Shown: positions 1-45,900 of the stretch, in pieces
How positions within the stretch are numbered: the first letter of the stretch is position 1
Layout of the letters: each line of letters begins with the position of its first letter
Source: Planctomycetota bacterium
GTDB lineage: Bacteria > Planctomycetota > Planctomycetia > Pirellulales > PLA5
Direction: 5' to 3'
Assembly (NCBI GenBank): GCA_003576845.1
Contig: QEVJ01000030.1
Location: forward strand, 1 to 45,900
DNA length: 45,900 nucleotides
The notes under the pieces: model-generated
What the model saw: the letters and a program-made list of their open reading frames with translations, nothing else
Databases searched by the model: none
What the model was told of the DNA's origin: nothing
Made by a program: the position numbers and the translations under genes

Positions 1-26
1 TCGGCGAAAGAATTCGCCTCCTACAG
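1..26. repeat. Half of a GTAGGAGGCGAAT-type inverted repeat, inside the AddB-like gene
   Basis: Positions 1-26 match the right arm of the intergenic elements at 3337-3410 and 23652-23726 with few mismatches. The copy is read in frame by the minus-strand gene as PVGGEFFR. The partner arm would lie left of the window. Confidence 0.7.
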
Positions 27-1704
27 GGTCGACGGGGTTCGCGTCCATGCCGAGCGCGCGGCCGAGTTTGTCGATCGCCGCGGCCCAGGCGGCGGGCGGG
101 GCACGGTCCGGCAGCTCGGCGAGCGCTGCGGCGACTGCCTCGACATAAGCGAGCGACTCCGCCGCCGCACGGACGCGCTCCGCCCGCCGCCGAGCCTGCG
201 ACCGCTCGTCGTCGGAATCGACGCCTTGCTCGGCATCTGCGCTTTCGGCGCTTTCCGCGGCGTCGCTTGTCTCGGCATGACGCGCCAACCGTCGCCAGCG
301 TTCGAGCAGCTTCGCCCGGCCGGAGGAAATCTGCATTGCCCGCACCACCCGCTCCGCGGCCGCTTGCACGGCGTCGATTCGGTCGGCAAATTCGGGCGGA
401 GCGACGTAGTTGTTGCCGAGCACCACCAGCACCGCGCGAAACGGCCAGTCTTCCGCGTCCAATTTCAAAAGAGCCAACAGCGCCTTGATCCGCGGCGACT
501 CGGCCAGCGGCGGACGGCGGTCGATCGCAAACGGAAGGCCGTACTCGCCGAACACTTCCTCCACGAGCGGCGCGACGCCGTCCGTCGAGCGGAACACGAC
601 AACGATGTCCTGCGGCCGAACCTTCGCACGCTGCGGCGCGTTGCGCGATGCCGCGCCCGCCTCATCACCGTCGAGGAGCAATTGCTTGATCCGCGCCGCG
701 ATCGTTTGGATCTCGCCGATTTGCTGCGCCGCCGCGAGAACCTCGATTCGCGGCTCGCCGGCGTCCTCTGCAAGAACCGCCGGCTTCTCGCGCGGGTCGC
801 CCAGCACGTGCCGCTCCAACCGGTCCATCGCCGGCCAGTCGCTCGCGGCACTGCGATCGAGCCATTCGACGCGCGTCCCGGACAGCCGGCGCGTTAGCTG
901 TTCGAGCGTGGCCAGCGGCTTGGCGAACAGGTCGCGGCGGCGTTCCACGTCGCGCTCCAGCGGCAGCGAAACGATCAACTCGTCCGCGTACGCCGCGAGG
1001 ATCTCGAGAATGTCGTGCTGCGTCGCCGTAAAATCCGCAAAGCCATCGACCACGACGAGCCGCAACCGCTCGAAAGGCCGTCGCTGACCGTCGCGAAGCA
1101 GCGTGCGGGCAGTCCAAAAACGGCCCTCCGCGTCGAACAGTTGCCGCCGCGTGAGCACCGCTTGATAGGCTTCGTAAAACTCGAGCAGGTCCTCGTCCTT
1201 GGACGTAATCCCGCGCGCGACGCACGCCCGGCGAAAGTCGTCGGGCCAGATTTCGTGCCGCTTGAGCTCGCTCAAAAAGCCCGCGAGCAGATCGACGAAG
1301 CCCGGCGTATCGGCGATGGCCCGGAAGTAGGTCAGCTTGCCCTTGGCGCTCAGGTCGCCCACCAGCCGGGCGATCAGTTGCCGCCGGGCCATGCCGTAGA
1401 GCGGGCGGACGAGGTCCGGCGCATGGTCCAGAATCGCCTGGGCAAACGCCTCGAACGTGTAGACGTTCGGCCCGAAACAGCCGGGCACGTCGGCCGACAG
1501 CAGGTTCTCGCGGACGTGGTTTACGGCCCGGGCGGTGGGTGCGATCCAGAGCGTTTCGCCGAAGCCTGTCGTGACCGAGCCGCTTTCGCCCGGCCGCGGG
1601 CCAAATACCACACCCTCCGCCAGAGCGGTGCGATACCGGGAAAGCAGATTCCCTGTCTTGCCTGATCGGGCGGGACCGGCGACAATCAACGTGTGACCAG
1701 CCAT
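1..1704 (-). CDS. AddB-like helicase/nuclease subunit, PD-(D/E)XK family (partial, 3' end beyond left edge)
   Basis: An open frame of 568 codons runs from the ATG at 1704 to the left edge with no stop, so the C-terminus is missing. The N-terminus, MAGHTLIVAGPARSGKTGNL, has a Walker A motif (GPARSGKT, about residues 10-17). It is followed by stretches typical of the inactivated helicase half of AddB/RexB-type recombination nucleases: 'LWIAPTARAVNHVREN', 'VYTFEAFAQAIL', 'RLVVVDGFADFTATQHDIL' and 'DIVVVFRSTDGVAPLVEEVF'. AddB proteins usually exceed 1000 residues and carry the nuclease domain at the C-terminus, which would lie outside the window. The family normally acts with an AddA helicase in double-strand-break end processing; no addA is visible here. 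The last visible codons are made from a repeat also found twice between genes (1-26), so the gene may be interrupted there. The family assignment is from motif pattern only. Confidence 0.8.
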   Translation of the reverse strand, partial: MAGHTLIVAGPARSGKTGNLLSRYRTALAEGVVFGPRPGESGSVTTGFGETLWIAPTARAVNHVRENLLSADVPGCFGPNVYTFEAFAQAILDHAPDLVRPLYGMARRQLIARLVGDLSAKGKLTYFRAIADTPGFVDLLAGFLSELKRHEIWPDDFRRACVARGITSKDEDLLEFYEAYQAVLTRRQLFDAEGRFWTARTLLRDGQRRPFERLRLVVVDGFADFTATQHDILEILAAYADELIVSLPLERDVERRRDLFAKPLATLEQLTRRLSGTRVEWLDRSAASDWPAMDRLERHVLGDPREKPAVLAEDAGEPRIEVLAAAQQIGEIQTIAARIKQLLLDGDEAGAASRNAPQRAKVRPQDIVVVFRSTDGVAPLVEEVFGEYGLPFAIDRRPPLAESPRIKALLALLKLDAEDWPFRAVLVVLGNNYVAPPEFADRIDAVQAAAERVVRAMQISSGRAKLLERWRRLARHAETSDAAESAESADAEQGVDSDDERSQARRRAERVRAAAESLAYVEAVAAALAELPDRAPPAAWAAAIDKLGRALGMDANPVDPVGGEFFRR

Positions 1705-1999
1705 TGCGTCGCCATGCGGCAAGCGGAAAGGTTTGTGCGGCAGGGCAATCGACGCGCGGCTGGCCGATAAACGGATGTGGAGAATAGAGGCATCGACAAC
1801 CCGGCCCCGCGCCGCGGACCTGCATGTTTGGACAGCATGAAGGCCGCTCGCGTCATTGTTGACGACCTACGGCCGGTGTCAAGCAAGGCGAAGGGCTCGG
1901 CAGCGCGCTCCCGCGAAACGGCTCGTCTTGATGCGACCGCGATGTCGGTCCTCTTTTCCTCCACGCTTGTGCGCAGGATTCGCGCCGCTTCGCGTTTGT

Positions 2000-2028
2000 T
2001 TGACACGGCAATTCACGAAATCTACATT
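2000..2028 (+). promoter_or_regulatory. Sigma70-type promoter for the DUF1559 gene
   Basis: A consensus -35 box TTGACA (2000-2005) and a -10 box TACATT (2023-2028) are separated by 17 bp. The predicted start near 2035 gives a 5' leader of about 45 nt before the ATG at 2079. This is the best promoter match seen in the window. The rest of the 1705-2078 gap shows nothing recognisable. Confidence 0.65.
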
Positions 2029-2078
2029 GGTAGTCGTTTTATTTCCCTTCATTCCTTTTTTCTGTTGGGAGGTGTGCG

Positions 2079-3218
2079 ATGTTTACGAAAGGTCGGCGCG
2101 GCGATCCGCGCCAAAGCAGGCGAGGCTTCACCCTCGTCGAACTGCTGGTGGTCATCACGATCATCGGCATGCTGATGGCGATGATGTTTCCCGCCCTCGG
2201 CGCCGTGTTGGACGTCGTTCGGATGAACGGCTGCGCCAACAACCTCAGTTCGATCGGCAAGGCGATTTCGACCACGCAGGCGACCTCGGGCGGCGCCTGG
2301 CCGGTCGTCTCGACGGAGAAGGTCACGGGCGCTCCGGCCGCATCGGCAACCGCCGCTATGCTCAAGCAGGAGCGCGAAGCGGCCCAGCGAACGACGCGCC
2401 CCGGCCAACGGCGAAAGGCCGAAAAGCCCAAGGCGACCGGCTATAGCTGGATCGTTACGCTGTTGTCCAGCCTCGATGAACAGAACACGTTCAATCGCAT
2501 CAACGTGAAGTCGCAACGGTTCTCGCTGAGCGCGTTCGATCCGGCGCTCACCGACGACGAGGGTAAGCACTTCTCGCAAATGACGATGAAGGTGTTGCAG
2601 TGTCCCGTGTCCGGCACCACGGGGTCGAATGCGCCGGAGTACAGGGACTTTGCACAAAGATTGGCCGACGATAATGCTCGGCAACTACCGGTTGCGGTCA
2701 CGAATTTCGTGGCTCTTTCGGCGACGCACCTGTCGCTCGTCATGGACGAGAACTCGCGCGGACCGAACGGCGTGATCTATTTCGCCAAGCGGGGCATCAC
2801 GAAGATTCCCGACGGCGAAACGAATACGATCGTGTTGACCGAAACCCGCGAGCCGAACTACTCCTCGTGGTTCGACGGCACGACCGCCTGGGTTGTGGCC
2901 CACGATCCCAACACGCAGGAGCCGCAACTCGTCGGCCGCAAGTACGAATGCTCGCGCGGTTGCCAGCACGCCCTGAACGTCGGTCCCGACATGTCGCCCG
3001 ACGAGCAGAACATCGTGTACTACCGCAAGAGTTGGGCGGGCCGCGAGCCGTGGTCTTACGGACCGAGCAGCCTCCACAACGGCGGTATGGTCAACCACAT
3101 GTTCGGCGACAAGCGCGTCGTGCCGATTCGGGCCATTGGCCCGACGCAAATCCCCGCCGAGATCTATTTGGCGCTAGTCAGCCGCGACGGCGGCGAGTCG
3201 GCGCGGTGGGAACAATAA
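2079..3218 (+). CDS. DUF1559 family pilin-like secreted protein
   Basis: 379 residues. The N-terminus has a prepilin cleavage/methylation motif: basic residues, then RRGFTLVELLVVITIIG with the conserved Glu at +5 after the Gly-Phe cleavage site, then a hydrophobic helix continuing as MLMAMMFPALGAVLD. This is the standard start of DUF1559 proteins, one of the largest paralogous families in planctomycetes. The C-terminus carries the family's terminal signature region (SLHNGGMVNHMFGDKRV), but the usual H-x9-DG reads H-x9-GD here. A type II/IV pilin-like export route is expected; the function of the family is unknown. GGGAGG lies about 7 nt before the ATG and a consensus promoter is at 2000-2028. 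The gene stands alone, followed by a palindrome at 3241-3265. Confidence 0.93.
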   Translation: MFTKGRRGDPRQSRRGFTLVELLVVITIIGMLMAMMFPALGAVLDVVRMNGCANNLSSIGKAISTTQATSGGAWPVVSTEKVTGAPAASATAAMLKQEREAAQRTTRPGQRRKAEKPKATGYSWIVTLLSSLDEQNTFNRINVKSQRFSLSAFDPALTDDEGKHFSQMTMKVLQCPVSGTTGSNAPEYRDFAQRLADDNARQLPVAVTNFVALSATHLSLVMDENSRGPNGVIYFAKRGITKIPDGETNTIVLTETREPNYSSWFDGTTAWVVAHDPNTQEPQLVGRKYECSRGCQHALNVGPDMSPDEQNIVYYRKSWAGREPWSYGPSSLHNGGMVNHMFGDKRVVPIRAIGPTQIPAEIYLALVSRDGGESARWEQ

Positions 3219-3238
3219 TCGCTTGACGCTATTCTGCT

Positions 3239-3266
3239 GGTAGGACGGACTTGAAGTCCGTCCTAC
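3239..3266. repeat. Short palindrome, TAGGACGGACTT family
   Basis: Twelve-base arms TAGGACGGACTT and AAGTCCGTCCTA flank a single G (3241-3265). It lies 22 bp after the DUF1559 stop and could act as a terminator hairpin, but no T run follows on either side. A degenerate copy occurs inside a gene at 15097-15123, so it is a dispersed repeat rather than only a local terminator. Confidence 0.75.
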
Positions 3267-3336
3267 GGCAGGTTGTCGTTCGTTCGGCTGCCGCGGCGCC
3301 CATTGGCGTCGCGGCGGCCGTTTTCATATAGTTGGC

Positions 3337-3410
3337 GCTGTAGGAGGCGAATCCCTTCGCCGACCGCAGCGGCAGCCATTCCGTTGGCGAAGGGATTCGC
3401 CTCTCACAGC
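3337..3410. repeat. Inverted-arm repeat, GTAGGAGGCGAATCC family
   Basis: The left arm, 3337-3364, is the reverse complement of the right arm, 3385-3410, apart from a few mismatches, with a 20-bp centre. The same element recurs at 23652-23726 and as a half copy at 1-26. It ends 16 bp before the rhodanese start codon, so any leader of that gene crosses it. Confidence 0.8.
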
Positions 3411-3426
3411 TCGCGAGCAAACTTGC

Positions 3427-3765
3427 ATGTCCGCCGCCTTGCCGCTGGAAATCGACTGCCGCTCCGTGAAAGCCCAGCTCGATGCGGGCGCGGACTTCGT
3501 GCTTCTCGACTGCCGCGAGCAGGACGAGCACGCCCTTGTGCGGATCGAAGAGGCCACGCTCCTGCCAATGAGCCAGATTGCCCAACGCGCCGCCGAACTC
3601 GAAGCCCATCGCGGCAAGCACGTCGTCGTCCACTGCCACCACGGCGGCCGCAGCCTCCGCGTCGTCCAATGGCTCCGCCAGCAAGGCTTCGACAAGGCCC
3701 AAAGCATGGCCGGCGGAATCGACCAATGGGCGGCAGAGATCGAGCCGGGAATGGCCAGGTATTAG
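3427..3765 (+). CDS. Single-domain rhodanese-like sulfurtransferase
   Basis: 112 residues, the usual length for a stand-alone rhodanese domain. Family features are visible in order: 'DFVLLDCREQDEH' early, then the active-site loop VVHCHHGGRS with the catalytic Cys, and C-terminal 'LRQQGFDKAQSMAGGIDQWAAEI', matching the conserved 'L...GF..v..L.GG...W' end. There is no signal peptide, so it is predicted cytoplasmic. Such proteins move sulfane sulfur as a persulfide on the Cys. The loop sequence CHHGGRS resembles GlpE/MoeB-type rhodaneses, but the true donor and acceptor cannot be told. It is flanked by repeats on both sides and has no obvious partner gene; a cysteine desulfurase is far away at 26562-27731. 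Confidence 0.9.
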   Translation: MSAALPLEIDCRSVKAQLDAGADFVLLDCREQDEHALVRIEEATLLPMSQIAQRAAELEAHRGKHVVVHCHHGGRSLRVVQWLRQQGFDKAQSMAGGIDQWAAEIEPGMARY

Positions 3766-3774
3766 CCGGGGGTC

Positions 3775-3913
3775 GGGATTCGGGATTCAGGATTCGGGGA
3801 AGAATCGGGGGTCAGGATTCGGGATTCGGCATTCAGGGAAATACACGACCGGCCGGGAGCGGCGCAGCCGCTCGCTCCCCGAATCCCGAATCCCGAATCC
3901 TGACCCCCGACCA
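3775..3913. repeat. Inverted pair of 7-bp degenerate tandem arrays (GGGATTC type)
   Basis: The left arm, 3775-3837, is nine contiguous 7-mers such as GGGATTC, AGGATTC and ATTCGGG. The right arm, 3879-3913, is five contiguous 7-mers starting with three copies of CCGAATC and continuing CTGACCC. The arms are roughly inverted complements around a 41-bp centre. It lies just after the rhodanese stop. With the promoter at 4018-4047 it accounts for the 310-bp gap before the next gene. Confidence 0.85.
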
Positions 3914-4017
3914 TGGCGCAAGCTGTTTCCCAGAAAAGATTTGTGTTTTTTGACGCCCGCCAGGGCTAGGCAACCGCCCTGCAATGTGCAAGGAATATGG
4001 CATCTTTACCTAGTCGT

Positions 4018-4047
4018 TTGCAACGCATGTAAACTACCTGGTCTACT
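4018..4047 (+). promoter_or_regulatory. Possible promoter for the Cys-rich protein gene
   Basis: TTGCAA (4018-4023) and TCTACT (4042-4047) are spaced by 18 bp, about 29 bp before the ATG at 4076. The -10 box is a weak match. Confidence 0.35.
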
Positions 4048-4075
4048 TGATCGTTAAACTTGAGGAGACGATGCC

Positions 4076-4549
4076 ATGTTGAATCGCCGTGTGTTCGCCA
4101 TTGCCCTGGCCGTGTGTGCCTTGGGCGTGCTGACCTCGACCGCCGAAGCCCGCCGCCTGCGTCAAGACCCGCCGGCCGCTCCGACCCCGCCCGCCTCGCC
4201 GTCCGATGCCGCGCCCGCCCCTGCAGCGCCCGTCTACGCTTCCGGCTGCTGCGCCGATGCGAAGCCCTGCTGCGATCCGTGCATCAAGTATCGCCATCGC
4301 CGCAACCGCTGCTTCAAGTGCTGCGAGTGCGGCACGACCTCGGCCACGCTCCGCGTCAAGGATGCGTGCTGCTGCTGCTACATCGACGTGCCGGTCTGCA
4401 TGCCCTGCTGCGTCAAGGGCGAGCCGTGCGTGAGCACCCGCTGCGGCCTCTTCGGCCGGACGATCGTCGAATACTCGTGGGACTGCGGCTATCGCATTGA
4501 AGTCGCCATGACCAAGCACGGCGACGCGATCGTCACGTACTTCGGTTAA
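4076..4549 (+). CDS. Small secreted cysteine-rich protein of unknown function
   Basis: 157 residues. A clear signal peptide (MLNRRVFAIALAVCALGVLT, cut near TAEA) is followed by a Pro/Ala-rich linker to about residue 55. A compact Cys-rich region of about 90 residues follows, with 19 Cys in clusters (GCC, KPCC, DPC, KCCEC, ACCCC, MPCC). The last stretch (IVEYSWDCGYRIEVAMTKHGDAIVTYFG) is ordinary. The Cys spacing does not match haem (CxxCH), a zinc ribbon or a 4Fe-4S ferredoxin that I recognise. Many disulfides in the periplasm or outside the cell, or metal binding, are both plausible. TTGAGGAGACG directly before the ATG gives a strong ribosome site, and a terminator at 4583-4618 marks a single-gene unit. 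I do not recognise the family. Confidence 0.88.
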   Translation: MLNRRVFAIALAVCALGVLTSTAEARRLRQDPPAAPTPPASPSDAAPAPAAPVYASGCCADAKPCCDPCIKYRHRRNRCFKCCECGTTSATLRVKDACCCCYIDVPVCMPCCVKGEPCVSTRCGLFGRTIVEYSWDCGYRIEVAMTKHGDAIVTYFG

Positions 4550-4582
4550 TCGCGGTCGCTCAAGCGCAACGAAAGATCGAGC

Positions 4583-4629
4583 ATCGGCCCGGCGAGCCAA
4601 ACGGTTCGCCGGGCCGATTGCGTTTTCGG
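4583..4629 (+). terminator. Rho-independent terminator after the Cys-rich protein gene
   Basis: A perfect 13-bp GC-rich stem (4583-4595 with 4606-4618) and a 10-nt loop are followed by TGCGTTTTCGGG. The stem is very stable; the T tract is short. Confidence 0.7.
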
Positions 4630-4630
4630 G

Positions 4631-4717
4631 TGCCACTGCTGGCTCGTCCAGCAGTGAGAATTGCCGATGGACGCTGATGATTCGCGAATCGCACTTTCGT
4701 ACGAGCCAGCAGTGGCA
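4631..4717. repeat. Small element with 16-bp terminal inverted repeats, CCACTGCTGGCTCG type
   Basis: 4631-4646 is the exact reverse complement of 4702-4717. Inside, CACTGCTGG and CCAGCAGTG (4634-4656) form a further hairpin. It sits between the terminator and the end of the cytochrome gene, whose coding sequence holds related palindromes at 6640-6741. Confidence 0.75.
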
Positions 4718-4736
4718 AATCCTCAGCCCGAGTTTC

Positions 4737-7289
4737 TCAGCGTTGACGCTGCCCTAGACTCTCGAGCAGCGCCCGCGCGTCGCGATGCCGCGGGTCGATG
4801 GCCAGTGCCCGCTCCGCCGCGCCGCGGGCGTCGCGCGATCGGCCGTGCTTGGCGTAGATCGTCGCGAGCGCGAACGGAATATCCGCCCGCCGCGGGTCGA
4901 GCTTCTCCGCTTTGACGAGCGCGGCCACGCCTTCCGCCGCCTTGCCCGATTGGTCGAGCGCCAGCCCCAGGTTGTACCACGCCCGGCTGTGATTCGCGTC
5001 GACGGCGACGGCCTTTTCGAGCGACGCGATGGTGTGCTCGACCTCGCTCAACTCGGCCCACGCGAGTCCCAGCTTGTACCAATACTCGCCGTCGCGCGGC
5101 GCAATGCGGACCGCTTGCTGCATCTGCCGCACGGCGTCCGCCGGCCGCTGCTGCTGTGAATAGCCGACCGCCAGGGCGTCGCGGATCGGCGCGCTGTTGG
5201 GATCCCACCGCACCGCCCGCTCGAACCAACCCACCGCACCGTCGACGTCGCTGCGTGCGAGTTGCCACATGCCGCGCTGCATCGCGCCGCCGGGCTGATC
5301 GTGGTTGTGCCGCAGATAGGCGAGCGCGTCTTTCCCGGCCGCCGAGTTTTCGTCGACCGTCGCTCGCAGCGCCCACGCCGCCGCCACGCGCACGCTGAGC
5401 ACCGGGTCGTCGAGCAATTTCGCCAGCGCCGCGGTCGCCGCCGGATGCCGCACGTCGACGAGCGGCTCGATCGCCCCGGCCGCCTTCTCGCGGACGAGCG
5501 GAAATCCGTGCCCGGTCGCGTCGACGAGCGCCCGCTGCACGTCGTCGCGTTCGAGCAATTCGCCCTGTCGCAGCAGCGTCGCCGCCGATGCTTGCCAGAA
5601 CGCGTTGTCCGCGTCGCCGAGCATTGTCAACAGCGGCTCGCGGGCTTGCTCCGCATCTCCCGACCGCGCCGCGGCGATGATTCGTGCCCGCCGCCGCGAA
5701 GGCCGGTTCATCCGCTCGCCGTACCACTTCTCGACCGCCGCGAGCGACCAATCGGCGTCCTTGTCCGCGTGACAGCGGTTGCAGGCGTTCGGAATGCCGT
5801 GCCGCTTCGTCAAAAAGGGGTCGGGAGTCGTAAATCCGTGGTCGTGCCGCCAGTGCCTCTGCATGTAGACCGTCTGCGGCATGTGGCAATTCACGCACTG
5901 CGAGCCGGTGCTGTCGGCCTTATGAAACGTGTGCGCCGCCGGGTCGATCCGCGGCGACTTCGGAAACGAACCGTTGTGACATCTCATGCACAGGTCGTTG
6001 CCCTCAGCGAGCGGCCGCGCCTGGTGCGGATCGTGACAATGCAAACACGTCACGCCCGAGGCATACATGCGGCTCGACAAGAACGAAGTGAACTCGTAAT
6101 CCTCCTCGCGCACCTGGCCGTCGGCGAAAAAGATTTCCGAAAGGTCCGGCACGACGAGCGAATAGTGATCGAAGAACGACTCGCCCGGCACGAAGTCGCC
6201 GGTCAACTCGCCGCGCCGGGCATGACACGAGCCGCAGATCGCGAGCCACTCGGTAGACGTGAACTTGCGAAGTGTGGGATCGGGGCCGGGGCTCGGGGCG
6301 CGGGGTTCGGGACGCGGGGAATTCTGCGCACCGCGATTCGCCTGCTGCCAATCGACGTGGTCCTTCATCGGTCCGTGGCACGCCTCGCAACTCACCGTCG
6401 CTTCGGCCATCGTCGTGGCGTAAGTGTCGCTCGCCGCGTCGTAATTCTTCTTCACCCGCGTGTTGTGACACGAAGCGCACTGGCTGTTCCAGTTCATTCC
6501 CCGCCCGGTCCAATGCCCCCACTCGCCCGGCTTGCGGTCCTCGTCGCCATACACATTGAACCACTCGTGCTTCGCCGGGTCGTAGCAAAGCTCCAGCACC
6601 TGCTGCCGGCCAATCGCCCGATGCAGTTCATCGTCGGGCGCCACTGCCTCAGCCAGTGTTGCGTCCGAATCGGCCTCGGGTGCCACTGGCTCAGCCAGTG
6701 TTGCGTCCGAACTCGCGTGGGGTGCCACTGGCTCAGCCAGTGCAGACCCGTCGCCGCGCCCCGCGCCCCGCACCCCGCGTCCCGCTCCCTCCGCATCGAC
6801 AATAAACTGCCGCAGCGGCTTCTCGCCAATCACCCGCCTTGCCACTCGCGGCGCAACTTGACCTTCCAGCCCCAAAGTCTCGACAACGTATTCCCCCGCG
6901 TCCCGCGCCCCGCGTCCCGCGCCCCGCTTCCGCACCACACTCGTCTGCGAACCATGCTCCACGGTCCGGCTCGGCTCGAAAGCAACGTCATCGCGCGCCG
7001 GATCGACCAACCGCTCCGCCAGCCCATGATGCGAATGCCGCCAAGGCTCGAACTGCTCGGCATGGCAAGCGCGGCACGACTTCGACCCGGCATAGCCAGC
7101 AAACTCAGCCCGCGCCGACGCCGCCGTTTCCGTGGCCGCAACGTTCGCCCCGTCCGCGTCGAAGTTCTCGCCCGATTCGCCGCGATCCAACCCACGGAGC
7201 CCGCCGGCAGCCCACCACACCAGCAACCCCAGCCCGACGCATCCGCCCAGAGCCAGCCACGCAACGTAAGCCCGCTTCACACCAGCCAC
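4737..7289 (-). CDS. Membrane-anchored octahaem c-type cytochrome with HEAT and TPR domains
   Basis: 850 residues. It starts with a GTG and an N-terminal membrane segment (WLALGGCVGLGLLVWWAAGG). Eight CxxCH haem sites follow in order: SCRACH (about residue 72), QCASCH, SCEACH, ICGSCH, CLHCH, CMRCH, CVNCH and CNRCH. HEAT-like helical repeats come next ('PLLTMLGDADNAFWQASAAT', 'LLDDPVLSVRVAAAWALRA'), then four or more TPRs to the C-terminus. The layout matches planctomycete cytochrome c554-like/TPR proteins, expected in the periplasm as an electron carrier or oxidoreductase. The enzymatic role is unknown. Three stretches (about residues 120-133, 167-217 and 322-339) are encoded by dispersed DNA repeats and look like extra loops. 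No haem-assembly genes are nearby. Confidence 0.92.
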   Translation of the reverse strand: MAGVKRAYVAWLALGGCVGLGLLVWWAAGGLRGLDRGESGENFDADGANVAATETAASARAEFAGYAGSKSCRACHAEQFEPWRHSHHGLAERLVDPARDDVAFEPSRTVEHGSQTSVVRKRGAGRGARDAGEYVVETLGLEGQVAPRVARRVIGEKPLRQFIVDAEGAGRGVRGAGRGDGSALAEPVAPHASSDATLAEPVAPEADSDATLAEAVAPDDELHRAIGRQQVLELCYDPAKHEWFNVYGDEDRKPGEWGHWTGRGMNWNSQCASCHNTRVKKNYDAASDTYATTMAEATVSCEACHGPMKDHVDWQQANRGAQNSPRPEPRAPSPGPDPTLRKFTSTEWLAICGSCHARRGELTGDFVPGESFFDHYSLVVPDLSEIFFADGQVREEDYEFTSFLSSRMYASGVTCLHCHDPHQARPLAEGNDLCMRCHNGSFPKSPRIDPAAHTFHKADSTGSQCVNCHMPQTVYMQRHWRHDHGFTTPDPFLTKRHGIPNACNRCHADKDADWSLAAVEKWYGERMNRPSRRRARIIAAARSGDAEQAREPLLTMLGDADNAFWQASAATLLRQGELLERDDVQRALVDATGHGFPLVREKAAGAIEPLVDVRHPAATAALAKLLDDPVLSVRVAAAWALRATVDENSAAGKDALAYLRHNHDQPGGAMQRGMWQLARSDVDGAVGWFERAVRWDPNSAPIRDALAVGYSQQQRPADAVRQMQQAVRIAPRDGEYWYKLGLAWAELSEVEHTIASLEKAVAVDANHSRAWYNLGLALDQSGKAAEGVAALVKAEKLDPRRADIPFALATIYAKHGRSRDARGAAERALAIDPRHRDARALLESLGQRQR
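6275..6323. repeat. Seven degenerate 7-bp units inside the cytochrome gene
   Basis: Contiguous 7-mers of GGGCTCG, GGGCGCG and GGGTTCG type, in register from 6275 to 6323. They encode an Arg/Pro-rich loop (PRPEPRAPSPGPDP) between the third and fourth haem sites. Confidence 0.8.
6640..6788. repeat. Three 42-bp tandem units with palindromes, then five 7-bp units, inside the cytochrome gene
   Basis: GCCACTG starts units at 6640, 6682 and 6724. Each contains a palindrome close to CACTGGCTCAGCCAGTG, and the first two also share GTTGCGTCCGAA. The 42-bp period is 14 codons, giving the protein repeat SDATLAEPVAPEA. From 6754 to 6788 come five contiguous 7-mers (CCGCGCC, CCGCACC, CCGCTCC types). Confidence 0.85.
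6896..6930. repeat. Five degenerate 7-bp units inside the cytochrome gene
   Basis: CCGCGTC and CCGCGCC alternate twice, ending in CCGCTTC, all in register. They encode the loop KRGAGRGARDAGE near residues 119-131. Confidence 0.8.
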
Positions 7290-7414
7290 GCGGCACCCGG
7301 AAGTAAGTCAACGCCCGAAACCGACTCGCAGCAACCGAGTCGCCCACTGTGAAAGCCATTATCATCGGGCGCCACGGACGCATCTAGAGAGCGAACGTCC
7401 CTCTCGCGCACTCT

Positions 7415-7481
7415 TATCCGTGCCCATCCGTGCAATCCGTGGTTCGCCTCAGACCACGGATTGCACGGATGGGCACGGATA
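7415..7481. repeat. Perfect 29-bp inverted repeat built of ATCCGTGNN units
   Basis: The arm at 7415-7443 is the exact reverse complement of 7453-7481, with a 9-nt loop. Each arm contains three ATCCGTG units at 9-10 bp spacing. It ends 44 bp before the GxxExxY gene, and a related element follows that gene at 7913-7972. Confidence 0.9.
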
Positions 7482-7525
7482 GGGAACATGGTAGTCGAAT
7501 GTCACGTTAGCTGGGAGAAGAATGA

Positions 7526-7900
7526 ATGGATCACGATCTGGCCCATAAGGAATTGAGCGAGTCGATCATTGGCGCGGCGATGACGGTTCTCAACACGTTG
7601 AAGCCCGGACTCGATGAGAAGCTTTACGAGCGCGCATTGGCGATCGAGCTTCGCAAGCGCGGCCATGTGGTCGAATCCCAGCGGCAATTCCCCGTCTACT
7701 ATAGCGGCCAACACATCGGCACGCTCGTGCCCGACCTCATAGTCGATTCGCAGGTCATCGCCGACCCGAAAGTCGTGACGGAATTCTGCGACACGCATAC
7801 AGCCCAAATGATCGGCTACCTGAAGATCACGGGCCTCAAGCTCGCGCTGTTACTCAACTTCAAGAACGCCAGCCTCGAATGGAAGCGCATCGTGAACTGA
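7526..7900 (+). CDS. GxxExxY family protein (PD-(D/E)XK-like fold)
   Basis: 124 residues, exactly the usual length of the GxxExxY family. The signature reads KPGLDEKLYERAL (G-L-D-E-K-L-Y, about residues 28-34). The C-terminal part 'QMIGYLKITGLKLALLLNFKNASLEWKRIVN' is highly typical, ending in the normal 'LLINFG...L..KRI' pattern. The central strand usually reads 'vIvELKav', with the Glu and Lys of a PD-(D/E)XK-type site. Here it is VIADPKVV, so Glu is replaced by Asp and a Pro lies next to the Lys. Activity may be weakened or lost. The role of the family is unknown; it occurs in many copies in some planctomycetes, Verrucomicrobia and Bacteroidetes. It is bracketed by related palindromes at 7415-7481 and 7913-7972, as if gene and repeats form one unit. 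Confidence 0.93.
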   Translation: MDHDLAHKELSESIIGAAMTVLNTLKPGLDEKLYERALAIELRKRGHVVESQRQFPVYYSGQHIGTLVPDLIVDSQVIADPKVVTEFCDTHTAQMIGYLKITGLKLALLLNFKNASLEWKRIVN

Positions 7901-7912
7901 CCACTCGCATTC

Positions 7913-7972
7913 ATCCGCGCCCATCCGTGTCATCCGTGGTTGTTCGTTCGACCACGGATGGGCACGGATAAT
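7913..7972. repeat. Inverted repeat of ATCCGTG units downstream of the GxxExxY gene
   Basis: The left arm, 7913-7940, and right arm, 7951-7972, surround a 10-nt loop. The right arm lacks one 9-bp unit, so pairing is imperfect. It is the same family as 7415-7481 and starts 13 bp after the stop codon. Confidence 0.85.
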
Positions 7973-8001
7973 AAAACGCGACATCGAGGTTTCTCTTACG
8001 A

Positions 8002-8607
8002 CTACCTCGCCGAGCGGATTGGGCACCAAGCGTAGTCTGCGCCCGGTGCGTAATCCGGATGCCTATCGTGGGCACGGACTGAGACGACATCGTCAGGACA
8101 AACGTCTTTCGGCCAAGAAGGAAAATCGACGGCATTTCCCATCAGAAAGAATATCCGCCTGCCGTCTCTAAGTTCGACCGAAAAGATGCAATACCCCATG
8201 CCGGATTCGCCGGCAGCGTTCAACTCGTTGGCGAACTGGGCCGCGAGCCGCAACGGACTCGAACGAACCGAACGAATGCGCTCGGCTGGAATCCAACGTT
8301 TGCCGAGGTCCTGCCACGGCCACACTCCCCACTCGGCGAGATAGCCTCGCGCCTCCACGACATAAACACGCGACTCCACCGAGCCGTCATCCAATACGGC
8401 CTCGCAGGGGAATAGTCGCAGACCGTATGCGCTAATTGACGGCTCAATGTCGCCAAGTTGATCAGCGACGCCCTCATCAAGTGGCTTCACCATTTCCGGA
8501 ATGTCGTTTTTCACTGACACAATGGAAGTCTGTCTGTGTTTCTCCGTGATCGACATTCGATCAGCCGGTGCTCGCAGTCGATACTTGGCGAATAACCAGA
8601 GGATCAC
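8002..8607 (-). CDS. Hypothetical protein
   Basis: 201 residues from a GTG start at 8607, the first in-frame start after the upstream oxidoreductase stop (9-bp gap). The N-terminus (MILWLFAKYRLR) is weakly hydrophobic. The middle part reads like a mixed alpha/beta soluble domain: 'PCEAVLDDGSVESRVYVVEARGYLAEWGVWPWQDLGKRW', 'GYCIFSVELRDGRRIFFLMGN'. I recognise no family or catalytic motif. Its coding quality (balanced composition, no competing frame) supports a real gene. It is probably the last gene of the minus-strand run from 11047; the shared transcript is inferred from spacing only. Confidence 0.7.
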   Translation of the reverse strand: MILWLFAKYRLRAPADRMSITEKHRQTSIVSVKNDIPEMVKPLDEGVADQLGDIEPSISAYGLRLFPCEAVLDDGSVESRVYVVEARGYLAEWGVWPWQDLGKRWIPAERIRSVRSSPLRLAAQFANELNAAGESGMGYCIFSVELRDGRRIFFLMGNAVDFPSWPKDVCPDDVVSVRAHDRHPDYAPGADYAWCPIRSAR

Positions 8608-8616
8608 AATACCAAT

Positions 8617-9915
8617 TTACGTCTCCCACCCCTTCCGATATTCCTCCCGCAACAACCCCTGCGCCTTCTCGCTTCCCACCGCCTTCAAATTCTCCGCATC
8701 CCAATCAAACGCCTCGCCGGCTCGATACGCCACGTTCCCGAGCAGCACCGTTTCCGTCAGTGGGCCGGTGTAGTCGAAGTTGCACGTCGCCGGCTCGCCG
8801 CCGCGGATGGCGCTTAGCCATTCCTTGTGAAAGCCCGGCGAGTCCTGGAACGTCTTCGGCGGCTTGTATCCCTCGAAGTCTTGCTCGCCAACCAGCTTCC
8901 ACTTGCCGAAGCCGCAGAGGAGCGACGCCTTTTTGCCGATGAAGAACGTGTTGAACCCGTCGCCCTTCGCGCCGTGCTCGGCCAGCACCGGCGGGTCGGT
9001 CTTCGTGTGATGCCAGTGAAGCGTCACCGGCCCGCGTTTCTCGCTCGCCGGGAATTGATACACCGCGTGCAACGCCTTGGGCGTCGTCTCGTCGTGAACC
9101 GCCGGGCCGGACGCTTCGACGCGCGTCGGCGACTTGAGGTCGAGCGCCCAAAACGGAATGTCGAGAATGTGGCAGCCCCAGTTGCCCGTCTCGCCCGTGC
9201 CGAAGTCCCACCAGAATCGCCAGCCGTAAGGGCAATACGTCGGGTGATACGGCCGCTCTTTCGCCGGACCGAGCCACAGGTCCCAGTTCACGTGCGACGG
9301 CACGGGCGGCGTGTCGGTCGGAAGCTTCGGCATCCCGCGGTCGCCGCCGATCCACGAGTGCACTTCGGTAATCTCGCCGAGGACGCCGGAGCGCGCGATC
9401 TCGACGCCGGCCCGCAAACCGCTGATCGCGTGCCGTTGTGCCCCGAGCTGCGTGGCGAGTTTCTTCTCCGCGGCGAGTTTGGTGAGCTCGCGGACTTCCC
9501 ACACGTTGTGCGCCAGCGGCTTTTCGAGATACACGTGCTTCCCGCGCGTCATCGCCCACAGTGCCGGATGGAAATGCGTATGATCCGGCGTGCTGATCGT
9601 CACCGCGTCGATCTCTTTTTCCAGCGCGTCGAACATCTTGCGGAAGTCGACGAATCGCTTTGCCTTTGGATACTTCTCGAACGCATTTCCCGCCCGCTGC
9701 TCGTCGACGTCGCAAAGCGCGACGATGTTCTCGTGCTTGCCGGTCCCGTCGACGTTCGAGCGGCCCTGCCCCCCGATGCCGATGCAGGCAATGGACAACT
9801 TCTCGTTCGGCGAATCGCCGGCGCGCGAGCGAGCCGCCGTCCCGAGCCAGAGGCCAGTCGTCACCGCGGCAGATGTTTGCAGCATCCGGCGGCGAGTTAT
9901 CGACCGCTTCATCAT
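8617..9915 (-). CDS. Gfo/Idh/MocA-family oxidoreductase with Tat signal
   Basis: 432 residues from the first of two adjacent ATGs (9915 or 9912). GAAAGGA upstream fits either, so an earlier in-frame start at 9939 is less likely. The N-terminus MKRSITRRRMLQTSAAVTTG is a Tat-type signal followed by AGDSPNEK. The NAD(P)-binding Rossmann motif is 'IACIGIGGQGRSNV'; the conserved 'EKPLAHNVWEV' carries the usual EKP of this family. The C-terminal half matches the Gfo/Idh/MocA C-terminal domain ('WLGPAKERPYHPTYCPYGWRFWWDFGTGETGNWGCHILD'). These secreted oxidoreductases are abundant in planctomycetes and presumably act on sugars or polyols with an exported bound cofactor; the substrate is unknown. It is co-oriented with unknown genes on both sides. 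Confidence 0.94.
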   Translation of the reverse strand: MMKRSITRRRMLQTSAAVTTGLWLGTAARSRAGDSPNEKLSIACIGIGGQGRSNVDGTGKHENIVALCDVDEQRAGNAFEKYPKAKRFVDFRKMFDALEKEIDAVTISTPDHTHFHPALWAMTRGKHVYLEKPLAHNVWEVRELTKLAAEKKLATQLGAQRHAISGLRAGVEIARSGVLGEITEVHSWIGGDRGMPKLPTDTPPVPSHVNWDLWLGPAKERPYHPTYCPYGWRFWWDFGTGETGNWGCHILDIPFWALDLKSPTRVEASGPAVHDETTPKALHAVYQFPASEKRGPVTLHWHHTKTDPPVLAEHGAKGDGFNTFFIGKKASLLCGFGKWKLVGEQDFEGYKPPKTFQDSPGFHKEWLSAIRGGEPATCNFDYTGPLTETVLLGNVAYRAGEAFDWDAENLKAVGSEKAQGLLREEYRKGWET

Positions 9916-9958
9916 TCGTTCCTTTCGACGAATCGTCACTTAAAGCAGTGACATGGGG

Positions 9959-10399
9959 TTACACGGCGACCAACTTCGCCGCGTGGCGAACCAGCCAATT
10001 GACATACTGTTTCTGTTCTTCCACCATCGCGACCTCTTCCGGCGTTATCTCCATGAATATCGACTCGTGCGAAACGTTCTTTCCATTCCAACTACGTTGC
10101 GTCGCACACAGACCCTGCGCCATGTCCCGCTGCATACCCGATGGCCATACGTCGCGACGAGCGCCCATGCACATGAGCAAGATTCCATGCTGCTCCAAGG
10201 AAAGTCGTAAGTTGAGCATCGCGCCGAAATAATCGTACCGGTCGCGGCCTGTGAATGTTTGGCCGTCGCCTCGCGACAGTTCCATGAGGTGCGAGGTGCG
10301 CTTCGGCCAGCCTCGTATTGCCCAATAGTATCGGATCGAGGCACGTTCGACCCTGCCGTTTACGGCTATCTTGACTTTGGCGGTCGACGCTTCGCTCAT
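9959..10399 (-). CDS. Hypothetical protein
   Basis: 146 residues with an ATG start at 10399. No signal peptide or membrane segment is seen. It contains 'IRYYWAIRGWPKRTSHLMELSRGDGQTFTGRDRYDYFGAMLNLRLSLEQHGILLMCMGARRDVWPSGMQRDMAQGLCA', a dense mixed sequence typical of a folded cytoplasmic domain, but I recognise no family. It lies 15 bp after the Uma2 gene and 43 bp before the oxidoreductase start, all on the minus strand, so co-transcription with Uma2 is likely. A DNA-free or immunity-like role next to the nuclease-like Uma2 cannot be argued from the sequence. Confidence 0.7.
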   Translation of the reverse strand: MSEASTAKVKIAVNGRVERASIRYYWAIRGWPKRTSHLMELSRGDGQTFTGRDRYDYFGAMLNLRLSLEQHGILLMCMGARRDVWPSGMQRDMAQGLCATQRSWNGKNVSHESIFMEITPEEVAMVEEQKQYVNWLVRHAAKLVAV

Positions 10400-10414
10400 T
10401 CTCGGTACGTTGTG

Positions 10415-11047
10415 TCAAACGATTAGATCGGTAACGCGAACCGGCCCGTACGAGGTTTCTTCGAGCACGACCGCAACCTCATCCGTCTCGTTTGCGATGC
10501 GTTGTTCGCTAAAGGACGGCGTGCCTTCCGCACGCGGACCGCTTGGCGTGCTGTAGCATTCGACTCGGCGACTTGCCAAATCGACGATCCAGTATTGTGG
10601 AATCCGCTCTCCTGCGTACATCGCTAGTTTCTTGCCGCGATCCATTAGGAGCGAGGCGTCCGCGACTTCGATGACTAGGCCGACATCGCCGGCGGCCGGA
10701 TGGCGCATGGCGTAGTCGCCCGGCTTTCCCCGGACGATGGCCAGGTCCGGCTGCGGCTCACTGTGTGCCAGGGTAAGCGGTTGCTGGACGCGGATGTGCC
10801 ACGTGCCGATTGCCGTTGCGAGAGGTAGCTTCCAGAGCGCAGCCAAGGCTAGTTGCACGCTCGTGGCATGCGGCGCGCCGATGGGCGTCATATCGTAAAT
10901 CTGTCCTGCGATTAGCTCCACGCGGTCTTCCGGCCCGAATACACCCGCGGCGGCGAGCCGGTGGAAATCGTCGACGCTAAAGAAATGGACGACGGGCCCG
11001 GTCCAATCGGGAGTGGCGTCGCCGGCGATCGTAAGGTCCGTTGCCAT
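10415..11047 (-). CDS. Uma2-family putative endonuclease (DUF820)
   Basis: 210 residues from the ATG at 11047; another ATG at 11056 and a TTG at 11071 are also in frame. Uma2 features appear in order: 'FFSVDDFHRLAAAGVFGPEDRVELIAGQIYDMTPIGAPHA', then 'EPQPDLAIVRGKPGDY' with the Asp of the PD motif, then 'VGLVIEVADASLLMDRGKKLAMYAGERIPQYWIVDLASRRVECY' with Glu and Lys. This is the PD-(D/E)XK-fold layout of the family, and all likely active-site residues are present. The cellular role of Uma2 proteins is unknown; they occur in many copies in cyanobacteria and planctomycetes. It lies upstream of and close to the unknown gene 9959-10399. Confidence 0.93.
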   Translation of the reverse strand: MATDLTIAGDATPDWTGPVVHFFSVDDFHRLAAAGVFGPEDRVELIAGQIYDMTPIGAPHATSVQLALAALWKLPLATAIGTWHIRVQQPLTLAHSEPQPDLAIVRGKPGDYAMRHPAAGDVGLVIEVADASLLMDRGKKLAMYAGERIPQYWIVDLASRRVECYSTPSGPRAEGTPSFSEQRIANETDEVAVVLEETSYGPVRVTDLIV

Positions 11048-11134
11048 GCGCACCATAATAACCCGCGGCAATAGCCGCGGCCAAGTCTTTCGAGGCGTTC
11101 GTGCTGTGGGTGTTCGGAAGTCGGGCGAATTCCG

Positions 11135-12313
11135 CTACGGCGAGCGCGGATTCGCCGCGTCGATGGCGACTGCCGCCGCGTCGGCCAGCGCGCGTCGCAC
11201 CGCCGCGATCTTCTGATTCGCCCGCGTCGGATGGACGCGATTCGAGAGCAGCACGACGTAAATGCCGCGCTCGGGATCGATCCAAATCGACGTGCCGGTG
11301 AAGCCCGTGTGGCCGAATGCCTTGGGCATCTTCGATCCCGACGAGCTTTGACCGCTCGGCGTGTCCCAGCCGAGGGCACGGCTCGAACCTGCCGGCACGT
11401 TCTGCCGCGTCGTAAACTTCTCGGCCAACTCCCGCGGGAACACGCTGCTCTTACCCTCAAGTGCGCGGAGCCACTCCTGCCCATATCGACCGACGTCCGC
11501 GGCCGTGGAAAACAATCCTGCATGTCCCGTCAGTCCCTCGCCGCCGCGGGCATTCTCATCGTGAACGACTCCGCGATGAAAAAGATTCTCCTCCGGATTC
11601 GTGCCCGCGACGCGCTCGGTCGACGCGATCCGCGCGTGCAGCGTTTCGCCGGGCCGCCGCAGCGTGTCGCGCATCGCCAGCGGCTCAAACACGAGCGATC
11701 GTTCCAACTCAGCAAGCGGTTTCCCGCCGGCCCGTGCCGCCGTTTCGCCCAAGAGCATGTAGCCCAGATCGCTATAAACCGCCTTCTCGCCAGGCGAGGC
11801 GTCGAGCGGAACTTTCGCCGCCTCCGCAATCACGTCCTTATACGTGCTCGCCGACTTGTACAGCGGCCGCCCTGCCGGAAGACCCGACGAGTGCGTGAGC
11901 AGATGCATGATTGTCACGTGCCGCCGCTTGGCTTGCTTATCCTCCGGAGCCGTCGCCACAAACTCGGGCACGAACTTCCCGAGCGGATCGTCGAGCTTCA
12001 ACTTCCCGTCGCGGATCAAACAGGCGACGACCGACGTCGTGCCGAGAATCTTGGTAAGCGACGCCAGATCGTAAATCGTCTCGGGCGTCGCCGCTTGTTG
12101 CTTATCGGCGGCGAGATGGCCGAACGCCTTCGTCCACAGCGGCCCATCGGCGTTCCCAATTGTCGCCACGCACCCGGGAAACGCCCCGTCGGCGACGGCC
12201 AGGTCGAGCACGCGCTCGACCGGCGTGAAGTCGGGCGAACGCTCTTCCGCGGACAACGAGGAACGCGAGCCAAAGGCGGCCACGCTCAATACCGCAAAGA
12301 CGCAAAGGCGCAA
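11135..12313 (-). CDS. Secreted serine hydrolase, class C beta-lactamase-like
   Basis: 392 residues if the TTG at 12313 is used. The open frame continues upstream through the end of the permease gene, but that part is antisense noise in character. The hydrolase fold is clear: the SxxK motif in 'IYDLASLTKILGTT', Y-S-D in 'EKAVYSDLGYMLLGETAARAG' and HTG in 'AFGHTGFTGTSIWIDPERGIYVVLLSNRVHP'. This pattern fits serine esterases/peptidases of the beta-lactamase superfamily (EstB/AmpH-like) rather than true antibiotic resistance. The signal peptide 'LRLCVFAVLSVAAFG' is largely encoded by the repeat at 12293-12323. The start is uncertain: AAAGGAG lies too far upstream of the TTG but only 5 nt before an ATT codon. 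It lies 65 bp after the permease stop on the same strand. Confidence 0.85.
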   Translation of the reverse strand: MRLCVFAVLSVAAFGSRSSLSAEERSPDFTPVERVLDLAVADGAFPGCVATIGNADGPLWTKAFGHLAADKQQAATPETIYDLASLTKILGTTSVVACLIRDGKLKLDDPLGKFVPEFVATAPEDKQAKRRHVTIMHLLTHSSGLPAGRPLYKSASTYKDVIAEAAKVPLDASPGEKAVYSDLGYMLLGETAARAGGKPLAELERSLVFEPLAMRDTLRRPGETLHARIASTERVAGTNPEENLFHRGVVHDENARGGEGLTGHAGLFSTAADVGRYGQEWLRALEGKSSVFPRELAEKFTTRQNVPAGSSRALGWDTPSGQSSSGSKMPKAFGHTGFTGTSIWIDPERGIYVVLLSNRVHPTRANQKIAAVRRALADAAAVAIDAANPRSP

Positions 12314-12369
12314 AGCAAAGGATGTCGAGTTAATCGAATTCTCCTTTGCGTCGTTGCGCCATTGCGGTG
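12293..12369. repeat. Inverted pair of 8-bp degenerate tandem arrays (CGCAAAGN type)
   Basis: The left arm holds CGCAAAGA (12293-12300), CGCAAAGG and CGCAAAGC in register, then AAAGG. The right arm, 12341-12369, is roughly its inverted complement. It fills the gap between the permease stop and the serine hydrolase, and it overlaps the 5' end of the hydrolase reading frame. Confidence 0.85.
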
Positions 12370-12378
12370 AAGATCGCG

Positions 12379-14247
12379 TCAGAACGGCCAGGCAAACGGA
12401 ATCGCGACCAGGGCCGTAACGGTAACGAGCAACGTCAGCGGCCAGCCGACGCGGAAAAAGTCGCTCGGCCGATAACCGCCCGGCCCCATGACCATCAGAT
12501 TGGTCTGATACCCGAGCGGCGTCAAGAAACTCAGCGACGCGGCAAGCGTCACGCCGATGAGGAGCGGCCGCGGACTCATTTGGGCGGCCAGCGCCACCTT
12601 GATGCAGATTGGAAACAGCATCGCGACGACGGCCGCGTTTGAGAGCATCTCGGTGAACACCAGGCCCATAACATAGAGTACGACGAGCAGCACGTAGGGG
12701 TTCGGCCCGACGGCATCGACGAGCAGATCCGCCAGATACTTCGCCGCGCCGCTGTTTTCGATGGCCTTTCCCAACCCCAGCGCCGCCGCGATCGTAACGA
12801 GCACTTGCAGATCGAGCGCCGAGCGCGCCGTCGAGGCCGGCATGCACCGCGTAATCACCATCAGCACGGCGATCGTAATTGCCGCCACGGCCGGGTTCGT
12901 AAACTGTGCCCACGATTTCGGCCCGACGCTTTCCAGGCCCATCCACACGATCATGCCCAGCACGAGAAACGCCGACAAGAGCGCCCGATCGTGCCGCATC
13001 GGAGCATAGCCATCAACGCTGCTCACGAGATAGAAATCCGGGCTGTTCTGAAACGACTCGGCGAAGTCGGTCCGCGTTTGCAGCAGCAGCGTATCCCCCG
13101 GCTCGAGTTCGATGTCTCCGATTTTCGTGCGAAGCTGCTGGCCGTTGCGATGCACCGCGACGACGGCCGCGCCGTAGCGTCCGCGGAAGTTGGCTTTGCG
13201 GATGTTCGTCCCGATCAGCGGCGAAGTGGGCGAAAGAACCGCCTCCGTCAAGCGCCGCTGTTGCCGCTCGTTGGGGCGGAACTCGTATGCCATGTCGGCC
13301 GCCGGCACGAGTCCCGGAATCCGTTCCAGGTCGACGATCGTCGTGACCACGCCCGTAAACACCAGCCGGTCGCCCGCGTGAATCGTATCTTGCGGCGTGA
13401 CCGGCGTAATGATGTCGCCCTGGCGATTGATTTCGATCAAGAACAAGCCGGGCAAGTGCCGCAACCCGGCCGCTTCGACCGTCTGCCCGCACAATCGGCA
13501 CTCGGGACGGACGAGCATCTCGACGAGATACTCTCGCCGGTGTTCGCCGAGTTTCTTGACCATGTCCTGCCGCTCGGGCAGCAACCGCCGCGCGAACAGA
13601 AGCAGAAAGCCCGTGCCAATGAGCGCGCACGGAATGCCCGCCCGCCCGATCTCGAACAGGTCCATCGGCACGAGCTTTTCGCGGAACGAATCCGCATAGT
13701 GGGCGGAGGCGGGATCGCGCGCCGCGCGCTCGAGGTCCTGCTGATACTCCGTCTTGAGCAACCCGTTCGCGACGACGTTCGTGCTCGTACCGATCAGCGT
13801 GCAGCAACCGCCCAAAATCGAGAAGTAACTCAGCGGGATGAGCAGCCGCGACGGCGAAATGCTCCGCTTGCGGCACCAATCGACCACGACCGGCAGCAAC
13901 ATCGCCACGACCGGCGTATTCGGCAAGAACGCCGAGACGGGCACCGCCGTCGCGATCCGCCGCATCGCCAGCGATTCCGTCTCGACGCGACCCAGAAGCT
14001 GCGTGCCGACCCAGTCAAGAACGCCCGTGTCGCGCAATCCGGCCGCCACGACGAACAGCGCTCCGACCATCAGTACGCCCGTGTTCGCAAACCCGGCGAG
14101 AGCCTGCTCCGGTTTGAGCGCTCCGGCCAGCGTGACCACCACCAGCGCGCCGACGAACAGCACATCCGGCGACGGAGCGTGCCGGCGCTGAAGCAAGATC
14201 ATCACGGCGAGCGAAGCGCCAATCGAAATCCAGGCCTCGGTCGACAT
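12379..14247 (-). CDS. SLC13-family permease with two TrkA-C (RCK_C) domains
   Basis: 622 residues, ATG start. The order of parts is standard for this subfamily. N-terminal membrane helices carry 'GALKPEQALAGFANTGVLMVGALFVVAAGL' and the SLC13 signature 'FLPNTPVVAMLLPVVVDWC'. A central soluble region of about 200 residues contains two RCK_C-like domains ('GQTVEAAGLRHLPGLFLIEINRQGDIITPVTPQDTIHAGDRLVFTG' and the similar 'ELEPGDTLLLQTRTDF'). C-terminal helices hold the second inverted signature 'FTEMLSNAAVVAMLFPI'. Relatives are annotated as sodium-dependent dicarboxylate, sulfate or other anion carriers; the substrate is not predictable here. It lies upstream of the serine hydrolase on the same strand and may be co-transcribed, with the octamer repeat in between. 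Confidence 0.93.
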   Translation of the reverse strand: MSTEAWISIGASLAVMILLQRRHAPSPDVLFVGALVVVTLAGALKPEQALAGFANTGVLMVGALFVVAAGLRDTGVLDWVGTQLLGRVETESLAMRRIATAVPVSAFLPNTPVVAMLLPVVVDWCRKRSISPSRLLIPLSYFSILGGCCTLIGTSTNVVANGLLKTEYQQDLERAARDPASAHYADSFREKLVPMDLFEIGRAGIPCALIGTGFLLLFARRLLPERQDMVKKLGEHRREYLVEMLVRPECRLCGQTVEAAGLRHLPGLFLIEINRQGDIITPVTPQDTIHAGDRLVFTGVVTTIVDLERIPGLVPAADMAYEFRPNERQQRRLTEAVLSPTSPLIGTNIRKANFRGRYGAAVVAVHRNGQQLRTKIGDIELEPGDTLLLQTRTDFAESFQNSPDFYLVSSVDGYAPMRHDRALLSAFLVLGMIVWMGLESVGPKSWAQFTNPAVAAITIAVLMVITRCMPASTARSALDLQVLVTIAAALGLGKAIENSGAAKYLADLLVDAVGPNPYVLLVVLYVMGLVFTEMLSNAAVVAMLFPICIKVALAAQMSPRPLLIGVTLAASLSFLTPLGYQTNLMVMGPGGYRPSDFFRVGWPLTLLVTVTALVAIPFAWPF

Positions 14248-14744
14248 GAAAACGTCCGTGGGAAGGCGGGGCGGGAGGCGATCGGGCGTTCCAGCGGCGA
14301 CCTAAGCGATGCCACAAGCCATTACGCACACACGAATTGCGAAGCCAGACATAGCGCCGCTACGCGAAGGCTCGACTCGGGGAGGCATCCTGGCGGACAT
14401 CGGCAAGGCACGCGAAGTTCGGCCCGCCGAGTATAGATTGTCGCGGCGTTACGCGAAAAGTCGTGAACGATAAGCCGCCGCCGATGCGTCGTCATAGGCC
14501 ATACGCGCCGAACGCGCGGTGCGACCCGGCAGAGTTTCCACGCTTCGCTGTTCGCGCGAACCGGCCTGCAACTTGCCCGCAGTCGGCAAACTAGCGGTCA
14601 ATTGCCTAATTCGCCCAGCTTTTCGGCTCCGATACCGAAATACGTCGCCGGAACGGCCATCTTTCACGCGGCGCTCCGCTTCGGCCAAGCGCCCGTTCTC
14701 GCTCAACGCCCGCGAACAATCTCGTCATGGGAGGATACAGCGTT
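14248..14744. other. Intergenic, divergent upstream region
   Basis: About 500 bp between the divergent starts of the permease (-) and the unknown secreted protein (+). I see no convincing gene, repeat family or strong promoter in it. Short frames in both directions have no recognisable start context or composition. Confidence 0.6.
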
Positions 14745-15803
14745 ATGTCGTTGTCTATCTTGTACGGTTCGACGGTCTGGATCGTCACGGCGGTGTCATC
14801 GGCCCAACTGGCGTTTCCCGGCGCGCTCGACCGGGCGGCCGCCCTGGCAAAGCAGGTTGCTAAGTCCGGGGCATCGACCGACGCCGCGAGCAACTGCCCC
14901 TACTGTGCGACCGGCTGTGCCGCTGGGCCGTGCTTGCTCTGTGGGCAAGGAGCATTCCGCATGGACTTTGAAGGTTGCGGCTCGTACTCCGGGCCCATTT
15001 TCGACGAGCCGTGCTACGCCACGCCCGGCCAAAACGCGGTCGCATCGGCGGAGCCGGCTCCCCGGGCGACCGAGCCGGACGAAATGGTGTACCAGGGTAG
15101 GACGGACGGGAAGTCGGTCGTACACGGCGGCGGACAAGATGCCGAACGCGGCGGAATCCTGTCCGCGATGGCGACCGCCGTCGAACGCGCCCCAGGAGCG
15201 GACCTCGTGCGAGAGTCGCTTAGCTCCGGGGTAATGGAAGCGTCGCGGGCGTTGGACATGGCGCGCCAGTGGATCGCCGGATCGCAGCCGGTGGCCACTG
15301 TCGAACCGCCGCCGTCCTACACCCCGACCGAAGCGTCGGAGAAGCTCCGTCAATGGTTCGCCAGCGGTTCGGCCGCCGACTTGACCCCAAATGCCGAAAC
15401 CGACGCCGGCGACCCGCTCGAAGCGGAGGCGCAGCGGGCGGTTACGAGAAACGTGGCGGCCGATCCCGACGCGAGCGACGCCCCCATCGATGTACCTGAA
15501 ATCGACTCGCTTGTCCCAGCTGAAGCATTCGCCGTGCCTCTTTCGCGCGGCGTTGCCGTGGACGAGGCGGCGACCGAAGCCGACGCCTTCGTGGACTGGG
15601 AAGCCGAAGTCGCGCAGGCGTATCTTGCCCGGCTCCATGCGGAATGCGGTCAGGACGACGACCCGACCGACTCTGACCCCCGCCACGACGTAGTAACCCC
15701 GGCAATCCGCACGGCGGCAGTCGCTCTGGAATCGTTGGGCCAGGCAGCCATTCGCCTCTCGGGCCAACTCCGAAGCGTCGCCGACCGCACTTCGATCCGG
15801 TAA
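14745..15803 (+). CDS. Hypothetical secreted protein with N-terminal Cys cluster
   Basis: 352 residues from the ATG at 14745. An ATG at 14727 is in frame but overlaps the GGGAGG ribosome site that serves 14745. The N-terminus 'MSLSILYGSTVWIVTAVSSA' looks like a signal peptide or anchor. About residues 47-75 hold seven Cys (NCPYCATGC, GPCLLCG, EGCG), which could bind metal or form disulfides. The rest is acidic and low in complexity, with Ala/Glu/Asp-rich stretches and a helical C-terminus (VVTPAIRTAAVALESLGQAA). About residues 118-127 (GRTDGKSVVH) are encoded by a degenerate copy of a palindromic repeat. I recognise no family. The gene is isolated, with gaps of about 500 bp on both sides. Confidence 0.72.
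   Translation: MSLSILYGSTVWIVTAVSSAQLAFPGALDRAAALAKQVAKSGASTDAASNCPYCATGCAAGPCLLCGQGAFRMDFEGCGSYSGPIFDEPCYATPGQNAVASAEPAPRATEPDEMVYQGRTDGKSVVHGGGQDAERGGILSAMATAVERAPGADLVRESLSSGVMEASRALDMARQWIAGSQPVATVEPPPSYTPTEASEKLRQWFASGSAADLTPNAETDAGDPLEAEAQRAVTRNVAADPDASDAPIDVPEIDSLVPAEAFAVPLSRGVAVDEAATEADAFVDWEAEVAQAYLARLHAECGQDDDPTDSDPRHDVVTPAIRTAAVALESLGQAAIRLSGQLRSVADRTSIR
15097..15123. repeat. Degenerate TAGGACGGAC-type palindrome inside a gene
   Basis: It matches the palindrome at 3240-3266 at 23 of 27 positions. The symmetry has been partly lost and the stretch is read in frame. Confidence 0.65.
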
Positions 15804-15833
15804 GCCGCCTTACCCGCGGAACGAATACCTCTT

Positions 15834-16024
15834 GTAGGGTAGCGAACGAGGTGAGGCCCACCGGGGAACCGGGCGAAAATCGTGAATAGAAAATGGTGAA
15901 TTGTGAATGGCGAACGCTCGGCCGCGTCCGTGCGTGCATTCACAATTCACCATTCGCCATTTACCATTCACAATGCCCCCGTGCCGCTGGTGGGCCTCAC
16001 TCCGTTAGCCCCACCACACGCTAC
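15834..16024. repeat. Nested composite repeat: GTAGGGT-type outer arms around a heptad inverted pair
   Basis: The outer arms, 15834-15862 and 15989-16024, are imperfect inverted copies of the GTAGGGT...GCCCACC family. Inside lie five contiguous 7-mers at 15882-15916 (GTGAATA, GAAAATG, GTGAATT types) and five or more at 15937-15971 (CATTCAC, AATTCAC, CATTCGC types), facing each other. It occupies a third of the 566-bp gap 15804-16369. The rest shows nothing clear apart from the ribosome site of the next gene. Confidence 0.85.
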
Positions 16025-16369
16025 GCCCGGCCGGCGCGCTTCCGGTCGTAACGGCCCGCGAAATTGCCCATCTCTCCGCACCGCCACAATTTTGCGGATT
16101 TTGGTAGCGGGACCAATCTAGGGTGAATAAAATGGGGCTAAGTGAGCGTATAGCTCCGACGAACCGCTGCGCTGCCGTTCTGCGGCGTGAGGGTGCGAAC
16201 TTTTCGCGCCGCTGGTGGTGTCGCATGGCCAGCGCTCGGGTCTGGGAAAGGGTCGGATTCCTTTCCGATATCGGTTAGCCCTTTCAAATGATGCCCTCGT
16301 GCCAGGGCCGCCTCTCCGGAACAAGGCGGTTGGCGCTTGTGTCTATTCGCATTCGCTGGAGGACGTAGC

Positions 16370-19090
16370 ATGTCCGTGTCGTGGCGCACCTGGTTCCCAA
16401 TTCCACTTGCCGCGGCGATTGCGGCGTCGCCGGCGCTCGTAAGTCTTCATGCGGCCGACGGTGTCGCTCAACAAGTCGCCCCCGTCGCGCAGCAAGACGC
16501 ATCCAAGCGCGAGACGATTCGCGTTCACGCTTACACGAAAGCCGACGGCCGCGATTACTTCGCCGCCTGTCTCGTGCCGACGGTTGCGGCCGAGGCGAAA
16601 GGCGGCGCGGACGTGGTCGTCCTCTTCGACACCTCGGCCAGTCAGGTCGACGCCTATCGCGACAAGGCGCTCGAATCGCTCGACGCCCTGCTCGCCCGGC
16701 TCGGCGGGCAAGATCGCGTCCAGTTGATTGCCGTCGATCTCGCCGGCATGTCGCTCACCAAATCGTTCGTCGCCCCGCAAAGCGCGGAAATGAAAACGGC
16801 GCTCGCCAGGCTTCGCCAGCGCACGCCGCTCGGCGCGACCGACATGATCGCCGCAATCAAGGCAGGCATGGCGGCGTTCGATGCGAAGTCAACCCAGCGC
16901 CGCGCGCTCATCTACATCGGCGACGGCGTCAGCAATGCGAACCTCACCGCCGCCAAGAAAATGCCGGCCCTCATTGGCGAGCTCGTGAAGCAAGAAATCG
17001 CGTTCACGCCCTTTTCGATCGGCCCGAAGCGCAACGGCGAACTGCTCGCCACGATGGCGAACCAAACGGGCGGCATGATGGCCATCGACGGCACGAAGTT
17101 CTTGGCCGCCGACGCTGGGGAGTATCTCGTCAAGGCCGCCGGCGGCTTGGTCGCGTGGCCGGTTGCCGCGAAATGGCCCGCGGGCGTGGAAGTCTTTCCC
17201 GAACGGCCGTTGCCGCTGCGATTCGACCGCGATACGGTCGTCGTCGGCGCGGGCAACCTCGCCGGCAAAGCGATCGAGATCGAAGCCAAGGTCGCCGGCC
17301 GCAACGTGAAGTTCGCGTGGACCGCTCCGGCGGCGGCCTCGAACGACGACAACGCTTTTCTTGCCGGCCTCGTCGACGGCGCGCGGGCAGACCGCGGCGC
17401 CACGCTGGCAACGCTTGGTACGGACGGCTTGTTGATCGTCCGCCGCGCCGCCGAACGCGAGGTCGATTTCATCGCCGGCCAGGCCCGCCATGCGGTCGCC
17501 ACCGACAACCTCCTCGGCGCCCTTCCGTTGATCGACCAACTCAAAGCGCTCGATCCGAAGCATCCGGAATTGGCGACGCTCGAAAAGGTCTATCGCGCCA
17601 AGTACATGGCCCGCGAGAAAGCGACCCCGGCCGTGAATCAGCCCGTCGTCGAAAAACCGCGCTCCCAGGGTACGCAACCGGCTTCGACGAAATCGCGCGG
17701 CGATGCCACGCGGTCGTCGCGGAATAGCCCGTTCATGCTGGTTGCCCTGCAACAAGAAGAACCGCCGGCCGAGGACCCGTTCGGCGCGGACCAGCCGGCC
17801 GATGCACCGCCTGCCGATGCACCGCCTGCCGACGCGCCGCCTGCCGATGCGCCTCCGGCGGACGCGCCGCCCGCGGATGCGGCGCCTGCCGATGCCGCTC
17901 CCGACGTCGTCGCGCCCCCGGCCGACGCGGCTGCTCCGCCGGTCGACGATCAGGCGTTCATCGACAAGTTCGAAGAGCGCAAGCGCCAGCAGAACGAACT
18001 CATCATCAAGGAAACCGAGGTCGAAATCAGCGAAGCCCGGCGGACGATGCAGACCAATCCGACCAAGGCCAAGGAAGACATGAAACTGCGGCTCGATTTC
18101 CTCGATCGGGCGCCGGACTTGTATCCCGAGGTTCGGGCGCAGTTGATGGACAAGGTCGTCGTGGCGATTCGCCAGGCGGAAAAGCGCGAGGCGAGCTTCG
18201 AGGAAGAGCAGGTCACCCGCCGCAAGGCCGAAGGCGCCCGCATCGAACGCGACCGCATCCAGAAGAAGCTCATCCGCGATCAGGAAAAGGTCCGCCAGTT
18301 GGTCGAGCAGTTCGATGTGCTGATGGACGAAGGTTCGTACGAGGAAGCGAGCGAGTCGGTCGCCGCCCACATCGAAAAGCTGAACCCCGACACGGCGCTG
18401 GGCACGTCGCTCCGCGAGAACGCCCGAGCGCAAGAAGCCTATCGCACGTGGAAGTACGTCTACAACCAACACGTCAAGCGGTTCAACCAGACGATGCTCC
18501 AGGTCGACACCTCGGGCATTCCGTTCCCGGACAACGTGCCGATCATTTATCCGGACGCCGAGTTCTGGGAAGACCTGACCAACCGCCGCAAGCAGTACGC
18601 GTCGGTCGATTTGCAGAAGAAAGGCAGCGCCGAGGAGAAGATCTTCCGCGCCTTGGGAGAGAACGCCGACTTCCAGTTGATTCAGATGCCGCTGCGGCAG
18701 TTTGCCGAGCAGATCGAACAGCAGCACAAGATTCAGGTCGAGATCGACAACAAGGGCCTGATCGACGCCGGCCTCGATCCGGAAACGATGGAAATCAATC
18801 GCGACTTGCGAGGTATTTCGCTCCGCTCGGCGCTGCGGTTGATTCTCAAGGAACTCGAACTTACCTACGTGGTGCAGAACGAAGTGTTGCTGATCACCAC
18901 GCCCGACAAGGCCGGCACCGTGCTCACGACCAAGGTGTATCCGGTGGCCGACCTCGTGTTGGCGATCCGCAACATCGACATTCCGAGCATGCCGCTGCCG
19001 TTCCGCGACATCTTCGGCGGTTTGAGCACCGCCGGCGCCGACACGGGCGGCGGATTCGGTGGTGGTGGTGGCGGCGGCGCCGGATTCTAG
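16370..19090 (+). CDS. Secreted VWA-domain protein with coiled coil and STN/secretin-like C-terminal domain
   Basis: 906 residues from the ATG at 16370, with GGAGG 9 nt upstream; an in-frame start at 16337 has no such site. A signal peptide (PIPLAAAIAASPALVSLHAA) is followed by a von Willebrand factor A domain (about residues 80-250). Its MIDAS motif is DTSAS in 'VVVLFDTSASQVDAY', with later T and D positions in 'PLGATDMIAAI' and 'YIGDGVSN'. A linker of repeated PADAP units lies around residues 475-525. A long charged helical/coiled-coil part follows (about 530-700). A domain near residues 765-870 resembles the short STN/secretin N-domain ('LIQMPLRQFAEQIEQQHKIQVEID', 'ISLRSALRLILKELELTYVVQNEVLLI'). 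The tail is glycine-rich. The role is probably envelope assembly or a scaffold, by inference. It is followed 98 bp later by a DUF2135-like gene. Confidence 0.87.
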   Translation: MSVSWRTWFPIPLAAAIAASPALVSLHAADGVAQQVAPVAQQDASKRETIRVHAYTKADGRDYFAACLVPTVAAEAKGGADVVVLFDTSASQVDAYRDKALESLDALLARLGGQDRVQLIAVDLAGMSLTKSFVAPQSAEMKTALARLRQRTPLGATDMIAAIKAGMAAFDAKSTQRRALIYIGDGVSNANLTAAKKMPALIGELVKQEIAFTPFSIGPKRNGELLATMANQTGGMMAIDGTKFLAADAGEYLVKAAGGLVAWPVAAKWPAGVEVFPERPLPLRFDRDTVVVGAGNLAGKAIEIEAKVAGRNVKFAWTAPAAASNDDNAFLAGLVDGARADRGATLATLGTDGLLIVRRAAEREVDFIAGQARHAVATDNLLGALPLIDQLKALDPKHPELATLEKVYRAKYMAREKATPAVNQPVVEKPRSQGTQPASTKSRGDATRSSRNSPFMLVALQQEEPPAEDPFGADQPADAPPADAPPADAPPADAPPADAPPADAAPADAAPDVVAPPADAAAPPVDDQAFIDKFEERKRQQNELIIKETEVEISEARRTMQTNPTKAKEDMKLRLDFLDRAPDLYPEVRAQLMDKVVVAIRQAEKREASFEEEQVTRRKAEGARIERDRIQKKLIRDQEKVRQLVEQFDVLMDEGSYEEASESVAAHIEKLNPDTALGTSLRENARAQEAYRTWKYVYNQHVKRFNQTMLQVDTSGIPFPDNVPIIYPDAEFWEDLTNRRKQYASVDLQKKGSAEEKIFRALGENADFQLIQMPLRQFAEQIEQQHKIQVEIDNKGLIDAGLDPETMEINRDLRGISLRSALRLILKELELTYVVQNEVLLITTPDKAGTVLTTKVYPVADLVLAIRNIDIPSMPLPFRDIFGGLSTAGADTGGGFGGGGGGGAGF

Positions 19091-19188
19091 TTCCCGCGTC
19101 CGTTCGTTGCAGCAATATCTGCTTTGCGGCCTGCACCGCAACTTAACTTACGAACATTCGCTCAAACGTTGTGTTGGAGAACTCTGCC

Positions 19189-20895
19189 GTGCGTACATTC
19201 GTCGTGACTACCTTGACGGCCTGCTCGCTGGGCGGACTCGCGCTCGTCGGAGTCTCGCGGGCGGAAGAAGACCTCGTGATTCGCAAGGGAACCGCCGTCG
19301 GTTCGGCTGCGGACAAAGCTCCCGCCGCGAAACCGGCCACCGACAAGCCGGCGGCGTCGAAGAACGCCCCTGCCGGCGCGGTCGCGAAATCGCCCGCTAG
19401 GCCCCGCCGCGAAGCCCGCCGCATCGACATCAAGCCCAGCGAAGGCCAATCGCTGGCCGCCGCTTGGGATGCGTGGTTCGCCAAATGGAAGAAGCTTCAG
19501 CCGAAAGATGAAGCCGCGCTCGAACTAGCGACGGCCGACCTCGAACGCGACCTCCGCGAAACGTCCCGGCGCCTCGTCGCCGAAGAGCGTTACGACGAAG
19601 CGGTCGCCGTGTTCGAAGCCGCTTTGCGAAACTCGACGCCCCGGCCCTGGATGTATGAAGCGCTGAGCGTCGCCATGCAGGCCGCCGGCGCTTCGCCCGC
19701 CGAACTCGAACGGGCACTCATGTCCGCCGCCGACTTGGGCGCAGGCGAAGTCGACCATTTCCTCTACCTGGCCCACTACATGGCCCGCGTCGGTCTCGAC
19801 CAGCGGGCGCTAGCGATGTTCCGCGAAGTGGCCGAACTCGATCCCTCGAGGACGGATGCTCTGGTCGCTGCCATGTCGACGGCCGAACGCCTGGGCGACG
19901 CCGAAGCACTGCGGTGGGCCACGGTCGCCGTGCTCGGCCAGGAATGGACGGGCGCGGAAAAAGCCGCCGGCGAGCAGGCGATGCGCCAGGCCCAAGCCAT
20001 GCTCGCCCGGCTCCGCAAGGAAGACCCGCAAGCGGCCGCCGAGTTTCAAAAGGAAGTCGACGCGGCCCGCGCTCGCGACCTCGTCGTCCGCGTCTCGTGG
20101 ACCGGCGACGCCGACGTCGACATGTCGATGCTCGAACCGAGCGGCACAATCTGCTCGTTCCGCCAGCCGCGCACGACCGGCGGCGGCGTCATCCTGGGCG
20201 ACACCTTCTCGCACGACGGCATTGCAAGCGCCGAAGGCTACAGCGAGACGTACGTCTGTGCCCAGGCGTTCCCCGGCGAGTACCAGCTCATGCTGAAAAA
20301 GGTCTGGGGCAAGGTCACGTCGGGTCAGGTGAAGGTTGAGGTTATCACGAAGGACGCCAAGCCCGCCACGATGCAGGTCGACCTCGCCGACGGCACGAAC
20401 GTGATTCGGTTCGCCGTCGACCAGGGCCGCCGAAAGGAACCTCTGCAGGAAGTCAAGGTCGCCAATGCGATTCGCGACCAGGCCGAAATGGGCCGCAATC
20501 TGCTCGCCCAGCAACTCGGCGCGGCCATTGACCCGCGGGCAATCGCCGCCGCTCAAGCCGCTCGCGCCGGCACGCTCGCCGGCGACGCAGGCGCGCTCAA
20601 CGGCGTCGGTGGGCTGTTGCCGATCCCAATTCCCGTGCTAGGCGGCGGGGCCGTCGGTTTCCGTCCCGTCGTCACCAAGCTGCCCGAAGGCGCCAACCTC
20701 GCCGCGAACGCCGTGATCTCGGCCGACCGGCGGTACGTCCGCATTTCGTCGATGCCGCTCTTCTCGAAGGTCGGCAAGGTGCTCGCCTTCAACATCATCA
20801 CCGGCCAGATCACCGACGGGAATCCCGACGTCGGCGGCGGCGGTGGCGGCGGCGGCGGCGGTGGCGGCGGAGCGGGCGGCGGCGTTGCCCGCTAA
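19189..20895 (+). CDS. Secreted protein with helical repeats and a DUF2135-like domain
   Basis: 568 residues from the GTG at 19189, preceded by TTGGAGA at good spacing; the in-frame GTG at 19171 lacks a site. The signal peptide is VRTFVVTTLTACSLGGLALV. An Ala/Lys/Pro-rich linker is followed by TPR-like helices (about residues 90-285). A beta domain then begins 'LVVRVSWTGDADVDMSMLEPSGTICSF', which matches the start of DUF2135/YfaP domains ('W....DlDL.v..P.G'). The C-terminus includes 'ADRRYVRISSMPLFSKVGKVLAFNIITG' and a run of 12 or more Gly. DUF2135 domains often accompany VWA/VIT proteins, and the previous gene is a VWA protein, so the two probably work together in the envelope. A strong terminator follows at 20939-20979. 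Confidence 0.87.
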   Translation: MRTFVVTTLTACSLGGLALVGVSRAEEDLVIRKGTAVGSAADKAPAAKPATDKPAASKNAPAGAVAKSPARPRREARRIDIKPSEGQSLAAAWDAWFAKWKKLQPKDEAALELATADLERDLRETSRRLVAEERYDEAVAVFEAALRNSTPRPWMYEALSVAMQAAGASPAELERALMSAADLGAGEVDHFLYLAHYMARVGLDQRALAMFREVAELDPSRTDALVAAMSTAERLGDAEALRWATVAVLGQEWTGAEKAAGEQAMRQAQAMLARLRKEDPQAAAEFQKEVDAARARDLVVRVSWTGDADVDMSMLEPSGTICSFRQPRTTGGGVILGDTFSHDGIASAEGYSETYVCAQAFPGEYQLMLKKVWGKVTSGQVKVEVITKDAKPATMQVDLADGTNVIRFAVDQGRRKEPLQEVKVANAIRDQAEMGRNLLAQQLGAAIDPRAIAAAQAARAGTLAGDAGALNGVGGLLPIPIPVLGGGAVGFRPVVTKLPEGANLAANAVISADRRYVRISSMPLFSKVGKVLAFNIITGQITDGNPDVGGGGGGGGGGGGGAGGGVAR

Positions 20896-20938
20896 CGTGC
20901 GCCCGCTACGTTCGCCCGGAGCAATTACAGACGTTTCC

Positions 20939-20979
20939 AGCCGGCGCTGCGGCTAACAATCCGCGGCGCCGGCTTTTTT
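20939..20979 (+). terminator. Rho-independent terminator
   Basis: A 14-bp stem (20939-20952 with 20961-20974; one T opposite G) and an 8-nt loop are followed by a T run at 20974-20979. It ends the VWA/DUF2135 gene pair. Confidence 0.9.
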
Positions 20980-21000
20980 CATGCGCCGAAGTGATCGCAA

Positions 21001-21516
21001 TCACGATCGCGCCGCGCCGCGAAGCCGCGTGAGTGTAAACGCCAGCCGCGCGTCGCTTGCGCCGACTTGCGACATCGTGAACCGGTTCTCGCCCGTGAAT
21101 TCGACGCGAAACTCCGTTTCGCCGCACGAGGGCGAGGCGATTTTCACGACGAGGGCCGAACCTTCCGCTCGCACGACTTCCCAGCGGCCCTCTTCCACGT
21201 CGACGTCGCGGCCCAGTTGAATGAACACCTGCTGCGCATCGCGAAAGTCGAACTGCATCGTGCACTCGGCGATGCCCTGCTCCATCCGGATCGACTTTTC
21301 GTCGCCCGCGGCAGCCGTGCTTTCCGCGGCGACCCACAGGCCCAACAGCCGCGACGCATCGGCCGGGCCACCGTTCCAGGCGGGCGCGGCAATCGACGCG
21401 GTCGGCGCATCGGAGCCGTTTGCCGCAGAATCTCCGCCCGACCCGCCGCAACCGGCGGCCAGGATCGGTCCACATACGGCCAGAAGCAATGCCCAGGTGC
21501 GCGACGCCGCGATCAT
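21001..21516 (-). CDS. Lipoprotein of unknown function
   Basis: 171 residues from the ATG at 21516, with GAGGAAA 8 nt upstream; the frame continues to 21570 without a better start. A type II signal peptide ends in the lipobox LAAGC (residues 19-23), then a Gly/Ser/Ala linker. The body is a small beta-rich domain ('LLGLWVAAES', 'MQFDFRDAQQVFIQLG', 'GRWEVVRAEGSALVVKIASPSCGETEFRVEFTGENRFTMSQ') reminiscent of lipocalin-like 'G.W' domains. The match is too loose to name. It converges on the DUF2135 gene across the terminator at 20939-20979. Confidence 0.82.
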   Translation of the reverse strand: MIAASRTWALLLAVCGPILAAGCGGSGGDSAANGSDAPTASIAAPAWNGGPADASRLLGLWVAAESTAAAGDEKSIRMEQGIAECTMQFDFRDAQQVFIQLGRDVDVEEGRWEVVRAEGSALVVKIASPSCGETEFRVEFTGENRFTMSQVGASDARLAFTLTRLRGAARS

Positions 21517-21740
21517 GCCATTTCCTCGTGCTCGGACATACGGGATGAGAGTCCGCCGGGAGGTTAGCAAATCGCCGCCGCGCGGGTCAACGCCGATGGC
21601 CGCGCGCCAGCAGTTCTAGCACGCGGTCCGCCCAAGCGCTCGGGCGCACCGCAAACTTCAGGCATTGGCCTTTCCCGCACAGGGCCGAGTTGGCGACAAT
21701 CTCCGCTCGTTCCGACCAGGTTCACCCTCCGCTGCTCGCC

Positions 21741-22655
21741 ATGTCGCGTTTGCCGCTCGACTATCTCGTGTATCTCGCCGTCCGCGTGGCCGTCTGCTGC
21801 GTGCAGGCGATTCCGCTTTCAGCCTGCCGCAGAGCCGCCGGGGCACTCGCCACGCTTTGTTGCGACGTGCTGCGGCTGCGGCGGGAGGTAATCGAGGACA
21901 ATCTCGCCATCGCCTATCCAACGCTGTCGCCCGCCGAGCGCCGGCGGATGACCTGGCGGATGTGGGAGCACTTGTTCTTGATGGTCGCCGAAATCGCCCA
22001 CGCCCCGCGCAAGCTGAGGCGTTCGACCTGGCGCAGGTACGTCCGCGTCCGCGACCTCGAGGGCGTCGTAACCGCCCTCGTTGCCCGCCGGCCGAAGGTC
22101 ATCGTTGCCGGGCATTACGGCAACTTCGAGCTATCGGGCTACGTCCTGGGCCTGTTGGGTTTTCCGACGTTTACTGTCGCCCGCACGCTCGACAATCCGT
22201 TTCTCGATCGCTGGATCAACGGCTTTCGCAGCGCGACGGGCCAGTTCATGCTGCCCAAGCACGGAAGTTCGGCCGACATCGACCGGCTGCTCGAAGCGGG
22301 CGCCTCGCTGGCCGTACTCGGCGATCAGGCCGCGGGACCCAAGGGCTGTTGGGTCGACTTTTTCGGCCGCCCGGCGTCGACCCACAAAGCGGTGGCCGTG
22401 TTCGCGCTCGCCAACGACGCGCCGCTCGTCGTCGGTTACGCCCGGCGGATCGGCGGCCCGCTGGAATATGAAGTCGGCTTCGAGGCCATCGCCGATCCGC
22501 GGACGCTTCCGGCCTCGCAAGCCACGGTGCCCGCGCTCACCCTCTGGTATTCGCAACAGCTCGAAGCGATCGTCCGCCGCGCGCCGGAACAATACTGGTG
22601 GGTCCATCGCCGCTGGAAAGGCGAACCGCCGCGCGCCAAACGCAAAGCGGCGTGA
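21741..22655 (+). CDS. Lipid A biosynthesis acyltransferase, LpxL/HtrB family
   Basis: 304 residues from the ATG at 21741 (MSRLPLDYLVYLAVR); an in-frame ATG at 21690 is possible, and neither has a strong ribosome site. The N-terminus has the single membrane-associated helix usual for the family. The acyltransferase HX4(D/E) motif is HYGNFE in 'KVIVAGHYGNFELSGYVLGL'. Further matches are 'TFTVARTLDNPFLDRWIN', 'LAVLGDQAAGPKGCWVDFFGRPASTHKAVAVFAL' and the C-terminal 'RRAPEQYWWVHRRWK'. It transfers a secondary acyl chain to lipid A at the inner membrane, so it supports an LPS-bearing outer membrane. It may be any of LpxL, LpxM or LpxP; no other lpx gene is near. Confidence 0.93.
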   Translation: MSRLPLDYLVYLAVRVAVCCVQAIPLSACRRAAGALATLCCDVLRLRREVIEDNLAIAYPTLSPAERRRMTWRMWEHLFLMVAEIAHAPRKLRRSTWRRYVRVRDLEGVVTALVARRPKVIVAGHYGNFELSGYVLGLLGFPTFTVARTLDNPFLDRWINGFRSATGQFMLPKHGSSADIDRLLEAGASLAVLGDQAAGPKGCWVDFFGRPASTHKAVAVFALANDAPLVVGYARRIGGPLEYEVGFEAIADPRTLPASQATVPALTLWYSQQLEAIVRRAPEQYWWVHRRWKGEPPRAKRKAA

Positions 22656-22702
22656 CCCGGCCGTCCGCAACAACTGCCGCGACGCATCGCATGCCGCACA
22701 CG

Positions 22703-23125
22703 TCACGCCGCCACGAACGGACGCAGTTTCTCGGCGATCCACTCGGGAATCGCGATCGCCTGCGGCGGCCCGTCGTTCGAAACGCGGCAGCACACGCACA
22801 CGATCTGGCCGTGGGCGATCGGCTCGCCACCGCGCGAAAACGCGAATTCGTACCCGATGCTCGTGCGGCCCAGCTTGAGCACACGCACGTCGATCTCCGC
22901 CACGTCCTCGAACCGCAGCGCCGCGCGATAGTCGCACTCGGCCCGGACGCGCGGAAAGCTGATTGCGCCTTCGTCGTCGCGGAGCAGCACGCTTAAACCG
23001 ACGCTCCGCAGAAACTCGTGCTCGGCCTCTTCCATGAGGCGAAAGTACGTCGAGAAATGGGCGATTCCGGCCGCGTCCGTGTCCGCGAATTCGATCCGGC
23101 GGCTCGTGCGGAACACTTCGGCCAT
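22703..23125 (-). CDS. Acyl-CoA thioesterase, YbgC/4HBT hot-dog family
   Basis: 140 residues from the ATG at 23125; a longer frame to 23218 reads through the hairpin at 23165-23193 and is unlikely. The hot-dog fold signature is 'RRIEFADTDAAGIAHFSTYFRLMEEAEHEFLRSVG', with the catalytic Asp in DTDAAGIAHFSTY as in YbgC/4-hydroxybenzoyl-CoA thioesterases. 'ECDYRAALRFEDVAEIDVRVLKLGRTSIGYEFAF' follows. It hydrolyses acyl-CoA in the cytoplasm; the substrate is unknown. It sits next to an acyltransferase gene but on the opposite strand, with the two stop codons facing each other 47 bp apart. Confidence 0.92.
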   Translation of the reverse strand: MAEVFRTSRRIEFADTDAAGIAHFSTYFRLMEEAEHEFLRSVGLSVLLRDDEGAISFPRVRAECDYRAALRFEDVAEIDVRVLKLGRTSIGYEFAFSRGGEPIAHGQIVCVCCRVSNDGPPQAIAIPEWIAEKLRPFVAA

Positions 23126-23164
23126 GCTGCTTTCGCCGGAAAGAGGACGAGATCGCGAACGCAA

Positions 23165-23193
23165 ACGGCCTGCGGCGCAACGCCACAGGCCGT
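23165..23193 (-). terminator. Hairpin between rpsR and the thioesterase gene
   Basis: ACGGCCTG (23165-23172) pairs with CAGGCCGT (23186-23193), extended by GC pairs. On the minus strand it is followed by TTGCGTT. It may terminate rpsR or attenuate the thioesterase gene. Confidence 0.5.
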
Positions 23194-23243
23194 CCTGCGT
23201 GTAGGGTTTGCCGATCATTCCCGCGCCGTCGCGGGCAAGTCGG

Positions 23244-23513
23244 TTAGTCGGCGACGTAGGGCAGCAACGCCATAAATCTCGCCCGCTTGATCGCCCGCGT
23301 AACGGCGTGCTGGCTCACCGCGGTGCAGCCCGTCTTGCGACGGCTCACGATCCGGCCCTGGCGATTCGTCAACCGCGACAACAGCTCCAAGTCCTTGTAA
23401 TCCACGTACATCGGTCGCGGCCGCGCGCCTTCGACGAACAGCGGATCCTTCTTCTTGGTCTTGATCTTGGGCTTCCGCTTCGTATTGCGGCGAGCAAATC
23501 GGTCGGTCGACAT
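23244..23513 (-). CDS. rpsR: Small ribosomal subunit protein bS18
   Basis: 89 residues from the ATG at 23513 ([20 protein letters not shown]). The frame continues upstream to 23639, but that part bears no resemblance to the family. The bS18 core is complete: '[51 protein letters not shown]', matching the usual 'kDi.lL..fise.GkI..rR.TG....qqr.l..AIKRAR..aLlP'. It binds the platform of the 30S subunit next to bS6. In many bacteria rpsR lies with rpsF, ssb and rplI; none of these is adjacent here, so the cluster is split. Confidence 0.96.
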
Positions 23514-23651
23514 AAACGCACATCCAATGGCCAGGAATCCGACGCAAACGTCGCCGGAGAAGAACTTCAAACATGGTAGGAACCCGTTATTGTATCGGCG
23601 CGAAAGGCCGATGCAAGACGACCGATACTTAGAACGCATCCCGAAACTTCA

Positions 23652-23726
23652 AGCTGTAGGAGGCGAATCCTTTCGCCGAGAATTCGCTAACCCCGTGCCG
23701 TCGGCGTAAGGATTCGCCGCCTACAG
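23652..23726. repeat. Inverted-arm repeat, GTAGGAGGCGAATCC family
   Basis: The left arm, 23652-23679, and right arm, 23701-23726, are near-exact inverted copies around a 21-bp centre. It is the same family as 3337-3410 and 1-26. Confidence 0.85.
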
Positions 23727-24230
23727 TCCCGGGTTAGGCACTTAACCGCCGAATCCGTGGAATCCACCCGAAGAGAGGGGCATAGTTTCGCGCCCGAGAT
23801 AAAGGCCGGCAGGCAGAATTTACTTGCAATGCTCCCTCGCCGTGGTTAGGCTGGTAAGAGTGCGAAGGCACTGCCGGCCAGCGATATTGGTTTGCGCGGG
23901 TGTTTTCGCACAGAGCCCGCGTGTTCGTATCGGTATCGCAATCCCCCGTTCCATTCGTCAGGTCCTAATGAGTCGCTCGTAGCTCGAACGGTTCTGCCCG
24001 CTGCGGCGATGAACCGTGTCGATTCGTCTCGACGCTCACTCACGAGGGTTCTGCGAAGCACGGCGGATGGCGTGTTCGTGCGAGCGTTGCTCTCTTTGGA
24101 CGAATCGTTTTCTCTCGCTCGCTTGCCCCTGTGGCTACATGAGGACCCGCCAGTGACAGCAATCGGCCGGTAAGTCTCAACAGTTCGTTGTTTCCTTACT
24201 TCGTTTGCTTTCACCAACGAGGGTGTCCTC
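23727..24230. other. Intergenic region upstream of the PEP-CTERM gene
   Basis: About 500 bp with no gene I can support. A 93-codon frame at 23892-24173 has no ribosome site or recognisable protein features. The long untranslated stretch may hold the promoter and leader of the following gene; no clear -35/-10 pair is seen. Confidence 0.5.
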
Positions 24231-25016
24231 ATGCGTTCGACCGAGCGGTGCGTATTGCACCAAGTTTTTCCTTCCCGCCGCGCGTTATGGCCTAGGGTTG
24301 TCGCCGCGCTCCTTCTCTTACTTGTCGTGGCCTGTGCGCCGGCCTCCGTTCGCGCTCAGTCTCAAGAGTTGATCTTCGACGGCGGATTCGAATTGGGCGG
24401 CGTCAACTGGGGCGTTTCGTCCACCTACACCGTCGCCAACAGCGGCGGCTGGTTCCTCTCGTCCGTCGGTGGCGCAGCGCCGCTGAGCGGTTTGCCGACC
24501 GACGCCGACGGCGGCGGCATGAACCTATACGTCGTCACCGATCAGCTCGCCACCGGCACGATGGCCCTGTTTCAAACCTTCACCGTGCCGACCGACACAT
24601 CTTTCCGCAACCTGTACCTGTCGTTCGACATGTTCGTCAACGACTGGTCGAGTCAGCCGACGTACAATCCCAGCCAGCACGCCCGCGTCGACATCATCGC
24701 GGCGACCGGCACGGCCCACCTGGCGGCTTCGATCTTCAACGCCTACCTCGGGACCGACGGCGGCCCGATTCCCGCCGAGTTCCGCCACTACGAATTCGAC
24801 GTCCTGCCGTTTCTCACCCGCGGCCAAGCGTACCGCGTGCGGTTCCAGACGGTCGTCGGCGTTTCGCAGTTGAACCAGGGCGTCGACAACGTGAGTATTC
24901 TGGCCGTGCCCGAACCGGCGACGGCATTGCTCGCCGCGTCGGGTTTCACGGTGCTGGCCAGCGTTGTTTGTGTGCCCCGGCGGTTGCGGCGGCGATTGCT
25001 ACGAAGGCAAACCTGA
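24231..25016 (+). CDS. PEP-CTERM sorting-signal protein
   Basis: 261 residues. The N-terminal signal peptide is long (WPRVVAALLLLLVVACAPASVRA). The body is a beta-rich extracellular domain starting 'LIFDGGFELGGVNWGVSS', the 'N/D-G-x-F-E' opening common in carbohydrate-binding-like PEP-CTERM proteins. The C-terminus is the tripartite sorting signal: VPEPATALL, a hydrophobic stretch (AASGFTVLASVVCV), then a basic tail (PRRLRRRLLRR). An exosortase would cleave it at the Pro-Glu-Pro site and place it on the cell surface or in exopolysaccharide; no exosortase gene is in the window. GAGGGTG precedes the ATG. The gene is isolated. Confidence 0.92.
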   Translation: MRSTERCVLHQVFPSRRALWPRVVAALLLLLVVACAPASVRAQSQELIFDGGFELGGVNWGVSSTYTVANSGGWFLSSVGGAAPLSGLPTDADGGGMNLYVVTDQLATGTMALFQTFTVPTDTSFRNLYLSFDMFVNDWSSQPTYNPSQHARVDIIAATGTAHLAASIFNAYLGTDGGPIPAEFRHYEFDVLPFLTRGQAYRVRFQTVVGVSQLNQGVDNVSILAVPEPATALLAASGFTVLASVVCVPRRLRRRLLRRQT

Positions 25017-25046
25017 CGCAGAACCCGTCGCAACGCCGGCGTTGAC

Positions 25047-26270
25047 TTACGCGCGGCGTTCGGCCTCGATGCCGTCGATCAACGTTTGCACGCGCCGGCG
25101 AAGCTCCTCGCCGAGCCGCGCCACGTCCGCGCGCGAGCCCGGCTTGTCGACCACGAGCGGCTCGCCGAATGCGATCACTCCCCGCTTGCCTCCGCGAATG
25201 TTCGCCGAGCGGACGCCGAGAAAATCCTCTTCATACTTGTCGATCGTCTCCGCAACCCGCTCGATCGACGGTTCGCCCGCGAGATAGTCGGGCCGGTAGC
25301 TATGAAGCTGCACGGCGATGAACGCGCGTTCCAAGTCTTCCTCCAGTCGTTGCCGTTCCCCGTCGTCCGGCGCGGACTCGCTCATCCGCTCGACGATCGC
25401 CTGCCGAATCCGCTTGATTCTCTCGGGCAAGAACTCCGACAGCGGCACGATCGCCAGCCGCTCTTCGATGCTTTCGAGAACCACGCGCTTGAGCGCCTCG
25501 AGCCGCCCCGCCAGCGCCGCGTCGTCCTCGCCCAACGCACGCGCCGCGGCCGCCTCGCTTTCCGCGAGAAACTGCCGCTCGCGCTGTATCACGGCGGCAA
25601 TCGTAAACCGCCGCAATCGCTCGGCCAGCGGCGCGTCCGCCGTAACGGCGAGCCCCAGCCGTTCTTCGAGCCGCGTTATCACCGCCGCCAGTTCCGGCGT
25701 CGGGTCGTCGACGAAGAAGTACTTGAGCGCACAAGGAAAACACGCCACCGGCCGCTTGCCGAGCTTCACCGCGCTCATCGCAATCGACAGCGTCCCGTCG
25801 CGGAATTCGGTCACGCAATCGTTGAGATGATACACCTCGCCCTCGGGAAAGATGACCAGCGGCGCGCTCGTCTTTTCCAGTACGCGCACTGACCAGCGAT
25901 AGGCCGCCAAGTCGTTTGCCTCGCGGTTGATGCTGAAGCAGCCGTGATGCCGATAGGCTAGCCGCTGCAACGGCGGCAGCAACTCGAACACTTGCCACGC
26001 GGTCATCACCTGGGGCGGAACGGGAAGCCGCTCGAGCGCCTCGAACAGCAAAAAGCAATCGGCGTGGCCGGCGTGATTCGGCGTAACGAGCACGCCCTGG
26101 TTCTGCGCCATCGTGGCGCGCACCAGTTCCAGCCCGCGAACCTCGATCGACGCGATGCGATAGTCGCGGCGCTGTTGCCACTTGCGCCACGGCCGCCAGA
26201 GCCGCATCCAGAGCCGGCTGGCCTTCGACGACCACCACTGCGGCGGCTTGTAGTAGGGATAGCGGTCCAC
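25047..26270 (-). CDS. PlsC-like 1-acyl-glycerol-3-phosphate acyltransferase family protein
   Basis: 407 residues from a GTG at 26270; no ATG lies upstream in frame. The acyltransferase HX4D motif is HAGHAD in 'GVLVTPNHAGHADCFLLFEAL'. The second block 'HHGCFSINREANDLAAYRWSVRVL' and the third, 'PLVIFPEGEVYHLNDCVTEFRDG' with the conserved FPEG, follow at normal spacing. The C-terminal 200 residues are helical and charged and go beyond the usual 250-residue PlsC core. This long form is widespread in planctomycetes. The function is presumably phospholipid or other lipid acylation at the inner membrane, but the substrate is open. It converges on the PEP-CTERM gene (30-bp gap). Confidence 0.9.
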   Translation of the reverse strand: MDRYPYYKPPQWWSSKASRLWMRLWRPWRKWQQRRDYRIASIEVRGLELVRATMAQNQGVLVTPNHAGHADCFLLFEALERLPVPPQVMTAWQVFELLPPLQRLAYRHHGCFSINREANDLAAYRWSVRVLEKTSAPLVIFPEGEVYHLNDCVTEFRDGTLSIAMSAVKLGKRPVACFPCALKYFFVDDPTPELAAVITRLEERLGLAVTADAPLAERLRRFTIAAVIQRERQFLAESEAAAARALGEDDAALAGRLEALKRVVLESIEERLAIVPLSEFLPERIKRIRQAIVERMSESAPDDGERQRLEEDLERAFIAVQLHSYRPDYLAGEPSIERVAETIDKYEEDFLGVRSANIRGGKRGVIAFGEPLVVDKPGSRADVARLGEELRRRVQTLIDGIEAERRA

Positions 26271-26288
26271 GCGGTCGAGCTGCTCGCT

Positions 26289-26432
26289 TAACCACAGAGG
26301 TCACGAAGGAATCGCGAAAGGCAAAATGAAGAATGCAGCATACACGGGGAAGCTCCATCTCCGGCACCACTGATTTCCGCGATTCTTCCATCTGTTTTGT
26401 GATTTCGCACTTTCAAGCTTTCGCGATCCGCA
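26289..26432. repeat. Degenerate repeat cluster (ACCACAGAGGTCACGAAGG arm, partial heptads)
   Basis: ACCACAGAGGTCACGAAGG lies at 26291-26309. GGAATCGCGAAAGGC near 26308-26322 is a near-inverted copy of GCTTTCGCGATCC at 26420-26432. Two 7-mers (CAAAATG, AAGAATG) lie at 26322-26335. It looks like a decayed member of the inverted-array class. Confidence 0.5.
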
Positions 26433-26534
26433 AAGAATCTTGCCGGGAGAAGTTCCGAGAAGGATAGCCGATGCGTTGGATTCAATCCAACGGCACTTCG
26501 CGCAGCCGCACCATCTTCGTAAGTGGCCGGCCGC

Positions 26535-26567
26535 GGTGGGCCTCACTTCGTTCAACGCACCCTACGA
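26535..26567. repeat. Single GTAGGGT-family arm supplying the stop codon of the cysteine desulfurase
   Basis: GGTGGGCCTCACTTCGTTC... ending CCCTACGA is the right arm of the family seen in pairs at 15834-16024 and 33278-33409. Read on the minus strand it begins TCGTAGGG. Its TAG (26562-26564) is the stop of the gene above it. Confidence 0.8.
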
Positions 26568-27731
26568 TAATTCGCGAAGCTCCTGCCACACGGCAGCCAA
26601 CGCCTCTGCTGCCGCGTCGACGTCTTCTTCGCTCGTGTACCAGCCCAAGCTCAACCGCACGCAGCCGCGGCCCATTTCCGGTAGAACCCCCATTGCGGCG
26701 AGCGTCGGCGACAAGTGCGTCGCTCCCGAGTGACATGCCGAACCCGTCGACGCACAGACCGACTCCGCCCGCCGCAGCAAATCGGCGCCGGCCGCGCGGG
26801 GAAAGTTGACGCTCAGCGTATTTGGCAAACGCGGCGCACGGCCGCCGTTGATCGGCAACGGTTCGCCGATCGCCGCCTCAAGCTTTGCGTGCAGCCGGTC
26901 GCGGAGCCCGGCGATCCGCTCCGGCGCGCCGGCCGCGAGGCTCTCGCCCGAGAGTCGCGCCGCTTCGCCGAGTCCGACAATGTATGGCACGTTCTCGGTC
27001 CCGGGTCGCAAGCCGCGTTCGTGTCCGGCCCCGCGCAGCACCGGCTCGATATGAACGCCGCGCCGAATATAAAGGGCTCCGACGCCTTTGGGCGCATACA
27101 CTTTGTGGCCCGCAACGGTCAGCAGATCGACGCCCAATTCGCCGACGCGGGTCGAAACCTTGCCCACGCTCTGCGCCGCATCGGTGTGCAGCGGCACGCC
27201 CCGCTCGCGGCAAATGGCGGCGATGCGGGCGATCGGCTGCAGCACGCCGACTTCGTTGTTGGCGTGCATGACGCTGACCAGGAACGTGTCGGGCCGGATC
27301 GCCCGTTCGAGCGCCGCCACGTCGACCACGCCGCCGCCATCGACGCCGATCGCCGAAACGGCAAACCCGAGCCGGGCGAGAAACTTCGCCGGCTCCGCGA
27401 CCGCCGGATGCTCGACGGCGGAAATGATGAGGTGCCCCCGCGATCCGCTAAAGCCCGGTCCTTGAGTGAGCAGCCGCGCGAACGCCAGCCCACAGATCGC
27501 AAGGTTGTTGCTCTCGGTTCCGCCGCCGGTGAACACGATCTCCTCGGCATCCGCGCCAAGCAACTGGGCGACGCGAAACCGGGCATCCTCCACCGCCGCA
27601 TGGGCCGCCAGGCCCAGCCGGTGCATGCTCGATGGATTGCCGTACTCTTCCGCGAGGAACGGCAGCATCGCCTCTTGCACCCGCGGGGCGATCGGCGTCG
27701 TGGCGTTGTAGTCGAGATAAATCGAACGCAT
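26562..27731 (-). CDS. Cysteine desulfurase, NifS/IscS family
   Basis: 389 residues from the ATG at 27731; the frame opens with a GTG at 27740. It is a class V aminotransferase-fold PLP enzyme that removes sulfur from cysteine for Fe-S clusters or tRNA thiolation. Visible markers: N-terminal 'IYLDYNATTPIAPRV', 'EYGNPSSMHRLG', 'EIVFTGGGTESNNLAI', the His of 'ISAVEHPAVAEPAK', 'SVMHANNEVGVLQPI', the PLP-binding Lys in VAGHKVYAPKG (about residue 205), 'GLRPGTENVPYIVGLGEA', and the catalytic Cys in GSACHSG (about residue 333). The short active-site loop fits the NifS/IscS group rather than SufS. No iscU or nifU is adjacent. The last codons and the TAG stop lie in a dispersed repeat (26535-26567), so the C-terminus has been set by it. 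Confidence 0.95.
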   Translation of the reverse strand: MRSIYLDYNATTPIAPRVQEAMLPFLAEEYGNPSSMHRLGLAAHAAVEDARFRVAQLLGADAEEIVFTGGGTESNNLAICGLAFARLLTQGPGFSGSRGHLIISAVEHPAVAEPAKFLARLGFAVSAIGVDGGGVVDVAALERAIRPDTFLVSVMHANNEVGVLQPIARIAAICRERGVPLHTDAAQSVGKVSTRVGELGVDLLTVAGHKVYAPKGVGALYIRRGVHIEPVLRGAGHERGLRPGTENVPYIVGLGEAARLSGESLAAGAPERIAGLRDRLHAKLEAAIGEPLPINGGRAPRLPNTLSVNFPRAAGADLLRRAESVCASTGSACHSGATHLSPTLAAMGVLPEMGRGCVRLSLGWYTSEEDVDAAAEALAAVWQELRELS

Positions 27732-27909
27732 CGACCGCACCCAGCCAAGAAAAAAACGTCTCAGGATTTCGGTCCACGCATCAACGCAGTCGAATCGACA
27801 ATTCCAATGTATCCCGCCGCGAGAGTCGCGAAAAGTTGACGGCCCGCGCGATAGCGACGCCCTGCGTGGAAACCTAGAATGAAACTTCCGCCCCGTGCGT
27901 AGGGTACGG

Positions 27910-27939
27910 CTGACATTAGCGAAGAGTCCTCTCTACCTT
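27910..27939 (+). promoter_or_regulatory. Possible promoter of the 27991 gene
   Basis: CTGACA (27910-27915) and TACCTT (27934-27939) are separated by 18 bp, 51 bp before the ATG. Both boxes deviate from consensus. Confidence 0.3.
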
Positions 27940-27990
27940 TCCGCCTCGCACCTGTGCGGCCCATAAAAGCCCGTCAAACGGAGCATTCCC

Positions 27991-30291
27991 ATGTCCGACG
28001 CATCTTCTCGCCTTTTACGTCCGGCTTTTCGTCGCAAGTTTTTGCTAGCCGGGCTAATACTGCTCGTCTCGAAGGTATCGGTCCGCGCCGCCGACCCGAA
28101 GTCGTCGCTCGAGTTCGTCCCCGCCGATGCCCACGTCTACGTCTCCGTCTCGCGCCTGGGCGAGCACGTCGAAACGATCGGCAAGAGCAACTGGTGGAAG
28201 GAAGTCCAAAAGAACGAGAGCGTGCGGCGCGCCATCGAACAGATGGCCCCACTGGGCGCCGCCGAACCCGACGCCGACGTGATACTCTCTCCGGCCGCGC
28301 AGATGCTGTTCGACCTGAAGAACCTCCCGCTCGCGCAGCTCGCCGGCGAAATGGCTGCCGAGGAGGTCTTTTTCTACACCGACCGCCGCGCCGTCGACCT
28401 CCTCGCCCTCTCCGGCGAGTTCTCCGAAGGCATGTACGTCGGCTACATGGGCATCGGCTTCATGTTAGCCACCGGCCAATACGAGCCGTTCGGCGGCGAC
28501 TTCGAGAACATGATCGCGGAGCGCTTGCTGCAACCCGTGCGCGATAATCTCGACAAGGTGAAAGTGCCGCACCTGGTCGTCGGTTTCAAGGTCAAAGACC
28601 CGGCCAAAGCCGAGAAAGTGCTCGCCGCCCAAGTCGATCGCGTTCGCGAAATGATAAGCGACTTCGCCCTCTCCGCGCCGTCGGACAAGATTCTCGAAGA
28701 AACGGTCGCCGGCAAGAACTGTTACATCTGGCGGTTCAGCGGCGAATCGATTCCCTGGCCGGCCGTGTTCGATCTGCACGGCGACGTCCCGGCGGCCGTC
28801 GAACCGATCTTCTCCCATCTCCGGGGACTCAAGGGCGTCGTCACGCTGTCGCTCAACAAGGGCTACGTCCTGATCGGCGTCGCCGATTCGCCCGCCTGGA
28901 TCGAAAAGCTCGGCCATGGTGAACTCCTCGCCGATCAAGCCGATTTCGCTCCGCTCAAGAAAATGGCGGACGGGCCGATCACCGGCATCAGCTATGCCAG
29001 CCGCGAAGTCCGCTCGGCGCTGTACTTTGATCAGCCGGACGTCGACAACCTCGTCCGAGCCATCAAGCGCACGATGGTAGCGTCCGAAGTTTCGGAACCG
29101 ATCGCCAAGGACATCGGCAAGGCCCTCGACGGCATGGCCGACGACCTGCGGGCACAAATTCCGCGGATCGGCTCGTCGCTGACGATCGCGCACACATCGC
29201 CGCAGGGTCTCGAATTCACGACGTACGACAACACCGAGCCGCTGCACGTCGACGGCACGAAACCGCTTGCCATACTCGACCACGTCGGCAATGCGCCCAT
29301 CGCCTTTTGGGCCGGCCGCCACAAACGTATCGAGGAGCTTTACGGCGAACTCTCGAAGATCGTTGCCGGCGGCTACGGTCTCATCGAGAAGCACGCGTTC
29401 CCGGCCCTTTTGCCGGAAGCCCAAACGGAAGTCCGTCCATTTTTCGACCGCATGAAGCCGATCGCGAAGAAGTTCGACCGGGCCATGCGCGACCTGTGGC
29501 TGCCGCCGCTTTCCGAGGGTCAGTCGGCGGTCGTTTTCAGCGCCAGGCCGCTTAGCGGTCCGTGGAGCTTGGGCGCTCCGCCCGAGGCGGCGGAAATCGC
29601 CATTCCGCTTCCTGCCGTCGTGTTCGGCGTCAAGGACATGGACCAGCTTCACGCGGGCATCAAGGAGCTTCGCGCCGCGTTCAACGACGCGGCGGCGGCG
29701 TATGCCCAGGCGGTGCCGTTCTTCGGCGAGGCCGTGAAAATCGACGAACCCAAGTCGCGCGAGTTTCCCGAGGGGACGATTTACTGGCACGTGCTGCCCA
29801 AGGATTGGAACTTCGACAAGCGAATCGCCCCGAACTACGGCCTCGGCAAGGGCTTCGCCGCCTTCTCGTTCGTGCCGCTCGACACGCAGCAATTGCTCGG
29901 CACGTCGAACCTCAAGCTGCCCGCGCCGCTCGACAAGCGCGACGCGCCGCTCGCCGCGGCAGTTTACGTCGACGTGCCGCGGGTCGTCGAGACAGTCGGC
30001 AATTGGATTCTGTTGTCGAACCACTACGAGCACCAAACCGAAAAAGTCGAGATTACCGACGGCGAGATCGTCGAGGAGCACAAGCTCGTTCCCGTCAAAC
30101 GCAACACACAGGAGGCCGAGAGCATCAAAAAGTTCCTCGCGCTCGCCAAGGCCGTGCCCAGCTACACGAGCGCCACGCGGGTCGAAGGCGAAACGACGAT
30201 CACGCACGGCATTCTGCGGATCGTCGATTTCCCTGCGACGTCCGGCGACGCCGAAAAGAAAGCAGAGCGAACGCCGGACGAGAAGCGGTAG
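27991..30291 (+). CDS. Large secreted hypothetical protein
   Basis: 766 residues with ATG at 27991 and CGGAG 9 nt upstream. The N-terminus is a signal peptide (RRKFLLAGLILLVSKVSVRA). The mature part opens 'SSLEFVPADAHVYVSVSRLGEHVETI', a beginning shared by many planctomycete secreted proteins and similar in style to DUF3352 proteins. Repeated beta-alpha stretches follow with phrases such as 'VGFKVKDPAKAEKVLAAQ' and, later, 'VVFGVKDMDQLHAGIKEL', suggesting that a domain is repeated two or three times. No enzyme motif or sorting signal is seen, and the C-terminus is charged. I do not recognise a characterised family. It stands alone between minus-strand genes; the 250 bp before it holds only the possible promoter. 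Confidence 0.85.
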   Translation: MSDASSRLLRPAFRRKFLLAGLILLVSKVSVRAADPKSSLEFVPADAHVYVSVSRLGEHVETIGKSNWWKEVQKNESVRRAIEQMAPLGAAEPDADVILSPAAQMLFDLKNLPLAQLAGEMAAEEVFFYTDRRAVDLLALSGEFSEGMYVGYMGIGFMLATGQYEPFGGDFENMIAERLLQPVRDNLDKVKVPHLVVGFKVKDPAKAEKVLAAQVDRVREMISDFALSAPSDKILEETVAGKNCYIWRFSGESIPWPAVFDLHGDVPAAVEPIFSHLRGLKGVVTLSLNKGYVLIGVADSPAWIEKLGHGELLADQADFAPLKKMADGPITGISYASREVRSALYFDQPDVDNLVRAIKRTMVASEVSEPIAKDIGKALDGMADDLRAQIPRIGSSLTIAHTSPQGLEFTTYDNTEPLHVDGTKPLAILDHVGNAPIAFWAGRHKRIEELYGELSKIVAGGYGLIEKHAFPALLPEAQTEVRPFFDRMKPIAKKFDRAMRDLWLPPLSEGQSAVVFSARPLSGPWSLGAPPEAAEIAIPLPAVVFGVKDMDQLHAGIKELRAAFNDAAAAYAQAVPFFGEAVKIDEPKSREFPEGTIYWHVLPKDWNFDKRIAPNYGLGKGFAAFSFVPLDTQQLLGTSNLKLPAPLDKRDAPLAAAVYVDVPRVVETVGNWILLSNHYEHQTEKVEITDGEIVEEHKLVPVKRNTQEAESIKKFLALAKAVPSYTSATRVEGETTITHGILRIVDFPATSGDAEKKAERTPDEKR

Positions 30292-30311
30292 CGCGTGCGC
30301 GGGCAGAAATG

Positions 30312-30455
30312 GCGAATGGAAAATGATGAATTGTGAATGGCGAATGGCGATGCGGCCAATGCGGCGTTCGTTCGCAATTCGCAATTCACCATTTACGATT
30401 CACCATTCAACCTCGCCGCTGCGGTGGACCACGCTTCGTTCGGCCCGCCCTACGA
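30312..30455. repeat. Heptad inverted pair followed by a GTAGGGT-family arm
   Basis: Six contiguous 7-mers at 30312-30353 (GCGAATG, GAAAATG, GTGAATG types) face five at 30376-30410 (AATTCGC, CATTTAC, GATTCAC types). A single arm GGTGGACC...CCCTACGA follows at 30423-30455, whose inverted TAG (30450-30452) is the stop of the hydrolase gene. Confidence 0.85.
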
Positions 30456-31388
30456 ATCACACTGCGGCCGATCGAACCGTCCGTGGCGAAAAAAATATGC
30501 CGTCTGCCGCTGCACTTCCGCGTGGTTCATGATGAACGCGTGCATCGCCGGCAACACCAGGGAGTCGGCCGCGCCCTCGAGCCGCGTTTCTTCGACCGAC
30601 ACGATCAGATCGTCGTCGCCCACGAGCAGCGGGTTGTAGCCGCAGTCGCGACCGCGGGATCCCGCAATAATTCCGAAATCGCGCGGCGTTGCCAGCTCGG
30701 CTTCGAAGCTCGCCCGCTCCCCGCCGAGCGCCGTGAACGCCTTTCCCAACACGACGTGCAACAGTCCCAGCCGCGCCAGTCGCCGCGCGAGCTGCGCGCC
30801 TTGGTTCGGCGGGGCGATCATCACCACGCGGCCGACCGGCGGCAACGCGTCGGCGTCGACCTTTTCCCGAACAGCCAGATACCGGCGAACTATGATATTG
30901 CCCAAGCTGTGCCCGACGAAGTGCACCCGCTCCGCGCCGGCGAGTCCGGCAACGATCGACGCGAGATTGGCGGCGTGCGCCGCGAGGTCGGCCCGCGTCG
31001 ACGGGTAGGAAACGTTGCAGCAGTCGAACCCGGCCGCGTCGTGCAAGTAGCGGCACAGCCGGGCCATCGACGTCGCGGCGCGGAACAGTCCGTGTAGCGC
31101 CACGACGACTTCGCCTGCATACGGCGGCAAGCCGAGCCGGGACTTCGCCGCTTCGAGCCGTTCCGCGCATTCTTCGAACGATCCCCAGGCCCGACGAATG
31201 CTCCGCGGGTCGAGCAGCCGGCAATGCCCCGTGATTATGTGTTGTTGCACCCGCCAACCGCGAAAGTGCAGCCGGTCCGCCCAGAATTGCTTCCCGCCGA
31301 ACGTCGGCAACGGCAAATTGGGACGCGGCAACTTGGGCACGGCGGCAAACTCGGCACGGCGGGCAACGGAACGCGACACGCGTCGCAA
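30450..31388 (-). CDS. Alpha/beta hydrolase, lipase-like
   Basis: 312 residues if the TTG at 31388 is used; an in-frame stop lies just upstream, and GTG codons at 31379 and 31340 are alternatives. The hydrolase core shows 'EVVVALHGLFRAATSMARLCRYL' (oxyanion region HGL), the nucleophile elbow GHSLG in 'VHFVGHSLGNIIVRRYL', and 'RVVMIAPPNQGAQLARRLA', as in PGAP1-like/acetyltransferase-esterase relatives. A late Asp/His pair ('DLIVSV', 'MHAFIMNH') could complete the triad. No signal peptide is seen. Cytoplasmic esterase or lipase activity is expected; the substrate is unknown. The final codons before the TAG lie at the edge of a dispersed repeat. Confidence 0.87.
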   Translation of the reverse strand: MRRVSRSVARRAEFAAVPKLPRPNLPLPTFGGKQFWADRLHFRGWRVQQHIITGHCRLLDPRSIRRAWGSFEECAERLEAAKSRLGLPPYAGEVVVALHGLFRAATSMARLCRYLHDAAGFDCCNVSYPSTRADLAAHAANLASIVAGLAGAERVHFVGHSLGNIIVRRYLAVREKVDADALPPVGRVVMIAPPNQGAQLARRLARLGLLHVVLGKAFTALGGERASFEAELATPRDFGIIAGSRGRDCGYNPLLVGDDDLIVSVEETRLEGAADSLVLPAMHAFIMNHAEVQRQTAYFFRHGRFDRPQCDS

Positions 31389-31568
31389 CGCACCATTCTA
31401 CGCGGGCGGCCGCCAAACGCGATCATGCGGCGTTGCCGTTCCGCTCGTCCCTCCGCTTCTCGCGGGCGACTTTCGCTTCGACCTCAGCCGGCACGTGCAT
31501 GCCGATGTTGCCTATTCTCGTCAAATCGCCATCTCCGCAAGGCCAAATCCGCGACGCTGGCGGTGGTC

Positions 31569-31597
31569 TTGTTTGCTCAAAGGCCGTTTGATAGCAT
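31569..31597 (+). promoter_or_regulatory. Possible promoter of the TPR lipoprotein gene
   Basis: TTGTTT (31569-31574) and TAGCAT (31592-31597) are separated by 17 bp. A start near 31604 favours the ATG at 31639 over earlier in-frame codons. Confidence 0.35.
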
Positions 31598-31638
31598 CCC
31601 GCCGCCCGATGGCTGGGTTCGCTTGCCGGAAGCTCCGC

Positions 31639-32592
31639 ATGGTCCGCCGCCCACCCGATCCGCTACCCATTCCGTTCGCCACGTGCCTCGGCAATCGTCG
31701 TGGCTGGCGTGCGGGCATGGCATTCACGGCGATCGGCTTTGTGCTCCTGCTGCCGAGCGGTTGCCGCTGCTTCAATTACGACCGCGAAGGAGCCGTCCCG
31801 GCGGAAGTGGCGGCCTGCCGGCATTACGCACACCTCTCCATTGCGGCGCTCGATCGCGGCGACGTCGAACGAGCCGAGCGGCTTGCATCGCAGGCCGTCG
31901 AGAGTTATCCGCAGGACGCGCAGGCACGCCGGACCCTGGCCGAAGCCCTGTGGCGGCGGGGCAAGGCGACCGCCGCGATCGAACAAATCGGCGCAGCGCG
32001 AAAACTCGCGCCGCACGATCCGACCCTTCTCGTGCAACTCGGCGAAATGTATCTCGCGCTCGATCAATGGGAGGCGGCACGAGAACTGGCCGCCGACGCC
32101 CTCGACGCCGACCCGGACTCGTCCCGGGCGTGGCTGTTACGCGGCGACACGTTCCGCGCGGCGGGGCGAACCGACGAAGCCATCGCCGATTACACCCGCG
32201 CCTCGGGCCTGGCGCCGCACGATCCCCAGATCCTTCGTCGCCTCGCCGTCGCCTCGCTCGTCCGGCAGCAGCCCCAGCGTGCGTTGGCTTACGCCCGAGT
32301 GCTGGTCGATCATTACGCACCCGGCGAACCGCCCGCCGACGCCCTCGACTTGCAGGGCGCGATTCTCGCCGACCTGGGTCGGTGGAACGACGCGGCAAAC
32401 GTATTCGCCCAAGCCGCTGCTTTGCAAGCAACCCCCGAGCGCTTTTGCCGCCTCGCCGAAGCAGAAATACTCTCCGGCCAACCGAGCGCCGCCCGCGAAA
32501 CGCTCGATCGCGTGCTGGCGAGCCATCCGCAGCACGTCCAGGGCCTCGCGCTGCTTTCGCGACTCAACGAGTCCGCGGCGATGCGCCGCTAG
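31639..32592 (+). CDS. TPR-repeat lipoprotein
   Basis: 317 residues from the ATG at 31639. The ATG at 31717 is an alternative that starts directly before the hydrophobic stretch; the open frame further upstream to 31198 is antisense to the hydrolase gene. The hydrophobic segment 'AFTAIGFVLLLPSGC' ends in a lipobox-like LPSGC. About six TPR units follow, e.g. 'AHLSIAALDRGDVERAERLASQAVESYPQDAQARRTLAEALWRRGK', 'PTLLVQLGEMYLALDQWEAARELAADALDADP' and 'AWLLRGDTFRAAGRTDEAIADYTRASGLAP'. It probably acts as an envelope-attached protein-binding scaffold; the partner is unknown. The 186 bp after it shows no repeat family. Confidence 0.85.
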   Translation: MVRRPPDPLPIPFATCLGNRRGWRAGMAFTAIGFVLLLPSGCRCFNYDREGAVPAEVAACRHYAHLSIAALDRGDVERAERLASQAVESYPQDAQARRTLAEALWRRGKATAAIEQIGAARKLAPHDPTLLVQLGEMYLALDQWEAARELAADALDADPDSSRAWLLRGDTFRAAGRTDEAIADYTRASGLAPHDPQILRRLAVASLVRQQPQRALAYARVLVDHYAPGEPPADALDLQGAILADLGRWNDAANVFAQAAALQATPERFCRLAEAEILSGQPSAARETLDRVLASHPQHVQGLALLSRLNESAAMRR

Positions 32593-32778
32593 ATTAGCGG
32601 GAACATTTGGCCGAATCATCGACAGATCCGGCGTTACCGCCATAACCCCGCTTTCATTGCGTTCGACGCCGTTGCCGGCGCCGCGATCCTTGGATTCGAT
32701 TGCGGGACTTGGGTTGCGGACATCCTGGCGTGACGTACCCTTGTGGGGAATCGAAACGTCACATCCAGGAGCCGCGCG

Positions 32779-33264
32779 ATGACCGCCTTCATTGGCATGG
32801 AAACCGGCGGGCCGTCCGAAAGGCGGCGAAGCTATCCCGACTTTAGCCCGACCGGCAAGGACCGGCGGCAATTCGGGGCCAATTACGACGATCTTTCGCC
32901 CAGCGGACGCGAGCTGGGCCTGGCCATCGACCGCTACAAGGTCGAGCACCATCGCCGATTCATCACGCCCGGCGAATTGCTCGAAATCGCCAAGGGCCTC
33001 AGCTACCAGCGCGACGAAGGCATCGACGCGGCCGCGGAACAGCCGTTCAACGATCGCCGCGGGCGGTCCGAAGACAGTCCGGTCGGCGCGGAGCGGCGGC
33101 AATTCGCCGGCAATTACAACGAGCTCTCGCCGGAAGGCAAGCAACTCTCCGATGCCATCGACCAGTACAAGCTGTGCCATCGCCGCCGCGCGGTGAATCC
33201 CGACGAACTCGTCGCGATCTTGCAGACGGCCGGCTATCGGCAACTCGTCCCAGCTACGGCCTGA
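32779..33264 (+). CDS. Small protein with a duplicated ~50-residue domain
   Basis: 161 residues from the ATG at 32779 with CAGGAG 9 nt upstream; the in-frame ATG at 32743 has no such site. Two copies of one domain can be aligned by eye: 'RRQFGANYDDLSPSGRELG', then 'LAIDRYKVEHHRRFITPGEL' and a short Leu-rich end; and 'RRQFAGNYNELSPEGKQLS', then 'DAIDQYKLCHRRRAVNPDEL'. The shared core is RRQF-x2-NY-x2-LSP-x-G-x2-L-x3-ID-x-YK-x3-RR-x4-P-x-EL. The domain is basic, helical and lacks a signal peptide. Planctomycete genomes encode short proteins with a single similar domain; the function is unknown. DNA or RNA binding is possible given the charge but unproven. Confidence 0.82.
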   Translation: MTAFIGMETGGPSERRRSYPDFSPTGKDRRQFGANYDDLSPSGRELGLAIDRYKVEHHRRFITPGELLEIAKGLSYQRDEGIDAAAEQPFNDRRGRSEDSPVGAERRQFAGNYNELSPEGKQLSDAIDQYKLCHRRRAVNPDELVAILQTAGYRQLVPATA

Positions 33265-33277
33265 TTGCAGGGCAAAT

Positions 33278-33409
33278 CGTAGGGTGGGTCGAACGAAGTG
33301 AAGCCCACCAGATTGCCGGCGCGGCCCGACGAACGAAAACGAACAGTCGAATCGCGCATAAGACTGACGACACGCCTCGGCGGGCCTCACTTCGTTCGAC
33401 CCACGCTAC
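33278..33409. repeat. GTAGGGTGGGTCGAACGAAG family, paired inverted arms
   Basis: 33278-33309 and 33379-33409 are inverted copies with few mismatches (GTAGGGTGGGTCGAACGAAG against its complement near the end). The 69-bp centre contains GACGAACGAAAACGAAC. It lies between converging genes. Confidence 0.88.
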
Positions 33410-33418
33410 CCCTTCACG

Positions 33419-33994
33419 CTATTTCTTCAGCTTCTTGAGCTCGTACGCCTGCTGCCGGCGCGCTGCGTACTTGAACACGAAGTCGCCGCGCGGATCGAAG
33501 CCTTCTTCGCCGCTACCGAACGCGCCGAGCGACGCCTGCCGCGTGAAGGCCAGCCACAGCCGGTCCGGAGCGACGCCGAGCATCTCGTGATCCGGCGCCG
33601 CCATGAACGAGCCGAAAAACGGCGACCGGGCAAGCGGCGAAACGTGCAGACTCACGAGCAGGAAGCAGAACACGACCCAACCCGACCAGAGCGCGAGCAC
33701 GACCGCGCCCGCCACGTCGAACATGTACGGAAACCGCACCTTGACGCGCGAAACCAAATCGGTCGCCAAGCGAAACAACGTCGCGAACACCGCGAACAGG
33801 ACCCACAGGCAGATGAAGTCCATCGTGTTCGAGTTCTTGTCGCCGAGCTTGTCGGCGAGCGGCTCGAAGAAGTTCATCGCCAGCAGCGCCGCGAACACGA
33901 CGTTCACGAGCGTTAGACCCGCGCCCCAGATGCCGCGGTTCCAAAGACACGCGGCCGCGCCGATCAGGATGATCGCCAAAAACGCAAACAGCAT
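33419..33994 (-). CDS. CvpA-family-like membrane protein
   Basis: 191 residues from the ATG at 33994, 23 bp after the GspE-like gene. The frame continues upstream antisense-like within that gene and is not coding there. The membrane segments are 'MLFAFLAIILIGAAACLW', 'GAGLTLVNVVFAALLAMNFF', 'FICLWVLFAVFATLFRLATDLV' and 'VAGAVVLALWSGWVVFCFLLVSLHV'. The spacing and the small first loop (NRGIWGAGLTLVNVV) are those of CvpA proteins, linked in other bacteria to envelope stress and colicin V release. A soluble C-terminal tail of about 70 residues ends LKKLKK. It is probably co-transcribed with the GspE-like gene, which itself has membrane segments. Confidence 0.75.
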   Translation of the reverse strand: MLFAFLAIILIGAAACLWNRGIWGAGLTLVNVVFAALLAMNFFEPLADKLGDKNSNTMDFICLWVLFAVFATLFRLATDLVSRVKVRFPYMFDVAGAVVLALWSGWVVFCFLLVSLHVSPLARSPFFGSFMAAPDHEMLGVAPDRLWLAFTRQASLGAFGSGEEGFDPRGDFVFKYAARRQQAYELKKLKK

Positions 33995-34017
33995 CGCACG
34001 AACCCTTGGATTACCCG

Positions 34018-35829
34018 CTAACCGTTCGACTTGAACACGCGATTGATTTCTTCGAGCGACGTAACGCCGGCGGCCGCCAGGAGTACGGCCTCCTCCAACA
34101 ACGACCGCACCTTCGCCGCGCGGGCCGCGGCGCGGAGCGCGTCCATCTTCGGCTGTTCGACGAGGACACGCCGCATTTCGTCGGTTACGACGGCGAACTC
34201 GAACACCGCCGTCCGCCCGAAGTATCCGATCCCCTCGCACTGCTCGCAAAACGGCAGTTCCGACTTTTTCTTCGCCGGATCGGGAACGGGCACGCGGAAC
34301 AATTGCTGCACGCGGCCCTCGGGAATGCCGAACGCCCGCAACTCCGCCGCACTCGGCTGATAGGCTTGCTTGCAGCCGTCGCACAGCTTTCGCACCAGGC
34401 GCTGCCCGACGACAGCAGTGATGCTGCCGGCAAACACTTTCGCCGGCACGCGGAGCATGAGCACGCGCAACAGCGACTCGATGCCGTCCTTCGCGCCGAT
34501 GCTGCCGACGATCAGCTTGCCGTCCGCGCCGAGTTGACAGAGTTGGGCAACCGACTCGGCATCCGACCAATCGCGGTGGACGATCACGTCGGGATACTTT
34601 CGCAGCAATCCCGGCAGGACGTGGGCGGCCGTCTGCTGTTTCGACTCGTCGTACGTGACGACGGTCACGTTCTCGATGTGTTTCTCGGGGCGCTCGGCCG
34701 GCTCGATCGCATAAACCTCGCGCATCAGGCGGTCGGTCGACATGAGCGCGACGTTGAAGGTCGTCGTCAGGCCGTGCTTCGGCAGCGACGAGAAGAGCAC
34801 GACGCCCTGTTTGGCGGCGAGCGCTTCCTTGAGCGCGGCTTGCGTCTTGTCGCGCATGCCGAGATCGGCGAGCGTCTCGAACGGCACGACGTCGACGTCG
34901 AAGCGGACGATCGCCCGTTCGCCCGTCTTGGCCATTTCGGCGACCACTTCGCATGCGTGGCGGCGGAGGCGAAACTCGACGGAGCAGCGGCCGGTCTGGC
35001 GGGCCACGTGCTCGTCGCAGTCGAGACCGGAAATCAGCTTGAGCACGTCGGCCATCGACGCGCCGGTCGCCACGTCTTCCGGCTCGAACGGATGCCACAC
35101 GCCATCGACCTGAAACCGGATTTCCGTCTTGGCCGGCAAGAGATCGACCGCCACCGTGTCGGCGCGATGGGCGAGGGCTTCGCCCAAAAGTCGCCGCACC
35201 GGCGCGAAACCGATCATTTGCCGGGCCCGCAGCAGGTTCGCCCGCTCGTCGCGCTCGCTGCCGACGCCGCCCGGAATAATCTCGATCTTGGGACCGGCGT
35301 CGCGCGGGTCGGCCTTCTCGACCTGAATCTTCACACCGACGGGACTCAGCGCCCCCGCAAATAGCGATTTGATGTGCCGGCCCGTGAGAACCTTGTCGTC
35401 GTCCATCACCATCGGGTTGCGCTTGGCGACATACGCGAGCAGCGGACCGCAATAGGCGACGAGCAACACCGGAAACCCGATCCAGAACGACGGCAGAATC
35501 CACAACAGCACCATCGCGACCAGAAACGGAAACACGACGAGCGAGTTCCACGTCGCGTAGCTCAAACGCCGCTCGTGAACGTCGCGGTTCACCCAGTCGC
35601 TCGTGCGAACCCAAAGCAAGAACAGCAGCCACGCGAGCGCGATCTTCCAAACGGACAGATAGAACCCGGGACCGCGGGCGCGGGCGTCTTCGCTCATGAT
35701 CGGCCAGACGCCGGATTCCTGAGCGCTCGCTGCCGCCGCGAGGAGATTCCAGCAGGCAACGAGCAGCAGCGGCGCCGCAATGCGAGAAGAAATGTTCGCG
35801 AACCGTCGCCGCAAGCGAGCACAATTCAT
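34018..35829 (-). CDS. GspE/PilB-like secretion ATPase paralogue with lost nucleotide-binding motifs, membrane-anchored
   Basis: 603 residues from the ATG at 35829 (35886 also possible). It has a signal-peptide-like start (IAAPLLLVACWNLLAAAASA) and two or three membrane helices ('WKIALAWLLFLLWV', 'VVFPFLVAMVLLWILPSFWIGFPVLLVAYCGPLLAYVA'). It then has the whole body of a type II/IV pilus ATPase: N2 domain ('PVRRLLGEALAHRADTVAVDLLP'), core, the zinc-type Cys pairs CDGC and CEQC, and 'GIGYFGRTAVFEF'. The motifs needed for ATP use are altered. Walker A GPTGSGKTTT is LPKHGLTTT (about residues 349-357, Lys to Leu), the Walker B/Glu region is 'YPDVIVHRDWSD' (GEIRD absent), and the His box is GSIGAKD. 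It is probably a non-catalytic, membrane-bound relative. It is coupled to a CvpA-like gene 23 bp downstream. Confidence 0.85.
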   Translation of the reverse strand: MNCARLRRRFANISSRIAAPLLLVACWNLLAAAASAQESGVWPIMSEDARARGPGFYLSVWKIALAWLLFLLWVRTSDWVNRDVHERRLSYATWNSLVVFPFLVAMVLLWILPSFWIGFPVLLVAYCGPLLAYVAKRNPMVMDDDKVLTGRHIKSLFAGALSPVGVKIQVEKADPRDAGPKIEIIPGGVGSERDERANLLRARQMIGFAPVRRLLGEALAHRADTVAVDLLPAKTEIRFQVDGVWHPFEPEDVATGASMADVLKLISGLDCDEHVARQTGRCSVEFRLRRHACEVVAEMAKTGERAIVRFDVDVVPFETLADLGMRDKTQAALKEALAAKQGVVLFSSLPKHGLTTTFNVALMSTDRLMREVYAIEPAERPEKHIENVTVVTYDESKQQTAAHVLPGLLRKYPDVIVHRDWSDAESVAQLCQLGADGKLIVGSIGAKDGIESLLRVLMLRVPAKVFAGSITAVVGQRLVRKLCDGCKQAYQPSAAELRAFGIPEGRVQQLFRVPVPDPAKKKSELPFCEQCEGIGYFGRTAVFEFAVVTDEMRRVLVEQPKMDALRAAARAAKVRSLLEEAVLLAAAGVTSLEEINRVFKSNG

Positions 35830-36013
35830 GGGATGTGAATAACCGTGCGCACGGCCGATTACGGAGTGTACGGGAACCCTCGGCAACCGCGCCGGCGACG
35901 ATGGGACCCCTTTTAGCTAGGTTCGTTGAAAACCCTTCCGCGTTCAAGATGCCCCGGCAGGCCAAAACGCGAAAAATACCGAGTTCCGCGCGGCCGAATC
36001 CCGGGAAAATGCG

Positions 36014-37501
36014 TCAATCGGACCAAATCCGTTCGAGCAGCCGAAACAGTTCCCCGTCGTGCTCGCGCAGCTCCGCGCGGACGAACGGGTAGAAGTCGTT
36101 CGTGCCGAAAAACGCTTCGGTCGCCTCGGCAAAATACTCCTCGACGCTGCTCGCCGCGTAACTCTTGCGCCGCCGGCCCGAATAGTCCAGCACGGAATCG
36201 TATTTCTTCTCTTTCATCGCCTCTCGAAAGCGATCGCGCAGCGGCGCATACTCGTGCGTGAGCACGCGATGATGATACCCGTGCGCCAGCTCGTGCAACA
36301 CCATCCACGGTTGATGCTTCGACCAGTCGAGAAACGTCTCGGCATTGGCGATTTCGACCGCGCCGGCTTTGTCCATGCTGAAACCGTGTTCCTTGAGCCA
36401 TGCCGGCGAAATGTGATAGCACGCGCAAGGATGCCGCGGGTCGGCAAGTTCCAGCCAGAACGGGATTTTTTCAAGTTCCGCGAGCGGTCGCTGCGGGACC
36501 ATCCGGCGGATGTCGTACAGCTTGTGTTCGAGGAGTTCGAGCGTCCGCCCGCACAGCTCTTCCTTGGCGAGCAGTTGCCGATTGATGTGGACGGTCCAAC
36601 CGAGGACGTTGCGCGTGGCGTAGTCGCCGCTGGCCTGCCCCGGCGGCGCGGCGTCGAGCGGAAGAAGCTCAACGCGCCGGAAGAAGATTTCGGAGCCTTC
36701 GCATTGCAGCAAGATCGGGCCGGACGCGAGCGAGACGCCGGTGATCTCGTTGACTGGCGTGCCGTTGACGTACGTGCGAATTACATCGCCGCGGCACTCG
36801 CATTCGACGCGCGTCCATTCGCGGTTGCGGCTTTCGATGTCGCGCGGACCGCGGAAGTCGAGCTTGTCCTGCCAGGCCTCGCTCTTGTCGAACCAGTTGA
36901 CTCGACCCGTGCCGGCGAGTTCGACGCTGGCGGCTTTGGCCGAGTTCGCGTCCGGCTCGAACGTCGGCCAGTTGTCCGCGTCGCGGTTCGCCTTTGCCCG
37001 CACGGCGAGCTTGGGAAGAATCGGCTTACCGGACTCGTCGCGACCCTTGATGATCAGGAAGTCGCCCACGGCGCCTTGCATGATCTGGCACTCGATCGCG
37101 GCGCGATACGCCCCGTCGGCGTCAAAGCTGTTGCCGTCGGATCCCTGGGCATGGAGGAACAGGCCGGAATCGCGGGCCTTGTCGACGCGGTCGCCGTAGT
37201 TCCTTTCGCCCCAGCGGAACTCGACCACGAGGCGATAGTCGCGATAGGCCCTGTCGGTGGCGAGGTAGCCCAGCCCGTCGCCGGAGATGCGGATCGTGCC
37301 GTCGCGGACGCCAAACACGCCCCGCGGGTCGTCGCGCTTCGTATCGCGAAGCCAGGTTTTCCAACCGTCAAGATCGCGGCCGTTGAACAAGACGATCGGT
37401 CCGACCGTCGGAGAAACTGGCTCATCGGCGAGCGCCCGCGGTGGGAGACTTGCAACGGCCACGCAAGCGAGCAGGGGAAAAAGCAACAGTTTAGGCATCA
37501 T
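36014..37501 (-). CDS. Secreted DUF1080 (3-keto-disaccharide hydrolase) domain fused to a zinc metallopeptidase-like domain
   Basis: 495 residues from the ATG at 37501, where GGGGA lies upstream. The signal peptide is KLLLFPLLACVAVASLPPRALA. Residues about 35-265 form a DUF1080 domain, typical in planctomycetes: 'IVLFNGRDLDGWKTW', 'DYRLVVEFRWGERNYGDRVDKARDSGLFLHAQG', 'AIECQIMQGAVGDFLII', 'GPILLQCEGSEIFFRRVELLPL'. A second domain follows, with 'LEHKLYDIRRMVPQRPLAEL', the HExxH zinc motif in 'VLHELAHGYHHRVL' (about residue 400) and a later Glu candidate in 'SVEEYFAEATEAFFG', as in gluzincin-like peptidases. The pairing suggests a secreted enzyme binding glycan or glycopeptide and cutting peptide; this is inference. 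No neighbour supports a pathway. Confidence 0.88.
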   Translation of the reverse strand: MMPKLLLFPLLACVAVASLPPRALADEPVSPTVGPIVLFNGRDLDGWKTWLRDTKRDDPRGVFGVRDGTIRISGDGLGYLATDRAYRDYRLVVEFRWGERNYGDRVDKARDSGLFLHAQGSDGNSFDADGAYRAAIECQIMQGAVGDFLIIKGRDESGKPILPKLAVRAKANRDADNWPTFEPDANSAKAASVELAGTGRVNWFDKSEAWQDKLDFRGPRDIESRNREWTRVECECRGDVIRTYVNGTPVNEITGVSLASGPILLQCEGSEIFFRRVELLPLDAAPPGQASGDYATRNVLGWTVHINRQLLAKEELCGRTLELLEHKLYDIRRMVPQRPLAELEKIPFWLELADPRHPCACYHISPAWLKEHGFSMDKAGAVEIANAETFLDWSKHQPWMVLHELAHGYHHRVLTHEYAPLRDRFREAMKEKKYDSVLDYSGRRRKSYAASSVEEYFAEATEAFFGTNDFYPFVRAELREHDGELFRLLERIWSD

Positions 37502-37655
37502 CGCGTTCGCATCCCCAATCGGCGTCCCCTCGTGCGCGGCGGGCAGATATAATTCCCGCAACGGATACGCGCAGAGCGACTTCCATGATACTCGGCGGCG
37601 AGCCGCGCGTGGCGGGCCTCTGCCGGTTCGAGCGGTCGAGCGGCGATAGGGACGA

Positions 37656-38816
37656 ATGCAACGATTTTCCCCCGACCCCCGATCCCTGGCCCCCAACCCC
37701 TGGACGCCGTCGTTCTCGCTCGCCGAGCGCGAAGCGGCCTTGCTCGCTCCCTACGCGATGCCCAGCCGCACGACGCGGGGGCGGCCCTACGCCGAACCGC
37801 CGCACGCGTACCGCGGACCCTTTCAGCGCGACCGCGACCGGATCATCCACAGCGCCGCCTATCGCCGGCTGAGCGGCAAGACGCAAGTCTTCACTGGCGA
37901 ACCGGGCGATTACCACCGAACGCGGCTGACGCACACGATCGAAGTCGCCTCGATCGCCCGCACGATCGGCCGCGCGCTGCGGCTCAACGAAGACCTGATC
38001 GAAGCGCTCGCACTGCTCCACGACATCGGCCACCCGCCGTTCGGCCACGCGGGCGAAGACACGCTCGACGCGGCGCTCGCGTCTGAGGGCGGCTTCGACC
38101 ACAACCGCCACGCGCTGCGGATCGTCGAGCATCTGGAATACCGCTATCCCGGTTTCGCAGGCTTGAACTTGAGCGTCGAAGTGCTCGAAGGACAAGCGTT
38201 CCGCGACGGCAAAGATGCGTCGCAAGTGCGGCCGCTCGTCGAAGTGCAGGTCGTCGATGCGGCCGACAGCATCGCCTACGACGCGCACGATGCCGACGAC
38301 GCATTGGAACTCGGCCTGTTGCGTCTCGACGAACTGGCGGAAGTCGCCCTGTGGCGCGAGGCGGTCGCCCGCGTGCGGCGGCGGTTCGTAGACCTCGCTG
38401 AAAGCGAGCTCCGCCGGGCGGTGGTTCACGAGTTGATCGACTATCGCGTCGACGACCTGCTCCGCGAAACGACGGCGCGCATCGGGCGGTTCGGCGTCGA
38501 CTCGCCGGCGGCCGTGCGGCTGGCGCCGTGGCTGGCGGCGACGGGAGACGAAGCGGCCGCTAAAAAGGCCGATCTCGAAGCGTTCCTCTACGACCGCGTG
38601 TATCGCCATCCCCGCGTGATGGACGTTCGTCGCGCCGCCCAGGCGAAGCTGGCGGAAATGTTTGCGGCCTACGAGCGGCGGCCGGACTTGCTGCCCGAGG
38701 GCTTTCGCCGGCGTGCGGACGAGGTCGGCCTACGGCGGACGATCGGCGATTACCTGGCCGGCATGACGGACCGCTTCGCGCTGGCCCAGTACGACCGGCT
38801 TGCGAACGGCAACTGA
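37656..38816 (+). CDS. dGTPase-like HD-domain phosphohydrolase
   Basis: 386 residues. The HD-superfamily metal ligands are in place: His of 'RTRLTHTIEVASIARTIGRAL', His-Asp of 'EALALLHDIGHPPFGHAGEDTLD', and the later Asp of 'EVQVVDAADSIAYDAHDADDAL'. The Dgt-type opening 'PFQRDRDRIIHSAAYRRLSGKTQVF' and the C-terminal 'LYDRVYRHPRVMDVRRAAQAKLAEMFAAY' are typical of the dGTP triphosphohydrolase type 2 family, which converts dGTP to deoxyguanosine and triphosphate in the cytoplasm. Residues 5-16 (SPDPRSLAPNPW) are encoded by five 7-bp repeat units, so the true start could be a later codon, such as the ATG at 37758 (MPSRTTRGRPY). It diverges from the DUF1080 gene. Confidence 0.92.
   Translation: MQRFSPDPRSLAPNPWTPSFSLAEREAALLAPYAMPSRTTRGRPYAEPPHAYRGPFQRDRDRIIHSAAYRRLSGKTQVFTGEPGDYHRTRLTHTIEVASIARTIGRALRLNEDLIEALALLHDIGHPPFGHAGEDTLDAALASEGGFDHNRHALRIVEHLEYRYPGFAGLNLSVEVLEGQAFRDGKDASQVRPLVEVQVVDAADSIAYDAHDADDALELGLLRLDELAEVALWREAVARVRRRFVDLAESELRRAVVHELIDYRVDDLLRETTARIGRFGVDSPAAVRLAPWLAATGDEAAAKKADLEAFLYDRVYRHPRVMDVRRAAQAKLAEMFAAYERRPDLLPEGFRRRADEVGLRRTIGDYLAGMTDRFALAQYDRLANGN
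37669..37703. repeat. Five contiguous 7-bp units at the 5' end of the dGTPase gene
   Basis: CCCCCGA twice, then TCCCTGG, CCCCCAA and CCCCTGG, in exact 7-bp register. It is a single arm with no partner seen nearby. Confidence 0.75.
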
Positions 38817-38841
38817 GCCAGCCATAGTGAAGGCTGTCGGC

Positions 38842-38955
38842 GGAAATGAAAAATGCAAAATGCAAAATGCAGAATGCAAAATGTAAATCCATCTCATAAC
38901 CGATAGGTCTCCCGTTTCGTCATTCTGCATTATTCATTCCGCATTTTGCATCCGT
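38842..38955. repeat. Inverted pair of 7-bp degenerate tandem arrays (CAAAATG type)
   Basis: Six contiguous 7-mers at 38842-38883 (GGAAATG, CAAAATG, CAGAATG types) face CATTCTG, CATTATT, CATTCCG and CATTTTG at 38921-38948. It fills most of the gap between the dGTPase and PIN-TRAM genes. Confidence 0.85.
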
Positions 38956-38991
38956 CCGCCAGTTCGTTCCGTCTCTTTCTGGCACGTTTGT

Positions 38992-40026
38992 ATGCCCCTT
39001 TTCGTTCTACGCATTCTGTTCGTCGGCGTCGTGGTCGGGCTCGGCGTGGTGCTGGTGAATTCCGGCGAACTGCCCAAGTCGCCCGACTGGACGCCGTTTG
39101 CCGTATTTGCCGGTCTGGTCGTCATGTCGCTGGCGGTGATTGCCCTCGACGTGCGGCTCAAGCGCAAGCGGCTCGACGTCATCTCGTCCGTCTATTTCGG
39201 CCTCGTCGTGGGGTTGTTCCTGGCTTACGTCGTGGGCCTGGCCCTCAATCCGCTGCTCATCAATCGCGATCCGCAGGTCAAACTGTGGGTGCAGTCGGTC
39301 CTCTCCGCCCTGCTAAGCTACGCCTGCATCAGCCTGCTCCTGCAAACGCGGAGCGATTTCCGGTTCATCATTCCCTACGTCGAGTTTGCCAAGCAGGTGA
39401 AAGGATCGCAGCCTTACTTGCTCGACACGAGCGCCGTGATCGACGGTCGGATCGCCGATTTGATCGCCGCCGGGCTGTTTGACGGCCGCATCGTCATGCC
39501 GCGATTCGTCATCAACGAGCTTCAGGCCGTGGCCGACAGCGGCGACAAGGCCAAGCGCGGCCGTGGGCGGCGGGGACTCGACATTCTCAACCGCCTCCGC
39601 GCGTCGAACGACGTCGACCTGTCGATCGACGAGCAGGAATTACCCGAATTCGCGGGCCAACCGGTCGATATGAAGCTCGTGCTCCTGGCCAAACAACTGC
39701 GCGGCAAGGTCGTCACGACCGACTACAACCTCAACAAGGTCGCCAAGCTGCACGGCGTCGGCGTGCTCAACGTGAACGACCTGGCCAACGCGCTTAAGCC
39801 GGCCTATACCGCGGGCGACGTGCTCGAAGTGCGAATCGTCAAGCCGGGCGAAGAACCGCGGCAAGGCGTCGGCTATCTCGACGACGGCACGATGATCGTC
39901 GTCGAAGGCGCGCGCGAGCAGATCGGCGAAACCGTCCGCGTCACCGTGTCGAGCGTGTTGCAAACGAGCGCGGGCCGGATGGTGTTCGGACGCGCAAGCG
40001 GCGCGGCGGAAGGCGTGAAGCTGTAG
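38992..40026 (+). CDS. PIN-TRAM domain membrane protein (YacL-like)
   Basis: 344 residues. Four N-terminal membrane helices (about residues 3-22, 33-54, 63-85 and 98-118) are followed by a PIN ribonuclease domain starting 'PYLLDTSAVIDGRIADLI'. Its acidic residues are in DTSAVIDGR, 'VINELQAVADSGD', 'RGRRGLDILNRL', 'VDMKLVLLAKQLRGKVVTTDYNLNKVA'. A C-terminal TRAM RNA-binding domain reads 'GDVLEVRIVKPGEEPRQGVGYLDDGTMIVVEGA', ending 'VTVSSVLQTSAGRMVFGR'. This is the standard architecture of the YacL family in Gram-positives and planctomycetes: a membrane-tethered putative RNase whose targets are unknown. The ATG at 38992 directly starts the first helix. It lies 175 bp after the dGTPase gene. Confidence 0.94.
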   Translation: MPLFVLRILFVGVVVGLGVVLVNSGELPKSPDWTPFAVFAGLVVMSLAVIALDVRLKRKRLDVISSVYFGLVVGLFLAYVVGLALNPLLINRDPQVKLWVQSVLSALLSYACISLLLQTRSDFRFIIPYVEFAKQVKGSQPYLLDTSAVIDGRIADLIAAGLFDGRIVMPRFVINELQAVADSGDKAKRGRGRRGLDILNRLRASNDVDLSIDEQELPEFAGQPVDMKLVLLAKQLRGKVVTTDYNLNKVAKLHGVGVLNVNDLANALKPAYTAGDVLEVRIVKPGEEPRQGVGYLDDGTMIVVEGAREQIGETVRVTVSSVLQTSAGRMVFGRASGAAEGVKL

Positions 40027-40039
40027 GTGCGAGGAGTGT

Positions 40040-40140
40040 GGAATCAGGATTGAGGATTGAGGATCGAGGGAATGCAGCGCGTCGTCGATCAAACTCTCTC
40101 CATCCTCAATCCTCACTCGTCGATCCTCGATCCTTTTCCC
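40040..40140. repeat. Inverted pair of 7-bp degenerate tandem arrays (GGATTGA type)
   Basis: GGAATCA, GGATTGA twice, GGATCGA and GGGAATG at 40040-40074 face TCCATCC, TCAATCC, TCACTCG and TCGATCC twice at 40099-40133. A further hairpin GCAC-GAAAAA/TTTTTT-CGTGC follows at 40141-40163. Confidence 0.85.
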
Positions 40141-40168
40141 GCACCGAAAAACTTTTTTCGTGCAGGGG

Positions 40169-40196
40169 TTGCAAATCGAAGTCGAGCGGCTACATT
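40169..40196 (+). promoter_or_regulatory. Promoter for the candidate small RNA
   Basis: TTGCAA (40169-40174) and TACATT (40191-40196) are spaced by 16 bp; the -10 box is identical to that at 2023-2028. It lies between repeat hairpins and the structured stretch. Confidence 0.5.
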
Positions 40197-40202
40197 ACTC
40201 CG

Positions 40203-40308
40203 CCGTCGGTCAAGCGGCGGGCCGGATCCAAAGGCATGATGCCTGCCGCCGGCACGAAGCCGAAAGATGCCCCCGTCAATGCGTGGATCCGGCTCGCCTG
40301 CGTTTTTT
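40203..40308 (+). ncRNA. Candidate structured small RNA with own promoter and terminator-like end
   Basis: About 105 nt. The 14-base stretch at 40216-40229 pairs with 40285-40298 (one G-U), continuing for two pairs past a bulged T. It encloses a 55-nt region with its own short hairpin (GGCAT/ATGCC, 40233-40242). An alternative stem near the 5' end pairs CCGCCG (40200-40205) with CGGCGG (40215-40220). A T6 run lies at 40303-40308. I cannot match it to 4.5S, 6S, tmRNA, RNase P RNA or a known riboswitch. No plus-strand gene follows, so it is not an obvious leader. The 40027-40454 gap otherwise contains repeats only. Confidence 0.45.
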
Positions 40309-40454
40309 CTTGCATGGGCCGCTCGTTCGCCAGCCGCAACGGCTCAAAGAAGCAAAGCTCGACGATTGCGGGGTGCCGCAGGTCTGAATTGTCGCCGTCG
40401 AGATTCGGGGTTTCCAATGCGCGCTTCGATGCCGCACGACGGCGCCACGGCATG

Positions 40455-40721
40455 CTAGCGATTCGGCCCGAGCCGCTCGAACGGCAGCTTGAGTTCGTCT
40501 TCGAGTTCGGTCCGTTTGCCGGGACGGAACACGAGGGCCAGGGCGATGAGCGGCACGAAGATCGCCACGCCATATTCGAGCGCGTAAACCGGCTCTTTGG
40601 GCGGTTCCGCGGCCTGCCTCGGCGGCGCACCGAGTACGAGGTTCGTGCACGCAAAGAAAATGGCCGCGGCGAGCGTCAAGCGACGCCCGAGCGGCCATGA
40701 ATCGCAAATAAGTCGTCGCAT
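40455..40721 (-). CDS. Small secreted or membrane protein of unknown function
   Basis: 88 residues. There is a hydrophobic signal/anchor near residues 14-31 (RLTLAAAIFFACTNLVLG, cut near GAPPR). A short Pro/Glu linker (PPRQAAEPPKEPVY) is followed by a second hydrophobic stretch 'YGVAIFVPLIALALVF' and a charged C-terminus (RPGKRTELEDELKLPF). The arrangement gives a single-pass inner membrane protein after signal cleavage. No family is recognised; similar short proteins are common in planctomycetes. It is on the minus strand 112 bp after the dockerin gene stop. Confidence 0.72.
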   Translation of the reverse strand: MRRLICDSWPLGRRLTLAAAIFFACTNLVLGAPPRQAAEPPKEPVYALEYGVAIFVPLIALALVFRPGKRTELEDELKLPFERLGPNR

Positions 40722-40833
40722 CGCGGGCTTTCCGACGGGAACGAAGGCGGTTTTCGATCGCTCCCGTTATGATAACCCGGCACTGGCGGCGAAAGCAAAT
40801 ACAACTCCGCAAACGCGACGTGCGCCCGCTGCC

Positions 40834-43800
40834 CTAACGGCGGCGGACGGCCCGGAGCGACTCGGCGAGCGACGTGGCGACGCGGCCGATCGCCCGATCG
40901 ACGCTTCGTGCGTCGAGGGCGAACGTTTCTCCGCGGTCCGATGCCGCGGCGCCTCCACGCCGCGCCGCACGGGCAGCAAGACCGGCTTCCGCGCGATCTG
41001 CCCGAGCGCGGGCCGAAGCGTCGTCGAGGCTGCGGCGACCGGCCACGAGCGCGCCGGGAGCAGCGGCGCGTTCGCCCGCCTTCTGACCCATCGCCTGTTG
41101 CACAGCAATCGCGTCGTTCAGGTTGACGAAGCCGTCGCCGTTCACGTCGCCGGCGTACCGATCGGCGCCTTGGCCCATACCGAATCCGGCCACGACCATC
41201 GCCACGTCGGCCACGTCGACGACGCCGTCCTCGTTCAAGTCCGCGGCCATAAACGGCGGCGGCGTCACGTTGATGACGACTGTCGCGACGTCCGAGAGCC
41301 GCTCGCCGTCGGTGGCGCGGTAGCTGAACGAGTCGGAACCGACGAAGCCCGCATTCGGCGCGTAGGTGAATCCGCCGTCGGCCGTAAACGTCAGCGTTCC
41401 ATGCGCCGGCGGATCGACTAGCCGGGCCGTCATATAGTCGCCATCGGGATCGACGTCGTTAAACAGCACGCCGCCACTCACCGGTCCGGCCACGTCGCCG
41501 TGGAGATACAGGTCGAAGCTCATGTCGTTGCTCGTGGCGCTGGCCTGATGCACTTCGACGGCCAGGATGTTACGGCCGGACACGAGCCGCGCGAGATTGA
41601 GATCGAACGGCAGGAAAGTGTTCTCTTCGTCGCCCGCGACCGCCGAGTGGGCAAGCGAGTTCTGCCCAGGCGATGATGCGTTGCTGGCGACGACGGTCGT
41701 GTTGTTCAGGTACACAATGGCGCCGTCATCGCGCAACAGATCTAGGCGCAGCGTGTGGATTTCGGACAGGGCGTTTATAGTCAACTCGCGCCGAAAGAAG
41801 GTCGTAACGTGTCGATTGTTGACGTCGCCACCGAAATTGATGACCGTCGTTTCGTCGCCGTCGCCATAGCCGAATTGGGCCTGTCCCGTCGACCAGGTCG
41901 TGTCGTCATATTCGAGAGTTCGCCACGACGAACTGAGGTTCGATCCGTCGTCGAGATACCGCCACGTCGACCCGGCCGGAATGAGGACCTGACGCTCCGC
42001 CGGCGCGGCCACGACGACGAGCGGCGCGCCGGCGGCAGTCGAAAACACGTCGCCGAACGCCAGCGGGGCGTCGGGCGACGCATTCACGCGAATCGTCACC
42101 GTCGCCTCGTCGCCGACGCCGAAGCCATCTTCGGCGCGATAGGTGAACTGGTCGTCGCCGGCAAAGTTTGCGGCGGGAATGTACTGAAATCCACCGTCCG
42201 CCGCGAGCGCGAGCGTGCCGTGCTGCGGCGGCGCGACAACAATGGCCGTCTCCACGTCGCCGCCGTCGCTCGCATCGTTCGTCAGCACGCCGAACGAGGC
42301 CGAAATGTTGAGCACGTCGTCTTCGTCGACGAAGTACAAGTCGTCGCCGGCCGTAACGATGCTGCTGACGATTTCGATCGACACGGTGGCCGCGTTCGAC
42401 ACTCGGCCGTCGAGATCTTCGACGGTGTAGGTGAAACTATCGTCACCCAAGTAGTCCGCATTCGGCGTGTAGACGATGCTGCCCGAGGCGAGCACTTCGG
42501 CCGTTCCATGTTGCGGCGCCGCGACGATCGCCACGGAGCCGACGTCGAGAAACGCCCCGCGCGGTTCGTCGTTGGCGAGCACGTCGATCGTGACCGGCTG
42601 CGCGCCTTTTGTAATGGCAGCGTCGTCGCCCGCGATCGGCGCTTCGTCGGTCGAGGCGACGGCGATGGTTACCGTCGCAGGATTCGACAGGCGGCCCGTC
42701 GGCGCGTCGACGTCGGCATTTGCCCGCAAGGCAAAGCTGATGTCGCTGCTCGTGGAATGGCTCTGATGAATTTCGACGGCAATTACATTTATACCGTCGC
42801 GCAATGTACCGAGTTGCGCACTTTCCAGAGAGAAGGTTACCGTCGACTCTTCACCCGCGAAAATCGCGGGCGTCTGGCTCGTCACTGGGCCGGTGGGCAT
42901 TCCCGCTCGGCCGACTTCCGTTCCGTTCAAGTAGATGACTGCGCCGTCGTCGTAGACGGTCGACAATTCCAAACGCTCAACGGCGCCGGCGTCCGCGAGA
43001 TCAAACGCGTGGCGAAAATAGGTTGTGATGTACTTTGCATTCGAATTGCCGCCAAACGAAACCACCGTCGCTTCGTCGCCGTCGCCGTAACCCAATTCGG
43101 CCGGGCCGGACATCCACGCGCTGTCGTCGAACTCCGTGTCCCGCCACGTCGTTCCCTGGTCGGTGCCGTCGTCCAGGTATTTCCAAACGGCAGAGATCGG
43201 TACGATTTCGACATTGCCCGTATCGCCGCCGACCGGCGCTGCGTCGCGGACGGTGTACTCGAGCGTATCTACGCCTGAGAACCCGGATTTCGCCTCGTAG
43301 GTGATCGCGCCCGTCTCTGGGTCGACCGTTGCCGTGCCGTTGGTTGGCGGGGTGACGATGGACACCGATTCCGGCCGCAGCGGGAAATCGTTCGGCGGGT
43401 CGCCGGGTTCGTCGTTGGCGAGCACGGGAATCGCAACCGGCGCGGTGCCCGCCGTTTGCGCTTCGTCGTCGACGGCGAGCGGGCCAACGCCTTGAACCGT
43501 GACCGTGACGGTCGCTTCGTTCGACCAACGGCCCGTGGGACCGACGTCGGCGATCAATTCGGGCTGAACCATTAAGTCGGAACTTGCGATCGTGTCGTTG
43601 AGGCCCTGGACGGCGAGAATGTTTGCGCCAACGCCCGGTTTCAGCACGACTCCCGCGGCCCCGAGGTCGATCTCGAACTCGTCTTGCATGACCGCCTGGG
43701 CCTCATTCCGCGCGCCGCCGGTCGCCAGCGAATTCCAAGTCGGAGAGCTTGGAGCACTCGCGGAGACGATCTGAACTCCATTGATCCAAGCGACGAAACC

Positions 43801-45081
43801 GTCCTCGTACCGCATGCGCAGCCGCAAGCCGGCAACGCCGTCGGGATTCGCCACCGTGAACGGGTAGCGGACGAAGACCGACCCGTTGATGTTCTGCATG
43901 GTCACCAAGCCATTCTGGATGAAAGGCTCGTAATCCACGCTTGGGTCCGTGTCGTAGCCAACGCCTCCCGTGCCCACCAGCCACGTCGAATCGTTAAACG
44001 CGCCTGAGCCAGTCCATGCGTCGGCGATCGGCCCTGTCGGAACCAATCGGCGATGGGCCGCGGTCGTCGAGACGACGGTGACCGGCGTCGTGGGTTCGCC
44101 GGGCAGTGAGACGCCGGCCGTGTCGCGAACGCGGTACGTGAACGTATCCGTGCCGCGGAACCCGACTTCGGGCGTGTACGTGATCGCGCCGGTCGTCGGG
44201 TTCGTCGCGTACGTACCATGCGCCGGCGTTTGGACGACCTGAACCGTCGCCGGATTGATAGGGTACGCGCCGGGCAGGTCGTTCGCCAACACGTCGATGG
44301 TGGTCGGCGCGTCGGTGGGTGTTACCGCACTGTCGTTCGTCGTCGTCGTCGTCGGCTCGGCCAGGTCGGCATCGAGCGTCGCTTGGATTACGAAGTCCTG
44401 CGTAACGGGAAAGCTTCCGACTTGCGGTCGGTCGAATCCGCGGACAGCGAGCACGTTCGCCCCGTCGCGCAACGCGCCGGCATGCGCGGAAATATCGTAC
44501 ATCGTAAACGCCGCAGAGGCGTCTTGAGCGAACGCCGCTGCTGCCGCGCTCCACGCGGGATACGCGTCCGGGGCCGCGTTTTGCCGCGCGACTTCGACGC
44601 CGTTGAGATACGCAATGAACCCATCGTCGAAGCGCATCTTGAGCGTCAAGCCCTCAACGAGGTCTGCGTCGGCGACGTTGAACGGGACGCGCAGGAACGA
44701 CGTGTTCGTCGTGCCGACCATCGCGGCGGCATTGATGCTGGCAAACGCGGAGTATTTCGCGGCCGGAGTGATCGGCGCGCCAATGCCGTTCGGTCCGCCA
44801 ACGGCCGACGCGGTCCACGCCGAATCGTCGAACGACTCGTCGCTGCCGTTCCAGTCGATACCGGCGTCATCGTAGATGACTTGCGTAACGACGATGCCCC
44901 GCGACGGCGTCGTTTCCGTAACGAGCGGCACGACGGCGAGCATCGCCCGTTGTTCTAGGATTTCGAGCGCAAGATCGCGCCGGATCCTGCGGCGCGCACC
45001 GTATGGCGCGCGTGCCTTTCGGAACCGGTAGCCGTTCTGAGGCGGCGAAAAACGGAGTCTCTGCGCAGAAGACGCGAACAT
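40834..45081 (-). CDS. Giant extracellular LEPR-XLL protein with cadherin-like repeats and dockerin
   Basis: 1415 residues with GGGGAGG 6 nt before the ATG. The N-terminus is basic, with LEILEQRAMLA at residues 39-49, the LEPR-XLL type motif of planctomycete surface proteins. Two module types alternate. One is a beta-sandwich of about 150 residues ('WKYLDDGTDQGTTWRDTEFDDSAWMSG', 'YFRHAF', 'DDGAVIYLNGTEVGR', 'GINVIAVEIHQS'), seen four or so times. The other is a cadherin/VCBS-like unit ('TIDVLANDEPRGAFLDVGSVAIVAAPQHGTAEV', 'DSFTYTVEDLDG'), seen six or so times. A dockerin I domain with two Ca-binding loops ('DLNEDGVVDVADVAMVVAGF', 'DVNGDGFVNLNDAIAVQQAM') precedes an 81-residue Ala/Arg-rich tail, which is unusual. 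It probably functions in adhesion or surface assembly, with cohesin partners unknown. Confidence 0.92.
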   Translation of the reverse strand: MFASSAQRLRFSPPQNGYRFRKARAPYGARRRIRRDLALEILEQRAMLAVVPLVTETTPSRGIVVTQVIYDDAGIDWNGSDESFDDSAWTASAVGGPNGIGAPITPAAKYSAFASINAAAMVGTTNTSFLRVPFNVADADLVEGLTLKMRFDDGFIAYLNGVEVARQNAAPDAYPAWSAAAAAFAQDASAAFTMYDISAHAGALRDGANVLAVRGFDRPQVGSFPVTQDFVIQATLDADLAEPTTTTTNDSAVTPTDAPTTIDVLANDLPGAYPINPATVQVVQTPAHGTYATNPTTGAITYTPEVGFRGTDTFTYRVRDTAGVSLPGEPTTPVTVVSTTAAHRRLVPTGPIADAWTGSGAFNDSTWLVGTGGVGYDTDPSVDYEPFIQNGLVTMQNINGSVFVRYPFTVANPDGVAGLRLRMRYEDGFVAWINGVQIVSASAPSSPTWNSLATGGARNEAQAVMQDEFEIDLGAAGVVLKPGVGANILAVQGLNDTIASSDLMVQPELIADVGPTGRWSNEATVTVTVQGVGPLAVDDEAQTAGTAPVAIPVLANDEPGDPPNDFPLRPESVSIVTPPTNGTATVDPETGAITYEAKSGFSGVDTLEYTVRDAAPVGGDTGNVEIVPISAVWKYLDDGTDQGTTWRDTEFDDSAWMSGPAELGYGDGDEATVVSFGGNSNAKYITTYFRHAFDLADAGAVERLELSTVYDDGAVIYLNGTEVGRAGMPTGPVTSQTPAIFAGEESTVTFSLESAQLGTLRDGINVIAVEIHQSHSTSSDISFALRANADVDAPTGRLSNPATVTIAVASTDEAPIAGDDAAITKGAQPVTIDVLANDEPRGAFLDVGSVAIVAAPQHGTAEVLASGSIVYTPNADYLGDDSFTYTVEDLDGRVSNAATVSIEIVSSIVTAGDDLYFVDEDDVLNISASFGVLTNDASDGGDVETAIVVAPPQHGTLALAADGGFQYIPAANFAGDDQFTYRAEDGFGVGDEATVTIRVNASPDAPLAFGDVFSTAAGAPLVVVAAPAERQVLIPAGSTWRYLDDGSNLSSSWRTLEYDDTTWSTGQAQFGYGDGDETTVINFGGDVNNRHVTTFFRRELTINALSEIHTLRLDLLRDDGAIVYLNNTTVVASNASSPGQNSLAHSAVAGDEENTFLPFDLNLARLVSGRNILAVEVHQASATSNDMSFDLYLHGDVAGPVSGGVLFNDVDPDGDYMTARLVDPPAHGTLTFTADGGFTYAPNAGFVGSDSFSYRATDGERLSDVATVVINVTPPPFMAADLNEDGVVDVADVAMVVAGFGMGQGADRYAGDVNGDGFVNLNDAIAVQQAMGQKAGERAAAPGALVAGRRSLDDASARARADRAEAGLAARAARRGGAAASDRGETFALDARSVDRAIGRVATSLAESLRAVRRR

Positions 45082-45134
45082 AGATACCTCCCCTTGGCCC
45101 GAGATGTGACGGTTGTTCCGAACCGGCGAGCCGC

Positions 45135-45164
45135 AGTCTACCGCAAGCGGGGGAACGAAGTCAA
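45135..45164 (-). promoter_or_regulatory. Promoter for the giant dockerin protein gene
   Basis: On the minus strand, TTGACT (45164-45159) and TAGACT (45140-45135) are spaced by 18 bp, giving a start near 45128 and a leader of about 47 nt. Confidence 0.55.
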
Positions 45165-45329
45165 CAAAAATCCGGAGCGGTTGAGGACGCTCCTGGAATG
45201 GTCGAGTTTAGGGGTTCTCGTGCTCAGCGCGAAATTTGCCGGGAACTTCGCGGCGAGGCGCCTCGTCCAAGGAATCGACCATTCGCATTCGGATCGAACG
45301 AACCTCTAGCTGGTTACGGGAGCCACGCC

Positions 45330-45900
45330 ATGCGCGGCCTGGGCCCTCCGATCGCGCTCCTCGTATTCTTGGCGGTTGCCGAGGTGCCGTCGCCGGCATC
45401 GCGGTCGAACAATTCGGCCGGCGATTCGGCGAGCGTTCTGCTTAGTCGGCGAGCGATTTCGTCGCCGACCACAACGGACGGCTGCCTTTGTCTGAGCAAC
45501 GAGACCGCGAACGACGGCAAATCCGTCGAAGCTTCGCCGTTCGCCATCCGCGATCTCGCCTTGCTGACTTCGCTCGACGACTTCTCCTACGACGATCGCG
45601 CACACTGGCACGCCCACGGCAAGCAAATGTGCCAATCCGGTTGTGCGGTCAGCAATCATCCGACGCGCGACCTTTCGCGGGCCGAGTTCCGCCGCCTTGT
45701 GGCGGAATATGGCGCTTCGCCGGCGGGCGAAAGCGGTCCGGGGTTCGAGGCATTGCTGTACTACGGCAAGCAAACGCGCGACCTGCTGGCGCGCGACGGG
45801 GCCTCGCCGCTCGACGCGGAACACGTGCGGCGATTGACCCGCGAGCTTTCGCGAACGCACGCCCGCGTTTCCTTCCGGATTACGGATGCGGACGGCCGCC
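45330..45900 (+). CDS. Hypothetical secreted protein (partial, right edge)
   Basis: 190 codons are visible from the ATG at 45330, with GGGAG 8 nt upstream, and no stop before the edge. A short signal peptide (MRGLGPPIALLVFLAVAEVP) is followed by a Ser/Asn-rich linker. Then comes a folded region: 'DGCLCLSNETANDGK', 'FAIRDLALLTSLDDFSYDDRAHWHAHGKQMCQSGCAVSNHPTRDLSRAEFRRLVAEYG', 'FEALLYYGKQTRDLLAR'. Four Cys (two pairs, CLC and CQSGC) could form disulfides. I do not recognise a family, and the remainder lies outside the window. It diverges from the dockerin gene. Confidence 0.75.
   Translation, partial: MRGLGPPIALLVFLAVAEVPSPASRSNNSAGDSASVLLSRRAISSPTTTDGCLCLSNETANDGKSVEASPFAIRDLALLTSLDDFSYDDRAHWHAHGKQMCQSGCAVSNHPTRDLSRAEFRRLVAEYGASPAGESGPGFEALLYYGKQTRDLLARDGASPLDAEHVRRLTRELSRTHARVSFRITDADGR

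Follow-up and report, generated by a model that had tools for sequence, protein, structure and literature searches.

A predicted membrane-anchored pseudo-ATPase of the GspE/PilB family usually encoded beside PilT and a CvpA-like protein in Planctomycetota

Introduction

The GspE/PilB assembly ATPases (PF00437), such as Vibrio cholerae EpsE, Thermus PilF and Geobacter PilB, combine an N2-like domain with a RecA-like C-terminal fold, a zinc tetracysteine and a GYxGR end. The tetracysteine distinguishes assembly ATPases from retraction ATPases (PMC5061722). Retraction can involve a pair of homologous motor-family proteins, PilT and PilU. In the case described, PilU has conserved Walker motifs and is itself an ATPase; it depends on PilT and can act solely by way of it, including PilT that is catalytically dead (PMC6762196). 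The open papers searched hold no description of a GspE/PilB pseudo-enzyme or of a link between CvpA and PilT, though absence from these papers does not prove that none exists. The main text of the essential-gene paper on Planctopirus limnophila mentions neither pil genes nor CvpA.

Here we describe a GspE/PilB relative encoded in a 45,900-nucleotide stretch of a planctomycete contig (the window). Like the assembly ATPases, it has the N2-like and RecA-like parts, the four cysteines and the terminal motif; unlike them, it lacks the Walker A Lys, the Walker B Glu and the His of the His box, and a signal sequence with three membrane helices replaces its N1 domain. PilT and PilU provide the closest precedent for coupling between two such proteins, but PilU retains its Walker motifs whereas here we describe a membrane-anchored PilB-type protein that is catalytically dead by its motifs. 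Our preferred reading, to which we assign a probability of roughly 55%, is that this conserved pseudo-ATPase works with a PilT-family ATPase and a CvpA-like protein, most likely as the static membrane side of a motor unit.

Results and Discussion

The pseudo-pilB open reading frame lies on the minus strand (34018..35829), with its ATG at 35829 and its stop ending at 34018, and encodes 603 amino acids. Instead of a helix-free cytosolic N-terminus, the protein begins with a predicted signal sequence (residues 1-36; 35722..35829, minus strand), modelled with low confidence as a helix over residues 3-35. Three membrane helices predicted from the model follow on the same strand: residues 60-86 (35572..35652), in which W73 is near-invariant among relatives that have the region, 91-111 (35497..35559) and 115-140 (35410..35487), the last with a conserved N138. 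A linker and N2-like domain occupy residues 181-310 (34900..35289, minus strand). Charges in the loop joining the first two helices and in the segment after helix 3 suggest that the motor part faces the cytoplasm.

A Pfam search gave T2SSE as the only domain (residues 212-597, E 1.7e-42), and neither this search nor inspection of the model revealed an N1 domain. The AlphaFold model has a mean pLDDT of 88.7, with the three helices preceding the N2-like and RecA-like parts. By sequence the protein matches PDB chains of PilF, PilB and GspE, and Foldseek ranked Thermus PilF/PilB, V. cholerae EpsE and Geobacter PilB at the top (E ~1e-33; TM-score on the target up to 0.88). Profile and fold thus place the protein in the T2SSE superfamily. 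Its scores lie far under the NCBIfam cut-offs for GspE and PilB (146.8-170.5 bits against 617-676) and for TfpB (120 against 850), so it belongs to the family but is no named equivalog. It is not a PilT/PilU retraction ATPase, as it reaches 21.6 bits against a PilT family cut-off of 319 and has the tetracysteine, a feature that puts it on the assembly-ATPase side (PMC5061722). A PADLOC search gave no match.

Aligned with a canonical PilB of the same genome, the protein has substitutions in each motif characteristic of a functional GspE/PilB ATPase. The Walker A sequence GPTGSGKTT reads SLPKHGLTT, with Lys replaced by Leu354 and Gly353 kept (residues 349-357, LPKHGLTTT; 34759..34785, minus strand). 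In Walker B (residues 414-423, DVIVHRDWSD; 34561..34590, minus strand), Dh4GE has become D414-IVHRD, the Gly being replaced by Arg419 and the Glu by Asp420. In the His box (residues 441-448, VGSIGAKD; 34486..34509, minus strand), LHTND has become IGAKD, with Gly445 in place of His. Retained are C483-x2-C486 (34372..34383, minus strand), C528-x2-C531 (34237..34248, minus strand) and the GYFGR that follows; the four cysteines form a putative zinc tetracysteine like that of the assembly ATPases. The initial annotation had described a membrane-anchored GspE/PilB relative without nucleotide-binding motifs that kept the fold markers (N2 domain, two Cys pairs, GYFGR). The alignments, the T2SSE match and the predicted helices agree with the first part of that description, and the model and alignments with the second.

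The substitutions extend well beyond one genome. At a threshold of E 1e-45, orthologues were found in 278 of the 297 Pirellulales genomes searched. Ten of the 19 genomes without a match were searched for pilT and six were opened around that gene; all six have a weaker or contig-cut pseudo-pilB copy adjoining PilT. An alignment-based contig scan gave three loci, one of them in Blastopirellula marina DSM 3645 (L160), by which the order was identified as Pirellulales. Some Pirellulaceae have a short copy alone, without membrane helices. The initial annotation proposed to check whether the substituted motifs recur in other genomes, and they do: of 102 Pirellulales sequences aligned, 100 have lost Walker A Lys, the two exceptions being short tandem copies, whereas it is kept in 12/12 canonical sequences. 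Gly353 is invariant, the Ser/Thr after the lost Lys is mostly retained, and none of the zinc cysteines is missing from more than one of 101 sequences (at least 99% conservation). Because the motif loss is common to the whole order Pirellulales, neither chance nor sequencing error explains it.

The window's genome encodes five canonical PilB paralogues with all motifs intact, along with PilT-like proteins, and the window gene might accordingly be viewed as a decaying copy of a redundant PilB, the more so since it has lost its usual linkage to pilT here. We consider this highly improbable and, in essence, refuted: the protein is conserved throughout the order with a near-invariant Cys tetrad, the reading frames are intact, the same loss is seen in a second class, and selection is purifying. 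The dN/dS between the window gene and a same-genus relative is 0.141, and five further comparisons between dead copies gave 0.08-0.29. The initial annotation had taken orthologues with intact Walker motifs as a sign that this copy was only decaying. Such orthologues do exist, in a sister family described below (36/36), but the inference of decay does not hold given the order-wide substitution and these dN/dS values. Retention of the dead form across a large part of the phylum, usually beside an intact PilT, looks instead like that of a working non-catalytic part of a motor.

Could ATP still be hydrolysed at an unusual site, with another residue in the role of the Walker A Lys and Asp420 in that of the Glu? 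Among 101 Pirellulales sequences, 66 have Asp and 21 have Glu at the Walker B position; Gly353 does not vary, and Lys is present in two short paralogues, all of which could fit such a site. However, the Lys, the His-box His and the GEIRD Arg have been lost together, the replacements vary widely within and between clades in a way not expected of a re-evolved site, and the adjoining PilT keeps all of its motifs. Hydrolysis of this kind is therefore improbable, if less so than decay, and pseudo-enzyme status is well supported by the motif comparisons. As Gly353 and the Ser/Thr are mostly retained, the protein may still bind nucleotide.

The two short paralogues (L097:5273-6604 and L103:5259-6620) are second copies adjoining a dead membrane-anchored copy. 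They have a Walker A Lys (GDGKSTL and GDGKTTI), possibly re-gained, and neither a Walker B Glu nor a His box.

The PilT neighbour is evident in the relatives. Among loci of at least 5.5 kb, a PilT-family ATPase gene lies directly upstream of pseudo-pilB in 52 of 58, and all 52 of these PilT proteins keep GxTGSGK[ST]T, GE[LMV]RD and the HA motif. The pseudo-pilB ATG overlaps the pilT stop in 29 of the 52. The usual gene order is pilT - pseudo-pilB - cvpA, also in the second class, and hisF precedes pilT in about 38 loci. The dedicated two-gene membrane system suggested initially is not supported, as most relatives have three genes, pilT and pseudo-pilB often being translationally coupled. In the window's genome this order is broken: a PilT orthologue (64-68% identical) is found beside hisF on contig C143 (hisF 4164-4925, pilT 6193-7287 in L246), away from the window pair (L008/L246). 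The window therefore shows two of the usual three genes, pilT being unlinked in this genome. Linkage to PilT is also looser in the sister family, many genomes of which encode PilT either away from the membrane-anchored gene or with that gene missing; thirteen of its genomes with canonical PilB alone as best match still have this PilT, and co-occurrence is thus not exclusive.

On our preferred reading, three helices would fix a GspE/PilB-type RecA-fold protein in the inner membrane with its motor domain in the cytoplasm. Probably no longer able to carry out normal ATP hydrolysis, this protein would share one complex or pathway with the PilT-family ATPase and the CvpA-like membrane protein, with which it may associate physically. 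As a non-hydrolysing oligomeric ring, or as an adaptor, it would most likely dock a soluble PilT-type motor at the membrane and pass the movement of that motor to, or gate, a type IV filament platform of a pilus or secretion system. The role initially suggested, regulating or scaffolding a pilus/secretion machine, would be compatible with this. A more specific version is that Planctomycetota have a previously undescribed motor unit, in which a soluble PilT ring sits on a membrane-embedded dead PilB ring with the CvpA-like protein, and in which PilB catalysis disappeared one or more times, perhaps as many as three, with PilT left intact on each occasion. We offer this version tentatively, as it is appreciably less probable than the general reading.

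A role away from pili deserves nearly as much weight as that specific version, though we think it unlikely: the dead PilB-like domain would bind nucleotide, or a different ligand, with no hydrolysis, and would act together with the CvpA-like protein as a regulator or sensor controlling PilT in another membrane process. In the loci examined, no pilin, PilC or secretin gene lies within the three-gene cluster; the canonical pilus motors and the GspF/PilC and secretin genes of the window's genome lie elsewhere, and the kept P-loop Gly353 and Thr/Ser would suit ligand binding. Nevertheless, PilT-family ATPases of known function act, to our knowledge, on type IV filaments, and the zinc domain and C-terminal fold of assembly ATPases have been retained.

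The same membrane protein also occurs in an intact form. In sister family f4 of the same class (probably Planctomycetales), the membrane-anchored gene has all motifs in 36/36 sequences, with the same signal and membrane region and the same CvpA neighbour (loci L014-L022 and L163-L192); it is in its motifs that it differs from pseudo-PilB. Four more full-length intact sequences come from two further families (L023-L025, L032). Intact and dead members have the N-terminal membrane region in common, including W73, W94 and N138, and no zinc Cys falls below 95% conservation in any group compared, whether intact or dead. Since the same full-length protein is intact in f4 and the two other families, the membrane architecture predates the loss of catalysis. 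In the second class (that of G142, probably Phycisphaerae), Lys is lost in 53/53 sampled membrane-anchored copies, the replacements being varied, mainly Val, Arg and Leu. The dead form is thus kept over a large part of the phylum, as judged from these alignments.

How often catalysis was lost depends on the history assumed for the gene. If it followed the classes, the simplest reading is two losses in the anchored lineage. A quick tree joined Pirellulales with the other class (support 57), while a tree with Pirellulales beside the intact sister family was 10.1 log units better and was not rejected (p-AU 0.686). A further dead copy, about 440 amino acids long, unlinked and without membrane helices, is present in the f4 genomes (22/22 searched; L267-L288), independently of whether the intact membrane-anchored gene is present; Walker A Lys is lost in all 22 copies, which have the motif PPxSG[VT]TTT. 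A wider tree united the three dead clades on long branches with modest support (84). Given these short copies and that tree, a single ancient dead paralogue may lie behind the dead clades.

A pseudo-enzyme from the PilB/GspE family of assembly motors that persists through a whole order and also in a second class comes with its own natural controls: a sister lineage in which this membrane protein is intact, and a homologous ATPase, likewise intact, encoded next to it. The system makes it possible to test the role of non-catalytic motor surfaces and the need of PilT for a membrane dock, and it offers a first handle on a widely conserved CvpA family in Planctomycetota.

The member of that family in the window is a membrane protein of 191 amino acids (33419..33994, minus strand), whose gene starts 23 nt downstream of pseudo-pilB. 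It passes the Pfam cut-off for Colicin_V (CvpA; PF02674) over residues 10-130 (E 2.3e-7; 31.3 bits against 29.3). Its model is helical (pLDDT 89.0) and had no significant match in the PDB. Conservation of this neighbour across the phylum, which the initial annotation proposed to check, is borne out by the entries compared: 73 of 103 in Pirellulales, 32 of 36 in f4 and 57 of 58 outside the class have a CvpA-like gene downstream, and truncation of the locus accounts for some of the misses. The CvpA-like proteins of this group differ from the Colicin_V core in having a conserved C-terminal tail beyond it (APDRxWLxF...FDPxGxF...KYxxRR). In about 20 loci (e.g., L075:5856-6590 and L088:6089-6835), a DUF4190-like membrane protein is encoded beyond cvpA and could be the cluster's fourth member; beside the window pair this gene was not found.

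Two other genes in the window merit mention. The product of 27991-30291 (plus strand) has 766 amino acids and an apparent signal sequence, and had no match in the Pfam search. The gene at 36014-37696 (minus strand) encodes an unusual combination of a 3-keto-disaccharide hydrolase domain and a C-terminal zincin-like part with the motif HELAHGYHHR and a weak Peptidase_M90 match.
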